This document shows positions 1 through 64,000 of a stretch of 64,000 bases of DNA, piece after piece. The notes below the pieces were generated by a model, which was not told the origin of the DNA, did not search any database, and saw only the letters and a program-made list of their open reading frames with translations. Position 1 is the first letter of the stretch. Each line of letters begins with the position of its first letter. This DNA is from Actinomycetes bacterium. GTDB lineage: Bacteria; Actinomycetota; Acidimicrobiia; Acidimicrobiales; Palsa-688. Position numbers and translations under genes: made by a program. The DNA is taken from positions 136,889 through 200,888 of the forward strand of contig JAKCDU010000001.1 of NCBI GenBank assembly GCA_021838445.1, in the 5' to 3' direction.

Positions 1-751
1 ACCGGCGGCGCACCGCCGGATGGGGGAGCGCGACACTGGCCCGGCGCCGTCCGTCGAGGTAGCGGGCCAGATGCTCGTAGACGAGCGCGCCGACCATGGC
101 CCGCAGCTCGGCAGCCATGGTCTCGTACACCGGCTGCCGGGAGGCGAACGCCTCGGGCGCCTCGGTGCACCACCAGTGGAACTCCTCGCCGCCGGCTCCC
201 CAGTGGCGCCGGTCCCATTGGGTGACCGTCGAGGTCACCCGCCCGGTGCTGTCGTCGGTGGTGTCCTCCCGTCGCAGAGGGAGTTGCCAGCACACGTCGG
301 GTTTCAGCTCCGAGGGCTCCCGGCCGGCGTCGACGGCAGCCAGATGCAGAGCGCAGCCCGGACCGGCGGCGAAGCCCGGGCGGTTCAGGAATATGCAGGC
401 GTCATCCACCAGCCGGGTGACGCGGGTCCCGTCGGCCTGCTTGTCCACGACGCCGTGGCGACGGCCCTCCTTGCGGAACTGCCACTGCTCGGCGTGGAGC
501 GTGGCCGCCGCCTTCTTGACCCGGTTGACGTCCGCGGTGTCGGTGAAGTGGGCGCCGTAGGAACAGCAGCCCTGGACCAGTTCGGGGGCGGGGCCGGTCA
601 GCACGCCCTGGCACCCGCGGCCGAAGATGCACTCCCAACCCGACAGCAGGAACGTCACGTCGAACACCCAGGTGCGCAGCTCGTCGGGGTCGTCGAAGCT
701 GACCCACTCGTGGGTCTCGGCGGGGGCCGACGGGCCGACCTTGGGGCTCAC
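1..751 (-). CDS. conserved hypothetical cysteine-rich protein (3' end beyond window edge)
   Basis: Minus-strand reading frame opens at GTG 751 (VSPKVGPSAPAETHEWVSFDDPDELRTWVFDVTFLLSGWECIFGRGCQGV...GCCSYGAHF) and stays open to the window edge; GTGA overlap with the upstream M20 gene. Not listed in the ORF track in this frame. Confidence 0.6.
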   Translation of the reverse strand, partial: MSPKVGPSAPAETHEWVSFDDPDELRTWVFDVTFLLSGWECIFGRGCQGVLTGPAPELVQGCCSYGAHFTDTADVNRVKKAAATLHAEQWQFRKEGRRHGVVDKQADGTRVTRLVDDACIFLNRPGFAAGPGCALHLAAVDAGREPSELKPDVCWQLPLRREDTTDDSTGRVTSTVTQWDRRHWGAGGEEFHWWCTEAPEAFASRQPVYETMAAELRAMVGALVYEHLARYLDGRRRASVALPHPAVRRR

Positions 752-2130
752 CTCGATCGGCCGCCGAGCTCGATGAGTAGCTCGCCGGCGGCGAGGAGCC
801 CCTTCCAGAACTGGTCCATGACCATGCGCTCGTTGGGGGCGTGGATACGGTCGTCGGGCAGGCCCACGCCGAGGAAGAGTACCGGGGCACCAAGCACCCG
901 CCCAAGGGCCTCCTCAGGTCCGCTGCCCCCCTCCCGGGTGTAGAGCGGGGCCCGGCCCCACACCGTCTCGATGGCCCGGCTGAGGGCGCCGACGGCGGGG
1001 TGGTCGACCGGCGTGAGGGCGGGGGCCACGGCCCCTTCGGGGGTGACCACGACCTCGACGCCGTCGGGCACCAGCTCGGCCAGCCAGCGGCGTAACGCCG
1101 GTTCGACCTCCTCGGGTCTTTGGTCGGGCACCAGGCGGAAGGCCAGCTTGAAGCCGGCCGTGGCCGGGACGATGGTCTTGATCCCCGGGCCGGCGTAGCC
1201 GCTGTGCAGACCGACCACCTCGGCGGTCGGTCGGACCCCGATGCGCTCGAGGGGGGTGTAGCCCTCCTCTCCCTCGAGGTAGGCGACCCCGCCGGCCGAG
1301 GCGCGAAAGCCGGCCTCGTCGAAGGGGTGGGCGGCCAGAGAGTCCTTTTCGAGGGGGCTGAGGGGGCGCACCCGGTCGTAGAAGCCGGGAAGGTTCACCC
1401 GTCCGGAGGGGTCATGGAGCGAGGCCACCAGCCGGGCCGCCAACCGGGCCGGATTGGGCACGGTGCCCCCCCACATCCCGCTGTGCAGGTCGGTGCGGGC
1501 GGTGCGCAGGGCTACGTCGAAAGCGACCAGCCCCCGCATCCCGACAGTGGTGGAGGGCACCTCGGGGCTGATCATCCCGGTGTCGGAGACCACCACCACG
1601 TCGCAGGCCAGGCGGTCGGCCTCCCGGTGCAGCAGGGCCTCGAAGTGGGGGCTGCCGACCTCCTCCTCGCCTTCGATCAGGAATTTGAGGTTCACCGGCA
1701 GACGGCCGGTCTCTCGGAGCAGGCCCCGGGCCGCCTCGATCTGATAGAGCGTCTGGCCCTTGTCGTCGATGGCCCCACGGGCCCGGCACTCGCCGTCGAC
1801 CACCACCGGCTCGAAAGGGGGATGGGTCCACAGGTCGAGCGGGTCCACCGGCTGGACGTCGTGGTGCCCGTAGACCACCACGGTGGGAGCGGTGGGTCCG
1901 GCCAGGCAGTGCTCGCCGTAGACCGCCGGCAGGCCGCCGGTCTCGAGGATCGCGACCCGCTGCATCCCGGCCTGCTCGAGCAGGCCGGCGCAGAGCTCGG
2001 CCGAGGCCCGCACGTCGCCGTGGCGGTCGGGTTCGGCGGAGATGGAGGGGATCCGCAGCCAGTCGAAGAGCGTCCCGACGATCCGGGATCGCTCGGCTTG
2101 GGCGTAATCAGCCAGGGCCGGTTGGGGCAT
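748..2130 (-). CDS. M20 family dipeptidase / metallopeptidase
   Basis: Motifs VVYGHHDVQPVDPLDLWTHPPFEPVV, GAIDDKGQ, FLIEGEEEVGSPHF, SDTGM; start MPQPALADYAQAERSRI at 2130 chosen over the track start. Confidence 0.88.
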   Translation of the reverse strand: MPQPALADYAQAERSRIVGTLFDWLRIPSISAEPDRHGDVRASAELCAGLLEQAGMQRVAILETGGLPAVYGEHCLAGPTAPTVVVYGHHDVQPVDPLDLWTHPPFEPVVVDGECRARGAIDDKGQTLYQIEAARGLLRETGRLPVNLKFLIEGEEEVGSPHFEALLHREADRLACDVVVVSDTGMISPEVPSTTVGMRGLVAFDVALRTARTDLHSGMWGGTVPNPARLAARLVASLHDPSGRVNLPGFYDRVRPLSPLEKDSLAAHPFDEAGFRASAGGVAYLEGEEGYTPLERIGVRPTAEVVGLHSGYAGPGIKTIVPATAGFKLAFRLVPDQRPEEVEPALRRWLAELVPDGVEVVVTPEGAVAPALTPVDHPAVGALSRAIETVWGRAPLYTREGGSGPEEALGRVLGAPVLFLGVGLPDDRIHAPNERMVMDQFWKGLLAAGELLIELGGRSR

Positions 2131-2176
2131 CCCCGAACGGTACCGGAACGGCCCCGGCGGTAGGCTCACTGCCGCC

Positions 2177-3718
2177 ATGGTGTGGAGACCGGTCGGAGGC
2201 GCCGCGGCGGTGGTCGCCTCGGTGGTGCTGGTCGCGTCCTGCACCTCCTCGCCGGCGCCTCGGGCCTCGACCACCACCACCACCACCACCTCGGCGGCGG
2301 GGCCCGGCGGCGGGAGCGGCACGGTGGTGGTCCCTGCGCTGCGGTGGACTCCGTGCGCCGGCTCGGCGGGCCCGTCGGGCTACGAGTGCGCCACCCTGCA
2401 GGTGCCGCGCGACCCTCAGCATCCCGGGCAGGGCGGAACCATCGGGTTGGCCCTCGACCGCCACCGGGCCACCGGGGCCTCGGACGGGGCGCTGCTGGTC
2501 GACCCGGGCGGGCCGGGCGCGTCAGGGGTGGACTTCCTTCCCGACGCGGTGGCCATCATCCCCAAGGATGTGCTCTCCCACTTCGACGTGATCGGCTTCG
2601 ACCCGCCCGGCGTGGCCCGCAGCTCGCCCATCACCTGCCTCGGCACCGCCCAGCTGAAGGCCTACTTCGCCTACGATCCGGCGCCTACCACCCCCGCCGG
2701 CCTGGCCGGACTCGACCGGGTCAACCAGCAGTTCGCCCAGGGCTGCGAGACCCGCAGCGGCGCCGAGCTGCCCTACGTGAGCACTGTCGACGCGGCCATT
2801 GACATGGACCACATCCGCGTGGCGGTGGGCCAGCCCCGCATCAACTACCTCGGCTTCTCCTACGGGACCTACCTGGGGGCCACCTATGCCGGCCTGTTCC
2901 CCACCCACATCCGGGCCATGGTCCTAGACGGTGCGCTGGACCCCGCGGTGCCCCCCCTGGAGTCGGCCCGCGAGCAGGCCGTCTCCTTCGAAGCCGACCT
3001 CGCCGACGCGCTCAAGGCCTGCGTGGCGTCCCCCGCCTGCCCGTGGAAGCCGGCCGGCGACCCGCTTCAGGCCTACGAGAGCCTGATGAGCCAGGTGCGG
3101 GCCCATCCCCTCCCCGCCAGGGGCCACGCCCGCCGGGCCGGACCCTCGGCGTTGCTCTACGCCACCGCCTACACCCTTTATTCGACGTCGGGCTGGCCCG
3201 ACCTCTACCAGATGCTCGCCGACGCCTCCCGGGGCGACGGGACCCGGGCCCTGGAGCTGTCCGACACCTACGACGGGCTTCAGCCCGACGGGACCTTCAG
3301 CAACGAGCTGGAAGCCTTCACGGCGGTCACCTGCCTGGACGCGCCGGCTCCCTCCCCGGCCGAGGTGCAGGCCGACGTGGCCTCCTTCGCCGCCGCCGCA
3401 CCGGTGTTCGGGGTGGCCGTCCTGTACTCCGAGCTGGGTTGCGACGTGTGGCCGGTGCCGGCCACCGGGAAGGTGGGGCCCATCCGGGCCGCCGGGTCGC
3501 CGCCCATCGTCGTGGTGGGCACGACTGGTGACCCGGCCACGCCCTACGCCGACGCCCAGGCCCTGGCCGCCGAGCTGCAGAACGGGGTGCTGCTCACCCG
3601 CGTCGGTGACGGTCACACCGCGTACCCGTACAGTTCATGCATCCGCAGCTACGTAGACACCTACCTCCTGCAGCTCCTCCCGCCTCCGGGCGGTACCCGC
3701 TGCGCGACCGGCCCGTGA
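2177..3718 (+). CDS. alpha/beta hydrolase, TAP-like C-terminal domain, lipoprotein
   Basis: Lipobox VVLVASC; GDPGGPGASG; nucleophile elbow GFSYGTYLG; C-terminal VVVGTTGDPATPYADAQALA and TRVGDGHTAY. Confidence 0.85.
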   Translation: MVWRPVGGAAAVVASVVLVASCTSSPAPRASTTTTTTTSAAGPGGGSGTVVVPALRWTPCAGSAGPSGYECATLQVPRDPQHPGQGGTIGLALDRHRATGASDGALLVDPGGPGASGVDFLPDAVAIIPKDVLSHFDVIGFDPPGVARSSPITCLGTAQLKAYFAYDPAPTTPAGLAGLDRVNQQFAQGCETRSGAELPYVSTVDAAIDMDHIRVAVGQPRINYLGFSYGTYLGATYAGLFPTHIRAMVLDGALDPAVPPLESAREQAVSFEADLADALKACVASPACPWKPAGDPLQAYESLMSQVRAHPLPARGHARRAGPSALLYATAYTLYSTSGWPDLYQMLADASRGDGTRALELSDTYDGLQPDGTFSNELEAFTAVTCLDAPAPSPAEVQADVASFAAAAPVFGVAVLYSELGCDVWPVPATGKVGPIRAAGSPPIVVVGTTGDPATPYADAQALAAELQNGVLLTRVGDGHTAYPYSSCIRSYVDTYLLQLLPPPGGTRCATGP

Positions 3719-5151
3719 CCACCGACGGCGACCTCGTGGCCCAGCTGAGGGCGGCGCTTTCGCCCGAGCGGGTGCGTACCGACCCCATGGAGCTGGGCTT
3801 GTACGCCCGCGACGCGTCGATGCTCGTCGGCCGGGCGTCGGTGGTGTGCTTCCCCGAGTCCACCGAGGAGGTCGCCGCCGCCGTCGCTGCCTGCGCCCGG
3901 GCGGGGAGGCCGTTCGTGGCCCGGGGATCGGGCACCGGGCTGGCCGGCGGAGCCACCCCGGTCGGCGACGAGCCGCCCGTGGTGATCGTGACCACCAAGA
4001 TGAACCGAATCCTCGACGTCGACGCCGATTCGAGGGTGGCGTGGGTCCAGCCCGGCGTGCTCAACCTGGACCTGTCCCGGGCGGTGGCCCACTTCGGGCT
4101 GCACTTCGCGCCGGACCCCTCGAGTCAGCAGTCGTGCTCGGTCGGTGGCAACGTGGCCAACAACTCCGGTGGGCCCCACTGCCTGCTCTACGGGGTCACC
4201 AACGCCCACATCCTGGCCGTGGAGGTCGTGCTGCCCGACGGTCAGGTCGTCGTGCTCGGCGGCCTCGACCCCGAACCCGACGGCCTCGACCTGCGGGGGG
4301 CGTTCGTCGGGAGCGAGGGGACGATGGGGATAGCCACCCGCATCGCCGTTCGCCTCACCCCGCTGCCGCCCACCGTGGCGACCCTCCTGGCCGACTTCCC
4401 GACCATGGCCGACGCCGCCCGCGCCGTGACCGCGGTGATCGCCGCCGGGGTGGTGCCGGCCGCTCTGGAGATGATGGACGCCACCATCGTCGAGGTGGTC
4501 GAGGCGTTCGTCCATGCCGGCTTCCCGACCGACGCGGCCGCCGTCCTGCTGGTCGAGGTGGACGGGCTGAGCGGCGGCCTGGCGGTGGTCACCGACGTCG
4601 TGACATCGGTGCTCGCCCGCCACGGCGCCCGAGCGGTGCGGGTGGCCGCCGACGCGGCCGAGCGGGCGGCGTGGTGGAAGGGCCGCAAGTCGGCCTTCGG
4701 CGCCGTGGCCCGGATCGCCCCCAACTACTACCTGCACGACTGCGTGGTGCCCCGCACCCACCTCGTGGAGGTCCTCGAGCAGGTGAGCCGTATCTGCGCC
4801 GAGCAGGACCTCACCCTCGGCAACGTGTTCCACGCCGGTGACGGCAACCTCCACCCCCTCATCGTGTTCGACGCCCGGGTTCCGGGCGTGCTCGAACGGG
4901 TGCACGCCGCGGGGGCGGCCATCGTCGAGGCGTGCGTGGCCGCCGGGGGGAGCCTGTCGGGCGAGCACGGCATCGGCCTCGAAAAGCGGGACGCCATGCC
5001 CCTGGTGTTCGGACCGGCCGACTTGCGGGCGCAGGCCCATCTGCGTGACGCGTTCGACCCGGCCGGCCTGTGTAACCCCGCCAAGGTCCTGCCCCGGGGC
5101 GGTACCCGCTGCGCCGATGTGGCTGACCTGCCCGAAGGGGTGTGGATTTGA
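3715..5151 (+). CDS. glcD: FAD-linked oxidase, glycolate/lactate oxidase GlcD-like
   Basis: FAD-binding PCMH motifs (PFVARGSGTGLAGGATP), SVGGNVANNSGGPHCLLYGVT, GNVFHAGDGNLHP, GSLSGEHGIGLEK. GTG 3715 overlaps the preceding TGA. Confidence 0.87.
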   Translation: MTTDGDLVAQLRAALSPERVRTDPMELGLYARDASMLVGRASVVCFPESTEEVAAAVAACARAGRPFVARGSGTGLAGGATPVGDEPPVVIVTTKMNRILDVDADSRVAWVQPGVLNLDLSRAVAHFGLHFAPDPSSQQSCSVGGNVANNSGGPHCLLYGVTNAHILAVEVVLPDGQVVVLGGLDPEPDGLDLRGAFVGSEGTMGIATRIAVRLTPLPPTVATLLADFPTMADAARAVTAVIAAGVVPAALEMMDATIVEVVEAFVHAGFPTDAAAVLLVEVDGLSGGLAVVTDVVTSVLARHGARAVRVAADAAERAAWWKGRKSAFGAVARIAPNYYLHDCVVPRTHLVEVLEQVSRICAEQDLTLGNVFHAGDGNLHPLIVFDARVPGVLERVHAAGAAIVEACVAAGGSLSGEHGIGLEKRDAMPLVFGPADLRAQAHLRDAFDPAGLCNPAKVLPRGGTRCADVADLPEGVWI

Positions 5152-6149
5152 CCGCCCTGGAAGACTTCGCCGCCCAGGTCGGCCCGGTCGGCGCCGGGCC
5201 GGTCACCTGCGTGGGGGGCCGGACCCAGTGGGAGCTGGGCGGCGGGCTGACCGGCGCGCCGAGGGAGGTCATGGCCCCGGCCGGAGTGGTCGGCCACCAA
5301 CCGGGGGAGATGATCGTGAGGGTCAGGGCCGCCACCACCCTGGCCGCCCTCGACGAAGCCACCGCCGCCGGCGGCCAGATCGTCGCCCTCGAGGCCGATC
5401 AGCCCGAGCGGGCCACGGTCGGCGGGGTGCTGGCCTGCGGCCGCAGCGGACTGCGCCGGTTGGGGCGGGGCCCGGTGCGCGACGCCCTGCTGGAAGCGAC
5501 GTGGGTCAACGCCGACGGCGAGGTGGTGCGCGCCGGGGCCCCACTGGTCAAGAACGTCACCGGCTTCGACCTGTGCCGGCTGATGGTCGGATCGATCGGC
5601 ACGCTCGGATTCCTCGCCGAGGTGGTGCTGCGCTGCCACCCCCGACCCGAGCGGGAGGAATGGTGGAGAAGCGAGCCCGACAGCGACGCCGACGCCTTCG
5701 CCCTGTACCGGGCCCTGTACCGGCCGTTGGCGGTGCTCTGGGACGGCCGCTCGGTGTGGGTGGGCCTGACCGGCTACGGCGCCGACGTCGACGCCCAGGT
5801 GCGGGGCGTGCTCGAGCCGGCCGGTCGCTGGAGCCAGGTGGAGGGCCCCCCGAGCCCGGTCGGGGAGCTCCGGCGGTCCGTCCCCGCAGCCGAGCTACGG
5901 GCCACGCTGGATGCCGTGTCGGCCTCCTGCCCCGGCTCGTCGTGGCTGGCCGAGATCGGGGTGGGCGTGCTCCACTGCTCGGCCGAGGCAGCCCGGGTGG
6001 TCCCGGCGCCGCCGCCCGGCGCCGGGGTGGTGGAGCTGCACCGCCGTATCAAGGAGCGCTTTGATCCTGAGGGCCGTCTGAACCCCGGCCGCTCGCCATT
6101 GACCCACCCGCAGGTGATGGCCGCAGCCTCCCGGGGAGCGTCGGCGTGA
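5142..6149 (+). CDS. glcE: FAD-binding subunit GlcE-like
   Basis: VGGVLACGRSGLRRLGRGPVRDALLEATWVNADGEVVRAGAPLVKNVTGFDLCRLMVGSIGTLGFL is characteristic; position between glcD and glcF. Start could be TTG 5148. Confidence 0.82.
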   Translation: MDLTALEDFAAQVGPVGAGPVTCVGGRTQWELGGGLTGAPREVMAPAGVVGHQPGEMIVRVRAATTLAALDEATAAGGQIVALEADQPERATVGGVLACGRSGLRRLGRGPVRDALLEATWVNADGEVVRAGAPLVKNVTGFDLCRLMVGSIGTLGFLAEVVLRCHPRPEREEWWRSEPDSDADAFALYRALYRPLAVLWDGRSVWVGLTGYGADVDAQVRGVLEPAGRWSQVEGPPSPVGELRRSVPAAELRATLDAVSASCPGSSWLAEIGVGVLHCSAEAARVVPAPPPGAGVVELHRRIKERFDPEGRLNPGRSPLTHPQVMAAASRGASA

Positions 6150-7321
6150 CCCGGGGACGGGTCCTGCCCCTCGATCTCGACGAGCTGGCGGCCTGCGTTT
6201 CCTGCGGGCTGTGCCTGGCCCACTGCCCCACCTACCGAGCGACCGGTGAGGAGACCCGGTCGCCGCGGGGCCGTATCGCGGCCATGCGGGCGGTCGAGGC
6301 GGGGGCCGAGGCCGGCCCGTCGTTCCTCGACATCCTCGGTACCTGCGTGGTGTGCCGGGCCTGTGAGACGGCCTGCCCGTCGTCGGTTCCCTTCGGTCAC
6401 CTCATGGAGGCCTCCCGCCAGGCGGTCGCCGACCGGGCCGTGCCGTGGTGGCAGCGCCTGGCCTACCGCACCCTGGAGCACCCCCGGCTTCTCGCCGCCC
6501 TCACCGCCGCCGGTGCGGTGGCCCAGCGGGCCCATCTCGTGCCGGGGTCGCTGCGCCGCCGCCTGAGCCTCCCCGAACTGCCGTTGCGGCGTGCCCGCCT
6601 GGCGGCGACGGGCGGCGATGTGTGGCTGCTCACCGGGTGCGTCATGGACGCCTGGCAGCGTCCCGTCCACGCTGACACGGTCGCCGTGCTGGCCGCCATG
6701 GGGGTGGGCGTGGCCCTGCCCGGGCCGGGCGCGGCCTGCTGCGGCGCGCTGCACTCCCACGCCGGCCTGCACGGGCGGGCCGCCACCCTGGCCCGTCGGG
6801 TGATGGCCGCCCTGCCCGGCCCGGCTCCGGTCCTGGTCGATTCGGCCGGGTGCGGGGCCGCCCTCAAGGAGTACGGCCACCTGCTGGGGACGGCCGAGGG
6901 GGCGGCCTTCTCGGCCCGGGTGTTCGACATCCAGGAGTGGATCGCGGCCCGGGCCGATCTCCTCCCGGCGCCGATGCCCAGTCACCGCCGTTTGCGTATC
7001 GCCGTCCAGGACCCCTGTCACCTGCGCCATGTCCAGAAGGCGGAATCGCATGTCCGGACTGTCCTGCGCCCCTACGGTGAGCTGGTGGAGCTCACCGACG
7101 AGGGTCGCTGCTGCGGCGCCGGAGGGGCCTTCAGCGCGCTGCAGCCGGAACTGGCCCGGACCATCCGCTCGGAGAAGACCGCGGTCATCGACGCCGCCGG
7201 GGCCGACGTGGTGGCCAGCCCCAACCCGGGCTGTGCCATGTGGCTGGCCGCCGCCGGAGTGGAGGTGCGTCACCCCATGGAGATCGTCGCGGCCGCCGCC
7301 GGCCTGGCCGCCCCGCGGTGA
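6146..7321 (+). CDS. glcF: (Fe-S)-binding protein GlcF-like
   Basis: Two 4Fe-4S motifs (CVSCGLCLAHCP, CVVCRACETACPS) and two CCG domains (GAACCGALHSHAG, GRCCGAGGAFS). Confidence 0.87.
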   Translation: MTRGRVLPLDLDELAACVSCGLCLAHCPTYRATGEETRSPRGRIAAMRAVEAGAEAGPSFLDILGTCVVCRACETACPSSVPFGHLMEASRQAVADRAVPWWQRLAYRTLEHPRLLAALTAAGAVAQRAHLVPGSLRRRLSLPELPLRRARLAATGGDVWLLTGCVMDAWQRPVHADTVAVLAAMGVGVALPGPGAACCGALHSHAGLHGRAATLARRVMAALPGPAPVLVDSAGCGAALKEYGHLLGTAEGAAFSARVFDIQEWIAARADLLPAPMPSHRRLRIAVQDPCHLRHVQKAESHVRTVLRPYGELVELTDEGRCCGAGGAFSALQPELARTIRSEKTAVIDAAGADVVASPNPGCAMWLAAAGVEVRHPMEIVAAAAGLAAPR

Positions 7322-7364
7322 TGGGTCGGTTGCTGATGGGTCGGGCGCTGATGGGTCGGGTCTG

Positions 7365-7571
7365 ATGGCGGGCGAGCTGCAGGACATCCGGGCCCGACTC
7401 GAGGCCATCTCCGAGGAGCTGGCCGATCTGGCCATCGAGCGTCTACGCAACTCCATCGACGCCGGAGGCCACGAACTGCCCCTCGACGAGCGTCGCCTCA
7501 CCCGGGCCCGGCGGGCGGTGGAGAAGGCCGCATCCATTTTGGTCGAGCCCGACGACCGGGACTGGACCTAG
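7365..7571 (+). CDS. small conserved hypothetical protein (68 aa)
   Basis: MAGELQDIRARLEAISEELADLAIERLRNSIDAGGHELPLDERRLTRARRAVEKAASILVEPDDRDWT; coiled-coil-like, follows glcF. Confidence 0.55.
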   Translation: MAGELQDIRARLEAISEELADLAIERLRNSIDAGGHELPLDERRLTRARRAVEKAASILVEPDDRDWT

Positions 7572-7588
7572 CCCATCGCGCCGGGCGG

Positions 7589-8557
7589 TCAGGCCCGACG
7601 GTTCAGGCCCGACGGTTCATTCCCCCCGTTCGCCCGCCGGGAGAGGTAAGCGAGTAGCTCGTCGGCGGCCTGGGCCGGGCTGAGTGGCCCCACCACGCGG
7701 GCCGGCTCACGGGTGGACAGGGCCCCGGTGAGGACGAGCAACCGCTCGTGCGGGTCGCCCTGAGGAGCTGGCACGGGGCGGGTCCGGGGCCGGAAGGGCC
7801 GCACCGACCAGGTGCCGGGGCCTGGGTGACCGGCCGGGGTTCTGTCCGCCGCGGGCCCTCCGGGTGCCGCCCCGTCGGCGGCCGCTTCCACGTCCACTTC
7901 GACCGCCGCCTGCGAGGCCTGCAGGGCGTCTTCGAGCCGGGCCCGGCGCAGCCGGACCCCGGCCCCCTCCACCGACAGCACCGCCGGGCCCTCCACCTGT
8001 AGCCGTTCCCGCCAACCCCCGTCGAGGCGGCGTTCCACCAGCAGGCGGCCAGGTCCGTCGATGACCACCGACACCAGTCCGAGCGCCTGGTCCAAGTGCA
8101 GTTGGGCGGCGAGAAAGCCCGGTACCGCGCCGACCCCGGTCGCCGCGGAGCGGTCCCCGCAGAGCACCAGCGCAGGGCGACCCCGATGTCGGATGACCCG
8201 GGCCAGAGCCGCCGCCACCCTCTCCGGGGACCCGGCCAGCTCGGCCGCCGGGCGGGTCCGGCGCGCCGGCCGGAGGGGACTGTCGTGGTCCGCGTCGACC
8301 ACCCTCACCACTTCCACCCCCAGCCCGATCAGGTCCCTGAGGACGGCGTCGGCGCCGATCGGTCCGTGGCAGACGACCAGGACCCAGCCCTGCCACGACT
8401 CGGCGATGCGCAGGCCGTGCTCGAGCGCCGCAGCTTCGGCGGCGTTGAGATCGCAGCGCCGGTCGTCGGTCTCCACCGCCGCGCTCAGGGGGTCCACCTC
8501 GGGGCGCAGGTCGGTGGGCGATACGCACACCACCACCATGGGCCCGGCCCGGTTCAA
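7589..8557 (-). CDS. electron transfer flavoprotein beta subunit-like (mycofactocin-associated type suspected)
   Basis: MVVVCVSPTDLRPEVDPL...NAAEAAALEHGLRIAE...LVLCGDRSAATGVGAVPGFLAAQL; last gene of an Etf/Fix-type operon. Confidence 0.7.
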   Translation of the reverse strand: MNRAGPMVVVCVSPTDLRPEVDPLSAAVETDDRRCDLNAAEAAALEHGLRIAESWQGWVLVVCHGPIGADAVLRDLIGLGVEVVRVVDADHDSPLRPARRTRPAAELAGSPERVAAALARVIRHRGRPALVLCGDRSAATGVGAVPGFLAAQLHLDQALGLVSVVIDGPGRLLVERRLDGGWRERLQVEGPAVLSVEGAGVRLRRARLEDALQASQAAVEVDVEAAADGAAPGGPAADRTPAGHPGPGTWSVRPFRPRTRPVPAPQGDPHERLLVLTGALSTREPARVVGPLSPAQAADELLAYLSRRANGGNEPSGLNRRA

Positions 8558-8566
8558 GGTCTCACC

Positions 8567-8860
8567 TCACCCGTTGCGGAACACGACGCCGTGGCCGCCG
8601 TCGGGATAGGTCCAGGTGATGGCCCCCTCCGAGTTGCAGACCATGTAGCAGGTGCCGCACTCGAAGCACTGCTCGTAGTTGAACAGGATTCCGCCGTCGG
8701 AGGTCGGAGCGAAGAGGTTGGCGGGGCAAGCATGCACGCACGCCTTGGTGGTGCACGACCGACACACATCGGAGTCCACTTCGATATGGGCCCGTTCCGA
8801 CAAGCGGAACTCGACGGTCGCCATGCGCTCCTCGAAGGACAGTTCGGCCCAGTTGCTCAT
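8567..8860 (-). CDS. FixX-like ferredoxin
   Basis: IEVDSDVCRSCTTKACVHACPANLFAPTSDGGILFNYEQCFECGTCYMVCNSEGAITWTYPDGGHGVVFRNG; 97 aa from ATG 8860. Confidence 0.88.
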   Translation of the reverse strand: MSNWAELSFEERMATVEFRLSERAHIEVDSDVCRSCTTKACVHACPANLFAPTSDGGILFNYEQCFECGTCYMVCNSEGAITWTYPDGGHGVVFRNG

Positions 8861-8874
8861 GACGCCCGCCAGCT

Positions 8875-10173
8875 TCACCGGAAAGTGCGCGCCGTGTCCA
8901 GCCCGTCGCGCAGCAGGTCCCGACCGCGGACGCGGTGGCGGCGCAGGCTCCGCCAGATGATGCGCAGCAGCCCCGGCTTGGGCTCGGGGTTGGTCACGGT
9001 GAACAGCTCTTCGGCGATGTCGCCGAGAACCTTGGTGTACTGGGTCTGCATGCGGTCGGACAGGACCAGTTGCGGAGCCAGGCGCAGCCGCTTGTGGTCG
9101 CGTAGGACGAAGGATCTCTCCAGGGCCTGACGGTAGGAGCCCAGCCCGGCGGTGCTGACGTCGCCGGCCGCGACCGCCTCGGCGGCGGCCCGGCCCGCGG
9201 CCAAGCCTGCCCCGATGGCGAAGTTCACCCCCTCCAGCCATATGCCCGCGGCAAGGGTCATGGCCGCCGCGTCGCCGGCTACGAGGAGTCCGTCGGCTGC
9301 CAACGGGGGCATGGTCGAGTAGCCGCCCTCGGGGATGAGATGGGCCGAGTACTCCTTGAGAAACGCCCCCTTCAGATAGGGGGCGATGGCCGGGTGGGCC
9401 TTGAAACCGGCGATCAGCTCCTCGGGCCGCCGTCGGGAGGCGGCCAGTTCCTCGAGGCTGACGACCACGCCGACGCTCAACGAGTCCCGGTTGGTGTAGA
9501 GGAATCCGCCGCCGGCCACCCCGGAGGTACCGCCCACCGCTTCGATGTCGAGGCCCTCGTGGGGGCCCAGCCCGAAGCGGTCCTCGATGACCTCGGCCGG
9601 CAGGGCCAGCACCTCCTTGGCCCCGAGGGTCACGTGGGCGGCGTCAGCGCGGGCCATCAGGCCCGCCTCCTTGGCGAGGAAGGAGTTGACCCCGTCGCAG
9701 GCGATCACCACCCGGGCCCGGAGGTCGCCGTCGGGCCGGTCGGTCCGCACCCCGCACACCCGGCCCGACGCGTCGCGCAACAGACCGGTGGCCACCGTCG
9801 AGGTGAGCAGCCGGGCGCCGGCGTCGACGGCGTGGCCGGCCAGCCAGCTGTCGAAGTCGGCCCGCAGGACGGTCATGCCGTTGTAGGGCTCCCGCCCCCA
9901 GGCCTGGGAACGCAGATCCAGCGTGACCGCCTGGGTGTCGGTCAGGATCATCGTCGAGCGGCGCACCACCCAACGCTGGACGGGCACCTCCTCCCACCAC
10001 CGGGGGATGACCTCGTCGAGGATGCGCCCGTAGACCACCCCGCCGTAGACGTTCTTCGAGCCGGGGAACGGTCCCCGCTCGACCATCACCACCGAGCGGC
10101 CGGCCCGGGCCAGGGCCAGGGCCGCCGCCGAACCGGCCGGACCGGCGCCGACCACCACGGCGTCGAAGGTCAC
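8875..10173 (-). CDS. FixC-like FAD-dependent oxidoreductase (ETF-quinone oxidoreductase family)
   Basis: VTFDAVVVGAGPAGSAAALALARAGRSVVMVERGPFPGSKNVYGGVVYGR; LVAGDAAAMTLAAGIWLEGVNFAIGAG. GTG 10173 overlaps etfA stop. Confidence 0.87.
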   Translation of the reverse strand: MTFDAVVVGAGPAGSAAALALARAGRSVVMVERGPFPGSKNVYGGVVYGRILDEVIPRWWEEVPVQRWVVRRSTMILTDTQAVTLDLRSQAWGREPYNGMTVLRADFDSWLAGHAVDAGARLLTSTVATGLLRDASGRVCGVRTDRPDGDLRARVVIACDGVNSFLAKEAGLMARADAAHVTLGAKEVLALPAEVIEDRFGLGPHEGLDIEAVGGTSGVAGGGFLYTNRDSLSVGVVVSLEELAASRRRPEELIAGFKAHPAIAPYLKGAFLKEYSAHLIPEGGYSTMPPLAADGLLVAGDAAAMTLAAGIWLEGVNFAIGAGLAAGRAAAEAVAAGDVSTAGLGSYRQALERSFVLRDHKRLRLAPQLVLSDRMQTQYTKVLGDIAEELFTVTNPEPKPGLLRIIWRSLRRHRVRGRDLLRDGLDTARTFR

Positions 10174-11231
10174 CCCTGCAGCTCCTTCAGTTCCGTCCAA
10201 GCCTCGAGCTCCTTCAGTTGGTCGGGCACGGCCACGTCGAGCCGGTGGGCCAGCTCCACCAGCAGCCCGGTGGCGTCGGTGACCAGGCCCAGCTCGGCCA
10301 GGCCGGTCATCGGGCAGGAAGGGTCCAGGTTGACGCTGACCACGCACTCGGGGTCGCCGATGCCGCCGATGTGCTGGCTGGCCCCCGAGATGCCGAGGGC
10401 CACGTACAGATCCGGTTGCAGGGTCACCCCGGTCGTGCCGATCTGGCGGTCGTATCCGGCCCATCCGGCGTCGGTGACCACCCGGGTCGCTCCCGCTGAG
10501 GCGCCGAGGGCGGCGGCCACCTCGGTCAGCAGGGCGAATACCGCCCGCCCCACCCGGTCGTCGGACCCGGCCGGCACCAGGCCCGCTCCGCCGGCCAGGA
10601 CCCGGTGGGCGTCGCTCAGATCCATCGTCGCCGGGTCGGGCTCGACCAACGCCACGCTGCGCACCGAGCCGGGGCCGGGAGCCGGAGGCCCGACGGCCAG
10701 GGCCCGTACGACGGCGTCCGGCTGGGCTGTGGCGGCGCCTGGGGGACTCGGCGCCGGGGGCCCCGGCCACAGAGTGGCCACCGCCGACCCGGCCATGGTG
10801 ACGGCCACCAGAATCCGCCCGTCGATGCGGAGCAGGTCGGCTTCCAGGCGCTCGCCATCGACGGCCAGGCGGGCCGCGCCGGCGAGCAGCGGCCGAGCCA
10901 GGCACGCCGCCAGGCGGGGGGCCAGGTCCCGCCCGTCGGGGGAGGCCGGCAGGATCACCAGGCGGCAGCCGGCGAGGGAAGGGGCCAGCTGAGCGGCCAG
11001 GCGCCCCGGGTCGGTCACGGTCTCGGCCCAGTGCACCAGGCGGGCGCCTTCGATCGCCGCCGCCGTCTCGGGGCCGACCCCGCTGCCCACGACGACGGCG
11101 TGGCCACCGGCCTCGGCGACGGCCGGCGCCCAGCCGTAGGGGAGGCGGCCGTCCCGGGCCACGATCACCGCCACCGCAGGGGAATCGGGTGTCGACCTGG
11201 ACAGGGGTGCGCCCCCGTCGGCGTCGGTCAC
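10170..11231 (-). CDS. electron transfer flavoprotein alpha subunit-like
   Basis: C-terminal FAD domain VTDAGWAGYDRQIGTTGVTLQPDLYVALGISGASQHIGGIGDPECVVSVNLDPSCPMTGLAELGLVTDA. Confidence 0.85.
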   Translation of the reverse strand: MTDADGGAPLSRSTPDSPAVAVIVARDGRLPYGWAPAVAEAGGHAVVVGSGVGPETAAAIEGARLVHWAETVTDPGRLAAQLAPSLAGCRLVILPASPDGRDLAPRLAACLARPLLAGAARLAVDGERLEADLLRIDGRILVAVTMAGSAVATLWPGPPAPSPPGAATAQPDAVVRALAVGPPAPGPGSVRSVALVEPDPATMDLSDAHRVLAGGAGLVPAGSDDRVGRAVFALLTEVAAALGASAGATRVVTDAGWAGYDRQIGTTGVTLQPDLYVALGISGASQHIGGIGDPECVVSVNLDPSCPMTGLAELGLVTDATGLLVELAHRLDVAVPDQLKELEAWTELKELQG

Positions 11232-13213
11232 AGGCCCACCGCCACCCGGTGGCCCTCCACCACTGCGGCGTGGGCCCGGCGGGGGGCCAGGCAGTCGCCG
11301 ATGCGGTGGATGGCGGCGTCGAGACCCCACCCATTGAGGGCGTGCCACAGCTCGTCGTCGGGTTGCTGGTGACCGGCCACGACCACCCATTCGCAGGGCA
11401 CGGTCCGGTCGGTGCCCGTCGGGTGGTGCTGCAGCGTCAGCACCAGGGGGGAGCCGGCGCCGGACCCGACGCCCATGGGCACCAGGTCCGTCGACTGGCG
11501 AATACCCCGGGCGTGGGCCCGTACGTTCCACGTCTCGAGGTCGAGGGTGATCCCGAGGTCCTGGCCGACCACCATGCCGTTGGTGGTGATCTCCACCCGG
11601 CACCCCCGGTCGGCGAGCAGTTCAGCCACGGAGGTGGCCTGGTGGAAGCCCAGCTCGTCGACCACCACCACCGTGCCCGTCGGCGCCGCCCGCCCCTCCA
11701 GCACGTCGCGCACGTCGACGACGCTCGGGAACTCGTCGGGCGACCCGGCCCACCACGGTCGGACCGGGCGGGCTCCCGTCGCCACGATCACCGCGTCGGG
11801 ACGCAGCTCGGCGACGGTGGCCGGCTGGGCTGCGCAGCCGGTGCGCACGTCGACCCCCAACCGGGCCACGGCGGCCACCAGGTTGCGGGTTATGTCGAGC
11901 AGTTCGGCGCGTGACGGGACGCTGGCGGCGACGGGGATCTGACCGCCGAGGCGGGTGCTGCGCTCCAGCAGGGTCACGTGATGGCCCCGTTCGGCCGAGC
12001 TCACTGCGGCCTGCAGACCGGCCGGCCCCCCTCCCACCACCACGACCCGGCGCCGGGCCCGGGGGGGTGCCACCGAGGCGGTCACCGACTCCCGACCCGT
12101 CCTCGGGTTCTCGATGCAGCCCAACCAGCGGTTGAGGCCCATGCGGCCCACGCACTCCTGGTTGCACGACAGGCAGGTCCGGATCTGCTCGGCGTGACCG
12201 GAGCGGGCCTTGGCCGTGAAATCCGGATCGGCGATCTGGCCTCTCACTACCCCCACCAGGTCGCACTGGCCTTCGGCCAGGGCCCGGTCGGCCTGCAGGG
12301 GGTCCTTGAATCGGCCCACCCCGACGACCGGCAGGGACACCGCCTGGCGGATGGCGCTCGGTATGAACATGGCGTACCCGGGGGGGATCTGCATCGACGC
12401 CTCGATCATGTAGAGAGTGGCGGTGGCCACCCCGATGGAGGTGTTGATGTAGTCGACCTGCCCGGTCGCCTCCACGAAGCGGGCCACCTCCACTGCGTCG
12501 GCGATGGTGGTGCCCCCCTCGATCAGTTCGTCGCCGCACAATCTGACCCCGAGCACGGGGCGGGGCCCCACCGCCTGGCGCACCGCGTCGACGATCTCGA
12601 GCAGCAATCGGGCCCGGTTGGGAAGTGACCCTCCGTAGGCGTCGGTGCGCCGGTTGGTGGCAGGGGACAGGAACCCGCGCACGATCGACGAGTGAGAGCA
12701 CTGCAGCTCTATCCCGTCGAAGCCCCCCCGCAGGCAGTGCTCGGCGACCTTGGCGTAGCCGGCGACGATCTCGGCTATCTCGCGGGCCTCCACCGCCTTG
12801 GGCACCTCACGGAACAACGGGTCGGGGACCGGCGAGGGGGCCCAAACCGGCAGGCGGGTGTACATGCTCGAGGCTTGGCCCCCGTTGTGGTTGATCTGGG
12901 CCAGGATCGGGACGTCATGGGCGTGGACGGCTTCGGTGATGCGCCGGTAGCCGGGGATCACGTCCTCGTGGAAGCCGTGGATCAGCTTCTCGTAGGGCCA
13001 GTCGGTGGGGTGGGTGGAGTGCTCCTCGGTGATGATGAGCCCCGCCCCGCCGGCGGCCCGCGCCGCGTAGTAGGCCGCGTGCTGCTCGCTCGGGCGGCCG
13101 TCCTGGGTGGCGTAGTTGGTGAGATGGGCGGAGAACACCACCCGGTTGCGCAATGTGAGCGAGCCGACCCGCAGCGGGCTGAACAGGTGCCGGTAGCGGC
13201 TTCCCCCGCTCAC
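11228..13213 (-). CDS. FadH/OYE family flavin oxidoreductase (mycofactocin system type suspected), paralog 1
   Basis: N-terminal OYE barrel (LFSPLRVGSLTLRNRVVFSAHLTNYA), 4Fe-4S CLSCNQECVGRMGLNRWLGCIENP, C-terminal VVVVGGGPAGLQAAVSSAERGHHVTLLE. Confidence 0.85.
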   Translation of the reverse strand: MSGGSRYRHLFSPLRVGSLTLRNRVVFSAHLTNYATQDGRPSEQHAAYYAARAAGGAGLIITEEHSTHPTDWPYEKLIHGFHEDVIPGYRRITEAVHAHDVPILAQINHNGGQASSMYTRLPVWAPSPVPDPLFREVPKAVEAREIAEIVAGYAKVAEHCLRGGFDGIELQCSHSSIVRGFLSPATNRRTDAYGGSLPNRARLLLEIVDAVRQAVGPRPVLGVRLCGDELIEGGTTIADAVEVARFVEATGQVDYINTSIGVATATLYMIEASMQIPPGYAMFIPSAIRQAVSLPVVGVGRFKDPLQADRALAEGQCDLVGVVRGQIADPDFTAKARSGHAEQIRTCLSCNQECVGRMGLNRWLGCIENPRTGRESVTASVAPPRARRRVVVVGGGPAGLQAAVSSAERGHHVTLLERSTRLGGQIPVAASVPSRAELLDITRNLVAAVARLGVDVRTGCAAQPATVAELRPDAVIVATGARPVRPWWAGSPDEFPSVVDVRDVLEGRAAPTGTVVVVDELGFHQATSVAELLADRGCRVEITTNGMVVGQDLGITLDLETWNVRAHARGIRQSTDLVPMGVGSGAGSPLVLTLQHHPTGTDRTVPCEWVVVAGHQQPDDELWHALNGWGLDAAIHRIGDCLAPRRAHAAVVEGHRVAVGL

Positions 13214-15402
13214 CGGCGCGTCGCTCCGAGGATCGGGCCGGGCCCGGCGTCTGAGGGGCCGGCGTCAGCGGGGTCGGCGGCCGGCCCGGTGCTCCCGCGG
13301 GGGCCGTCACGGTCGGCCCAAGTGGTAGCGGCGCTGGTGGTGGAGGCGCCAGGGGTGGCCTCTTGGGCCTGGGCCGACGCGGTGGCCCAACCGAGGAGGC
13401 GCAGGGCCACCCGGCGGCCCTCCAGGACGGCCTCCAGCGCCGATCGGGGGGCCACGCAGTCGCCGGCACGGGCGAATCCGGGGTCGCCCACGGCCTGGTA
13501 GAGAGCCTCGTCGGGCAGGCGGTGGCCGCAGTCGATCACCGCCGCCGCCGGCACCTCGGAAGCCTCCGCGGTCCAGCAGTCCTCGATGTGCACCGACTCC
13601 GGCCCGATCGAGCGGACCAGGCTGCGCAGCCGCCGCTGCACCCCGGCCCGCTGCAGGCGGCCGTTGGCATCGGCGAGGTCGCCGGTGCGCGACAGCTGGG
13701 TCCCGGCTACCGGGTCGGGCGAGATCAGCGTCACGTGGCGCTGGTGGTCGGTGGCCAACCACTCGGCCAGGTTGACCGCTACGGCGTCACCGACGGGGTC
13801 GATCACCGCCACTGGCCCCTCGGGGAGAGCGCCGGGGTTGCCGAGCACGGCCAGGGGGTCGAGCACCGGCAGGGCGGCGGCAGGGTAGCGGTCGGCGACG
13901 GGACGGGCCCCGGTGGCCAGGACCACCTGCCACCCGTCGCGTCGGGCCCGGGAGAGCATCTCGGCATCGGCCTCGACTCCGGTATCGATGGCCAACCCGA
14001 GGCGGTGGGCCTCGGCGGCCAGCCACTCGGAGATCGAGCCGAGGCGCTCCCGGCCCGGCCCCACGGCGGCCCGCAGCAGCGTGCCACCGAGCTCCTGGCG
14101 GCGCTCCACCACCCTCACCTTCCGGCCCCCTCGGGCCAGGACGGTCGCGCACTCGAGGCCTGCCGGTCCCGCTCCGACCACTAGTACCGGTGGCCCCGAG
14201 GAAGCCTCTAGGCCGGAAGCGCCGGAAGCGCCGGGATCGCCGAGGTGGCCCGGCGGCGGGTCGGCGGGCGTCGAGTCGGCGGCCGCCGCCAGGGCCGGTT
14301 CGTTGGCCTCGTGACCACTGGCGGGATCCACGACACACGAAACGATGGGGTTGCGGGGATCTCTCACCCGGCAGGCCTGGTTGCAGAGAAGGCAGGGCCT
14401 GATCGTCTCGGGCCGACCGTGGCGCAGCTTCTCGACCAGGCGGGCGTCGGCCATCAGCGCCCTGGTCATCTCCACCAGGTCACACACCCCCGCCTCGAGC
14501 GCCGCCGAGGCCCGCCCCGGGTCGACGACGCTGCCCTGCAGTACCACCGGCACGTCGCCGGCCACCGCTCGCACAGCCTGGCAGAGGTCCCAGTTGAAGC
14601 ATTCGGGGATGTGGGCGTCGGGGCGGTAGGCGCTGGTCGAGAAGGGTCCGGCCTTGATCACCGTCAACATGTCCACCACGCCCCAGCCGGTGATCGCCGC
14701 CACCGTCTGCGTGGCCTGCTCGGGGGTGATGCCGGCCCACGGGGCCAGTTCGTCGCAGGAGAGGCGCAGCGCCACGACGAAGTCGGAGCCGACCCGCCGG
14801 CGGACCTCCTCCAGCACCAGCCGGATCATGAGCAGACGGTCCTGGCCGAAGCGGTCGGAGCGCTGATTGGTCAGCCCGGACAGGAACTGACGCAGGAGCG
14901 ACCACGCCCCGGCGTCTATCTCCACCCCGGCCAGTCCGCTGCCGCGGGCCAGGACGGCGGCGTCACCGAAGGCGTCCACGATCTGCTGTATGCCGTCCTC
15001 GTCGAGCGCCGCCGGTGGCTCCCTGGTGACGACGTCGGCGACGGGGGAGGGCGCCCACATGACCTCCTGCGAGTAGGCACTGCTGCCCTGGCTGCCTGAA
15101 TGCCCCAGCCCGGCCAGCACCAAAGTGGACCACGGGGCGCAGGCCTTCGCTACCGCTTCCCAACCCTGCGGGCAGGCCGCGGCCAGCGGCGCCCGCTCGT
15201 AGGGCCAGTCGTTGGCCGTCACCGAGGCCGTCTCGGTGACGATCACCCCGGCCCCTCCGGCGGCCCGTCTGCGGTAGTAGGCGGCGTGGCGGTCGGAGAT
15301 GGCCCGACCGCGGGCCAGGTTGGTCTCGTGGGGGCCGAACACCAGACGGGAGGGCGCGCCGTGCCCACCGACCGCCACCGGGTCGACGACGTTCGGGCTC
15401 AA
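13210..15402 (-). CDS. FadH/OYE family flavin oxidoreductase (mycofactocin system type suspected), paralog 2
   Basis: OYE barrel, 4Fe-4S CLLCNQACRVRDPRNPIVSCVVDP, PVLVVGAGPAGLECATVLARGGRKVRVVER; TTG 15402 overlaps the LOG stop. Confidence 0.83.
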   Translation of the reverse strand: MSPNVVDPVAVGGHGAPSRLVFGPHETNLARGRAISDRHAAYYRRRAAGGAGVIVTETASVTANDWPYERAPLAAACPQGWEAVAKACAPWSTLVLAGLGHSGSQGSSAYSQEVMWAPSPVADVVTREPPAALDEDGIQQIVDAFGDAAVLARGSGLAGVEIDAGAWSLLRQFLSGLTNQRSDRFGQDRLLMIRLVLEEVRRRVGSDFVVALRLSCDELAPWAGITPEQATQTVAAITGWGVVDMLTVIKAGPFSTSAYRPDAHIPECFNWDLCQAVRAVAGDVPVVLQGSVVDPGRASAALEAGVCDLVEMTRALMADARLVEKLRHGRPETIRPCLLCNQACRVRDPRNPIVSCVVDPASGHEANEPALAAAADSTPADPPPGHLGDPGASGASGLEASSGPPVLVVGAGPAGLECATVLARGGRKVRVVERRQELGGTLLRAAVGPGRERLGSISEWLAAEAHRLGLAIDTGVEADAEMLSRARRDGWQVVLATGARPVADRYPAAALPVLDPLAVLGNPGALPEGPVAVIDPVGDAVAVNLAEWLATDHQRHVTLISPDPVAGTQLSRTGDLADANGRLQRAGVQRRLRSLVRSIGPESVHIEDCWTAEASEVPAAAVIDCGHRLPDEALYQAVGDPGFARAGDCVAPRSALEAVLEGRRVALRLLGWATASAQAQEATPGASTTSAATTWADRDGPRGSTGPAADPADAGPSDAGPGPILGATRR

Positions 15403-16439
15403 GGCCGGGACACCTCCACCTCCGGCGGGGCGCTGTCGAGGCGGTTCAGGGCGTCGATGAGCTGGCGCAGCCGCGAGTACGAGAAGCGGTCGAAGCGCAG
15501 GGCGACACGCGGCAGATGGGGGAAGTCGTCGCTGCGCCGCTCGGCCGGTAGGGGACCGTCGAGCACCCGCAGGGGTCCGGTCATGATGTCGGAGAACTCC
15601 CCGGATAGTCGGGCCGCCTCGTCCTCGGTCGGTCGGCGCTCCAGGCGCAGTACCAGGGTGTCGCCCACCCAGCGCAGCGAGTGGTAGTTGCGGTAGAAGC
15701 CGAGCACCTCCGAGGCGGCGTCCTCCACCGTCTCGGCGATGGTGTAGAAGTGCTCGTCGCCGGGGCTGATCAGGCCCCGACTGCCCACCTGCTCGCGTAC
15801 GAAGTCCTCCCAGGCCCGCCAGTAGTGGTCACCGGGCGACTCGAGCAGGACGACCGGTGCCGGTTCGGCCTTACCCGTCTGGAGCAGCGTGAGCAGCTCG
15901 AAGGCCTCGTCCAGGGTGCCGAACCCGCCGGGCAGCACCGCGTAGGCGAAGGACTCCTTGATCAGCAGCAGTTTGCGGGTGAAGAAGTACTTCATGGAGA
16001 CCAGCTTCGGGTTGTCCCGGATGAAGTCGTTGGCCTCCTGCTCGAAGGGGAGCCTGATATTGATGCCGAAGGACTTGTCGGGGCCGGCGCCCTCCAGCCC
16101 GGCGGCCATGATCCCCGGGCCGGCCCCCGTCACTGTCGACCAGTCGTGACGGGCGAGCAGGGCGGCCAGGTCGCGGGCCTGGGCGTAGAGGGGGTCTGAC
16201 GGATGGGTCCGGGCCGAGCCGAACATGGTGATCTTGCGCTCGGTCTTGTACGGGGCGAACATGGCGAACGCCTCGGTCATCTCCTTGAGCGCGGCATTGG
16301 TGATCTTCAGGTCGAGCCGGTCGGTGCCGTTGGTGGCCAGGCGGACCACCGATTCGAGGATGTCGGTCAGCTGATCGCGGTTGGCCCGGACCTCGAGCGC
16401 GTCCAACAGGTCGCCGAAGCGGTCCCGGTGGTCATCCAT
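15399..16439 (-). CDS. LOG family protein (TIGR00730-like, lysine decarboxylase fold)
   Basis: ITMFGSARTHPSDPLYAQARDLAALLARHDWSTVTGAGPGIMAAGLEGAG...PGGFGTLDEAFELLTLLQTGK. Confidence 0.87.
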   Translation of the reverse strand: MDDHRDRFGDLLDALEVRANRDQLTDILESVVRLATNGTDRLDLKITNAALKEMTEAFAMFAPYKTERKITMFGSARTHPSDPLYAQARDLAALLARHDWSTVTGAGPGIMAAGLEGAGPDKSFGINIRLPFEQEANDFIRDNPKLVSMKYFFTRKLLLIKESFAYAVLPGGFGTLDEAFELLTLLQTGKAEPAPVVLLESPGDHYWRAWEDFVREQVGSRGLISPGDEHFYTIAETVEDAASEVLGFYRNYHSLRWVGDTLVLRLERRPTEDEAARLSGEFSDIMTGPLRVLDGPLPAERRSDDFPHLPRVALRFDRFSYSRLRQLIDALNRLDSAPPEVEVSRP

Positions 16440-17103
16440 CGACGGGGGCGGCCTCCCGGTCTACCAGCCAGACGACGTGGTCGGCGGCGACCCGGGAAGC
16501 GGGTAGGTCCTCTCCGCTCATCACCGCCTCCAGAGCGGCCCGCTTGGATGCTCCCGCCACGGTGAAGATGACCAGGCGGGAGCGGGAGATCCCCGAGAAG
16601 GTGAGGGTCATCCGCGGGTGCTTGTTGCGCCCCGAGGGGTCCTCGTTGAGCGCGACCAGCTGGCCGGGGTCGGCCTCGAGCGCGGGGGAGTCGGGGAAGA
16701 GCGAGGCGGTGTGGCCGTCGGGGCCCATTCCGAGGTGGACCACGTCGAGCTTGCCGATCTCGCCGAGTCGCAGCTGGTAGGCGTCGGGGCCCTCGTCGCA
16801 GGTCATCGGGTAGACGGCGTTGGCCGCCCCGACGCGCTCGAGGAGCGACTGGCGGCCGAGCAGTTGGTTGGAGTCCGGGTCGTCGGCGGGGACGCAGCGC
16901 TCGTCGCCCCAGTAGACGTTGACCGACAACCAGTCGATGCTGTCGGTGCTGTCCGCGGCCAGCCGCTCGTAGCAGGAGCGGGCGGTGCTGCCCCCCGACA
17001 GGGCGAAGCTGAATAGGTCGGTCCGACGCGACTGGTAGGCCGCTATGACCCGCCTGGCGAACTCGCCCGGCAGATCGTCCACGACGAACAACTCTCCATT
17101 CAC
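16432..17103 (-). CDS. pgl: 6-phosphogluconolactonase
   Basis: FALSGGSTARSCYERL, VYWGDERCVPADDPDSN, HLGMGPDGHTASLFPDSPAL; GTG start 17103. Confidence 0.9.
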   Translation of the reverse strand: MNGELFVVDDLPGEFARRVIAAYQSRRTDLFSFALSGGSTARSCYERLAADSTDSIDWLSVNVYWGDERCVPADDPDSNQLLGRQSLLERVGAANAVYPMTCDEGPDAYQLRLGEIGKLDVVHLGMGPDGHTASLFPDSPALEADPGQLVALNEDPSGRNKHPRMTLTFSGISRSRLVIFTVAGASKRAALEAVMSGEDLPASRVAADHVVWLVDREAAPVDG

Positions 17104-17143
17104 GCTGCAAACACTAGGAGATGGCGCAGCAGTTGAAGAATCC

Positions 17144-18127
17144 CTAGTCGGTGAGGGCGGTGGCGGCCGAGAGGGCCCGCTCCCAGATGGGGTCCGGCTG
17201 CAGGTGGGTGAGAGCGTCGGCCAGGGAGGTGGTGAAGGGGTCGTCGGGCAGCAGGCTCGTCGAACGCACCACGGGGGCTCCCGGCACCGTCGCCTCGCCG
17301 AGCACGATTCTCTGGCCCTCCACCCGCTCGACGGAGAAGGTGGCCTCCTCGTCGTTGCGGCGGGCCACGATGGATATGCCCACATGGCGGCTGTCCTGCA
17401 GCGAGATCCGCCGGGGCGACACGTCGGTCTGGGCCGTGAGCCAGCCGCCGAGCAGCCGGCGCGGACCTTCCTTGCCGCAGATTGAGATGTGCTCGATGGA
17501 GTCGAGCCAGGCCCGATGGGCGACCGGTTCGAACTGCCCGGCCAGAGTCTCTCGCCAAGGCAGGAGCCGGCTCCACGACAGGTCCACCACTGTCCGGCGG
17601 CGGGCCAGGGCCAGCAGGCTGCGCAGTTGGCCGGGGTCGGGGGTGTCGCGACTGTCGATCAGGATGGCGCTGGCGACCGACAGGAGCGGGTCGGAGGCTT
17701 CGGGGATGGAGTTGACGTACCAGACAGCCACCGGCAGGTCCGAGAGGGTGAACGCCTCCACCAGCGAGTCGAGGTGGCGGGCGGCCTGGCCGCCGATCTC
17801 CAACTGGACCTCCTCGAAGTTGACCCGGTTGTGCTCGCTGTCGAGGGCGTACAGCGTGGTGCGGGCGTCGAGGTGGGCCACCGAGTCGGGGTCGGGGCGC
17901 AGGATCACGATCCGGGCCGGGTGATGGCCGGCCAGGCTTCTCAGGGCCCCCGTGGCGCCATAGGCCTGGTCGTCGCCGGGAGCCACGGCGATGAGGGTCA
18001 TGACTGCGGTCCGCGCCGAGGAATGGTGGTCGCTCGACTGGTCCCGTAGGTCGGCGAGGGCCCCGACCACGTCGGACAGGCGCACCCCCTCCCCGGTCCA
18101 GTGATCGACCGCTAGGGGGTCCGCCAC
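17144..18127 (-). CDS. opcA: glucose-6-phosphate dehydrogenase assembly protein OpcA
   Basis: OpcA-like sequence (SSARTAVMTLIAVAPGDD, HPARIVILRPDPDS, LPVAVWYVN) directly after zwf; GTG start 18127. Confidence 0.88.
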   Translation of the reverse strand: MADPLAVDHWTGEGVRLSDVVGALADLRDQSSDHHSSARTAVMTLIAVAPGDDQAYGATGALRSLAGHHPARIVILRPDPDSVAHLDARTTLYALDSEHNRVNFEEVQLEIGGQAARHLDSLVEAFTLSDLPVAVWYVNSIPEASDPLLSVASAILIDSRDTPDPGQLRSLLALARRRTVVDLSWSRLLPWRETLAGQFEPVAHRAWLDSIEHISICGKEGPRRLLGGWLTAQTDVSPRRISLQDSRHVGISIVARRNDEEATFSVERVEGQRIVLGEATVPGAPVVRSTSLLPDDPFTTSLADALTHLQPDPIWERALSAATALTD

Positions 18128-19632
18128 TGCCGTCCGTCCCGCTCGATCAGCTGGTCGGCCTGGCGCGGCCCCCACGTGCCCGCGGCGTATCCGGCCAGGG
18201 GCACCGCCCGGCTCTCCCACGCTTCGAGGATGGGGTCGACGATCTGCCACGCCTGGTCCACCTCGTCGCTGCGGATGAACAGTGTGGGGTCGCCGACCAT
18301 GGCGTCGAGGAGGAGTCGCTCGTAGGCCTCGGGAGGGTCCTCCATGAAGGCCGAACCGTAGGACATGTCCATCAGCACGTCACGGACGTTGAAGGCCTGC
18401 CCGGGGACCTTGGCCCCGAAGCGCAGGGCCACCCCCTCGTCGGGTTGGATGCGCAGGACGAGGGCGTTGGGCCGCAGATCCCGGCTCTCGGCCTTGCCGA
18501 AGGCCAGGTGGGGCACGCTGTGGAACTGCAGGGCGACCTCGGTGAGGCGCTTGGGAAGTCGCTTGCCGGTACGGATGTAGATGGGGACGCCGGCCCAGCG
18601 CCAGTTGTCGCACATCAGCTTCATGGCCACGTAGGTCTCGGTCTGGCTGTTCGGACTCACGTCCGGCTCTTCCCGGTAGGCCGGGACCGCCTTGCCCTCG
18701 CTCCAGCCACTGTCGTACTGCGCCCTCACCACGTCGGCGCGCACCGCCTCAGGGGTGGGGATCACGACGGAGCGCAGGGCTTTGACCTTCTCGTCCCGTA
18801 TGCCCTGGGCGTCGATCGACCCGGGCGGCTCCATGAGGGTGAGGGACAGGACCTGCATCACGTGGTTCTGGACGATGTCGCGCAGCGCTCCGGCGGTCTC
18901 GTAGAAGCCGCCCCGCTTCTCCACGCCGAGGGACTCGGCCACGGTGATCTGCACGTGGTCGATGTAGCTGCGGTTCCACAGTGGCTCGAATATGGCGTTG
19001 GCGAAGCGCAGGGCCAGGACGTTCTGGACCGTTTCCTTACCCAGGTAGTGGTCGATCCGGTAGACCTGCGACTCGTCGAAGGTGCGGTGCAGGGCGGTGT
19101 CGAGCAGACGGGCGCTGTGGAGATCGCGCCCGAAGGGCTTCTCGATGACCAGACGGACCGAGGTGTCGGCCGTGGGTGGCCGGTTGAGACCGGCTGCGCC
19201 GAGGCCGTCGGCTACTTCCTCGAAGACGGCCGGGATGGTCGCCAGGTAGAAGGTTCGGTTGCCGGTGGCGCCGATCTGCCCCTCTACCTCGGTGATCACC
19301 TTGGCCAGGTTGGTGAACGTCGAGGGGTCGGAGTAGTCCCCGGTCACGTACCGGCTCTGCTTTACCAGGGCGGTCCACGCCGCGTCACCGTCAGGGACGG
19401 CGTCGGTCATCAGCTGGCGGAACCCGTCGTCGGACAGCTCGGTGCGGGCTACCCCGACGATGGCGAAGGAATGGGCGAGCAGCCGGCGCCTCGACAGCTG
19501 CTCGATGGCCGGCAGCAGCTTGCGGGCGGTGAGGTCGCCCGAGGCGCCCACCACGATCAGCACTCCCGCGGGCACCCTCCGGGTGGCGTCGATGCCTTCG
19601 GCGAGGGGGTTGGGAGGTGGTATCTCGCTCAA
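18112..19632 (-). CDS. zwf: glucose-6-phosphate 1-dehydrogenase
   Basis: LIVVGASGDLTARKLLPAI, RIDHYLGKETVQNVLALRFAN, VIEKPFGRDL; TTG 19632 overlaps tal stop. Confidence 0.95.
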   Translation of the reverse strand: MSEIPPPNPLAEGIDATRRVPAGVLIVVGASGDLTARKLLPAIEQLSRRRLLAHSFAIVGVARTELSDDGFRQLMTDAVPDGDAAWTALVKQSRYVTGDYSDPSTFTNLAKVITEVEGQIGATGNRTFYLATIPAVFEEVADGLGAAGLNRPPTADTSVRLVIEKPFGRDLHSARLLDTALHRTFDESQVYRIDHYLGKETVQNVLALRFANAIFEPLWNRSYIDHVQITVAESLGVEKRGGFYETAGALRDIVQNHVMQVLSLTLMEPPGSIDAQGIRDEKVKALRSVVIPTPEAVRADVVRAQYDSGWSEGKAVPAYREEPDVSPNSQTETYVAMKLMCDNWRWAGVPIYIRTGKRLPKRLTEVALQFHSVPHLAFGKAESRDLRPNALVLRIQPDEGVALRFGAKVPGQAFNVRDVLMDMSYGSAFMEDPPEAYERLLLDAMVGDPTLFIRSDEVDQAWQIVDPILEAWESRAVPLAGYAAGTWGPRQADQLIERDGRQWRTP

Positions 19633-20735
19633 TGACCGTTCCCGGTGATGGCGTTGGCCTTCTCCGAGAGGGACGCGATCAGCTCGTCCCAGCTCTTGGT
19701 GAACGAAGCCACCCCCTCCTGCTCCAGCGTCCGTGACACATCGACCATGTCCAGGCCGGCCTCGGGCAGGTCGTCGTCGAGGAGTCGGCGGGCGCCATCG
19801 ACGTCGAGGTCCACCGTCCGGGCCACTGTGCCGTGGTCCAAGAAGGCGTCCACCGTGGCATCGGGCATGGTGTTGACGGTGTGGCGACCGATCAGCTGGT
19901 CGACGTAGAGCAGGTCGGGGTAGGCCGGGTTCTTGGTGGAGGTGGAGGCCCACAGCGGGCGCTGCGGGTGGGCGCCCTGGGCGGCCAGGGCCTCCCAACG
20001 GGGCCCGCTGAACTTCTCCTCGAACAGGGCGTAGGCCAACTTGGCCTGGGCCACCGCGGCCCGACCGGCGAGGGCCGGCTCGGCGCCGGCTTTCTCCAGC
20101 CTGCGGTCCACCTCGGTGTCGACCCGGCTGACGAAGAACGACGCCACGCTGTGCACCGCGCCGAGGTCGCCGCCGTCGCCGGCCAGCACCTCCAGACCCT
20201 CGATGTAAGCCTCTACCACAGCTTCATACCGGGGCAGGCTGAATATCAACGTGACGTTGATGTTGCGACCTTCGGAGATCATCTTCCGCACGGCCGGAAC
20301 CCCCTCCTCGGTGGCGGGGATTTTGACCATCAGGTTGGGTAATGAGATGCGCTCGTGTAGGTTCCGGGCCGCCTCGATGGTCGGGTCGGTCAGGTTGGCG
20401 AGGCTGGGCGCGACCTCGAGCGAGACGAATCCGTCGGCGCCCCCCGAGGCGTCGTGGACGGGGCGCAGGATGGCGCAGGCGTCGATGACGTCGTCGACCG
20501 CCATGTCCCAGAACGCCGCTTCCACCGACTGGCGCTCGATGAGCTGGCGGAACTGCTCGTCGTAGGCGTCGGACCCGGTCATGGCCTTCTGGAAGATGGT
20601 CGGGTTGGAGGTCACGCCCCGGATGCCCGAGTCGACCAGCTTCTGCAGGCCGCCCTGGCGGAGCGACGGACGGTTCAGGTTATCGATCCAGGGGCTCTGG
20701 CCCTGGATCAGGTAGAGGTCGTGCAGGGTGGTCAT
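19629..20735 (-). CDS. tal: transaldolase
   Basis: GIRGVTSNPTIFQKAM, VKIPATEEGVPAV, WASTSTKNPAYPD; ATG 20735 overlaps tkt stop. Confidence 0.95.
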   Translation of the reverse strand: MTTLHDLYLIQGQSPWIDNLNRPSLRQGGLQKLVDSGIRGVTSNPTIFQKAMTGSDAYDEQFRQLIERQSVEAAFWDMAVDDVIDACAILRPVHDASGGADGFVSLEVAPSLANLTDPTIEAARNLHERISLPNLMVKIPATEEGVPAVRKMISEGRNINVTLIFSLPRYEAVVEAYIEGLEVLAGDGGDLGAVHSVASFFVSRVDTEVDRRLEKAGAEPALAGRAAVAQAKLAYALFEEKFSGPRWEALAAQGAHPQRPLWASTSTKNPAYPDLLYVDQLIGRHTVNTMPDATVDAFLDHGTVARTVDLDVDGARRLLDDDLPEAGLDMVDVSRTLEQEGVASFTKSWDELIASLSEKANAITGNGH

Positions 20736-22741
20736 TGGTCGTCCTCCTCGTCGAAATCGTCGTCGTATCCCTCGATGGAGTCGAGCAGCATGGCGGCCCG
20801 GGCCGCCACGTTCTCGGGGGTGAAGCCGAAGGCATCGAGGACCTCCTGGCCCGGCCCCGAAGCGCCGAAGTGGTCGATCGACACCGAATCGTCTGCCCAG
20901 CGGGCCCAACCGAACGAGGTGGCCGCCTCGACGGCCAGCACCGGTGCGCCGGGGCCGAGAACGGCGTCCTGGTAGTCGTCGTCCTGTTCGTCGAAGAGGT
21001 CCCAACTCGGCATGGACACCACCCGGGCGGTGATGCCCTGCTGGTCGAGCAGCCCGGCCGCGGCCACGCACACCGACACCTCCGACCCGGTCCCGATGAG
21101 CACCACGTCGGGGTCGTCGGCCCCTTCCACGAGGATGTAGGCCCCCCTCTCGAGGTTGACGCCGAGCTCGGCCGTGCCCTCCAGCACGGGCAGGTCCTGG
21201 CGGCTGAGGATCAGCGCCGTGGGACCGTCGCGCTCCACGGCCACCCGCAGGGCGTGGGCCGATTCGTTGGCGTCGGCCGGGCGGATGACCCGCAGGCCGG
21301 GGATGGCCCTCACCGCCGCCAGCTGCTCGATCGGCTGGTGGGTCGGGCCGTCCTCACCGAGGCCGACCGAGTCATGGGTCCAGAAGTAGATGACCTTGGC
21401 CTCCGACAGTGCGGCGAGCCTCACCGAGCCGCGCATGTAGTCGCTGAAGGTGAAGAAGGTGCCCCCGATGGGGATGACCCCGCCGTGGAGGGCCATGCCG
21501 TTCATGGCTCCGCCCATGCCGTGCTCGCGCACCCCGTAGGCGATGGCCCGGCCCCCGGGCTGCTCGTAGCTCTGGAGGGGCTCGTCGTCGAGCTTGGTCC
21601 CGGTGTTCCCGGTGAGGTCGGCGCCCCCCGAGACGAGGGCCGGGACGTCGGGGAGGATGGCGTTGAGAGCCGCCTTCACCGAGTTGCGGGTGGCCACCGA
21701 CTCCCCCGCCTTCCACGACGGGAGGTGGTTCTGCCAGCCGGACTTGCCGGTCTGGGCCCACGAGGCGTCCCAGGCGGCCCGGTCGCCGCCGTAGTCACCC
21801 AGGCGCTTCTGCCACTCGGCCTGGCGGCTCGCGCCCCTCCGGCCCGCGGCGCGGTACATCTCGAGCACCTCGGCGGGGACGTGGAACTCCTCGTCGGGGG
21901 GCAGCCCGAGGATGTCCTTGGTGGCCCGGATCTCCTCGGTGCCGAGCGGCGAACCGTGGGCCTTCGGGCTGTCGGTCATGTGGGGGGCTGGGTAGCCGAT
22001 GTGGCTGCGCAGGATGAGCAGGCTGGGCCGTTCCTCTTCGGCCATGGCCCGGCGCAGGCCGGCCTCGAGCGCGTCGGTGTCGTTGGCCACCTCCCCGAGG
22101 TGCTCCACGTGCCAGCCGTAGGCCCCGAAGCGCAGGGCGGCGTCGTCGGTGAGGGCGATCTCGGTGGGGCCGTCGATGGTGATGTGATTGTCGTCGTAGA
22201 CGTAGATCAGCCGGCCCAGCGCAAGGTGTCCGGCCAGCGAGGCGGCCTCGTGGGAGATGCCTTCCATCAGGTCGCCGTCGCTGCACACGACGAAGGTGTG
22301 GTGGTCCGTGAGCTCTGAGCCGTAACGGCTGCGGAGTATGCGCTCGGCCATCCCCAGGCCGACGCCGTTGGCGAACCCCTGCCCGAGGGGGCCGGTGGTG
22401 ACCTCGATGCCCGGGAGGTGGTGCACCTCGGGGTGGCCGGGGGTGCGGCTGTGCAGCTTCCGGAAGTGCTCGAGGTCCTCCAACTCGAGCCCGTAGCCGG
22501 TCAGATAGAGCATCGAGTACAGCAGGATGCAGGCGTGGCCGCAGGAGAGCACGAAGCGGTCGCGATCGGGCCAGTCCGGGTCCGAGGCGTCATAGTTCAT
22601 CACTCGCGTCCAAAGGACGTGGGCCAGCGGGGCCAGCGCCATGGCGGTGCCCGGATGGCCGGAGTTGGCACGCTGTGGGGCGTCCATGGCCAAGCCCCGG
22701 ATGACGTTGATGCCCAGCTGTTCCAGGTCGCGGTCGCTCAT
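20732..22741 (-). CDS. tkt: transketolase
   Basis: RANSGHPGTAMALAPLAHVLWTRVM, GDGDLMEGI-like CSDGDLMEGISHEAASLAGHL, THDSVGLGEDGPTHQPIEQLAAVRAIPGL; start ATG 22741 seven nt after a minus-strand TAGGGT. Confidence 0.95.
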   Translation of the reverse strand: MSDRDLEQLGINVIRGLAMDAPQRANSGHPGTAMALAPLAHVLWTRVMNYDASDPDWPDRDRFVLSCGHACILLYSMLYLTGYGLELEDLEHFRKLHSRTPGHPEVHHLPGIEVTTGPLGQGFANGVGLGMAERILRSRYGSELTDHHTFVVCSDGDLMEGISHEAASLAGHLALGRLIYVYDDNHITIDGPTEIALTDDAALRFGAYGWHVEHLGEVANDTDALEAGLRRAMAEEERPSLLILRSHIGYPAPHMTDSPKAHGSPLGTEEIRATKDILGLPPDEEFHVPAEVLEMYRAAGRRGASRQAEWQKRLGDYGGDRAAWDASWAQTGKSGWQNHLPSWKAGESVATRNSVKAALNAILPDVPALVSGGADLTGNTGTKLDDEPLQSYEQPGGRAIAYGVREHGMGGAMNGMALHGGVIPIGGTFFTFSDYMRGSVRLAALSEAKVIYFWTHDSVGLGEDGPTHQPIEQLAAVRAIPGLRVIRPADANESAHALRVAVERDGPTALILSRQDLPVLEGTAELGVNLERGAYILVEGADDPDVVLIGTGSEVSVCVAAAGLLDQQGITARVVSMPSWDLFDEQDDDYQDAVLGPGAPVLAVEAATSFGWARWADDSVSIDHFGASGPGQEVLDAFGFTPENVAARAAMLLDSIEGYDDDFDEEDDQ

Positions 22742-22789
22742 GAGGCCAACCCTACCCACGCCGGCATCCCCTCCCGTACGATGACCCGT

Positions 22790-22849
22790 CCGGCCCGGCC
22801 CCCCGGCCCCGCTGGTGGCCGGGGGCCCCGAGGATCTCGCCGGGCCGGG
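22790..22849. terminator. nested two-stem inverted repeat (possible terminator/attenuator)
   Basis: Outer CCGGCCCGGC (22790-22799)/GCCGGGCCGG (22840-22849) and inner CCCCCGGCC (22800-22808)/GGCCGGGGG (22817-22825), both perfect; no U-tract. Confidence 0.5.
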
Positions 22850-22853
22850 AAGC

Positions 22854-23243
22854 TCAGACGGGGGGCAGAAGGGTGAGCGGGACGACGGTGGCGGGACCGT
22901 CGGGGAGCAGCCGGCAGTGGGCCTCGATCGTCCCGTAGGCGTGGTACTCGAGTTCGCCCCGGATCAGGCGGTAGGTGAACTTCCCGGGCTCGACCTGGAA
23001 CGGAGACACGTTGCGGGCGACCTGCTCGCCGGCCTCGTCCCGGAAGATCACCTCCAGCACGCCCTGACCCTCCTCGTCGGGCCGGCAGCGGATGAAGACG
23101 ATCAGGTGGGGGCTGACGGCCACGGGCGGCTGGCTCGGGGCTGGCAGGGAGAACATGATCCCCGTCAGGTCTATGCGGGTGGAGGGACCGGGAACCGGTC
23201 TCAGATCGATGTTCTCGGCGAACAGTGCTGAGAGGATGTCCAT
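22854..23243 (-). CDS. conserved hypothetical protein (129 aa)
   Basis: MDILSALFAENIDLRPVPGPSTRIDLTGIMFSLPAPSQPPVAVSPHLIVFIRCRPDEEGQ..., codon-biased single ORF upstream of tkt. Confidence 0.65.
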   Translation of the reverse strand: MDILSALFAENIDLRPVPGPSTRIDLTGIMFSLPAPSQPPVAVSPHLIVFIRCRPDEEGQGVLEVIFRDEAGEQVARNVSPFQVEPGKFTYRLIRGELEYHAYGTIEAHCRLLPDGPATVVPLTLLPPV

Positions 23244-23287
23244 TTGGCGCGGAGGCTAGCCGAGCGACCGGGGTGGCCCGGCACCGG

Positions 23288-24109
23288 TCAGGCGGCCCGT
23301 TGGGCGTTGGCCGTGAGCCGGGGTTCGGCGTGGCGGACGGTGAGCCACTTCAACCGACCGGCCAGCGCGACCAGCCACCACGCCGGGTCGATCTCCCGCC
23401 GGGCGAATGACAGCCGGGCGGAGGTGGGCGCGGCGTGGTGGTTGCTGTGGAGGCCCTCGCCTCCGGTCAGCCAGGCCAGCCACTGGGAGTTGGTGGCCAG
23501 GCCTTCGAAGGGGCGCTTGCCGAACGTGTGGCCCACGGCGTTGACCGCCGAGTTGAGGCCGAGGTAGGCGACCGCGTGTACGCCCGAGGCGATGGCGGTC
23601 ATCTCCCAGTTCATGCCGAAGACGAAGTAGAGGCCGGCGATGCCGATGGCCAGGCCGAGCAGGGCGTGGTCGAACAGGACCCGGTCCCAGCGGTCGGCCG
23701 GCATGTCCTTGGCGTACTTCTCGACGGTTACCCCGTCCTTGGCCACCCGCCGGTAGAGCACGACGTTTCCGACCTGGACGTGCCAGAAGCCTTCCAGCTT
23801 GGGCGAGTGGGGGTCCCCCTCGGTGTCGGTGTAGGCGTGGTGACGCCGGTGCACCCCGACCCACTGGCGGGGCCGCACCCCGGTGCTGATCCAGGTGAGG
23901 AACCGGCAGGCGAAACGCAGCCCCGGAGACATGGTGATGGCGCGGTGCGACAGGGTGCGGTGCAAGAAGATGGTGGTGAGGAAGATGGCCACCTGGCACG
24001 TGGCCAGACCAACTACTACCGCCACCAAGATGTTTGTCACGGCCGGAAACTTACCCGACCGCCGGTGCGCCACCGGGGCAGGCGACACGTCTTGAGCCGT
24101 TGGTCCCAT
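23288..24109 (-). CDS. acyl-CoA / fatty acid desaturase
   Basis: Histidine boxes HRTLSHR, HRRHHAYTDTEGDPHSP, HSNHHAAPTSARLSF; hydrophobic helices. N-terminus may start later (VTNILVAVVVG). Confidence 0.87.
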   Translation of the reverse strand: MGPTAQDVSPAPVAHRRSGKFPAVTNILVAVVVGLATCQVAIFLTTIFLHRTLSHRAITMSPGLRFACRFLTWISTGVRPRQWVGVHRRHHAYTDTEGDPHSPKLEGFWHVQVGNVVLYRRVAKDGVTVEKYAKDMPADRWDRVLFDHALLGLAIGIAGLYFVFGMNWEMTAIASGVHAVAYLGLNSAVNAVGHTFGKRPFEGLATNSQWLAWLTGGEGLHSNHHAAPTSARLSFARREIDPAWWLVALAGRLKWLTVRHAEPRLTANAQRAA

Positions 24110-24246
24110 CCGGGGCAGAATCGGGCCGGCTCCCGGGGCGGAGTGGCCATTGGGGGAGCGGAGAGGGTATTCATCACGGTCATGGAAAGCTTCCTCGGCG
24201 CCGGATCGGGGTGGGGGGTGGTCGTCGGGTCCGGGGCTGGGCGACG

Positions 24247-24873
24247 GTGAGCCGTTACCTGCCGGTATTCCCCCTCGGCAGTCCGCTGGTGCCCACCCAG
24301 ATCCTGCCGCTCCACGTGTTCGAGGACCGCTACCGCTTGCTGATGGAGACCCTCACGGCGTTCGGCTCGAGCGCCGAGATGGGGGTGGTCATGATCGAGC
24401 GGGGCAGTGAGGTCGGCGGCGGGGACCAGCGGGCGGCGGTGGGCACCGTCGCCCACCTGATCGAGTCCGAGCGCCTCGGCGACGGGCGCTGGGTGGCCAT
24501 ATTCGTCGGCTCGCACCGCTTCTCGGTCGAGCGCTGGCTCGACGACGACCCCTATCCCCAGGCCATCGTGGAGGAGCGCGCCGACGAGGACTGGGACCCG
24601 GCCGAGGGTCCTTTGCTGGACGCCCTCGAGCTCTCGGTGCGCCACGCTTTGTCTCTGGCCGGGGAGCTGGGGGAGCAGGTTGGCGGTCCCGGCTTCGCCC
24701 TTTCCGACCAACCGGTGGTGGCGGCTTGGGAGCTCTGCGCCCGGGCCCCGCTCGGGCCGCTCGACCGCCAGGGCCTGCTTTCGGCGCCCAACCGCCACGA
24801 TCGTCTGCTGCTGCTCGACCGCCTGGTGAGCGATGCGACGGCGCTGCTTGCATTCCGTCTGGGAGGGCGGTAA
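24247..24873 (+). CDS. LON peptidase substrate-binding domain protein
   Basis: VSRYLPVFPLGSPLVPTQILPLHVFEDRYRLLMETL is the LON N-terminal domain signature; no ATPase/protease domains. Confidence 0.82.
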   Translation: MSRYLPVFPLGSPLVPTQILPLHVFEDRYRLLMETLTAFGSSAEMGVVMIERGSEVGGGDQRAAVGTVAHLIESERLGDGRWVAIFVGSHRFSVERWLDDDPYPQAIVEERADEDWDPAEGPLLDALELSVRHALSLAGELGEQVGGPGFALSDQPVVAAWELCARAPLGPLDRQGLLSAPNRHDRLLLLDRLVSDATALLAFRLGGR

Positions 24874-24886
24874 GGATGACTGGACT

Positions 24887-25279
24887 GTGACCGGTGCTGA
24901 CACCTCTGGGACGAGCGGCTCGCCGGGTTCCGGCCGCCCTGACCCACACGGCGGGGATGGAGACGGGTTCGGGACCCATGTGAGCGAACTGGTGGCGCTC
25001 ATCGTCGCCTACGCCAAGCAGGAGACCGTCGCGCCCTTGAAGAACCTCGGGCGCTACGTGGCTTGGGGGGTGGCCGGAGCGGTGCTGTTCGCGGTCGGCG
25101 GTGCCATGCTGACCCTCACCGCCGTCCGGGCCGTGCAGACCGAGACGGCCCCCCACCTGACCGGCAATCTCACCTGGGTGCCCTATCTGGGCGGAGTGGT
25201 CGTGGCCGCGAGCGGTCTGGCCTGGGCCGTTCTGCGGATCGTCAAGGGTGATGAGGCCCTGAGGATCCGGCGCGGATGA
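24887..25279 (+). CDS. small membrane protein, putative holin-like/phage-holin-superfamily type
   Basis: VSELVALIVAYAKQETVAPLKNLGRYVAWGVAGAVLFAVGGAMLTLTAVRAVQTE...YLGGVVVAASGLAWAVLRIVKGDE; two TM helices. Confidence 0.55.
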   Translation: MTGADTSGTSGSPGSGRPDPHGGDGDGFGTHVSELVALIVAYAKQETVAPLKNLGRYVAWGVAGAVLFAVGGAMLTLTAVRAVQTETAPHLTGNLTWVPYLGGVVVAASGLAWAVLRIVKGDEALRIRRG

Positions 25280-25521
25280 GCCCCAAGCTTCCCAGCCGTC
25301 CGGTGCATGGTTCGGGTCCCGGGGGCCGCATCGAGCTACGTGACATCCAATCCAAGCTGGAGGACATCCGCGGCGACGCCGACGAGACCACCGAGAAGGC
25401 CAAGCCGGTAGTGGTGATAGGCGCCGTGGTCGGCGTGGTGGTGCTCGTCGGCGTGGCCTTCTACCTGGGTCGGCGCAAGGGCCGTCGCAAGTCGACCTGG
25501 GTGGAGATCAGGAGACTGTGA
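25276..25521 (+). CDS. small single-TM membrane protein
   Basis: ATGA overlap with preceding gene; [66 protein letters not shown]. Confidence 0.65.
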   Translation: MSPKLPSRPVHGSGPGGRIELRDIQSKLEDIRGDADETTEKAKPVVVIGAVVGVVVLVGVAFYLGRRKGRRKSTWVEIRRL

Positions 25522-25796
25522 TCAGCGGGCGAAGTGGTGCTCCCGGGGGCCGTTCCGGCTCGGCCCACCCCGTGACGAGGAGCCTGATGAGCAGGTTGGT
25601 CCTGCGGGGGATGCGGGAGGGCTGGCGTCGCGGTGTCATGGACGGCAGCCCGCTGTGGGCCGGCGTCGGAGGCTTGGCCCTTCTCGGGTTCTTGGCGGGC
25701 CGGGCCTGGCGCAAGGAGGCCGAGCTGGTCTTCTCGGAGAAGCTGGGCCCCGGCCAGGTCATCCGTATCGCCCACGAAGCCGCCCCGCTTCCCTAG
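25518..25796 (+). CDS. small hypothetical membrane protein
   Basis: GTGA overlap; [63 protein letters not shown]. Confidence 0.6.
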
Positions 25797-25803
25797 CGGG
25801 CCC

Positions 25804-26004
25804 GTGAGAGTTCATCTTCGCAACCCGTCGCGGGAGATCGATGTCCCCGGGCCGATGACGGTGACCACCCTGCTCGGCCGCCTCGAGCTCAACCGGGAGT
25901 CCGTGCTGGTGATCGTGGACGGCACCCTGGTCACCGGCGACGCCCGCCTATCCGACGAGTCCACCGTCGAGGTGCGCCCCGTGATCTCGGGTGGGGCCCA
26001 GTGA
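25804..26004 (+). CDS. TtuB/ThiS/MoaD-like beta-grasp sulfur carrier ending ...ISGGAQ
   Basis: [66 protein letters not shown]; 66 aa, GTGA-coupled to the TtuA-like gene. Confidence 0.82.
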
Positions 26005-27005
26005 AGTGCCGGGTGTGCCGGGAGCCGGCGGTCATCGATGTCCGACGTCACAACGCCGGCTTCTGCGGCACCTGCTTCGTCAAGCACTGCCGGGACCAGG
26101 TCGTTCGGGCCATCGAGTCCTACGCCATGTTCGGGCCTGACGACCGGGTGCTGGTAGCCGTCTCGGGCGGAAAGGACTCGTTGGCTCTCTGGGATCTGCT
26201 GCTCGACCTCGGCTACCGCGCCGACGGGCTCTACATCGGCCTGGGGATCGGCTCGTACTCCGACGAGTCGGGCGGCTACGCCCGCCGGTTCGCGTCGGGG
26301 CGGGGCGCCGGACTGGTGGAGGTGGACCTGCGGGAGTCGTTCGGCTACGACATCCCGGCCGGCGCGGCGGCGGCCCGCCGGGCGCCATGCTCGGCGTGCG
26401 GCCTCTCCAAGCGTCACCTGTTCAACCAGGCGGCCCTGGACGGTGGCTACGACGCCGTCGCGACCGGCCACAATCTCGACGACGAGGCGGCCGTGCTGTT
26501 CGGCAACACCCTGCGGTGGGACGTCGCCTACCTCGGGCGCCAGCACCCCGTCCTGCCGGCCGGCAATGGTTTCGTCCGCAAGGTGAAGCCGTTGGTACGC
26601 CTGGGGGAGCGCGAGATGGCCGCCTACTGCGTACTGAGGGGGATCGACTACATCGTCGAGGAGTGCCCGATGGCCGAGGGCAACCGTCACCTCGGCTACA
26701 AGAACGCCCTCAACGAGATCGAGGACCGTTCGCCCGGCTCCAAGGCGGCCTTCCTGTTCGGGTTCCTGGACCGTATAGCTCCGCTGGTCGCGCCGGTCGC
26801 CGAAGCGGAGCGTGACGGCCTCCACCCCTGTCCGGGATGCGGGTCGCCCACGGTGAGCGAGGTGTGCGCCTTCTGCAAGCTGGTCGAGCGGGCCGGCGGG
26901 CGGGTCGGCCCTACCGAGCATGGGAGCGCCGGCGCTTCGGCCCCGGCCGAGGTGGCGGTAGAGCCGCCCGTCGTGCGGCGCGGCACCGAGCCGGCCCGAC
27001 CGTGA
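26001..27005 (+). CDS. TtuA/NCS6-type tRNA thiolation protein
   Basis: [24 protein letters not shown] zinc finger, PP-loop [34 protein letters not shown]-type motif [17 protein letters not shown]-terminal [17 protein letters not shown]. Confidence 0.87.
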
Positions 27006-27898
27006 GCCGCCACTTCCGCGCCGGGGAGCGGATCCTGCTCTTCGACTCCAAGGGCAGGCGCTACCTCGTGACCCTGGCGGGTGGGGGGGAATTCCACACC
27101 CACTCCGGCCCGGTGGACCACGACGTCTTGATCGGGGCGCCGGAGGGAACCACCGTCAGGTCCAGCCGCGGGGCCCGCTACGTGGCGGTCCGGCCGACCC
27201 TCGCCGAGGTAGTGCTCAAGATGCCTCGTGGCGCCCAGGTGATCTATCCCAAGGATCTGGGTCCCATCCTGATCATGGCCGATGTGTTCCCCGGGGCGCG
27301 GGTCTTCGAGTCGGGCCTGGGCTCGGGGGCCCTGTCGATGACGCTGCTGCGGGCCGGAGCGGTAGTCACCGGCTACGAGTTGAGGGAGGATTTCGCGGCG
27401 CGGGCCCAGGCCAACGTGGCCGGGTTCCTCGGTCCCGAGGCCCTCGAGCGCTACCAGGTGACGGTGCGCGACGCCTACGAGGGCATCGACGAGCAGGACT
27501 TCGACCGGATGGTGCTCGACCTGCCCGAGCCTTGGCGGCTGGTGAAGGCCGCCGAATCGGCCCTGCGCCCGGGTGGCATCCTGGTCTCCTACCTGCCCAC
27601 CATCGGCCAGGTGAGCACCCTGCGCGACACCCTGGCGCGAAGTGGCTTCGGCATGGCCGAGACGGTCGAGATCCTGCAGCGGGGCTGGCACGTCGAGGGG
27701 CAGTCGGTGCGCCCCGACCACCGCATGGTGGCCCACACCGGTTTCCTCACCTCGGCCCGTCTCCTGGCCCCCGCCGGGTCGGAAGGCGACCCCGGCGACC
27801 CCGGCGACCCTGGCGACCCTGGTGAAACCGGCGACCCCGTCGAAGCGCTCGACGCCATCGACGGCGTCGAGCCGGCCCGGCCCGCCGAGCAGGGCTGA
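27002..27898 (+). CDS. trmI: tRNA (adenine-N1)-methyltransferase TrmI family
   Basis: GPVDHDVLIG, PKDLGPILIMADVFPGARVFESGLGSGALSMTLLRAGAVVTGYELREDF, DLPEPWRLV; GTGA coupling to the TtuA-like gene. Confidence 0.9.
   Translation: MSRHFRAGERILLFDSKGRRYLVTLAGGGEFHTHSGPVDHDVLIGAPEGTTVRSSRGARYVAVRPTLAEVVLKMPRGAQVIYPKDLGPILIMADVFPGARVFESGLGSGALSMTLLRAGAVVTGYELREDFAARAQANVAGFLGPEALERYQVTVRDAYEGIDEQDFDRMVLDLPEPWRLVKAAESALRPGGILVSYLPTIGQVSTLRDTLARSGFGMAETVEILQRGWHVEGQSVRPDHRMVAHTGFLTSARLLAPAGSEGDPGDPGDPGDPGETGDPVEALDAIDGVEPARPAEQG
27785..27838 (+). repeat. 9-bp tandem coding repeat (GGCGACCCY) encoding GDP repeats in the TrmI tail
   Basis: Units at 27785, 27794, 27803, 27812, degenerate 27821 and 27830: GDPGDPGDPGDPGETGDP. 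Confidence 0.85.
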
Positions 27899-27924
27899 CG
27901 GTCGGGTAGGCAGGGCACGGGTAG

Positions 27925-29100
27925 ATGGACACCCTCGATCTGGTGATCCTCGGCGTCGCCGTAATGGCCGCCGTGGGGGGTTACCGTCTCGGCTTTCTCG
28001 CCCGGGTGATCTCCTGGCTGGGGATGGCCCTGGGCGTCTATCTGGCGGTGAAGCTGCTGCCCACCGTCGTCTCCCACCTGAGCAACAGCTCGCCCACCAC
28101 GCTGCTGGTCGTGGCGGTGGTGATCCTGGTGGGTGGCGCCATGGTCGGCCAGGCGGTGGGCCTGCTCGCCGGAGGGCAGCTCCACCGGATTCTGCCCCTC
28201 GGACCGGTTCGCCTCGTTGACCGGGTGGTGGGCGCCGTGGTCGGGGCGGCGGGGGTGTTCGCCATCCTCTGGCTGCTGATCCCCTCCCTCGCCCAGGTTT
28301 CGGGATGGCCCTCCCGGGCCGTCATCGGGTCTTCCATCTCCCGTCTGGTGTCGCGGGACCTCCCGCCGCCGCCGTCGGCGCTGCAGCTTCTGCGCCGCGT
28401 CATCGGCAACGGAAATCCCGAAGTGTTCGCGGTTCTCCAACCCAACCGGGCCTCCGGGCCGCCGCCGGCCAATATCCCGCTCAGTCAGGCGGTCGCGGCT
28501 GACGTCCAGTCCTCCACAGTGAAGGTCCAGGGCCAGGCCTGCGGGCAGATCATCGAGGGGAGCGGCTTCGCCGTCGGGACCGACCTGGTCGTGACCAACG
28601 CCCACGTGGTGGCCGGTGAGCCCATCGGAGCCACGTCGGTGCTTCTCCCCTCGGGTACCACCGCAGCGGCGAGAGTGGTCATGTACGACCCCAACCTGGA
28701 CCTGGCCCTGCTCGCGGTGCCGCATCTGGGTGAGGCCCCGCTGCCCATCGCCAACCCCAGCCTCGGCCAGCTGGGCGCGGTGTTCGGTCACCCCGAGGGG
28801 GTGGACCAGGTGAGAATCGCCCCGGCGCAGGTCTCGACCAAGGAGAACGCGACCGGTCCCGACATCTACGACACCCACAACGTCCAGAGGGCCATTCTGG
28901 TGCTGGCCGCCTCGCTGGCCCACGGGGACTCGGGCGGTGCGCTGGTCGACACCTCCGGGCAGGTCATCGGGGTGGCTTTCGCCATATCGGCCAACTCGCC
29001 GGGCACGGCTTACGCCATCGACTCGAGCGAGTTGCGCCAGGCCCTCACCGAGCCGAGGAATCCCGACGCTTCCACCGGGCGCTGCCTGATCAGCGGTTGA
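27925..29100 (+). CDS. MarP-like membrane serine protease (CvpA domain + trypsin-like domain)
   Basis: N-terminal CvpA-like helices (VILGVAVMAAVGGYRLGFLARVISWLGMALG), catalytic VVTNAHVVAGE, DPNLDLALLAV, LAHGDSGGALVDTSGQVIGVAFAIS. Confidence 0.87.
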   Translation: MDTLDLVILGVAVMAAVGGYRLGFLARVISWLGMALGVYLAVKLLPTVVSHLSNSSPTTLLVVAVVILVGGAMVGQAVGLLAGGQLHRILPLGPVRLVDRVVGAVVGAAGVFAILWLLIPSLAQVSGWPSRAVIGSSISRLVSRDLPPPPSALQLLRRVIGNGNPEVFAVLQPNRASGPPPANIPLSQAVAADVQSSTVKVQGQACGQIIEGSGFAVGTDLVVTNAHVVAGEPIGATSVLLPSGTTAAARVVMYDPNLDLALLAVPHLGEAPLPIANPSLGQLGAVFGHPEGVDQVRIAPAQVSTKENATGPDIYDTHNVQRAILVLAASLAHGDSGGALVDTSGQVIGVAFAISANSPGTAYAIDSSELRQALTEPRNPDASTGRCLISG

Positions 29101-29125
29101 CGCCCGGGATGCCGACGGTCCTGCC

Positions 29126-29185
29126 CTGGGACACGGGTCTCTGAGACATGCACCCCTGAGACCTTCGCCCCTCAGACACGGGTAG
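29126..29185. repeat. four imperfect 15-bp direct repeats in intergenic region
   Basis: CTGGGACACGGGTCT (29126), CTGAGACATGCACCC (29141), CTGAGACCTTCGCCC (29156), CTCAGACACGGGTAG (29171). Confidence 0.6.
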
Positions 29186-29303
29186 TCACCGGGGCGCCAA
29201 CCAGAGGCCCGGTCTTGGTGGACTCACTCGTATGAGACCGTCCGTCAGGCGGTCCGGGGCGTTTCGACGGCCCGGCCATCAGGCGGCCGGGGTCAGCGCG
29301 GTG

Positions 29304-29537
29304 TTACTCCTCGATGAAGATGCACTCGCCGGGGCACTCCTCGGCGGCTTCCTTGGTGGCGTCCTCCATGCCATCCGGCACGACCGCCAGCCCATCGTGG
29401 CCGCCGGGGCTGTCGAACACCTTGTCACCCTCCTTGACATAGGAGAGCCCATCGTCGAGGAGCGTGAAGACTGCAGGAGCGATCTCCTCACAGAGGCCGT
29501 CACCGGTGCAGAGATCCTGGTCGATCCAAACCTTCAT
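29304..29537 (-). CDS. ferredoxin
   Basis: MKVWIDQDLCTGDGLCEEIAPAVFTLLDDG...EECPGECIFIEE; 3Fe-4S/4Fe-4S single-cluster type. Confidence 0.85.
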   Translation of the reverse strand: MKVWIDQDLCTGDGLCEEIAPAVFTLLDDGLSYVKEGDKVFDSPGGHDGLAVVPDGMEDATKEAAEECPGECIFIEE

Positions 29538-29767
29538 CGCTGGCTTTGCCTCGCATTCGGGACTACTAGGGGGCAGGAAGATGGCCGCTCGTGCGGTCTA
29601 ACCGTTCAAGTGTATCGGCCGAAGGTATCGATGGCCGTAGAGCAGTGTCAAACATTGCTCGCCGGGCCGGATCGACCCGGACCGGCGCGAGGGTAATGGC
29701 CGCCACTACCCGGGGGATCGGGGTAAGGTCCGCTACGGGCCAAGCCTGAGACAGGGAGGTGTTCCCT

Positions 29768-31567
29768 TTGAGCGATAGTCCTTTCGACGGCGGTACGGAG
29801 CGGCCGGTCCGCTCCGCAGCGAGCCGCAACCCCGATGGGGAGATGGAGCTGGAGGACCTCCGAGAGCACGCCCGCGCTCTCGAGGACGAGCTCATGGCCC
29901 TGCGCCGACGTATCCAGGACGCGCCCAAGCGGGTGCGCACCCTGGAGGAGAAGCTGCTCGAGACCAAGGGGCAGCTGCAGCAGGCCATCTCCCAGAACGA
30001 GCGTCTGACCTTCACCCTCCGGGAGGCCCGCGAGCACATCGCCGCCCTTCGCGAAGAGGTGGACAAGCTCACCCAGCCCCCTTCGGCCTATGGGACCTTC
30101 CTGGCCCACAACGACGACGGCACGGTGGATGTGTTCTCCGGGGGGCGCAAGATGCGCGTCGCTCTGCACCCCGAACTGGCCGAGTTGGCGGGTAGCCTCG
30201 AGCGGGGCGCGGAAGTCGTGCTCAACGAGTCCCTGAACGTCGTCCTGGCCCGGGCCGGGGAGAAGTCCGGCGAGATCGTGACCCTGAAGGAAATGCTCGA
30301 GGACGGCCGGGCCGTCATCGTCGGGCGGGCCGACGAGGAGCGGGTGGTCGAATTGGCCGCCCCGCTGGTCGGCACCCGGCTGCGGGCCGGGGACTCGGTG
30401 CTGATGGACTCGCGCACCGGGCTCCTGCTGGAGAAGCTCCCCCGTCCTGAGGTCGAGGAGCTGGTGCTCGAGGAGGTCCCCGACATCTCCTACGCCGACG
30501 TCGGAGGTCTCGACCAGCAGATCGAGGCCATCACCGACGCCGTCGAGCTGCCCTTCCTGCACCGGGACCTCTTCGTGGAGCACAAGCTTCCGGCGCCCAA
30601 GGGCATCTTGCTCTACGGTCCCCCCGGCTGCGGCAAGACCCTCATCGCCAAGGCGGTGGCCAACTCTTTGGCCAAGAAGGTGTCGGAGGTGACCGGCGAC
30701 CGGGCGGCGCGCAGCTACTTCCTGAACATCAAGGGTCCCGAGCTGCTCAACAAGTACGTGGGCGAGACCGAGCGCCAGATCCGACTGGTCTTCCAGCGGG
30801 CCCGGGAGAAGAGCGAAGAGGGCGTCCCGGTGATCGTCTTCTTCGACGAGATGGACTCCCTGTTCCGCACCCGCGGCACCGGGATCAGCTCGGACATGGA
30901 GTCGACCATCGTCCCTCAGCTGCTCGCCGAGATAGACGGTGTCGAGACCCTCCGCAACGTGATCGTGATCGGCGCGTCCAACCGGGAGGACCTCATCGAC
31001 CCGGCCATCCTGCGCCCCGGCCGTCTGGACGTGAAGATCAAGATCGAGCGACCCGGGCGCGAGGCCGCCCAGCAGATCTTCGGCCGCTACCTCACTTCCG
31101 ACCTGCCCCTCGACGCCCGGGAGGTCGAGGAGCTCGGCGGCGGCGACCGGGACAAGGCTGTCCGGGGGATGATCGAGAAGACCGTGGCCGAGATGTACCG
31201 CGACGACGAGTCCAACCAGTTCCTCGAGGTCACCTACCAGAACGGTGACAAGGAGATCATGTACTACAAGGACTTCGCGTCCGGTGCCATGATCGAGAAC
31301 ATCGTTCGTCGGGCCAAGAAACTGGCCATCAAGCGGGTCATCGCCGGCGACACCCCCGGGATCTGCACCCAGGACCTCCTCGACTCGATCCGCCAGGAGT
31401 ACAAGGAGCACGAGGATCTGCCCAACACGACCAACCCCGACGACTGGGCCAAGATCTCCGGCAAGAAGGGCGAGCGCATCGTCTACATCCGGACCATCAT
31501 GTCCCAGGGCGACGAGACCACCGGCGGGCGTTCCATCGAGCGGGTCGCCACGGGCCAGTATCTGTAG
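29768..31567 (+). CDS. arc: proteasome-associated AAA+ ATPase ARC/Mpa
   Basis: N-terminal coiled coil, OB folds, Walker [24 protein letters not shown]-terminal GQYL; TTG 29768 placed nine nt after GGGAGG (track start is GTG 29759). Confidence 0.93.
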
Positions 31568-31612
31568 CGCCCGGTCAGCCAATAGGTCCTGCCCCGAGGA
31601 TAAGGTCGGCCT

Positions 31613-31741
31613 GTGATCCGAAGGACGCCAAGGCCCCGACGGGCTCCCGCCAGCCGGCGGTCGGTCCCGCCCGGACGTCCCCCGGCCGCCACGCGGCGCG
31701 CCCACTGGTCCGTTCCTGGGAGGGCGCCATGGCCATCGTAA
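31613..31741 (+). other. candidate leaderless uORF (42 aa) overlapping dop start
   Basis: TAAGGT (31601-31606) then 6 nt then GTG; encodes VIRRTPRPRRAPASRRSVPPGRPPAATRRAHWSVPGRAPWPS, stop TAA 31739-31741 inside dop (ATG 31729). Confidence 0.3.
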
Positions 31742-33228
31742 AGGTCCTCGGCATGGAGACCGAGTTCGGGATCATCATCCGGGGCTCGGCCGATCCCAAC
31801 CCCATTGCCGCCTCGTCCACCCTCATCAACGCCTACGTGGCCGAGTTGAGCCGGAGGGTGGCCTGGGACTTCGAAGACGAGTCGCCGGGCCGTGACGCCC
31901 GCGGGTTCGCCCGGGAGGGTTCGATGCCGCCCGAGGTGGAGACCCATCTGGTCAACGCCGTGCTCACCAATGGGGCCCGCTACTACGTCGATCACGCCCA
32001 CCCCGAGTACTCGACCCCGGAGTGCTCGAACGTCTACGAGGTGATCCGCTACGACAAGGCGGGGGAGTTGATCCTGGCCGACTCCATCCAGGCCGCGTCC
32101 CGTGCTCTGCCGCCGGGCCAGAGCCTGGTCGTGCTGAAGAACAACTCCGATGGCAAGGGCAACTCCTACGGGACCCACGAGAACTACCTGATGGACCGGT
32201 CGGTTCCTTTTTCCCGGATCGTCAGCCACGTGATGCCCCACTTCGTCTCCCGCCAGATCTTCACCGGCGCCGGGAAGGTGGGCAGCGAGGCGCCCAGCAC
32301 GGGCCGCGACCCCATCGAATTCCAGATCACGCAGCGGGCCGACTTCTTCGAGGAGGAGGTCGGCCTCGAGACCACCCTCAAGCGACCGATCGTCAACACC
32401 CGCGACGAGCCTCACTGCGACGCCCACAAATACCGCCGGCTCCACGTGATCGTCGGCGACGCCAACATGTCCGAGGTCGCCAACTTCTTGAAGATGGGTA
32501 CCACCGCGTTGGTGCTGTCCATGATCGAAGACGACTGGTTCGCCCGGGCCAATCGGGACTTCTCCATGCAGTCGCCGGTCGCGGCCATGCGCCGGGTGTC
32601 CTACGACCTCAGCCTGAGCGAACCCCTCGAGATGGCCGACGGGCGCACCATGACGGCCCTCGAGATGCAATGGGAGCACCTGGATCTGGCCAAGAAGTAC
32701 TCAGAGGTGGTGGGGCTCGACGCGGTGGGCGGCGAGGACATCGGTCAGGACATCCTGAGGCGCTGGGAGCAGACCCTCGGCGCCCTCGAATCAGATCCCA
32801 TGTCGCTGGCCCAGCAGCTCGACTGGGTGGCCAAGTACCGCCTGATCGGCGCCTACCGGGATCGCCACGGCCTGTCCTGGCAGGACCACAAACTGGCGGC
32901 CATGGATCTCCAGTACCACGACATCAACCCGGCCCGATCCCTCTTCGCCCGCCTCGGGATGGAGAGGATGCTCGACTCCGACGAGGTTCGGCGGTCGGTG
33001 AGCGAGCCGCCCGAGACGACCCGGGCCTACTTCAGGGGCAAGTGCCTCCAGAGGTGGGCCTCGGCCATAGCCGCCGCCAACTGGGATTCGGTGGTCTTCG
33101 ACCTCGGCGGGGATCCCCTCCGCCGGGTCCCCATGATGGAACCACTAAGAGGCACGCGGGCCCATGTCGAAGAATTGCTGGGTAGCGTGTCCAGTCCAGC
33201 CGAGTTGCTCGAGCGTCTGGGCTCGTAA
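31729..33228 (+). CDS. dop: Pup deamidase/depupylase Dop
   Basis: [87 protein letters not shown]; precedes pup. Confidence 0.94.
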   Translation: MAIVKVLGMETEFGIIIRGSADPNPIAASSTLINAYVAELSRRVAWDFEDESPGRDARGFAREGSMPPEVETHLVNAVLTNGARYYVDHAHPEYSTPECSNVYEVIRYDKAGELILADSIQAASRALPPGQSLVVLKNNSDGKGNSYGTHENYLMDRSVPFSRIVSHVMPHFVSRQIFTGAGKVGSEAPSTGRDPIEFQITQRADFFEEEVGLETTLKRPIVNTRDEPHCDAHKYRRLHVIVGDANMSEVANFLKMGTTALVLSMIEDDWFARANRDFSMQSPVAAMRRVSYDLSLSEPLEMADGRTMTALEMQWEHLDLAKKYSEVVGLDAVGGEDIGQDILRRWEQTLGALESDPMSLAQQLDWVAKYRLIGAYRDRHGLSWQDHKLAAMDLQYHDINPARSLFARLGMERMLDSDEVRRSVSEPPETTRAYFRGKCLQRWASAIAAANWDSVVFDLGGDPLRRVPMMEPLRGTRAHVEELLGSVSSPAELLERLGS

Positions 33229-33245
33229 GAGAAGAGGCATTGCGA

Positions 33246-33443
33246 ATGGCAGAGCGAGAACAGATCAAGAAGTCCGCACCGGCCCGTACCGAGGAGACCG
33301 GGGTCGAGGAGGTTCCGACCTCCAACAAGAAGGGCGAGGAGCTCAAAGCCGAGCTCGACGACCTCCTCGACGAGATCGATGAGGTCCTGGAGGAGAACGC
33401 CGAGGAGTTCGTGCGCAGCTACGTCCAGAAGGGTGGTCAGTAA
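33246..33443 (+). CDS. pup: prokaryotic ubiquitin-like protein Pup
   Basis: MAEREQIKKSAPARTEETGVEEVPTSNKKGEELKAELDDLLDEIDEVLEENAEEFVRSYVQKGGQ; ends GGQ. Confidence 0.97.
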   Translation: MAEREQIKKSAPARTEETGVEEVPTSNKKGEELKAELDDLLDEIDEVLEENAEEFVRSYVQKGGQ

Positions 33444-33473
33444 CGCACCCGGCCCGGTAGGGTTTCGGGTTCT

Positions 33474-34271
33474 ATGAGCCTTCCGATGTTCGACCCGACA
33501 GAGGCCCCGGGTCCCAGCTTCACCGACGTCCTGCGTCGAGTGGGCTTGGACCCCTTCGCCCCGGTCCAGCAGGCGGCCGGCGGCGCTCCTTTCGAGATCC
33601 GCCACGGGACCACCATCGTGGCTCTGCGCTACGCCGACGGAGTGGTGATGGCGGGGGACCGACGGGCCACCGCCGGGTCCTCCATCGCCCATCGAGCCAT
33701 GGATAAGGTCCATCCCGCCGACCGCCACAGCGGGGTTGCCATCGCCGGGGCGGCCGGGCCGGCCATGGAGATGGTGAAGCTGTTCCAGCTCCAGCTGGAG
33801 CACTACGAGAAGGTGGAAGGCTCGGCGCTGAGCCTGGAGGGTAAGGCCAACCAGCTGTCGCAGATGGTGCGCTCCAACCTCGGGATGGCCATGCAGGGCT
33901 TCGTGGTGGTGCCCCTCTTCGCCGGGTTCGACCTGCGCCGGGGAGTCGGGCGCATCTACTCCTACGATCCCACCGGTGGACGCTACGAGGAGACCGACTT
34001 TCACGCCGACGGCTCCGGCGGGCGTGATGCCCGCACGACCATAAAGCTCGGGTGGCGGCCTGATCTGGAGCGCCACGAGGCCGTCGAGTTGGCCGTTCGG
34101 GCCCTCTGGAACGCCGCCGACGAGGACTCGGCGACGGGCGGGCCGGACACGGCCCGGGGTATCTACCCGACCGTCGCCACCATCACCGATTCCGGTTTCG
34201 AGTACCTCCCCCGTGACGAGGTGGCCGACCGGTTCGCAGCGGTGCTGAGCACCGGGGAGGCGCTCCAATGA
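33474..34271 (+). CDS. prcB: proteasome beta subunit
   Basis: Propeptide then [31 protein letters not shown]; between pup and prcA. Confidence 0.95.
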
Positions 34272-34954
34272 GCATGCCGTTCTACGTCGCTCCCGAGCAG
34301 TTCATGAAGGACAAGGCGGACTTCGCCCGGAAGAACATCGCCCGGGGTCGCCCGTTGGTCGCCGTCGTCTACGCCGACGGCATCCTGATCTGCGCCGAGA
34401 ACCAGTCCAAGAGCCTCCACAAGGTGAGCGAGATCTACGACCGGATCGCCTTCGCCGGCGTCGGCCGGTACAACGAATTCGATTCGCTGCGCCGGGCCGG
34501 GGTGCAGCACGCCGACGTCAAGGGCTACCAGTTCAGCCGGGAGGACGTCGACGCCCGATCCCTCGCCAATCTCTACGCCCAGTACATGGGCAACGTGTTC
34601 ACCCACGACATGAAGCCTCTCGAGGTCGAGATCCTGGTGGCCGAGGTAGGCGCCGATCCGGGGGGCGACCAGCTGTTCCACATCCTCTACGACGGGTCGG
34701 TGGTCGACGAGGACCGCTACTCCGTGCTCGGCGGTGAGGCCGAGGCCATATCGGGGCGGCTGGAGGAGGGCTTCGAGTCGACATGGTCGCTCGACGTAGC
34801 CATCCGCCGGGCGGCCAAGGCCCTCGCCGGTGACCGGGAACTGGTGTCGTCCGACCTCGAGGTGGCGGTGCTCCTGCGCTCCGACGGCCGGCGGGCCTTC
34901 CGGCGCATCGACGACGCCGTGGTGGTCGGCGCCCTCGGGGTTACCGCTTCGTAG
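34268..34954 (+). CDS. prcA: proteasome alpha subunit
   Basis: [82 protein letters not shown] overlap with prcB. Confidence 0.95.
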
Positions 34955-34993
34955 TCCGACGGCCCGCTCCGGGTGACCGGCGGGCGTTGATCC

Positions 34994-36712
34994 TCAACCG
35001 GCGCGCCGGCTCACCTCCTCGGGTAGGTGGAGCACCAGCATCTTGCGCATCACGTCGTGGGGCAGGCTGCCCTTGGTGGCCCGCGACCCGACGACCATGG
35101 TGGCGAAGGCCAGCGGCACCGTCCACAGCGCCGGTACCTGGAGGAGCACGGCCCACCAGCCGCGCTCTCCGATGCCGGCGAGTGATGTCACCACGGCTGC
35201 CGATGACGCCCCTCCGCCGATGATGAGGCCGGCCAGCGCGCCCCGCCGGGTGAGCCCGGGCCACCAGATGCCGAGGACGAGCAGGGGGCAGAACGACGAC
35301 GCGGCTATGGCGAAGGCCCATCCGACCAGGACGTTTATCGACGTTCCGGCCACGGCCAGCCCGGCCAGGGTGGTAGCCGTCCCGGTACCGATGGCGGCCC
35401 AGCGAAAGGCCACGACGCCCCGCCCGAGGATGTCGTGGGATACCGCTCCCGACATGGCGATCAGCAGGCCCGACGACGTGGAGAGGAACGCCGCGAACGC
35501 CCCGCCGGCGGTGAGGGCGGTGAGGATGCGCTCGCCCACGCCGGCGCCCACCAGGCGGGGCAGGACCAGCACGACGGTGTCGGTCCGCCCGGTGAGGTAG
35601 AGGGACGGCGCCTCGAGGCGGCCGAGGACGGCGAAGACCGCCGGCCACACGTAGAAGACCGACAGCAGGAGGATCACCAGCGAAGTGGTGCGCCGGGCGG
35701 CTTGGCCGTCGGGGTTGGTGTAGAAGCGCACGAGGATGTGGGGCAGCCCGAGGGCGCCCAGGAAGGTGGCCAGGATGACCCCGTAGGTGGCGGCCAGTGG
35801 GTGGTCCGACCGGCCCCCCAGGCGCAGCAGCGGCGAAGCCCACTGAGCGGCTGACAACGCCCGCGGTCCGGCCACGGCGGGAGCCGGCGATCCGGCCGGG
35901 AACGCGATGCGCGTCGCCGCGGCGATCTGGTGCGGGCCCGGAGCCAGGACCAGATAGCCGTCCACCTCGGCCCCGTCCAGTCCGCCGGCGATGCGTACCT
36001 CGACGGCCGAGGACACCTGCACATCCTCGGCGTGGGGGAACTCGACGGTGGTGGCCTGCGCGAAGGTGGCCGGAGCCCGGCCATCGAGGTGGGCGACGGG
36101 CGGATGGTGGAAGATCAGGGCCAGGGACAGCGCCGGCACGGCGATGGCTAGCAGCTTCAGCCAGTAGAGGAAGGACTGGACGAAGGTGATGCCCTTCATC
36201 CCGCCGCTGGCGATGGCGCCGGTCACGAGTACCCCGAGGGTCACCACGCCGACCCAGTAGGGGCCTCCGCCGACCGCCTGGAGTGTCTCACCGGCGCCTT
36301 CCATCTGGGGCAGGAGGTAGAAGGCGCAGATGAGCACCACCAGCACGGTGGCCACCCGGCGCAGGAGAGGAGAGTCGAGGCGTCCCTCGGCGAAGTCGGG
36401 GATGGTGTAGGCGCCGAAGCGGCGCAGGGGGGCAGCCACGACGGCCAGGAGGACCAGGTAGCCGGCCGCGTAGCCGACGGCGTACCACAGGGCCCCGACC
36501 CCGTCGGCGAGGGCCAGCCCCGCCACGCCGAGGAACGAGGCGGCTGACAGGTATTCGCCGGAGATGGCCGCGGCGTTCAGTCCGGGAGGCACCTGGCGGG
36601 CGGCGACCAGGAAATCGGCCGGGGTGCGGGAGATGCGAAGCCCCCGGGATCCGACCGCGATGGTGGCCACCGCCACCGCCACCACGCCGCCGATGGCCGC
36701 CGGGTCGGTCAC
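34994..36712 (-). CDS. sodium:solute symporter family, acetate permease ActP-like
   Basis: SSS family pattern PPGLNAAAISGEYLSAASFLGVAGLALADGVGALWYAVGYAAGYLVLL; DFAEGRL; GGMKGITFVQSFLYWLKL; followed by small DUF485-like partner. Confidence 0.85.
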   Translation of the reverse strand: MTDPAAIGGVVAVAVATIAVGSRGLRISRTPADFLVAARQVPPGLNAAAISGEYLSAASFLGVAGLALADGVGALWYAVGYAAGYLVLLAVVAAPLRRFGAYTIPDFAEGRLDSPLLRRVATVLVVLICAFYLLPQMEGAGETLQAVGGGPYWVGVVTLGVLVTGAIASGGMKGITFVQSFLYWLKLLAIAVPALSLALIFHHPPVAHLDGRAPATFAQATTVEFPHAEDVQVSSAVEVRIAGGLDGAEVDGYLVLAPGPHQIAAATRIAFPAGSPAPAVAGPRALSAAQWASPLLRLGGRSDHPLAATYGVILATFLGALGLPHILVRFYTNPDGQAARRTTSLVILLLSVFYVWPAVFAVLGRLEAPSLYLTGRTDTVVLVLPRLVGAGVGERILTALTAGGAFAAFLSTSSGLLIAMSGAVSHDILGRGVVAFRWAAIGTGTATTLAGLAVAGTSINVLVGWAFAIAASSFCPLLVLGIWWPGLTRRGALAGLIIGGGASSAAVVTSLAGIGERGWWAVLLQVPALWTVPLAFATMVVGSRATKGSLPHDVMRKMLVLHLPEEVSRRAG

Positions 36713-37113
36713 TGTTCGTGCAGGAGGTCGACGAAGCGGTCCTCCACCCGGCGGGCCCGCCGTACGTAGAGCAGGGCCAGGCCGACCAGCGGAGGGTAGA
36801 TGGCGAAGCCGAGGATGACGACCGACAACGGCAGCGGACCCATCGACGCGCTGGCCAGCCCCGGCAGGAGGGAGGACAGCACCGGGTAGGTCGCGACCAG
36901 GGCCGCGGCCGGTAGGAGGACGGCGATGGTCACGCCGAGTTGGGCTCGCATCAGTGACCGCAGCAGGTTCTGGCCGTACGGGTCGGGCTGGTAGAGGTCC
37001 TCGGGGTCGGGTACGGCCCGGGGGCGATGGGGGAGGGGCGAACCCGACCGCACCGCCACCCGCTGCGTGGCGGGGTCGGTGGGGCGCTCCGGGTCCGGGC
37101 CGGTCCGGCTCAT
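36709..37113 (-). CDS. DUF485-like small membrane protein (symporter partner)
   Basis: NLLRSLMRAQLGVTIAVLLPAAALVATYPVLSSLLP...LPLSVVILGFAIYPPLVGLALLYVRRARRVEDRFVDLL; ATG 37113 overlaps regulator stop. Confidence 0.7.
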   Translation of the reverse strand: MSRTGPDPERPTDPATQRVAVRSGSPLPHRPRAVPDPEDLYQPDPYGQNLLRSLMRAQLGVTIAVLLPAAALVATYPVLSSLLPGLASASMGPLPLSVVILGFAIYPPLVGLALLYVRRARRVEDRFVDLLHEQ

Positions 37114-37838
37114 CGGTGGGGACGGGCCTGGCGCACCAGGCGGTCGCGCAGCTCCCGCACGTGGCGCCGGCTGACGGGGAGGGTCGTGCCGGACACCTCG
37201 ACGAACAGCTGGGCGCCGTCGCTGCGCAACTCCCGGATGGCCTTCAGGCACACCAAATACTGGCGGTGGATGCGGGCGAAGCCGTCCTGGCCCCAGGCCT
37301 CCTCCATGCGGGCCAGAGGCAGGCGTACCAGGAACGACCGCTGGTCGAAGGTGCGGATCCGCACGTAGTCACCCGCCGACTCGACCCAGGCGACCTCGCG
37401 GCGGGAGAGCATCAGCGTTCGACCGGGAGCCTCGACGGGGACGAACTCGAGCGACTCGTCGGGGCCGTGGGGGCGCGGAGGGGTCAGCCGGCGCAGGACT
37501 TGGCCCAGTCGCTGCTGGTCCACCGGTTTCAGCAGGTAGCCCGCCGCCCCGACCTCGAAGGCTTCCAGGGCGTGCTCCTCGTGGGCTGTCACGAAGACGA
37601 TCGAGGGGGGCTCGGAGAACTGCGCCAGCACCGACGCCAGCTCCATGCCCCCGAGGCCGGGCATGGCGATGTCGAGGACCACCACGTCGAAGGCCCGGTC
37701 ACGCAGTTGGCGCAGGGCTTCGGTGGCGCTGCGTACCGCCACCACCTCTCCCACCAGATCCGACGAGCGCAGCAGGTACTCGAGCTCGTCGAGGGCGGGG
37801 GCCTCGTCGTCCACGGCGAGAGCGCTCAACAGGACCAT
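37110..37838 (-). CDS. LytTR family response regulator
   Basis: Receiver domain (AVDDEAPALDEL, VVLDIAMPGLGGMEL, LLKPVDQQRL) plus LytTR domain (VESAGDYVRIRTFDQRSFLVRLPLARMEE...FARIHRQYLVCLKAIREL...LPVSRRHVRELRDRL). Confidence 0.92.
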   Translation of the reverse strand: MVLLSALAVDDEAPALDELEYLLRSSDLVGEVVAVRSATEALRQLRDRAFDVVVLDIAMPGLGGMELASVLAQFSEPPSIVFVTAHEEHALEAFEVGAAGYLLKPVDQQRLGQVLRRLTPPRPHGPDESLEFVPVEAPGRTLMLSRREVAWVESAGDYVRIRTFDQRSFLVRLPLARMEEAWGQDGFARIHRQYLVCLKAIRELRSDGAQLFVEVSGTTLPVSRRHVRELRDRLVRQARPHR

Positions 37839-37839
37839 C

Positions 37840-39021
37840 TCACGTCCTCCCGTTGGCCGCCGTGGCGGGCTGGAATTTGGGCACGCTGAAGGTCACCTTG
37901 GTGCCGGCGCCCGACGCCGTCTCCACCAGCAGGCCGTGGTCCTCGCCGAAAGTGGCCCGCAGCCTCTCATCGACGTTGCGCAGCCCCACCGAATCGGTGC
38001 GCCCGGTCAGGGCCCGCCTCAGGTGACCCGGCTCGGCGCCCACCCCGTCGTCCTCCACCGAGATGACCGCCTCGGTGTCGGCATCGGCCAGGTCGATGCG
38101 CAGGCGCCCGTGCCCGAGGGGCTCCAGGCCGTGGCGGATGGCGTTCTCGACGACGGGTTGGAGCACCAGCGAGGGGACGTGGACGGCCAGCACCTCGGGC
38201 GCCACCCGCAGGGTTACGTCGATGCGGTCGCCGAAGCGGGCCCGCTCGAGGTCGAGGTAGATGTCCACCAGGCGCAGCTCCTCGGCGAGGGTGGCGGTCT
38301 GGGCGTGGCTGGCGAAGCTGTACCGGGTGAAGTCGGCGAAGGAGACCAGCAGCTCCCGGGCCCGTTCGGGATCGGAGCGGACGAACGACTCGATGGCGGT
38401 CAGGGAGTTGTAGATGAAGTGGGGGGAGATCTGGGCCCGCAGGAATCGCAGCTCGGCTTGTACCGCCCGGCGCTTCGAGCGGTCCAACTCGGCCAGCTCG
38501 AGTTGGGTCGACACGAATCGGGCGACCTCGCCACAGAGGCGTTGGAGTCCGGCCGAGGCCCCGCCGTCGAGTGCGACGAGGGCCCCCACCACGCGGCCTT
38601 CGACGTGGAGCGGGGCCACCACCCCGGCGGTCAGGCCGCACCCCTCCCGCCCGCACTGCAGCTCGACGGTGGAGATGATGGCCGGTCGGCCCGAGAGCAT
38701 GGCAGCCTCGATGTGGGGGGTGAGCAGGCGGCAGTGCTCGTCGTCCACCCCCTCGGCGGCCACCGTCCCCTGGGCGTCGGCGATCACCAGACCGCGGGCG
38801 GCGATCAGCGACCGCAGCGGGGTGAGGGCCCGGTTCATGGTGTCGGCGGTGAGACCCGACCGCAGGGGCGGGGCCGCCTGGTTGGCCGTGCGCAGGGCCT
38901 CGTAGGTGACCCGCTGGCCGGGGGTTACGAGCCGCCGCCCGGCCTGGCGGGCGTAGAGACCAGCGACGGCCAGGGCCGCCACCATGACCGCCAGAACGGC
39001 CCATGTGAGATCCCTCGTCAC
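37840..39021 (-). CDS. LytS-type sensor histidine kinase
   Basis: AQISPHFIYNSLTAIESFVRSDPERARELLVSFADFTRYSF; LVLQPVVENAIRHGLEP; SVEDDGVGAEPG. Start GTG 39021. Confidence 0.9.
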   Translation of the reverse strand: MTRDLTWAVLAVMVAALAVAGLYARQAGRRLVTPGQRVTYEALRTANQAAPPLRSGLTADTMNRALTPLRSLIAARGLVIADAQGTVAAEGVDDEHCRLLTPHIEAAMLSGRPAIISTVELQCGREGCGLTAGVVAPLHVEGRVVGALVALDGGASAGLQRLCGEVARFVSTQLELAELDRSKRRAVQAELRFLRAQISPHFIYNSLTAIESFVRSDPERARELLVSFADFTRYSFASHAQTATLAEELRLVDIYLDLERARFGDRIDVTLRVAPEVLAVHVPSLVLQPVVENAIRHGLEPLGHGRLRIDLADADTEAVISVEDDGVGAEPGHLRRALTGRTDSVGLRNVDERLRATFGEDHGLLVETASGAGTKVTFSVPKFQPATAANGRT

Positions 39022-39109
39022 CTGCCCGACCTCATCCTCCCCTGCCGCGGCCGATTCCCGAGCACGACGGCAGGAGTGTGCCACAAGGGACCGGCGGGGA
39101 TCGGGACGC

Positions 39110-39160
39110 ACCGTTCGCCGCTGACCAGTGACCGTTCGGCGCTCGGGAGGGACCGTTCAG
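39110..39160 (+). promoter_or_regulatory. three LytTR-type direct repeats, 21-bp periodicity
   Basis: ACCGTTCGC (39110-39118), ACCGTTCGG (39131-39139), ACCGTTCAG (39152-39160), 12-bp spacers, between the LytS/LytTR genes and satP-acs. Confidence 0.75.
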
Positions 39161-39262
39161 CGATTGGCCGGCCGGGAGTCTTTCGGATCGGAGGTGGACC
39201 GGCTCAAAATCCGTGCGGCGGGGGCCGCTCGGGTCACCGCAGCAAGAGATGGGGGATGAGAT

Positions 39263-39921
39263 ATGGCGATCTACAGCGCAAACGATGCCGTGGGGGCTCC
39301 GACGGTCATGGAGGTGACCTCGGTACCGCCCCCTGCGGATCCGGCTCCACTGGGTCTGGCGGCCTTCGCGCTGACCACGTTCCTCCTGTCGGCCCAGAAC
39401 GCCAACTGGACGAGGGGGACGGCGCCGTTCCTGGGGTTTGCCTTCGCCTACGGCGGGCTGTGCCAGCTCCTCGCCGGGATGTGGGAATTCCGTAACCGCA
39501 ACGTCTTCGGGGCTACGGCGTTCTCGACCTACGGCGGCTTCTGGATCGGACTGGCCATCTACGTCGAGTTGGTCGCACCCGGCGCCAAGAACGTGGTTCA
39601 GGTGCACAACGACGAGGCGTGGATTCTGCTCGCCTTCTTGATCTTCAACACCTACATGCTGCTGTGGAGCTCTGCGGTGAACTTGGCCGTCCTCGGCGTG
39701 TTCCTCACTCTCGAGATCACCGAGATCGTGCTCGTGTTCGCCAACTTCCAGAACAGCACCGGACTGGCCCACTGGGGTGGCTACCTGGGTGTCGTCACCG
39801 CCGCGGTGGCCTGGTACACGTCGGCCGCCGGCGTCATCAACGGGATGCGGGGCCGGCCGGTACTGTTCGTGGGCGGCCCCTTGATGAGGCCGGTCTCGAA
39901 CATCCAGTTGGGAGAGCGCCC

Positions 39922-39925
<4 letters not shown>
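39263..39925 (+). CDS. acetate uptake transporter, GPR1/FUN34/YaaH (SatP) family
   Basis: DPAPLGLAAFALTTFLLSAQNANW, GFAFAYGGLCQLLAGMWEFRNRNVFGATAFSTYGGFWIGL. Confidence 0.92.
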
Positions 39926-41889
<1,964 letters not shown>

Positions 41890-41930
41890 GGCCGCCGAGC
41901 GCCCGGTATGGCGCTAGCGTGCGCCTGGTC

Positions 41931-43289
41931 ATGGACCGGCGCATCTTCGGCCTGGAGAACGAGTACGGAGTCACGTGCACCTTGCGGGGCCAGCGCCGGC
42001 TGAGCCCCGACGAGGTGGCGCGCTACCTGTTCCGCCGGGTGGTCAGCTGGGGCCGGTCGTCCAACGTCTTCCTGGAGAACGGGGCGCGCCTGTATCTCGA
42101 CGTGGGTAGCCACCCCGAGTACGCCACGCCCGAATGCGATTCGATCCTCGACCTGGTCGCCCATGACAAGGCGGGGGAGCGCATACTCGAGCAACTGGTC
42201 GGCTCCGCCGAGGCCCGCCTGCGCGAGGAGGGCATCCGGGGTGTGGTCTTCCTGTTCAAGAACAACACCGACTCGGCCGGCAACTCCTACGGCTGCCACG
42301 AGAACTACCTGACGAGCCGGCGGGACGACTTCGCCCACTACGCCGAGGTGCTCATCCCGTTCCTGGTGAGCCGGCAGATCTACGCCGGTGCCGGCAAGGT
42401 GCTGCAGACGGCGCGCGGCGCCATGTACTGCATCAGCCAACGGGCCGAGCACATCTGGGAGGGGGTCTCGTCGGCCACCACCCGCAGCCGGCCCATCATC
42501 AACACCCGGGACGAGCCCCACGCCGACGCCGAGCGTTACCGCCGGCTGCACGTGATAGTCGGTGACTCGAACATGAGCGAGTACTCCACCTTTTTGAAGA
42601 TTGGTGCCACCAGCATCCTGTTGCGCATGCTCGAGGACCCCGCCGTGATCCTCAGGGACATGACCCTGGAGAACCCCATCCGGGCCATCCGGGAGATCAG
42701 CCACGACACCACCCTGCGCCGCCGGGTGCGCCTGGCCAACGGCCGGGAAGCCAGCGCCCTCGACATCCAGACCGAGTACTTCAATCGGGCCCGGCGCTAC
42801 CAGGAGACCAAGGGCCTGTCCCCGCTGGAGGACCAGGCCCTCGACATGTGGGAGCACTGCCTGACCGGACTCGAATCCGACCCGTGGTCGCTCGACCGGG
42901 AATGCGACTGGGTCATCAAGCACCACCTGATCGAGCGCTACCGATTGCGCAACGACATCCCCCTCACCCATCCCAAGGTGGCCCTGATCGACCTCCAGTA
43001 CCACGACGTGAACCGCCAGCGGGGCCTGTTCTACAAGCTGCAGTCGGCCGGGCTGGTCGAGCGCACCTGCACCGACGAGGCCATCGACACCGCCATGGAC
43101 CAGCCCCCGCAGACCACCCGGGCCCGGCTGCGGGGCGAGTTCATCCGCAAAGCCAAGGAGCGGCGCCGGGATTTCACCGTCGACTGGGTGCACCTCAAGC
43201 TCAACGACCAGGCCCAGCGCACCGTGCTCTGCAAGGACCCGTTCAAGTCCCACGACGAGCGGGTCGAGAAGCTGATCGCCTCGCTCTAG
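41931..43289 (+). CDS. pafA: Pup-protein ligase PafA
   Basis: [71 protein letters not shown]; start ATG 41931 (track GTG 41919 lies in the TAGCGT box). Confidence 0.95.
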
Positions 43290-43296
43290 GGCCGGT

Positions 43297-44265
43297 ATGG
43301 ATCGCCTCGAACGACTGGTCAACCTGGTTGCCGCTCTCCTCGACACGCCCCGCCCGCTGAGCCGGGCTGAGATCGCCGAACGCATAGACGGCTACTCGGC
43401 CGACCCCGAGGCCTTCCGGCGCAACTTCGAGCGGGACAAGGACCTGTTGCGCCAGATGGGCTTCCCGCTGGTAACCGAGATCCCCGAAGGCTCGGGTCCC
43501 GAGGACGCCGGCTACCGCATCCCCCGCGAGCTCTACGAGCTGCCCGACCCGGGACTCGACGAGCCCGAGCTCACGGCCCTGCGCCTGGCCGCGTCGGCGG
43601 TGCAGATGGAAGGGGAGTGGAGCGATGCCCTCGTCCGCGCCCTGCGCAAGCTGGGCGGGGCCGCCGACGGGGCGGCGGCGGGAGGGCCCCCCGGGGGCGG
43701 CGGCACCGCCCTGCCGGCGGGGGAGACGGCAGCGGTGGCCTTCGCCGCGGTGAGCGAACGGCGCCGCCTCCGCTTCACCTACCGCGGCCAGGAGCGCGTG
43801 GTCGATCCCTGGCGGCTGTCGTTCCACCGGGGCCACTGGTACCTGGCCGGGCTGGACCACCACCGCGGCGAGGAGCGCCTCTTCCGCCTCGACCGGGTCG
43901 AGGGGCGCCTGGAGCCGAGCGGTCCGCCGGCAGCCTTCGCCCGACCGGGGCCGGCCCAGGCCTTGCCCCCCCCGCCGTGGCGGATGGGGGAGGAGGAGGA
44001 GCAGACGGCGCGGCTGTGGGTGGATGCCGAGCAGGCCGGCTGGGCCGCTCAGGCGTTGGGCGACGCCGCCGAGGTGGAGCACCGCCCCGACGGCTCGGCG
44101 GTGTTCGAGTTCGCAGTTACCAGCTCGGGGGCCTTCTACAGCTTCGTCCTCGGCTACCTCGAGCATGCCGAAATCCTCGGTCCCGCCCCCCTCAGGGAGG
44201 GGATGGTGGCCGGGCTCGAGCAGATCGCCGCCGGGGACCGGGCCGCTGGCGGGGGCACCTCGTGA
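43297..44265 (+). CDS. pafB: WYL-domain transcriptional regulator PafB
   Basis: MDRLERLVNLVAALLDTPRPLSRAEIAERIDGYSADPEAFRRNFERDKDLLRQMG; WYL region RRLRFTYRGQERVVDPWRLSFHRGHWYLAGLDH. Confidence 0.9.
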   Translation: MDRLERLVNLVAALLDTPRPLSRAEIAERIDGYSADPEAFRRNFERDKDLLRQMGFPLVTEIPEGSGPEDAGYRIPRELYELPDPGLDEPELTALRLAASAVQMEGEWSDALVRALRKLGGAADGAAAGGPPGGGGTALPAGETAAVAFAAVSERRRLRFTYRGQERVVDPWRLSFHRGHWYLAGLDHHRGEERLFRLDRVEGRLEPSGPPAAFARPGPAQALPPPPWRMGEEEEQTARLWVDAEQAGWAAQALGDAAEVEHRPDGSAVFEFAVTSSGAFYSFVLGYLEHAEILGPAPLREGMVAGLEQIAAGDRAAGGGTS

Positions 44266-45224
44266 GCCGCGAAGCGGCCGACGTGCGGCTGGCCCGGCTG
44301 CTGGCCATCGTCCCCTGGATCGCCGCTCACGACGGTCCCTCCCTGGATGAGGTGAGCCGACGTTTCAGCGTGGGGGAGAAGGACCTCCTGTCCGACCTGA
44401 ACCTGCTGTTCATGTGCGGCGTCTACCCCTTCACTCCCGACGTTCTGATCGACGTGGACATCGCCGATGGCCGGGTGTGGATACGGATGGCCGACTACTT
44501 CCGTCGCCCGCTGCGCCTCAACGCCCAGGAGGCCCTGGCTCTGCTCTCGGCGGGACGGGCCTTCCTCGCCTACCCCGAGGCCGGTGCCGGTGCCTCCCTG
44601 GCCACCGCCTTGGAGAAGCTGGACTCGGTGCTGGGCCTGGCCGGGGGAGAGGGGCTGGACGTGGACCTGGCCGACGTCGACCCCGACGTCCTGTCGGCCC
44701 TCCGGGACGCCGCAGAGCGCCACCTGAAGGTCCGCTTGGACTACTACTCCTACGGCCGGGACCGCCGTAGCCGACGGGTGGTGCATCCCTGGAGGGTGTT
44801 CAACCAGGGAGGGGAGTGGTACCTCGAGGCGTGGTGTGAGAGCGCCCAGGCCGAGCGGATGTTCCGCCTCGACCGCATCGAGACCCTGGAGCCCACCGGT
44901 GAGGGTTTCGGGCCCCCGCCGGGCCGGCCGTCGCGCCCCCCGGCCGCGGTCTTCCATCCCCGCGAGGACGACCCCATGTGGGTCTTCGATCTCGACCCGC
45001 CGGCCCACTGGATTGCCGAGCAGTACCCCACCGACTCGGTCGAGCAACGCCCCGAGGGTGTGCTTCGGGTCCGGCTGCGGGCCGCCCGGTCGGCGTGGCT
45101 GGAGCGGTTGCTGCTGCGGGCCGGACCCCATCTCACGGTGGTGGAGGGAGACACGACGGTGGCCCCGCGCGCCGCCGAGCGGGTTCTCGCCCGCTACCGC
45201 GCTGGACCGCAGGCGGGCGTCTAA
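44262..45224 (+). CDS. pafC: WYL-domain transcriptional regulator PafC
   Basis: VRLARLLAIVPWIAAHDGPSLDEVSRRFSVGEKDLLSDLNLLFMCGVYPFTPDVLIDV; WYL region LDYYSYGRDRRSRRVVHPWRVFNQGGEWYLEAWC. Confidence 0.9.
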   Translation: MSREAADVRLARLLAIVPWIAAHDGPSLDEVSRRFSVGEKDLLSDLNLLFMCGVYPFTPDVLIDVDIADGRVWIRMADYFRRPLRLNAQEALALLSAGRAFLAYPEAGAGASLATALEKLDSVLGLAGGEGLDVDLADVDPDVLSALRDAAERHLKVRLDYYSYGRDRRSRRVVHPWRVFNQGGEWYLEAWCESAQAERMFRLDRIETLEPTGEGFGPPPGRPSRPPAAVFHPREDDPMWVFDLDPPAHWIAEQYPTDSVEQRPEGVLRVRLRAARSAWLERLLLRAGPHLTVVEGDTTVAPRAAERVLARYRAGPQAGV

Positions 45225-45238
45225 TAGGGTGACCCCCC

Positions 45239-45976
45239 GTGCCCGACGCCATACCTCCCGACGGCCCCTCCGAGGGGGAGGCGGGCTTGCACGGCGCGAC
45301 GGAGCCCGTCGGAGACGCCGCCGCTAGAGGCTCCGTCCCCCCGGTCTGGGGCGATGCCCCGGGCCGCGCCCCGTCGTCGGCTGGATCGTCGTCGGCTGGA
45401 TCGTCGTCGCCCGACCGGGCGGTCCCGGCTCCCGCCCCGGCGGGGCGGCGCCGCCGGCGGGCACTGATCGAGTGGGCCGCGGTGATCGCGGTCGCGGTGA
45501 TCGCCGCGCTGGCCCTGCGCAGCTTCGTCGTCCAGCCCTACTACATACCGTCGGGGTCGATGGAGCCGACCCTGAAGATCGGCGACAAGGTGCTCGTGGA
45601 CAAGCTCAGCTACCACTTCCACAGCGTCCACCGCGGCGACGTGATCGTCTTCAAAAAGCCCCCCTCGTTCAACAGTCCCGGGGTCAAGGACCTGATCAAG
45701 CGGGTCATCGGGCTCCCCGGTGAGACCATCTCGGCCAGCGGCGGTCAGGTCTACATCGACGGAAAGCTGCTGGCCCAGCCCTGGCTGCCCAAGCTGCACG
45801 CCTACACCGCCAACTTCGGACCGGTGCACATACCGATGGGCGACTACTTCGTCATGGGGGACAACCGGGGGGACTCCGACGACTCACGGTTCCAGCTCGG
45901 CCCCATACCGAGAAACCTGATCGTGGGCCGAGCCTTCCTGGTGTGGTGGCCTCTCGGCCACTTCGGCACGCTCTAG
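45239..45976 (+). CDS. lepB: signal peptidase I
   Basis: FVVQPYYIPSGSMEPTLKIGDKVLVDKLSYHFHSVHRGDVIVFKKPP; GDYFVMGDNRGDSDDSRFQLGPIPRNLIVGRAF. Confidence 0.94.
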   Translation: MPDAIPPDGPSEGEAGLHGATEPVGDAAARGSVPPVWGDAPGRAPSSAGSSSAGSSSPDRAVPAPAPAGRRRRRALIEWAAVIAVAVIAALALRSFVVQPYYIPSGSMEPTLKIGDKVLVDKLSYHFHSVHRGDVIVFKKPPSFNSPGVKDLIKRVIGLPGETISASGGQVYIDGKLLAQPWLPKLHAYTANFGPVHIPMGDYFVMGDNRGDSDDSRFQLGPIPRNLIVGRAFLVWWPLGHFGTL

Positions 45977-45990
45977 ACGACCCCGACCGA

Positions 45991-46689
45991 TCAGCGGGTC
46001 GGGCCGAGGACCCCGACCATGCGGTCCACGTGGTCGGAGTAGAGCCCGTCGATCCCCATGGCGACCAGCTCGGCGAGGTCGGCGACGGTCTGGGCGTCCC
46101 AGGCCAGGGCCAGCAGGCCGACGGCGTGGACCTCGCGCACCGTGTCGGCGTCCCACTGGGAGCGGTGCAGGTTGACCGCGTCCAGTCCGGTGGCCGCCAG
46201 GGTGGACACCCGGGCCGACAGACCCTCCGACATCCAGGCCAGGTTGGTCGACTCGACCAACCGGCTGGCAGGGGCCGCCGACCTCCAGGTCGCCATGGTT
46301 CGCCAGTCGTGGTGGCACAGCCACAGCCGCCCGGCCGCCCCTACCGAGTCGGCCGCGGCCAGCACGGCTGGGAGGGCCGATGGGTCCTTCACGTCGAGCG
46401 ACAGCTCGAACTCTGTGCCGCAGGAGCGGTAGAGCTCCTCCATGCTCGGGATGTGCCCCGGCAGCTCGTCGCGTCGGCAGGTGGAGATGGCCCTCCGGCG
46501 CCAGAGCGGGCCGATCACCCCGTCGTGGTCGAGCACCGCGATCCCGTCGAGGGTCACCCACGCGTCGCTCTCCAGCCCCGCCGCCCCGAGCTCGAGAGCG
46601 CGGGTGAACGACTCCAGAGTGTTGTCGGGACGTTCGGCCCTCGCACCCCGGTGGGCGAAGCCTATGGTTCGTCCGTTAGGTGACATCAT
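45991..46689 (-). CDS. glycerophosphodiester phosphodiesterase
   Basis: IGFAHRGARAERPDNTLESFTRALELGAAGLESDAWVTLDGIAVLDHDGVI. Confidence 0.88.
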   Translation of the reverse strand: MMSPNGRTIGFAHRGARAERPDNTLESFTRALELGAAGLESDAWVTLDGIAVLDHDGVIGPLWRRRAISTCRRDELPGHIPSMEELYRSCGTEFELSLDVKDPSALPAVLAAADSVGAAGRLWLCHHDWRTMATWRSAAPASRLVESTNLAWMSEGLSARVSTLAATGLDAVNLHRSQWDADTVREVHAVGLLALAWDAQTVADLAELVAMGIDGLYSDHVDRMVGVLGPTR

Positions 46690-46756
46690 TTCGTGTTGGT
46701 GTCCGAAAGGTCGTGGTGCAACTCAAGGAATCCCGCACCCTGCCGATCCACCATAT

Positions 46757-47122
46757 GTGAACTACAGCCGGGGTCGTCGCAGGAACGCCGCCGCCATCGT
46801 CCGGGCGACTTGTCATACGTGCGGTGACGTGGAACTGACCATCGAGGACGTGCAGGTCCAGTTCTGTGTCACGACGGCCCAGTCGACCTACTCGTTCGTC
46901 TGCCCGGGGTGCTCGCTCATCGTCAACAAGGACGCCAACGACGCGGTCGTACAGTCGCTGACCTCGGCCGGGGCCCGGCTCGTGCAGTGGACCATGCCGG
47001 CCGAGCTCGACGAGCCCAAGACCGGCCCTCGCATCAGCCACGACGACCTACTCGAATTCCACCTCCTGCTCGAGAGCGGCGAGTGGGAGCGCGAGTTGGC
47101 TTACCGCGCCGCCAACGGCTAG
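46757..47122 (+). CDS. conserved hypothetical zinc-ribbon-like protein
   Basis: RATCHTCGDVELTIEDVQVQFCVTTAQSTYSFVCPGCSLIVNKDANDAVVQSL...; two CxxC pairs. Confidence 0.7.
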   Translation: MNYSRGRRRNAAAIVRATCHTCGDVELTIEDVQVQFCVTTAQSTYSFVCPGCSLIVNKDANDAVVQSLTSAGARLVQWTMPAELDEPKTGPRISHDDLLEFHLLLESGEWERELAYRAANG

Positions 47123-47132
47123 TAACGATTCC

Positions 47133-47324
47133 GTGCATCTGAACGGAATCTGGTTCATCCCGATGGCCGTGACCGGTATCGGTGCGGCGGGCCTGGCCCT
47201 GATCGCCGCGGCCGTACGCCGCGAGGTCGCTGACCTGCAGCGCTCCCTGAGGCCGCTACGGGTACCCGCCGGCCGGCGTCCGAGGTCGGTACCGCCGGGT
47301 TCCGGCTCCGGCCGGGACCGATAA
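47133..47324 (+). CDS. small single-TM hypothetical protein
   Basis: MHLNGIWFIPMAVTGIGAAGLALIAAAVRREVADLQRSLRPLRVPAGRRPRSVPPGSGSGRDR. Confidence 0.5.
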   Translation: MHLNGIWFIPMAVTGIGAAGLALIAAAVRREVADLQRSLRPLRVPAGRRPRSVPPGSGSGRDR

Positions 47325-47350
47325 GCACGCCCCGTAGGTAGGATCGGGCT

Positions 47351-47764
47351 GTGCTGGATCTCAGCCCGGACAAACTGCTGATGTTGGCCGTGGTGGCCTT
47401 GGTCGTCCTGGGTCCCAACCGCCTGCCCGGCGCAGCCCGGACCCTGGGGCGCTTCATAGGTCAGATGCGGGCCATGTCGTCGTCGCTGCAGGACGAGGTG
47501 CGTGACGCTCTGGCCGAGCCCCACGACGCTTTCACCTCGGCCATCGGCGACTTCCGTCCGGCCCAGGTCCGCCGGGGTGTGCGCCGGGCCGTGACCGACC
47601 TGGTCTCTCCATTCGAAGCCGACTCGGCGGGGGTCAACCAGGTGCGGCCCCAGACCACCAACCTGGCGCCTGGGCCGGCATCGGCAGCCGGCGGCAGCGC
47701 GGTGACCGGTCAGAACCTCGGCTGGAGCTCGGCGCCGCCTCCCGATGACCCGGGCTTCAACTGA
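47351..47764 (+). CDS. tatB: Sec-independent protein translocase TatB-like
   Basis: LDLSPDKLLMLAVVALVVLGPNRLPGAARTLGRFIGQMRAMSSSLQDEVRDAL; upstream of tatC. Confidence 0.85.
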   Translation: MLDLSPDKLLMLAVVALVVLGPNRLPGAARTLGRFIGQMRAMSSSLQDEVRDALAEPHDAFTSAIGDFRPAQVRRGVRRAVTDLVSPFEADSAGVNQVRPQTTNLAPGPASAAGGSAVTGQNLGWSSAPPPDDPGFN

Positions 47765-47844
47765 CGGCCTGCCCCGGCCGGAGGTCCGTCAGGATCTAGG
47801 GTTGGGAGGGCGGTCGCCGCGGTGACCGCATCGGAGCTGAGACG

Positions 47845-48642
47845 ATGACCTCTGCCACTGACGACCGCCTCGACGGGGAGGTGCCTGGTGACCGGTCCCG
47901 GCGCGACCGCGAGACGGGCACCATGTCGCTGTTCGAGCACCTCGCCGAGCTACGCAACCGGCTGATCGTGTCGCTGGTGGCCATCGTGGCCGGGATGGTC
48001 GTGGTCTGGTTCCTCTACGACTCGGTCATCCACTTCATGCTGACGCCCTACCGCGACTACCTGGTCCACCACGCAAGCAAGGACATCACCAAGGGCAACC
48101 TGGTCACTACCGGTCCTCTGGAGGGCTTCACGACCCGCCTCAAGGTGAGCGGATACGGCGGTGTGGTCCTCGCCGCCCCGGTCATCGTGTGGGAGCTGTG
48201 GCGGTTCATCACACCGGGTCTCCACAAGCACGAGAAGCGCTACATCGTCCCCTTCGTCGCCGCCGCGGTCGTGCTGTTCGCCAGCGGGGTGACCACCGCG
48301 GTGCTGGTCTTCCCCAAGGCCCTGGACTGGCTGATCAGCGTCAGCGGTTCGGGCATCGTGCCGCTGTTCTCGCCGTCTCGGTACTTCACCCTCTACATGG
48401 CCATGGCCCTCATCTTCGGGGCCGTCTTCATGTACCCGCTGGTGCTGGTCTTCCTGCAGCTGGTGGAGGTCGTACCCAGCCGTAAGTGGCGCCAGTGGCG
48501 TCGGCCCGCCATCGTCGTCATCTGCCTGGTCGCGGCGGTGATCACCCCTAGCAGCGATCCCTTCTCCTTCCTCGCCATGGCCGTGCCCATGCTCGTCCTC
48601 TACGAGGTGAGCATCGTGGTGGGTCGCCTCCTCGGCAAGTAG
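47845..48642 (+). CDS. tatC: Sec-independent protein translocase TatC
   Basis: TGTMSLFEHLAELRNRLIVSLVAIVAGMVVVWFLYD...FTTRLKVSGYGGVVLAAPVIVWELWRFITPGLHKHEKRY. Confidence 0.95.
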   Translation: MTSATDDRLDGEVPGDRSRRDRETGTMSLFEHLAELRNRLIVSLVAIVAGMVVVWFLYDSVIHFMLTPYRDYLVHHASKDITKGNLVTTGPLEGFTTRLKVSGYGGVVLAAPVIVWELWRFITPGLHKHEKRYIVPFVAAAVVLFASGVTTAVLVFPKALDWLISVSGSGIVPLFSPSRYFTLYMAMALIFGAVFMYPLVLVFLQLVEVVPSRKWRQWRRPAIVVICLVAAVITPSSDPFSFLAMAVPMLVLYEVSIVVGRLLGK

Positions 48643-48654
48643 GGAGTCAGGCCG

Positions 48655-51306
48655 ACGTCGACGGAGCCCGAGCTCAACTCCACAGCCGATCCGCGAGCCC
48701 GTTTCGTCGCCGGTCTGGGCTTCGATCTCGACGCCTTCCAGGTCCGGGCCCTCGACGAGCTCGATGACGGCGGCAGCGTGGTCGTCGCCGCCCCGACCGG
48801 TTCGGGCAAGACGGTGGTGGCCCAGTACGCCGTGTCCCGTGCTGTCGCCGACGGGCGCAAGGCCTTCTACACCACACCCCTCAAGGCGCTGTCCAACCAG
48901 AAGTACTGGGAGCTGGTGCGCCGCCACGGCTCCGAGCAGGTCGGGCTCCTGACCGGGGACAATTCGATCAACGGTACGGCCCCCATCGTGGTCATGACCA
49001 CCGAGGTCCTACGCAACATGATCTACGCCTCGTCGGGCGCCCTCACCGGACTGCGCTACGTCATCCTCGACGAGGTCCACTACCTGCAGAACGCCTACCG
49101 GGGACCCGTCTGGGAGGAGGTGATCATCCACGCACCGCCCGGGGTCGACCTGGTGTGCCTCAGCGCCACGGTGTCCAACGCCGAGGAGCTCGCCGACTGG
49201 ATCCGCACCGTGCGAGGTCCCACCGCCGCGGTCATCGAGGAGCGCCGACCGGTGGAGCTGCACGACCTCTACCTGTTCGGGGATCGATCCAGCGACCGCC
49301 TCCTGCTCATGCCGACGCTGCTCGACGGCCGACCCAACCCCGAGGCGGTGGCCCTCGACTCGCGGACGCTGCGCCGCCCCGGCCTGCAGGGTCGGCCGCG
49401 GGGACGGCTGTTCACCCCCCGGCGGGTGGAGGTCATCGATCTGCTGGCCGAGCACGAGATGCTCCCGGCCATCTACTTCATCTTCTCCCGGGCCGCCTGC
49501 GACGACGCGGTGGCGGCCTGCCGGAGGGAGGGGAAGCGTCTGACCACGGCCGAGGAGCGCCGCCAGATCCGGGCCATCGTGGCGGAGCACGTGGAGCCGC
49601 TGTCCGAGGAGGACCTGGGCGTGCTCGACTATGGGTCGTGGCTGAGCGGCCTGGAGGCCGGCTACGCCGCTCACCACGCCGGGATGGTGCCGTCGTTCAA
49701 GGAGGCCGTGGAGGCCTGCTTCGCGGCCAGCCTGGTGAAGGTCGTCTTCGCCACCGAGACCCTGTCGCTCGGTATCAACATGCCGGCCCGGACCGTCGTC
49801 ATCGAGAAGCTCACCAAGTTCACCGGGGAGCGCCACGAGTTCCTGACCCCCGGGGAGTACACCCAGCTCACCGGCCGGGCCGGCCGGAGGGGTATCGACG
49901 AGGTCGGCTACGCCGTGGTGCTCTGGTCACCGTTCGTGCCCTTCGATCAGGTCGCCGGGCTGGCCGGGGCCCGGACCTACGCCCTGACCAGCAGTTTCCG
50001 CCCCACCTACAACATGGCGGCCAACCTGGTGCGCCGTTACCCGCCCGACGAGGCCCACCACCTTCTCAACCTGTCCTTCGCCCAGTTCCGGGCCGACAGC
50101 GACGTGGTGCGGCTCGAGACCCAGTTGGAGCGCGCCGCCGCGGCCCTGCGCGACGCCCGGCGGTCGGCGACCTGTGAGAGGGGCGACGCCGAGGAGTACC
50201 GCACCCTGGTGCGGGCCGGCGAGGACCCCGGCCGGCCGGGGGTGGCCCCAGCCGCCGAGGTGGTCGTCGCGCTCGAACGGGTCCGCCCCGGCGACGTGCT
50301 GGTCGTACCCGGAAAGCACCACGGCGGCCGCATCGCGGTGCTGTCGACCCGCCACCGACGGGGCGGTGACATCAGGCTGCGGGCCGTCACCGGCGACCGC
50401 AAGGTGGTGATGCTCGGGCCGCGGGACTTCCCTGATCCGCCGGTGGCGGTGGCCCGCCTCCAGTTCCCCGCCCCCTACGCCCCCAACAACGCCGGCTTCC
50501 GCCGGCAGGTGGCTTCATCGTTGCTGGCCGTCCGCCTCGCGGAGACCGACGGTCCGGCCCCGGGCGCCTCCACGGAGGGTGCCGGCCTGCTCCACGCGGT
50601 GGTCGCTGACAGCCATCCCGTGGCCTCCTGCCCCGACGCCCGGCTCCATCTGCGGGCCCTCGACCGGGCCGAGCGGCTGGGCCGCGAGGTGGAGCGCCTC
50701 CAGAGGAGGGTCAAGGGGCGCCTCGAGTCCCTCGCCCGCCAGTTCGACCGGGTGCTGCGGGTACTGGAGGCGTGGGGCTATGTGGACGGCTGGAACCTCA
50801 CCGACGCCGGGGTGCGCCTGGCCCGGCTCTACCACGAGTCAGATCTGCTGATCGCCGAATGCCTCGGGCAGGGGATCCTCGACGGACTGGGCGAGGCGGA
50901 GATGGCCGCGGCGGTGTCGGTCTTCACCTTCGAGAGCCGCGGTCAGGGGGGGACGGGGACCTGGTTGCCCACCCCCCGCCTGCGCCGGCGCTGGGCCGCG
51001 GTGACCCAGCTGGCGGGCGAGCTGAACGCCGCCGAGGATGAGGCCGGACTGCCTCTGACCCGTCCCCCCGACCCCGGCTTCGCGTCCCTGGCCTATGCCT
51101 GGGCTGAGGGGGAGGACCTGGCCGAGGTGATAGGGGAGGAGGAGATGTCAGGCGGTGACTTCGTGCGCAACGTCAAGCAGTTGATAGATCTCCTGCGCCA
51201 GGTCGGCCAAACGGCGCCCCAGGAGGCCACCGCTCAGGCCGCCCGGACCGCCGCCGAGCGCCTGATGCGCGGCGTGGTGGCCGCCTCGTCGGTGATACCG
51301 GCGTGA
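48655..51306 (+). CDS. helY: DEAD/DEAH-box helicase HelY (Ski2/Mtr4-like); start codon anomalous (ACG 48655 proposed)
   Basis: Q-motif FDLDAFQVRALDEL upstream of track start 48778, VVVAAPTGSGKTVVAQYAV, LDEVHYLQNAYRGPVWEE, SATVSNAEELADWI, TETLSLGINMPARTVVIEKLTKFTGE, LTGRAGRRGIDEVGYAV; follows tatC as in mycobacteria. Confidence 0.88.
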   Translation, partial: TSTEPELNSTADPRARFVAGLGFDLDAFQVRALDELDDGGSVVVAAPTGSGKTVVAQYAVSRAVADGRKAFYTTPLKALSNQKYWELVRRHGSEQVGLLTGDNSINGTAPIVVMTTEVLRNMIYASSGALTGLRYVILDEVHYLQNAYRGPVWEEVIIHAPPGVDLVCLSATVSNAEELADWIRTVRGPTAAVIEERRPVELHDLYLFGDRSSDRLLLMPTLLDGRPNPEAVALDSRTLRRPGLQGRPRGRLFTPRRVEVIDLLAEHEMLPAIYFIFSRAACDDAVAACRREGKRLTTAEERRQIRAIVAEHVEPLSEEDLGVLDYGSWLSGLEAGYAAHHAGMVPSFKEAVEACFAASLVKVVFATETLSLGINMPARTVVIEKLTKFTGERHEFLTPGEYTQLTGRAGRRGIDEVGYAVVLWSPFVPFDQVAGLAGARTYALTSSFRPTYNMAANLVRRYPPDEAHHLLNLSFAQFRADSDVVRLETQLERAAAALRDARRSATCERGDAEEYRTLVRAGEDPGRPGVAPAAEVVVALERVRPGDVLVVPGKHHGGRIAVLSTRHRRGGDIRLRAVTGDRKVVMLGPRDFPDPPVAVARLQFPAPYAPNNAGFRRQVASSLLAVRLAETDGPAPGASTEGAGLLHAVVADSHPVASCPDARLHLRALDRAERLGREVERLQRRVKGRLESLARQFDRVLRVLEAWGYVDGWNLTDAGVRLARLYHESDLLIAECLGQGILDGLGEAEMAAAVSVFTFESRGQGGTGTWLPTPRLRRRWAAVTQLAGELNAAEDEAGLPLTRPPDPGFASLAYAWAEGEDLAEVIGEEEMSGGDFVRNVKQLIDLLRQVGQTAPQEATAQAARTAAERLMRGVVAASSVIPA

Positions 51307-51378
51307 GATCGCTTCGCAGCCCCGGCCTTTCCCGGGTCCACCTGCCCGGGCGCCACGGCCCGTAGATTGGCACCCGGT

Positions 51379-53046
51379 ATGGCCAGCGTCGACCCCGGAA
51401 TCTACGCCGTGGAGGAGTGGACCGACGACGAGGCGGACGTTCTGCGGCGGTACTTCACGAACCTCGACGGTCCGGTGTTCGCCTTGGTCAACCTGCCCGA
51501 GGTGGTCAAAGGCGCGCTGTTCGCCCGTTACTCCCGTTCGGCCAAGAGCCTGCGGCGGCTGTTCCTCGACGAGTTCGTCGGCGACCTCGACATAAGCGGC
51601 GACCTCGGCGTCGACGCCACGGTTGGACTGGCCCGGGCCGAGCAGCTCTATGACAAGATTTTCTTCGAGTACGGCGACGATTCGGTGGCCCAGCTGGGCG
51701 GGGTGCACCTGGCCTGCGAGCAGGCCTCGAACGTGCTCACCAAGGTCCTCGAGTGGGGCCGGCTCATGTCCTACATGGAGAAGTCGACCCGCTACGTGGC
51801 CTACGACAGCCGGCTCCCCAACGGTCGCTACCGCTACTACCGCGACACCGAGATCCTGGACTCGCCGCTCGGTGCCCGCTACGTGGGCGACATGGACCGG
51901 CTCTTCGACGCCTACGCCGAGCTGCTGCCGGTCCTTCAGTCGCACTTCGCCGCCGTCTACCCCAAGGCCTCCGGCGACTCCGACTTCGTGTGGCGCCAGT
52001 CGGTGCGGGCCAAGGCCTTCGACGCCCTGCGCGGCATGCTGCCGGCGGGAGCCACCTCCAATCTGGGCATCTACGCCAGCGGCCAGGCCTACGAGTCGCT
52101 TCTCATCCGCATGCGGGCCCACCCCCTCCCCGAGGCCCGCTCCTACGCCGAGCTCATGCTCGCCGAGCTGCGCAAGGTGATCCCGTCGTGGGTCAAGCGG
52201 GTGGACGTGGCCGACCGGGGCGTGGCCCATTCCGACTATCTCGAGGCCAACCGTTCGGCCATGCAGGCCCTCGCCGACGGCCTGTTCGGACCGGAGCCGG
52301 ACCCCTCGGCCTCGCCTATGGCCGGCCGGGCCCCCCACGTCGAGCTGCTCGACTGGGACCCTGACGGTGAGGTCAAGGTGGTGGCCGCCATGCTCTACCC
52401 CTACACGGATCGTCCCGAGTCGGTCGTGGACGCGAAGGTGGCATCGATGAGCGCCGAGGAGCGCCTGGAGGTGGTGCGCCGCTACGTCGGGGACCGCCAG
52501 AACCGCCGCCACCGGCCCGGCCGGGCCCTGGAGCGGTGCGGCTACCGCTTCGACGTCGTCTCCGACTACGGGGCCTTCCGGGACCTCCAGCGTCACCGGC
52601 TGCTGACCGTCGAATGGCAGGACCTCACTCCGGCCCACGGCTACAGCCAGCCCGCGGCGGTGATCGAGGCCGGCGTGGAGGACGCTTACGGAGCGGCCAT
52701 GCAGCGATCCGCCGACCTGTGGTCATCCCTGTCCACCCGCTTCCGCCCGTCGCAGGCCGCCTACGCCGTGGCTCTGGCCTACCGGATCCGCTACGTGATG
52801 CAGTTCAATGCCCGGGAGGCCATGCACCTGCTGGAGCTGCGGACCAGCCCCCAGGGTCATCCCGAGTACCGCCAGGTCTGCCAGCAGATGCACTACCTGA
52901 TCGCCGAGCGGGCCGGTCACCGCGTCATCGCCGCCATGATGAGCTACGTGGACGGCGCCGACTACGACTCGGCCGGCCTCGAGCGCCTCCAGGCCGAGCG
53001 CCGGGCCGAGAGCCGCCGCGTCGAGCGGGCCCCCGCCACCTCCTGA
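51379..53046 (+). CDS. long-form (two-domain) FAD-dependent thymidylate synthase ThyX family protein
   Basis: N-terminal half SVAQLGGVHLACEQASNVLTKVLEWGRLMSYMEKSTRYVAYD; C-terminal half YGAFRDLQRHRLLTVEWQDLTP and MQFNAREAMHLLELRTSPQGHPEYRQVCQQM. Confidence 0.75.
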   Translation: MASVDPGIYAVEEWTDDEADVLRRYFTNLDGPVFALVNLPEVVKGALFARYSRSAKSLRRLFLDEFVGDLDISGDLGVDATVGLARAEQLYDKIFFEYGDDSVAQLGGVHLACEQASNVLTKVLEWGRLMSYMEKSTRYVAYDSRLPNGRYRYYRDTEILDSPLGARYVGDMDRLFDAYAELLPVLQSHFAAVYPKASGDSDFVWRQSVRAKAFDALRGMLPAGATSNLGIYASGQAYESLLIRMRAHPLPEARSYAELMLAELRKVIPSWVKRVDVADRGVAHSDYLEANRSAMQALADGLFGPEPDPSASPMAGRAPHVELLDWDPDGEVKVVAAMLYPYTDRPESVVDAKVASMSAEERLEVVRRYVGDRQNRRHRPGRALERCGYRFDVVSDYGAFRDLQRHRLLTVEWQDLTPAHGYSQPAAVIEAGVEDAYGAAMQRSADLWSSLSTRFRPSQAAYAVALAYRIRYVMQFNAREAMHLLELRTSPQGHPEYRQVCQQMHYLIAERAGHRVIAAMMSYVDGADYDSAGLERLQAERRAESRRVERAPATS

Positions 53047-53178
53047 GATTCGGGGGTGGGGGGCGCTCACCAACCCGGCCGACGCTGTTGTCCATGTTGA
53101 CAAAGGGGTTGCTGAGGTTGCTGTTGACGTTGTAACTTCACGGTGACGGGCGGAGGGATTGGATCCCTTTCTTCTGCC

Positions 53179-53940
53179 ATGCCCGTGACCCGCCCCATCC
53201 GTCTCGTGATCGCCTTGGGCGTCCTGTCCAGCGCCCTGTCGTTCGGGCTGGCCGACTGGTCAGGGAGCAGCGCCGCCTACGTGGTCCAGCCCGGCGACAC
53301 ACTGTGGGGGATCGCCACCTCGCGCGGCCTGACCGTGGCCCAACTGGCGTCGGCCAACGGCATCAACCCGCTGGACATCCTGCCCATAGGGGAGCGACTG
53401 GCCATCCCCGGCGTCACCCTCGCCTCGGTCACCAGCCCGGCTCCCGCAGCCGGCCCATCCAACGGGTTCGGCTTCTGCGCCGCGTTCACCTACACGCCGG
53501 GCCCCACCGGCGTACTGCCGGCCCAGCTGTCCGGTTCGCCGACCTTCTACCAGCTCGATCCCCTTTTCCGGCACTGGGCCGCCTACTACGGCCTGTCAGC
53601 GTCGCTCCTGGAGGCCGTGGACTGGCTCGAGTCGGGCTGGCAGCAGGGTGTGGTATCAGTGACCGGGGCGGTGGGTATCGGCCAGATAGAGCCCTACACA
53701 GCCACCTTCATCGACCAGCAGTTGGTCGGCTTCACCCTCGACTACGTGCACTCCCCGTCGGACAACATCCGCATGTCGGCCGCCTACCTGGCCTTCCTGG
53801 CCGGCAAGGAGGCCGACAACCAGTGCGCCACCGTCGCCGCCTACTACGAAGGGCCGATCAACCTGCAGAACTACGGGGTGCTCCCCGACGCCCAGCAGTA
53901 TGTCGCCGACGTGGAGACCCTCCTGCCCCGCTTCTCCTGA
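53179..53940 (+). CDS. secreted LysM + lytic transglycosylase-like protein
   Basis: Signal-like MPVTRPIRLVIALGVLSSALSFGLA; LysM YVVQPGDTLWGIATSRGLTVAQLASANGINPLDILPIGERLAIP; SLT-like LLEAVDWLESGWQQGVVSVTGAVGIGQIEPYTA. Upstream GTG 53143 also possible. Confidence 0.87.
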   Translation: MPVTRPIRLVIALGVLSSALSFGLADWSGSSAAYVVQPGDTLWGIATSRGLTVAQLASANGINPLDILPIGERLAIPGVTLASVTSPAPAAGPSNGFGFCAAFTYTPGPTGVLPAQLSGSPTFYQLDPLFRHWAAYYGLSASLLEAVDWLESGWQQGVVSVTGAVGIGQIEPYTATFIDQQLVGFTLDYVHSPSDNIRMSAAYLAFLAGKEADNQCATVAAYYEGPINLQNYGVLPDAQQYVADVETLLPRFS

Positions 53941-54297
53941 GAGCCGCTCGGCGGAGGAGAGAATTCGGCGGCTGACCCCTTGACGGGAGGGTCACCGGTC
54001 CGCGACCGTATGTGGCGCAGTTACGCCCGCCGGAGCGGTGGAGCGTGGCCAGGGTGGCCTGGCGGAGCCAAGTAGACAACGGGCGTTGCACGCCGGTCGA
54101 CCCTACCGGGGTACGACCCGCAACGATCGGCCCCAAAGGTTCCCCAGGCTGCCCGGCGCACACCGGCGGAATAGAAGGGTGACGTCGATGGTTGGGACGT
54201 GCCCCGGACCGCGAGTCCGGCGTCTAGTATCCCGCGCCTGACGATCTCGGACGGCTGTCGCGGGTGACTCCCACCGAAGACTTTTTAAGGATCACGA

Positions 54298-54774
54298 ATG
54301 GCTAAAGATGATTTGGACGAAGACGCCCTGGAAGAGTCCGAGGATCTGCCCGACGATCTCGATGAGGACGAGCTCGACGAGATCGACGAGGAGGACGACA
54401 TCGATGATCTCGGCGACGACGATGAGGGTGTCGTGGCCGACATCGAGGGCGATGACGAGGAGGACGACAGCGCCGCCATCGCCCTGAAGGCCCGCAGCGA
54501 CGACGACGACGAGGACGAGGACGACGACGACGAGGATTCAGATGACGTGGAGGCCAGTCTCGACGTCATATTGAAGGAGAGGCTGGTCGTCCCCGACGAC
54601 GACGAGGACGACGAGGACGACGAGGACGTGGTCGACGGCGACGACCGCAGCGAGAGCCCGCTGCGGGTCCTGCCCAAGCAGCCTGGTGAGTTCGTCTGCC
54701 AGTCGTGCTTCCTCGTCAAGCACCCCAGTCAGCTCGCCGATCCGGTAGCCCAGTTGTGCCGGGACTGTGTCTAG
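54298..54774 (+). CDS. DUF4193-like hyperacidic protein with C-terminal zinc ribbon
   Basis: Asp/Glu-rich region (DDDDEDEDDDDEDSDD, DDDEDDEDDED) then VLPKQPGEFVCQSCFLVKHPSQLADPVAQLCRDCV. Confidence 0.78.
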   Translation: MAKDDLDEDALEESEDLPDDLDEDELDEIDEEDDIDDLGDDDEGVVADIEGDDEEDDSAAIALKARSDDDDEDEDDDDEDSDDVEASLDVILKERLVVPDDDEDDEDDEDVVDGDDRSESPLRVLPKQPGEFVCQSCFLVKHPSQLADPVAQLCRDCV

Positions 54775-54783
54775 GATCCAACG

Positions 54784-55329
54784 GTGACCGAGGAACCGCC
54801 CACGCCCCTCGACGTGGCTCTCGACGTGTTCTTCTACGCTCCGGTGGGGCTCGCCATCACCGCCGCTGAAGAGCTCCCCAAGCTGGCCGAGAAGGGCCGC
54901 TCCCGGGTGGGAGCCCAGGTCGGGATGGCCCGGGTGGTCGGGCGGTTCGCGGTGAGTCGGGGCCGCCAGAGCTTCGAGAAGCGGTTCACTCCGCCCCCTC
55001 ATCCCGGCCCCCCGACAGGGTTCGATTCGGGTCCGCACCGCGACTCGGAGCCGGAGGTCACCCTTCCCGCCGCCTCCGCCGGTGACCAGGTCCCCGCTGG
55101 GACCGGCCCGGTGGGCGCCCCCGCCGCCAGCGATCTGGAGGCGGGCCCCCCGCCCCCCGAGGCCGCCGAGTTGGCCATACCCGGATACGACTCCCTCTCG
55201 GCGTCCCAGGTGGTTCAGCGTCTGGCCGGCCTGAGCCGGTCCGAGCTGGCGTCGGTGGGGGAGTATGAGAGGGCCCATCGGGGTCGCCGGACCATCCTCA
55301 ACCGGATAGCCCAGCTGCAGGGCCAGTAG
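54784..55329 (+). CDS. conserved hypothetical protein
   Basis: MTEEPPTPLDVALDVFFYAPVGLAITAAEELPKLAEKGRSRVGAQVGMARVVGRFAVSRG...; C-terminal SASQVVQRLAGLSRSELASVGEYERAHRGRRTILNRIAQL. Confidence 0.65.
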   Translation: MTEEPPTPLDVALDVFFYAPVGLAITAAEELPKLAEKGRSRVGAQVGMARVVGRFAVSRGRQSFEKRFTPPPHPGPPTGFDSGPHRDSEPEVTLPAASAGDQVPAGTGPVGAPAASDLEAGPPPPEAAELAIPGYDSLSASQVVQRLAGLSRSELASVGEYERAHRGRRTILNRIAQLQGQ

Positions 55330-55340
55330 GGCCGCGGCCG

Positions 55341-55898
55341 GTGGAGCACTGTGCCCGCCCGGCCGCGGAGGCAGATCTGGGCGATCTGCGGAGGTTGTGG
55401 GACCAGGCGGTGGCCGAGTTGGACGGCCAGCGCGGCGGGTGGTCTCTCGCTGGCGGCCTCTGGAGAGACGATCTCGATGCTTTCCTCGGCCACGCCCTCG
55501 CCGGTGGCGACGGCGACCGCCTGATGGTCCTCGGCACGAGCCGCGGCCGCCCGGTGGGAGTGGCCTCGTTGATGGCCGACCGGGACCGCAGGGAGCCGCT
55601 CGGCGTGCTGGAACTGATATACGTCGAGCCCCCATCCCGTCGGACCGGCATAGCGGCGGCCATGCTGCAGTTGGTCCTCGATCGCTGCGAGGAGTGGGGG
55701 GTGGCGGGCCTCGACGCCCCCGCCCTGCCCGGTAACCGGACGGCCAAGTCGTTCTTCGAACGACTTGGGATGCGGGCCCGGCTGCTGGTGATGCACCGCA
55801 CGACCGGTGCTCCCCCTGAAGACCACGACGCGTCCCATGTCGACCGCGCCGCCGATGGTCAGGGGCCCGCCGATGTCGGCCCCCCGGCCGGTGGTTGA
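55341..55898 (+). CDS. GNAT family N-acetyltransferase
   Basis: GVLELIYVEPPSRRTGIAAAMLQLVLDRCEEWGVAGLDAPALPGNRTAKSFFERLGMRARLLVMHR. Confidence 0.83.
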   Translation: MEHCARPAAEADLGDLRRLWDQAVAELDGQRGGWSLAGGLWRDDLDAFLGHALAGGDGDRLMVLGTSRGRPVGVASLMADRDRREPLGVLELIYVEPPSRRTGIAAAMLQLVLDRCEEWGVAGLDAPALPGNRTAKSFFERLGMRARLLVMHRTTGAPPEDHDASHVDRAADGQGPADVGPPAGG

Positions 55899-56343
55899 CG
55901 ACTTCGCCCCCATGGGCGGGGTCGGATCGGAGGGGGGACCTCCCCGGCCCGAGGTGGCGGTGGGTGCTGTCGCGGTCTTCGACGGCGCCATCCTCATGGT
56001 GCGGCGGGGGAGGGGTCCGGCGCAGGGGACGTGGTCGGTTCCGGGGGGACGGGTCGAGCCGGGGGAGACCCTGGCCGAGGCGGTGGTCCGGGAGCTGTCG
56101 GAGGAGACCGGTCTCGACGGTGTCTGCGAGTCCCTAGTGGGGTGGGCCGAGCACATCGGCCCCGATTACCATTACGTCATCCTGGATTTCCGGGTCACCG
56201 TCCTGTCGGACTCGGATCCGATCGCCGGTGATGATGCGTCCGAGGCCCGATGGGTCCGGCTCTCGGACGTGGCCGACCTGACGCTGGCCGAAGGCCTGGC
56301 CGAGTTCCTCCACGACCACGGGATTCTCGCCACCTTCAGCTAG
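55855..56343 (+). CDS. NUDIX hydrolase (start uncertain)
   Basis: Nudix box GGRVEPGETLAEAVVRELSEETGL; AILMVRRGRGPAQGTWSVPGG. Confidence 0.87.
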   Translation: MVRGPPMSAPRPVVDDFAPMGGVGSEGGPPRPEVAVGAVAVFDGAILMVRRGRGPAQGTWSVPGGRVEPGETLAEAVVRELSEETGLDGVCESLVGWAEHIGPDYHYVILDFRVTVLSDSDPIAGDDASEARWVRLSDVADLTLAEGLAEFLHDHGILATFS

Positions 56344-56358
56344 GCGGCGCCGTGGTCA

Positions 56359-58158
56359 CTAGCTGTCGGCCTCGGTGTTGGCGGCGTCGCTGGCCGGGGC
56401 GTCGCTGGCCGGGGCGTCGCCGGCCGGGGCGTCGCTGGCCGGGGCGTCGCCGGCCGGGGCGTCGCCGGCCGGGGCGGCATGGCTGCCTTCGTCGGCATGC
56501 GCCGCGTCGGCCGCCGCGTCAGTTGCGGGGGCTGCCTCGGCGGTGGTGACGTCGGCCGGTCCTGCTTCGGCGGCTGCTCCCACGATGCCTCGCGCCGGCG
56601 GGACGTCCGGGGCGCCGGCGGGCTCTGACGAGGTCCCCTGTCCGGCAGGGGCGGGCGGGGAGGCCTCGGTCTGCTCGCTGCGAGCCTCGGTTCCATTCGG
56701 CCGACCCGTCTCGCTGCGCCGGCCAGGGCGGCTGCCCGCCGGGCGGCTGCCCGCCGGCCGGTCCTGGGAGCGTCGCCGGCCGGGGATGGGGGCGGGGGGC
56801 GGGGGAATAGCTACGCCCAGCAGCTTGGCCAGGGCGGGGATGTTGCCCGAGTACTGGTGGGCAGCCCGCTTGAGATCGGGCGGGGCGTTGTCGGGTAGCC
56901 CGGTGGGGACCACGGCCCGCCGGATGGGCGACTCCGCCACTGCCTCGAGCAGGGAGGCCCACAGCTCGGGAGGGGTCTCGGGCGACAGGGTGGCTCCGGC
57001 CGCGGCGGTCAGACGATCGGCCAGCTCGGCCTCGAGGCGGGCCCCGGCGTCAGGCGGCCGGGCCGACAGCCGGACGGCCCGTACCACCCGGCCGGCGTCC
57101 AGTTGAGTGGTGATGTCGGCGGTCCAGGTGGCGTGGAGCTTGGCCACCCGGGATTCGATGGCTTCGCGCAGGGTGGCGGCCAGCGCCCGGCTCTCGTCGT
57201 CGCGGGCGAGGTCGGACCCGGCGACGACCGAGCGAAGATCGCGCATCGAGATGTCGGCCACGGCGGCGGCTGCGGCTTCGGCCCGGTCCCGCCACTCGGC
57301 GGCCCGGAGGCGGGGGAGCAGGGACTCGGCCAGCGCCAGCAGCGCCTCGGAGTTGGGAGCCGCCCGACCGTCGGCTTCGGCCTTTTCCCGCTCGAGGTGC
57401 AGCGCCGTGCGCACCGCAGGTATCCCACCCCTGAGCAGGTGCTCGGCTATGGGCTGATGCTCGGGGGGAAGCGAGTCCATGACCGCCCGGCGGTGGGTCG
57501 AGCCAGGGTTGAGGCGTCGGGCCTTGGAACGGTCGAGGTGCTCGGCCTGCGAGGACGTACGACCCGCGCCCCGCCGGTCGGAGTCGGGGCCCGGCCGACT
57601 GGCGGCACCCTCCCGGGCGCGCCCCTCACGGCTGCGGCTGTCGGGGGGTCCCGAGTCGCCCCCCGGTCCGGCGTCGCGGCGGGGACCGGCCTCTCGGCGG
57701 GGTCCGGCGTCACGGCGCGGGCGCCCGTCGGTGGAATCGCCCGAAGGGGCACCGTCACGGCGGGGCCTTCCGAGGTCACCCCGGGGACGGCCGTCCCCGG
57801 TACGCCCCGGGCCGCGGTCACGCCGCCGGGAGTCGTCGCCGTCGCGGGGGCGATCCCGCCGTTCGGCGCGACCCACGAGCTGAGTCGTCACGGGTGGGGT
57901 GTCGGGACGGCTCGGGCCCACGACCTCGATGCGTTGGGCCTGGGGACGGTCCTCGCGCTTGGGCGCGGTCACCGAGGTGATGACGATGCCTTCGAGCTCG
58001 AATTCGGCCTCGGCCTTGACGGTGTCGCCGGCCTTGGCCCCTTCGTAGAGCAATCCGCCGTCCAGCACTCCCTTGGGCTCCCGGGCCCCAGCGGCGCGCC
58101 AGGTCCATGTGCCGTCAGGGCGCGCGCTAGTCAGCTCTATGTCAATTCTACGGGGCAC
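56359..58158 (-). CDS. uncharacterised 599-aa protein: N-terminal beta-rich domain, Arg/Gly/Asp-rich disordered linker, helical domain, PA(S/G)DA repeats
   Basis: MPRRIDIELTSARPDGTWTWRAAGAREPKGVLDGGLLYEGAKAGDTVKAEAEFELEGIVITSVTAP; long single ORF, GDAPASDA tail. Confidence 0.72.
   Translation of the reverse strand: MPRRIDIELTSARPDGTWTWRAAGAREPKGVLDGGLLYEGAKAGDTVKAEAEFELEGIVITSVTAPKREDRPQAQRIEVVGPSRPDTPPVTTQLVGRAERRDRPRDGDDSRRRDRGPGRTGDGRPRGDLGRPRRDGAPSGDSTDGRPRRDAGPRREAGPRRDAGPGGDSGPPDSRSREGRAREGAASRPGPDSDRRGAGRTSSQAEHLDRSKARRLNPGSTHRRAVMDSLPPEHQPIAEHLLRGGIPAVRTALHLEREKAEADGRAAPNSEALLALAESLLPRLRAAEWRDRAEAAAAAVADISMRDLRSVVAGSDLARDDESRALAATLREAIESRVAKLHATWTADITTQLDAGRVVRAVRLSARPPDAGARLEAELADRLTAAAGATLSPETPPELWASLLEAVAESPIRRAVVPTGLPDNAPPDLKRAAHQYSGNIPALAKLLGVAIPPPPAPIPGRRRSQDRPAGSRPAGSRPGRRSETGRPNGTEARSEQTEASPPAPAGQGTSSEPAGAPDVPPARGIVGAAAEAGPADVTTAEAAPATDAAADAAHADEGSHAAPAGDAPAGDAPASDAPAGDAPASDAPASDAANTEADS
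56386..56475. repeat. six exact-length 15-bp tandem repeats (GTCGCYGGCCGGGGC)
   Basis: Units at 56386, 56401, 56416, 56431, 56446, 56461 differing only T/C at position 6 (T,T,C,T,C,C); encode PA(S/G)DA on minus strand. Confidence 0.95.
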
Positions 58159-58224
58159 ACCCCTTACGCTATCGAAACCAGGAGGTCCCTGTACCAGGTG
58201 CGGCGCGCTTGGCTAGCCTCAGCC

Positions 58225-58920
58225 ATGGCCGACGTTCCCGTGCTGATGGTTCATGGCTTCGCCTCGTCATTCGAACGCAACTGGCGGGAGCCCGGTTGGG
58301 TGGACGTTCTCGAGGATGAGGGCCACCGGGTGTTCGGGGTGGACATCCTCGGTCACGGGGACGCGCCCAAGCCCACCGAGCCGGAGGCCTACCGGGATAT
58401 CGACCTCGGCGTGGAGAACGCCCTGCCTGAATCCGGCCAGGTTGATGCCGTCGGCTTCAGCATGGGAGGCCAGCTGCTGCTCCGGGTGGCTTCGCGGGTG
58501 CCGGGGCGGTTCCGCCGGATCGCTCTCGGCGGAGTCGGGGACAATGTGTTCGGCGGATCCACCGCCGAGGCGGCGGCGGTGGCCATCGAGGAGGGCCGGG
58601 CGCTCGGCCTCGACGACGAGGGGGTGGAGGGGCACGAGGCCCTCGGCGCCTTCGCCCGCTTCGCCCAGGCCCCCGGCAATGATCCGGCCGCCCTGGCCGC
58701 CTGCATGCGCCGGCCCGAGCAGCGCCTCACCGAGCAGGACCTGGCCCGGGTGACGGTACCGGTGCTGGTGGTCCTCGGCGACCGCGACTTCGCCGGACCG
58801 GCCGAACGGCTCGTGGCGGCCCTGCCCGAGGCGCGCCTGGTGACCCTTACAGGCGCCGACCATTTCGGCACGCCCAAGGACTTCCGCTTCATCGAGGCGG
58901 TGGTGGACTTCCTCCGCTAG
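58225..58920 (+). CDS. alpha/beta hydrolase
   Basis: PVLMVHGFASSFERNWREPGW, VDILGHGDAPKP, VDAVGFSMGGQLLLRVASRVP, VLVVLGDRDFAGPAERL, GADHFGTPKDFRF. Confidence 0.88.
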   Translation: MADVPVLMVHGFASSFERNWREPGWVDVLEDEGHRVFGVDILGHGDAPKPTEPEAYRDIDLGVENALPESGQVDAVGFSMGGQLLLRVASRVPGRFRRIALGGVGDNVFGGSTAEAAAVAIEEGRALGLDDEGVEGHEALGAFARFAQAPGNDPAALAACMRRPEQRLTEQDLARVTVPVLVVLGDRDFAGPAERLVAALPEARLVTLTGADHFGTPKDFRFIEAVVDFLR

Positions 58921-58937
58921 CTACTAGCGTGGCCTGA

Positions 58938-59063
58938 ATGGGTCGAGGAGCACGTTCAACCGTCCGCTGGAAGCACGATCGTATTCGACGCAAGAAGGCG
59001 CGCGACGCCCGGGCGAAGGTCGCCAAAGGCGACGCCCGCAAGTCCGCGTCGCCGACCAGCTGA
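58938..59063 (+). CDS. very short basic protein (41 aa), possibly ribosome-associated
   Basis: MGRGARSTVRWKHDRIRRKKARDARAKVAKGDARKSASPTS; TAGCGT box 7 nt upstream of ATG and a 7-bp hairpin after the stop. Below the ORF-track length cutoff. Confidence 0.55.
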   Translation: MGRGARSTVRWKHDRIRRKKARDARAKVAKGDARKSASPTS

Positions 59064-59076
59064 ACCTTCCTGTAGG

Positions 59077-59098
59077 GCCACCCGGCTGATGGGGTGGC
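59077..59098 (+). terminator. hairpin downstream of short basic ORF
   Basis: GCCACCC (59077-59083) / GGGTGGC (59092-59098). Confidence 0.45.
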
Positions 59099-59265
59099 AA
59101 TCGACTCGGTGACCCCGGGTCCTCGCTGACCCGGGTTATTACTGATAACTGTGATTATCCGTAACAGAATGGTCGAGGACTCCTGAGGGAGGACTCCGGA
59201 GGTCGGCGCCACGACTTTTCGACTGTCTCAAGTGCGGCGGGGGTCGGGTCGATGTAGGGGCGGCG

Positions 59266-59850
59266 ATGCCTGGGGGTTCTGATCGTCTGTCGCCGGGACA
59301 GGTGGACACCGTGTTGGAAGCGGCCGTCCTCGGCGCGGCATGGGCGTTCGAAGCCCTGTACCGCCACTTCGCGCCGGCCGTGGTCGGCTACCTGCGGGTG
59401 CAGGGCGTCTGGGATCCCGAGGATCTCTCCAGCGAGGTGTTCCTGGCCGTGTTCCAGGGCCTCAGCGCTTTCACCGGCGGGGCGGGCGAATTCCGCACGT
59501 GGCTGTTCGCCATCACCTACCGCAAGGTCATCGACGACCGGCGGCGCTCCAGCCGCCGTCCCCTTCCCGCCGGCAGCGCCGGCGCCGTCGCCGCAGCCAG
59601 CGGCGACGACACCGAATCGGCGGTGATGGCCGGGCTCGAAGCCGAGCGGGTGGCTCAACTGTGCCAGCAGTTGTCGGCCGACCAGCGAGACGTGATCCTG
59701 CTCCGGCTGCTCGGCGACCTCAGCGTCGAAGAGACGGCGTCGGCGATCGGCAAGTCGGCCAGCGCCGTCAACGCGCTGCAGCACCGGGGGCTGCAGGCAT
59801 TGAAGAAGGTGCTGAACTCAGAAATCTCGGCTCAGGCCGCATGGCAATGA
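59266..59850 (+). CDS. ECF-type sigma-70 family RNA polymerase sigma factor
   Basis: FEALYRHFAPAVVGYLRVQGVWDPEDLSSEVFLAVFQGLSAF...EFRTWLFAITYRKVIDDRRR; region 4 QRDVILLRLLGDLSVEETASAIGKSASAVNALQHRGLQALKK. Confidence 0.92.
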   Translation: MPGGSDRLSPGQVDTVLEAAVLGAAWAFEALYRHFAPAVVGYLRVQGVWDPEDLSSEVFLAVFQGLSAFTGGAGEFRTWLFAITYRKVIDDRRRSSRRPLPAGSAGAVAAASGDDTESAVMAGLEAERVAQLCQQLSADQRDVILLRLLGDLSVEETASAIGKSASAVNALQHRGLQALKKVLNSEISAQAAWQ

Positions 59851-60791
59851 GCCACGACGGCGATTACGGGGCTGAGATGCGCAAGCCCCGAGCGTTGAGC
59901 GACCGCCAGGTCGAGGACTTCTTCACCGGCAGCGTGGCCGGTGAGGACCTCCTCACCTCGTTCGCCCATGCCGCCCGGGCGGCGGCTACCGGGCCAGCTC
60001 CCCTCCCCACCGGAGAGCTGGCCCGGATCCTGGCCGACGGTCTCACCATCGACAAAGGCGACCTGCCGGTGATGGCAGCCAGCAAAGCATCCGGGCCTCG
60101 AGGAGAGGTGTCCGGGCTACCGAAATGGAGAAGACCCATCGTGGCCACCACAACGTTGATCACCACCCTCATCGCCAAGGTCGGCATGGCCAGCGCCGCG
60201 GCCAAGGCCGGACTGGCCACTGCTGCTCTGGCCGGCGCGTTCACCGCCGCCGGTGCCGCCGGCGCTCTGCCGGCGCCCGTGCAGAACGCCGTCTCACACG
60301 CCGTCTCCGCGGTCACCCCGGTCCACCTGCCCACCACCGCTAACAGCCACGCCAACCCGGGGACCCACCAACCCAGCAGCCAAAGCGGTACTCACGGCCG
60401 GCCGACCTCGCCGGGCAGCGGCGGCCTGGCCCAGGCCAACAGCGGCCCCGCGGCCGGTCACGCTCCCACCAGCACCCCCGGCGGCAAGCCCTCCAGCGTC
60501 GATAGCGGCCGGCCGACCTCGCCGGGCAGCGGCGGCCTGGCCCAGGCCAACAGCGGCCCCGCGGCCGGTCACGCTCCCACCAGCACCCCGGCCGCGGCGG
60601 GCAGCGCCAGCTCGAGAGCCAACGGCGCGCCGCCGGCGCCGTTCGCCTCCGCGGAGCCGTCCGGCCACGGCGTTGGTCAGGCCGGATCAACCCCCCCTGC
60701 CGGCAGCTCGGCCGCCACGAGCCGCATCCCGACCAGCCTCCCGGCTTCCGGCAGCGCCTCCCACCCCGCCGGCCCCACCTCCCGCCCCTGA
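59841..60791 (+). CDS. putative membrane anti-sigma factor / sigma-linked protein with Pro/Ser/Thr-rich tail
   Basis: Overlaps sigma gene; LSDRQVEDFFTGSVAGEDLLTSFAHAARAAAT, one TM helix, low-complexity C-terminal region with 28-aa duplication. Confidence 0.65.
   Translation: MAMSHDGDYGAEMRKPRALSDRQVEDFFTGSVAGEDLLTSFAHAARAAATGPAPLPTGELARILADGLTIDKGDLPVMAASKASGPRGEVSGLPKWRRPIVATTTLITTLIAKVGMASAAAKAGLATAALAGAFTAAGAAGALPAPVQNAVSHAVSAVTPVHLPTTANSHANPGTHQPSSQSGTHGRPTSPGSGGLAQANSGPAAGHAPTSTPGGKPSSVDSGRPTSPGSGGLAQANSGPAAGHAPTSTPAAAGSASSRANGAPPAPFASAEPSGHGVGQAGSTPPAGSSAATSRIPTSLPASGSASHPAGPTSRP
60395..60589 (+). repeat. 84-bp perfect direct repeat, 111 bp apart
   Basis: 60395-60478 identical to 60506-60589; encodes GRPTSPGSGGLAQANSGPAAGHAPTSTP twice. 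Confidence 0.93.
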
Positions 60792-60799
60792 CCCACCAG

Positions 60800-60862
60800 C
60801 CACGGCCAGAGCCGTGGGCAGCCGCGAAGCCGGAGCGGACCGCGCCGACGGTCCGCTCCGGC
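60800..60862 (+). terminator. tandem hairpins downstream of anti-sigma gene
   Basis: CCACGGC-caga-GCCGTGG (60800-60817) followed by 13-bp perfect stem GCCGGAGCGGACC-gcgccgac-GGTCCGCTCCGGC (60829-60862); no U-tract. Confidence 0.65.
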
Positions 60863-61038
60863 GCGCCACCCCCGCACCGGGTGCACTCCTGCCCGGAGGT
60901 CCCACGCGGTCGGGCACGCAGGTCCGGCACAGGAGGTTCCGATGGCGTCGTCCTGTCGGGCGACGGGCTGCGGCCCGGCCGCGGGCCGTCCACCCTCCCC
61001 GGTTCCGGCGGCGGCGGCCGGTAGCCTCCAAGGCTGGA

Positions 61039-62139
61039 ATGGCCCGCTCCCGCCCGACGCCGACGATCGTCGCCCGGCGCCGCCTCGGATCCGACTCGGC
61101 GCTTTCCGACGCCTTGGAGCACTGGCTGCTGACCCTCGGCGCGGCCAAGCCGTCCCCCGCCACGCTGGCCGCCTACCGGCGCGACATCGAAGGCGTCGGT
61201 GGACGCCTGGCGGTGATCGAGGGACTCGCCGACCCGGCCGCGCTGGACGGCGCCGACCCGGTCGCCCAGACCCTGGGCGCGGTCCGGGTGCGGGACCTGG
61301 GGCGCCAGGCCCTGGTCGCGGCGTTCGCCTCGTGGGCCACCGACCATGCCTCGTCGTCGGTTCGCCGGGCCCACTCGGCGTGGTCGGGACTGTTCGACCA
61401 TCTCGTCGCCGAGCAGGTCGTCGAGGGCAACCCGATGGCCGCCGTGCCCAAACCCAAGAGCCCGTCCACCCTCCCCCGCTCCATCCGGGCCGAGGGGGCC
61501 GTGGGTCGCCTCCTGGCCGTGGCCTCCGAAGCCGACCCGCGCGCCCGCCAGCCCTGGCCGGCGCGCGACCTGGCTCTGGTCGCCACCTTCTGCGTCACGG
61601 GCATCCGCGAGGCCGAGGCCGCCGGGCTGTCCATAGGCGGCCTGGTCGGCGATCGGGGGGCCCGCCGATTCGAGGTCAGGGGGAAGGGCGACAAGGTGCG
61701 GCCCGTCCCCCTCGAACCCGCTCTGGACCAGGTTCTGGACACCTATCTGGAGGAGCGGACCCGACGCTTCCCCGACCACGACCTCGACCACCCGGCCACC
61801 CCGCTGTTCGTCGACGGTCGGGGGCGGCGCCTGACCGTCCACCAGATCCGGTACCTGGTGGAGCGGCTGTACGTGCGGGCCGGTATCCGGGCCCAGATAC
61901 CGGCCGGGGCGCTGGTCCACGCGCTGCGCCACACCTTTGCCACCTCGGCTCTGGAGGCCGGGGCCGACGTGGTGGAGCTGCAGGAGTTGCTCGGCCACGC
62001 CAGCCTCGAGACCACCCGCCGCTACCTGTCGGCCACGGCCCAGGGACTACGCCACGTGATCAGGTCCCATCCCAGCTCGGCGGCTCTGCGGGAGGCCACC
62101 TCACGACCGGTTCCGGGCCCGGGGCGCGACGGCGCCTAG
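61039..62139 (+). CDS. tyrosine recombinase (XerC/XerD-like)
   Basis: Core-binding domain then catalytic R (CVTGIREAE), K (GKGDKVRPV), HxxR (HALRHTFATS), H (LLGHASLETT), Y (RRYLSA). Confidence 0.88.
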   Translation: MARSRPTPTIVARRRLGSDSALSDALEHWLLTLGAAKPSPATLAAYRRDIEGVGGRLAVIEGLADPAALDGADPVAQTLGAVRVRDLGRQALVAAFASWATDHASSSVRRAHSAWSGLFDHLVAEQVVEGNPMAAVPKPKSPSTLPRSIRAEGAVGRLLAVASEADPRARQPWPARDLALVATFCVTGIREAEAAGLSIGGLVGDRGARRFEVRGKGDKVRPVPLEPALDQVLDTYLEERTRRFPDHDLDHPATPLFVDGRGRRLTVHQIRYLVERLYVRAGIRAQIPAGALVHALRHTFATSALEAGADVVELQELLGHASLETTRRYLSATAQGLRHVIRSHPSSAALREATSRPVPGPGRDGA

Positions 62140-62245
62140 GTCCCCGGGCCCGAGCGTGGTTGGACTCCGGGGGCGCGACAGCGCTCCGGTCCTAATCGGG
62201 AACGATGGCGGTTGGGTTCCGGGCCGCCCGGGGTAACCGGGCCGA

Positions 62246-63775
62246 TCAGGAGGCGTCGTGGGCGGCCACCGCGTCCCAGGTCGGTAGCAGCACCCGGGCG
62301 GCGAGGGCCTCGTCCACCCGCCCGACGGGGGTGGTGCGCGGCGCCGCCGCCCCCTCCCCCGGCTCGTCACCGGCGATGGCGATCAGAGCGTCGGCCAGAG
62401 CTCCGAGCGTCTCCGGGCTCTCGGTCTCGGTGGGCTCGATCATCAGGGCCTCGTCGACGATCAGGGGGAAGTAGACCGTCGGGGCGTGGAAGCCCTTCTC
62501 CAGGAGCCGCTTGCCCACATCGAGGGCCCGCATCCCGCGGTCCTTCTTGAGGGTCGTGGTCGAGGCTACGAACTCGTGCATGTTGGGCCGGTCGTAGGGT
62601 AGGTCGTAGGTGCCGCGCAGCCGGTGGCGGAGCCAGTTGGCGTTGAGGACGGCCCCCTCGGCCACCCGGCGCAAGCCGTCGCCACCGTTGGCCAGGATGT
62701 AGGAATAGGCCCGGGCCAGGGCCAGGGCGTTCCCGTACCAGGTGTGGACCCGCCCGATGGAGCGGGACGGGGTCCGCCAGGCGAAGGTGCCGTCGTCGCC
62801 CCGGGCCGGGACCGGCCCGGGGAGAAACTCAGCGAGACGCTCCGACACGGCCACCGGCCCGGCCCCGGGACCGCCGCCGCCGTGGGGCACGGCGAAAGTC
62901 TTGTGCAGGTTCATGTGCACGATGTCGAAGCCCATGTCCCCCGGCCGGGTGACGCCGAGGATGGCGTTGAGGTTGGCGCCGTCGTAGTACAGCAACCCGC
63001 CGACCTCGTGCACCGCCTCGGCGATCGCGGCGATGTCCTCCTCGAACAGGCCGAGGGTATTGGGATTGGTGAGCATGATGCCGGCCACGTCACTGTCGAG
63101 ACGGGCCCGGAGGGCCTCGAGGTCGACCAGGCCCCGCTCGTCGGAGGGGACCGTGACCGTCTGGTAGCCGCCGAGGGTCACCGACGCCGGGTTGGTGCCG
63201 TGAGCCGAGTCCGGAATGATGATCTTGGTGCGCCGCTCGCCCCGCGATTCGTGCCAGGCCCTCATGAGCAGCAGGCCGGTGAGCTCACCGGCGGCCCCGG
63301 CGGGGGGTTGCAGGGTGCAGGCGTGCATGCCCGTGACCTCGCAGAGGCTGTCGCCGAGCGACCAGAGCAGCTCCAACCAGCCCTGGGCCAGAGCGGCCGG
63401 CGTGGCCGGGTGGACGGCGGCCAGGCCCGGTAGGGAGGCGGCGTCGTCGCACAGCTTGGGGTTGTACTTCATGGTGCACGAACCGAGCGGGTAGGCGCCG
63501 AGGTCCACCGAGTACTGGCGGTGGGTGAGGCGGGTCACGTGGGCCACGAGGTCGCGCTCGGAGACCTCGGTGAGCGCGACCGGCTCGGGCCGCAGGTACC
63601 CGGCCGGTACGAGCTCCTCGGCGGTCCACTCGGGAAGGCCCGTGGTCCGGAAGGAGAAGGACCGTCGGCCTTCGCTCGAGAACTCGAAGATGGTCGGCTC
63701 GTGGTCCCGTCCGAGCAGCGGGGCGCTGGTCGCCCGACCGCCGGGAGCGGCTGCTGTGGGTGTGACGGAGCTCAT
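62246..63775 (-). CDS. gcvPB: glycine dehydrogenase (decarboxylating) subunit 2
   Basis: YPLGSCTMKYNPK, PDSAHGTNPASVTLGGY, MLTNPNTLGLFEEDI, YYDGANLNAILGVTRPGDMGFDIVHMNLHKTFAVPHGGGGPGAGPV. Confidence 0.95.
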   Translation of the reverse strand: MSSVTPTAAAPGGRATSAPLLGRDHEPTIFEFSSEGRRSFSFRTTGLPEWTAEELVPAGYLRPEPVALTEVSERDLVAHVTRLTHRQYSVDLGAYPLGSCTMKYNPKLCDDAASLPGLAAVHPATPAALAQGWLELLWSLGDSLCEVTGMHACTLQPPAGAAGELTGLLLMRAWHESRGERRTKIIIPDSAHGTNPASVTLGGYQTVTVPSDERGLVDLEALRARLDSDVAGIMLTNPNTLGLFEEDIAAIAEAVHEVGGLLYYDGANLNAILGVTRPGDMGFDIVHMNLHKTFAVPHGGGGPGAGPVAVSERLAEFLPGPVPARGDDGTFAWRTPSRSIGRVHTWYGNALALARAYSYILANGGDGLRRVAEGAVLNANWLRHRLRGTYDLPYDRPNMHEFVASTTTLKKDRGMRALDVGKRLLEKGFHAPTVYFPLIVDEALMIEPTETESPETLGALADALIAIAGDEPGEGAAAPRTTPVGRVDEALAARVLLPTWDAVAAHDAS

Positions 63776-64000
63776 CAGCGGACCACCTTCTCGAAGCAGG
63801 ACACGTAATTGTCGATCTCGGCCTTCGTGCGCCGCTCGGTGACGGCTACGAGGAGGGCGTCACCGGAGTCGGTGACCACTCCCCCGTCGAGCCCTACGGG
63901 CACCCCGGCGAGGAACCCCTCGTCGGCCATCCGCTCCACCACCACGGTGGCCGGCACCGGGGTACGCAGGGCGAACTCCCGCAGGGTGGGGGCATCTGTG
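63775..64000 (-). CDS. gcvPA: glycine dehydrogenase (decarboxylating) subunit 1, C-terminal part (start beyond window)
   Basis: VVVERMADEGFLAGVPVGLDGGVVTDSGDALLVAVTERRTKAEIDNYVSCFEKVVR; TGATG overlap with gcvPB. Confidence 0.82.
   Translation of the reverse strand, partial: TDAPTLREFALRTPVPATVVVERMADEGFLAGVPVGLDGGVVTDSGDALLVAVTERRTKAEIDNYVSCFEKVVR

Follow-up and report, generated by a model that had tools for sequence, protein, structure and literature searches.

LytTR-type operators consist of at least two repeats of 9 to 11 nt placed 11 to 13 nt apart (PMC4847170), activation from sites upstream of the -35 element is the usual mode of LytTR regulators (PMC11347149), and AgrA makes its DNA contacts through the FhRhHRS segment (PMC4227749). 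The closest characterised relative of the regulator encoded in our window, the whole 64,000-nucleotide stretch of actinobacterial DNA analysed here, is BtsR of the E. coli BtsS/BtsR system. The two share 33% identity as well as the DNA-facing segments HRQYLV and PVSRR, which are not found in PyrR/YpdB, and the NCBIfam BtsR equivalog is the best match of the window regulator at 152.5 bits, below the cutoff of 246. The BtsR operator core, RCCRYTYR, recurs at 20-21 bp and is present in three copies at btsT: in the E. coli genome, the btsT promoter carries GCCGCTCA, ACCGCTTA and ACCACTCA at 20 and 21 bp. The btsT probe of PMC4847170 appears to hold all three boxes, which is our reading rather than a statement of that paper.

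The PyrS/PyrR (YpdA/YpdB) system of E. coli likewise combines a LytTR regulator, direct repeats and a transporter target. PyrR shares 27% identity with the window regulator, has the motif GGCATTTCAT and reads PVSRS instead of the PVSRR of the window regulator. In E. coli, pyruvate is the signal for both the BtsR and the PyrR systems (PMC10653868). The CO regulators RcoM1 and CoxC, which are one-component sensors, use LytTR operators of three direct repeats about two helical turns apart (PMC11347149), with the motif TTCNNGCA, and CoxC represses. The window array also has three repeats, but of another sequence.

Two-component control of acetate genes is represented by CrbS/CrbR (MxtR/ErdR), in which CrbR is a LuxR-type regulator. 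PMC5715377 describes this pair as controlling acs and acetate use; its sensor is fused to an SLC5 symporter via a STAC domain, and neither protein is known to carry LytTR.

In the window, a three-box array lies in a 241-bp gap (39022-39262) between a kinase/LytTR/DUF485/SSS operon on the minus strand and satP-acs on the plus strand (Table 1). Alignment with relatives puts the most likely start of the kinase at GTG 39021, which leaves the boxes in genuinely intergenic sequence. The regulator scores above the Pfam cutoffs for PF00072 (83.5 bits) and PF04397 (70 bits), and its LytTR domain is the only one found in the genome; among the matches listed in a PDB sequence search, the receiver domain alone was matched. 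ATGA or GTGA overlaps occur at both the regulator/DUF485-like and the DUF485-like/SSS junctions. The symporter, originally described as actP-like, does belong to the SSS family, but by NCBIfam it is an unspecialised member of that family and not clearly an ActP.

Table 1. Features of the acetate module and its divergent intergenic region (window coordinates)
Feature	Position	Strand	Remarks
SSS-family symporter	34994..36712	-	nearest NCBIfam VC_2705 family, ahead of MctC and ActP; none over cutoff
DUF485-like small membrane protein	36709..37113	-	weak Pfam match; ATGA overlap with regulator
Response regulator	37110..37838	-	receiver and LytTR
Sensor kinase	37840..39021	-	one TM helix, GAF, His_kinase, HATPase; no 5TMR_LYT
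Putative extended -10 of kinase operon (TGG-CACACT)	39075..39083	-	near-invariant AGTnTGnCAC in 8 relatives
LytTR box 1	39110..39120	+	ACCGTTCGCCG; slot -95 from the -10
LytTR box 2	39131..39141	+	ACCGTTCGGCG; slot -74; top PWM score of the three
LytTR box 3, promoter-proximal	39152..39162	+	ACCGTTCAGCG; slot -53
Weak -35 candidate TTCGGA of satP-acs	39182-39187	+	hexamer as read
Putative -10 CAAAAT of satP-acs	39205..39210	+	+53 from box 3, a -10 offset that recurs in other arrays
satP, acetate uptake transporter	39263..39925	+	AceTr_1 over cutoff (NCBIfam)
acs, acetate--CoA ligase	39922..41889	+	NCBIfam cutoff passed; ATGA overlap with satP

As the original prediction had read it, copies of ACCGTTC begin on the plus strand at 39110, 39131 and 39152, in exact 21-bp steps, within the repeats ACCGTTCGC, ACCGTTCGG and ACCGTTCAG. 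A 9-bp reading of the boxes gives the 12-bp spacers first described, but the conserved unit is 11 bp, ACCGTTCNNCG (RCCGYTCRNCG), and its spacer 10 bp. The array has the overall pattern of a LytTR operator and its 21-bp period is conserved, but the proposed nine-base consensus is broken at base 9 of box 1, a C. The boxes (ACCGTTCG/A) also match the BtsR pattern RCC[AG]YT[CT][AG] at 20-21 bp and differ from the BtsR core by an NCG extension.

Pattern counts in the window and dinucleotide shuffles ruled out a chance origin. ACCGTTC occurs 12 times in the 64-kb window (6.5 expected), ACCGTTC-N13..15-CCGTTC occurs solely in this array (0.03 expected), and when the intergenic region was shuffled 20,000 times with dinucleotides preserved, only 2 shuffles contained an evenly spaced triplet of any identical 7-mer. 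The array is likewise the single site for RCCRYTCR-N13-RCCRYTCR in the whole 4.0-Mb genome, and this genome-wide search for box pairs found no further targets there. A second satP-like gene of the same genome (G000:C45:20726-21280; 48% identity) has no box pair by this pattern. An Rfam search of 36500-42000 found no RNA element.

Regulator orthologs are present in 14 of 119 related genomes. Upstream of satP, a 21-bp box pair directed toward satP was found at 10 of 11 loci of regulator-positive and 0 of 19 loci of regulator-negative relatives (Fisher 4e-7, a statistic that ignores relatedness), a comparison that had been offered with the prediction as its own refutation test and that it withstood. 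The position weight matrix (PWM) includes boxes from 8 of these 10 positives, leaving G015 and G073 outside it. The exception, G090, carries three boxes upstream of acs (L045) and none such before satP. Close relatives have two, three or four boxes, every step being 21 bp; three boxes had been thought unusual, a view that does not hold given these relatives, btsT and the triplets of RcoM1 and CoxC (PMC11347149). When eight intergenic regions were aligned (mean identity 46%), the invariant columns clustered in the boxes and in the AGTnTGnCAC block.

Clusters of kinase, LytTR and SSS genes are spread through the Actinomycetota, with Mycolicibacterium, Nocardia and Rhodococcus among their carriers, and the open-access literature searched yielded no report assigning a regulator to them. 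At 80 named actinobacterial loci, the kinase, regulator, DUF485 and SSS genes are clustered. We scanned these loci with the matrix from close relatives; an early loose array scan, whose threshold was too low, had returned thousands of coding matches and was discarded. The top-scoring pairs point toward transporter genes; they separate the first SSS gene from a second DUF485/SSS operon or precede SatP or Acs. With spacing left free from 12 to 33, 40 of 48 strong pairs at 78 loci fell at 21 bp, against 3 of 29 in shuffles. A strong array was absent from the fetched flank of about 38 of the 80 regulator loci, many of them from Micromonosporaceae. In the phylum sample, 14 arrays lay within 12 kb of a regulator ortholog, where about 0.3 were expected.

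Among 74 array sites fetched, those preceding SSS, CstA, OFA/lactate, MHS, SatP or Acs genes made up 21 of 50 in regulator-positive and 0 of 24 in regulator-negative genomes (p = 3e-4 without the five loci that supplied or matched the query proteins), in counts that ignore relatedness and with target classes that are partly post hoc, since CstA, OFA and MHS were noticed in the same loci. These three classes recurred in further genomes (CstA in two, OFA in three, MHS in one). Even such arrays that lie apart from the regulator in the assembly are confined to genomes that carry it, before acs in G406 and before OFA genes in Streptomyces-like genomes.

At four Streptomyces-like loci (L149, L150, L198, L199), distant from the regulator gene, an array precedes an OFA-family/L-lactate MFS gene, with three boxes at L199. 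An array precedes cstA, which belongs to the transporter family of btsT, in three genomes (G368, G336 and G326; array loci L136, L191 and L197); the window's genome has no CstA-linked array. Short-ORF, intergenic-looking arrays occur in two regulator-positive genomes (L202, L203), and the L203 array precedes an ORF that by eye resembles a mannose-type PTS EIIA. PMC9739842 lists two orphans of S. coelicolor, the LytTR regulator SCO1220 and the kinase SCO1217, which may form a split pair of this kind.

The repeats are thus conserved, uniformly oriented, in register with the -10 and dependent on the regulator's presence. Together with the match to the BtsR core, the co-occurrence of array and regulator and the conserved 21-bp phasing strongly support the proposed link between this regulator and satP-acs. 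We consider it very likely, judging from sequence comparison, that a BtsR-like LytTR regulator binds the three head-to-tail sites and activates satP-acs, with autoregulation possible. The three repeats would be the operator of the protein encoded at 37110-37838, three monomers of which would sit head-to-tail on one DNA face, 21 bp being two helical turns. The kinase, with its LytS-type catalytic core, would phosphorylate the regulator when it perceives a signal related to small monocarboxylates, and SatP and Acs would be made as a result. BtsR and the window regulator would then both be tied to small-acid transporter genes, the CstA-type btsT for BtsR and, by prediction, satP-acs here.

The sensor differs from BtsS. 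A domain search that recovered the 5TMR_LYT receptor of BtsS as a control (6.7e-59) did not find it in the window kinase, and the protein is therefore not the LytS that had been proposed. The H-box SPHF, with its His after Pro and before Phe as in LytS-type kinases, is invariant in 13 orthologs. The kinase consists of one N-terminal TM helix, GAF, His_kinase and HATPase only, and lacks a CrbS-style SLC5 symporter fusion. Since a single TM helix and a GAF domain replace the pyruvate-binding 5TMR_LYT of BtsS, its ligand is probably cytosolic, and pyruvate may not be assumed by analogy. Searching by fold with the modelled kinase returned generic kinases only and was therefore uninformative about the ligand. 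Most orthologs have a CX3-4C pair in the GAF domain (LxCxxxDC), a possible thiol or metal site that is missing from the aligned Rhodococcus, Williamsia and Nocardia sequences.

To judge by the target genes in other genomes, the signal may be small monocarboxylates in general. It is possible, though less likely than not, that pyruvate, lactate or a general shortage of carbon is what the system mainly responds to, with satP-acs a lineage-specific target and acetate not the signal: in other genomes the array precedes CstA, named as a pyruvate/proton symporter, as well as OFA/lactate MFS and MHS transporters, and BtsR and PyrR are pyruvate systems. Against this, no targets beyond satP-acs and perhaps the divergent SSS operon were found in the window lineage, and the kinase lacks the domain with which BtsS binds pyruvate.

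When 63 promoters were aligned on the last strong box, TANNNT appeared at +53, +63/64 and +73/74, in steps of one helical turn; conversely, box scores in 48 promoters aligned on the -10 peaked at -53, -74 and -95. Counted from CAAAAT at 39205, a weak -10 match chosen with the expected offset in mind, the window boxes occupy each of the three slots, and G002 has CAGAAT at the matching offset. In Nocardia and Mycolicibacterium the slot nearest the promoter is often taken by a degenerate box; box scores at +20 to +22 were positive in 28% of cases across all 63 promoters versus 6% at control positions. Box geometry would place activation at about -65, -86 and -107, the nearest box being centred roughly 60 bp upstream of the predicted satP-acs start site, and the promoter thought to be activated has a poor -35.

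Repression of satP-acs by the bound regulator until the signal arrives, as by CoxC at PcoxB, has a model in that LytTR repressor with three direct repeats (PMC11347149), but the CoxC sites overlap the -35, whereas here 53 bp lie between the start of box 3 and the -10. That distance and the weak -35 therefore make the arrangement activator-type, in keeping with the majority of LytTR regulators (PMC11347149), and we regard repression as unlikely. The boxes point to the satP-acs side and are phased with its -10; control of both sides, in line with the suggested bidirectional occupancy, is no more than a possibility, and an array acting also on the divergent promoter would yield more kinase, regulator and SSS symporter.

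CRP/GlxR-like sites (TGTGA-N6-TCWCA, at most two mismatches) occur in 45 of the 63 array promoters versus 1.9% in shuffles, often just upstream of the -10 (for example L056, L094, L097, and upstream of satP in L038-L040). The window has none, its best candidate having three mismatches. The frequency of such sites in related promoters could hint that some other transcription factor uses the boxes and that the LytTR gene is a mere neighbour, but this is very improbable because target-linked arrays were not found in regulator-negative genomes, because even unlinked arrays occur only alongside the regulator and because the motif core matches BtsR.

The same box code stands at acetate, pyruvate and lactate uptake genes in many actinobacteria, and therefore points to a system controlling the scavenging of small acids that seems not to have been described. 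Somewhat more speculatively, it appears reasonably likely that these loci form a phylum-wide small-monocarboxylate regulon, in which one three-slot, -10-phased LytTR code shared with gamma-proteobacterial BtsR is retained and lineages have swapped both the sensor (one TM helix with GAF) and the target transporters (SatP, SSS, CstA, OFA, MHS). The array would then be a sequence rule predicting the targets of kinase/LytTR/SSS clusters, one code linking acetate, pyruvate and lactate uptake. It would also offer a test case for LytTR proteins using more than two sites, and the kinase a natural example of one output coupled to another kind of sensor.

Elsewhere in the window, an in-phase 15-bp tandem repeat (GGGGCGTCGCYGGCC) at 56380-56470 is probably coding. 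Proteasome/Pup genes (dop-like, prcB, prcA, pafA; names partly by inspection) flank the acetate module at 31729-34954 and 41919-43289. This gene order is kept in several relatives, and several close relatives place the module between the proteasome genes and pafA.
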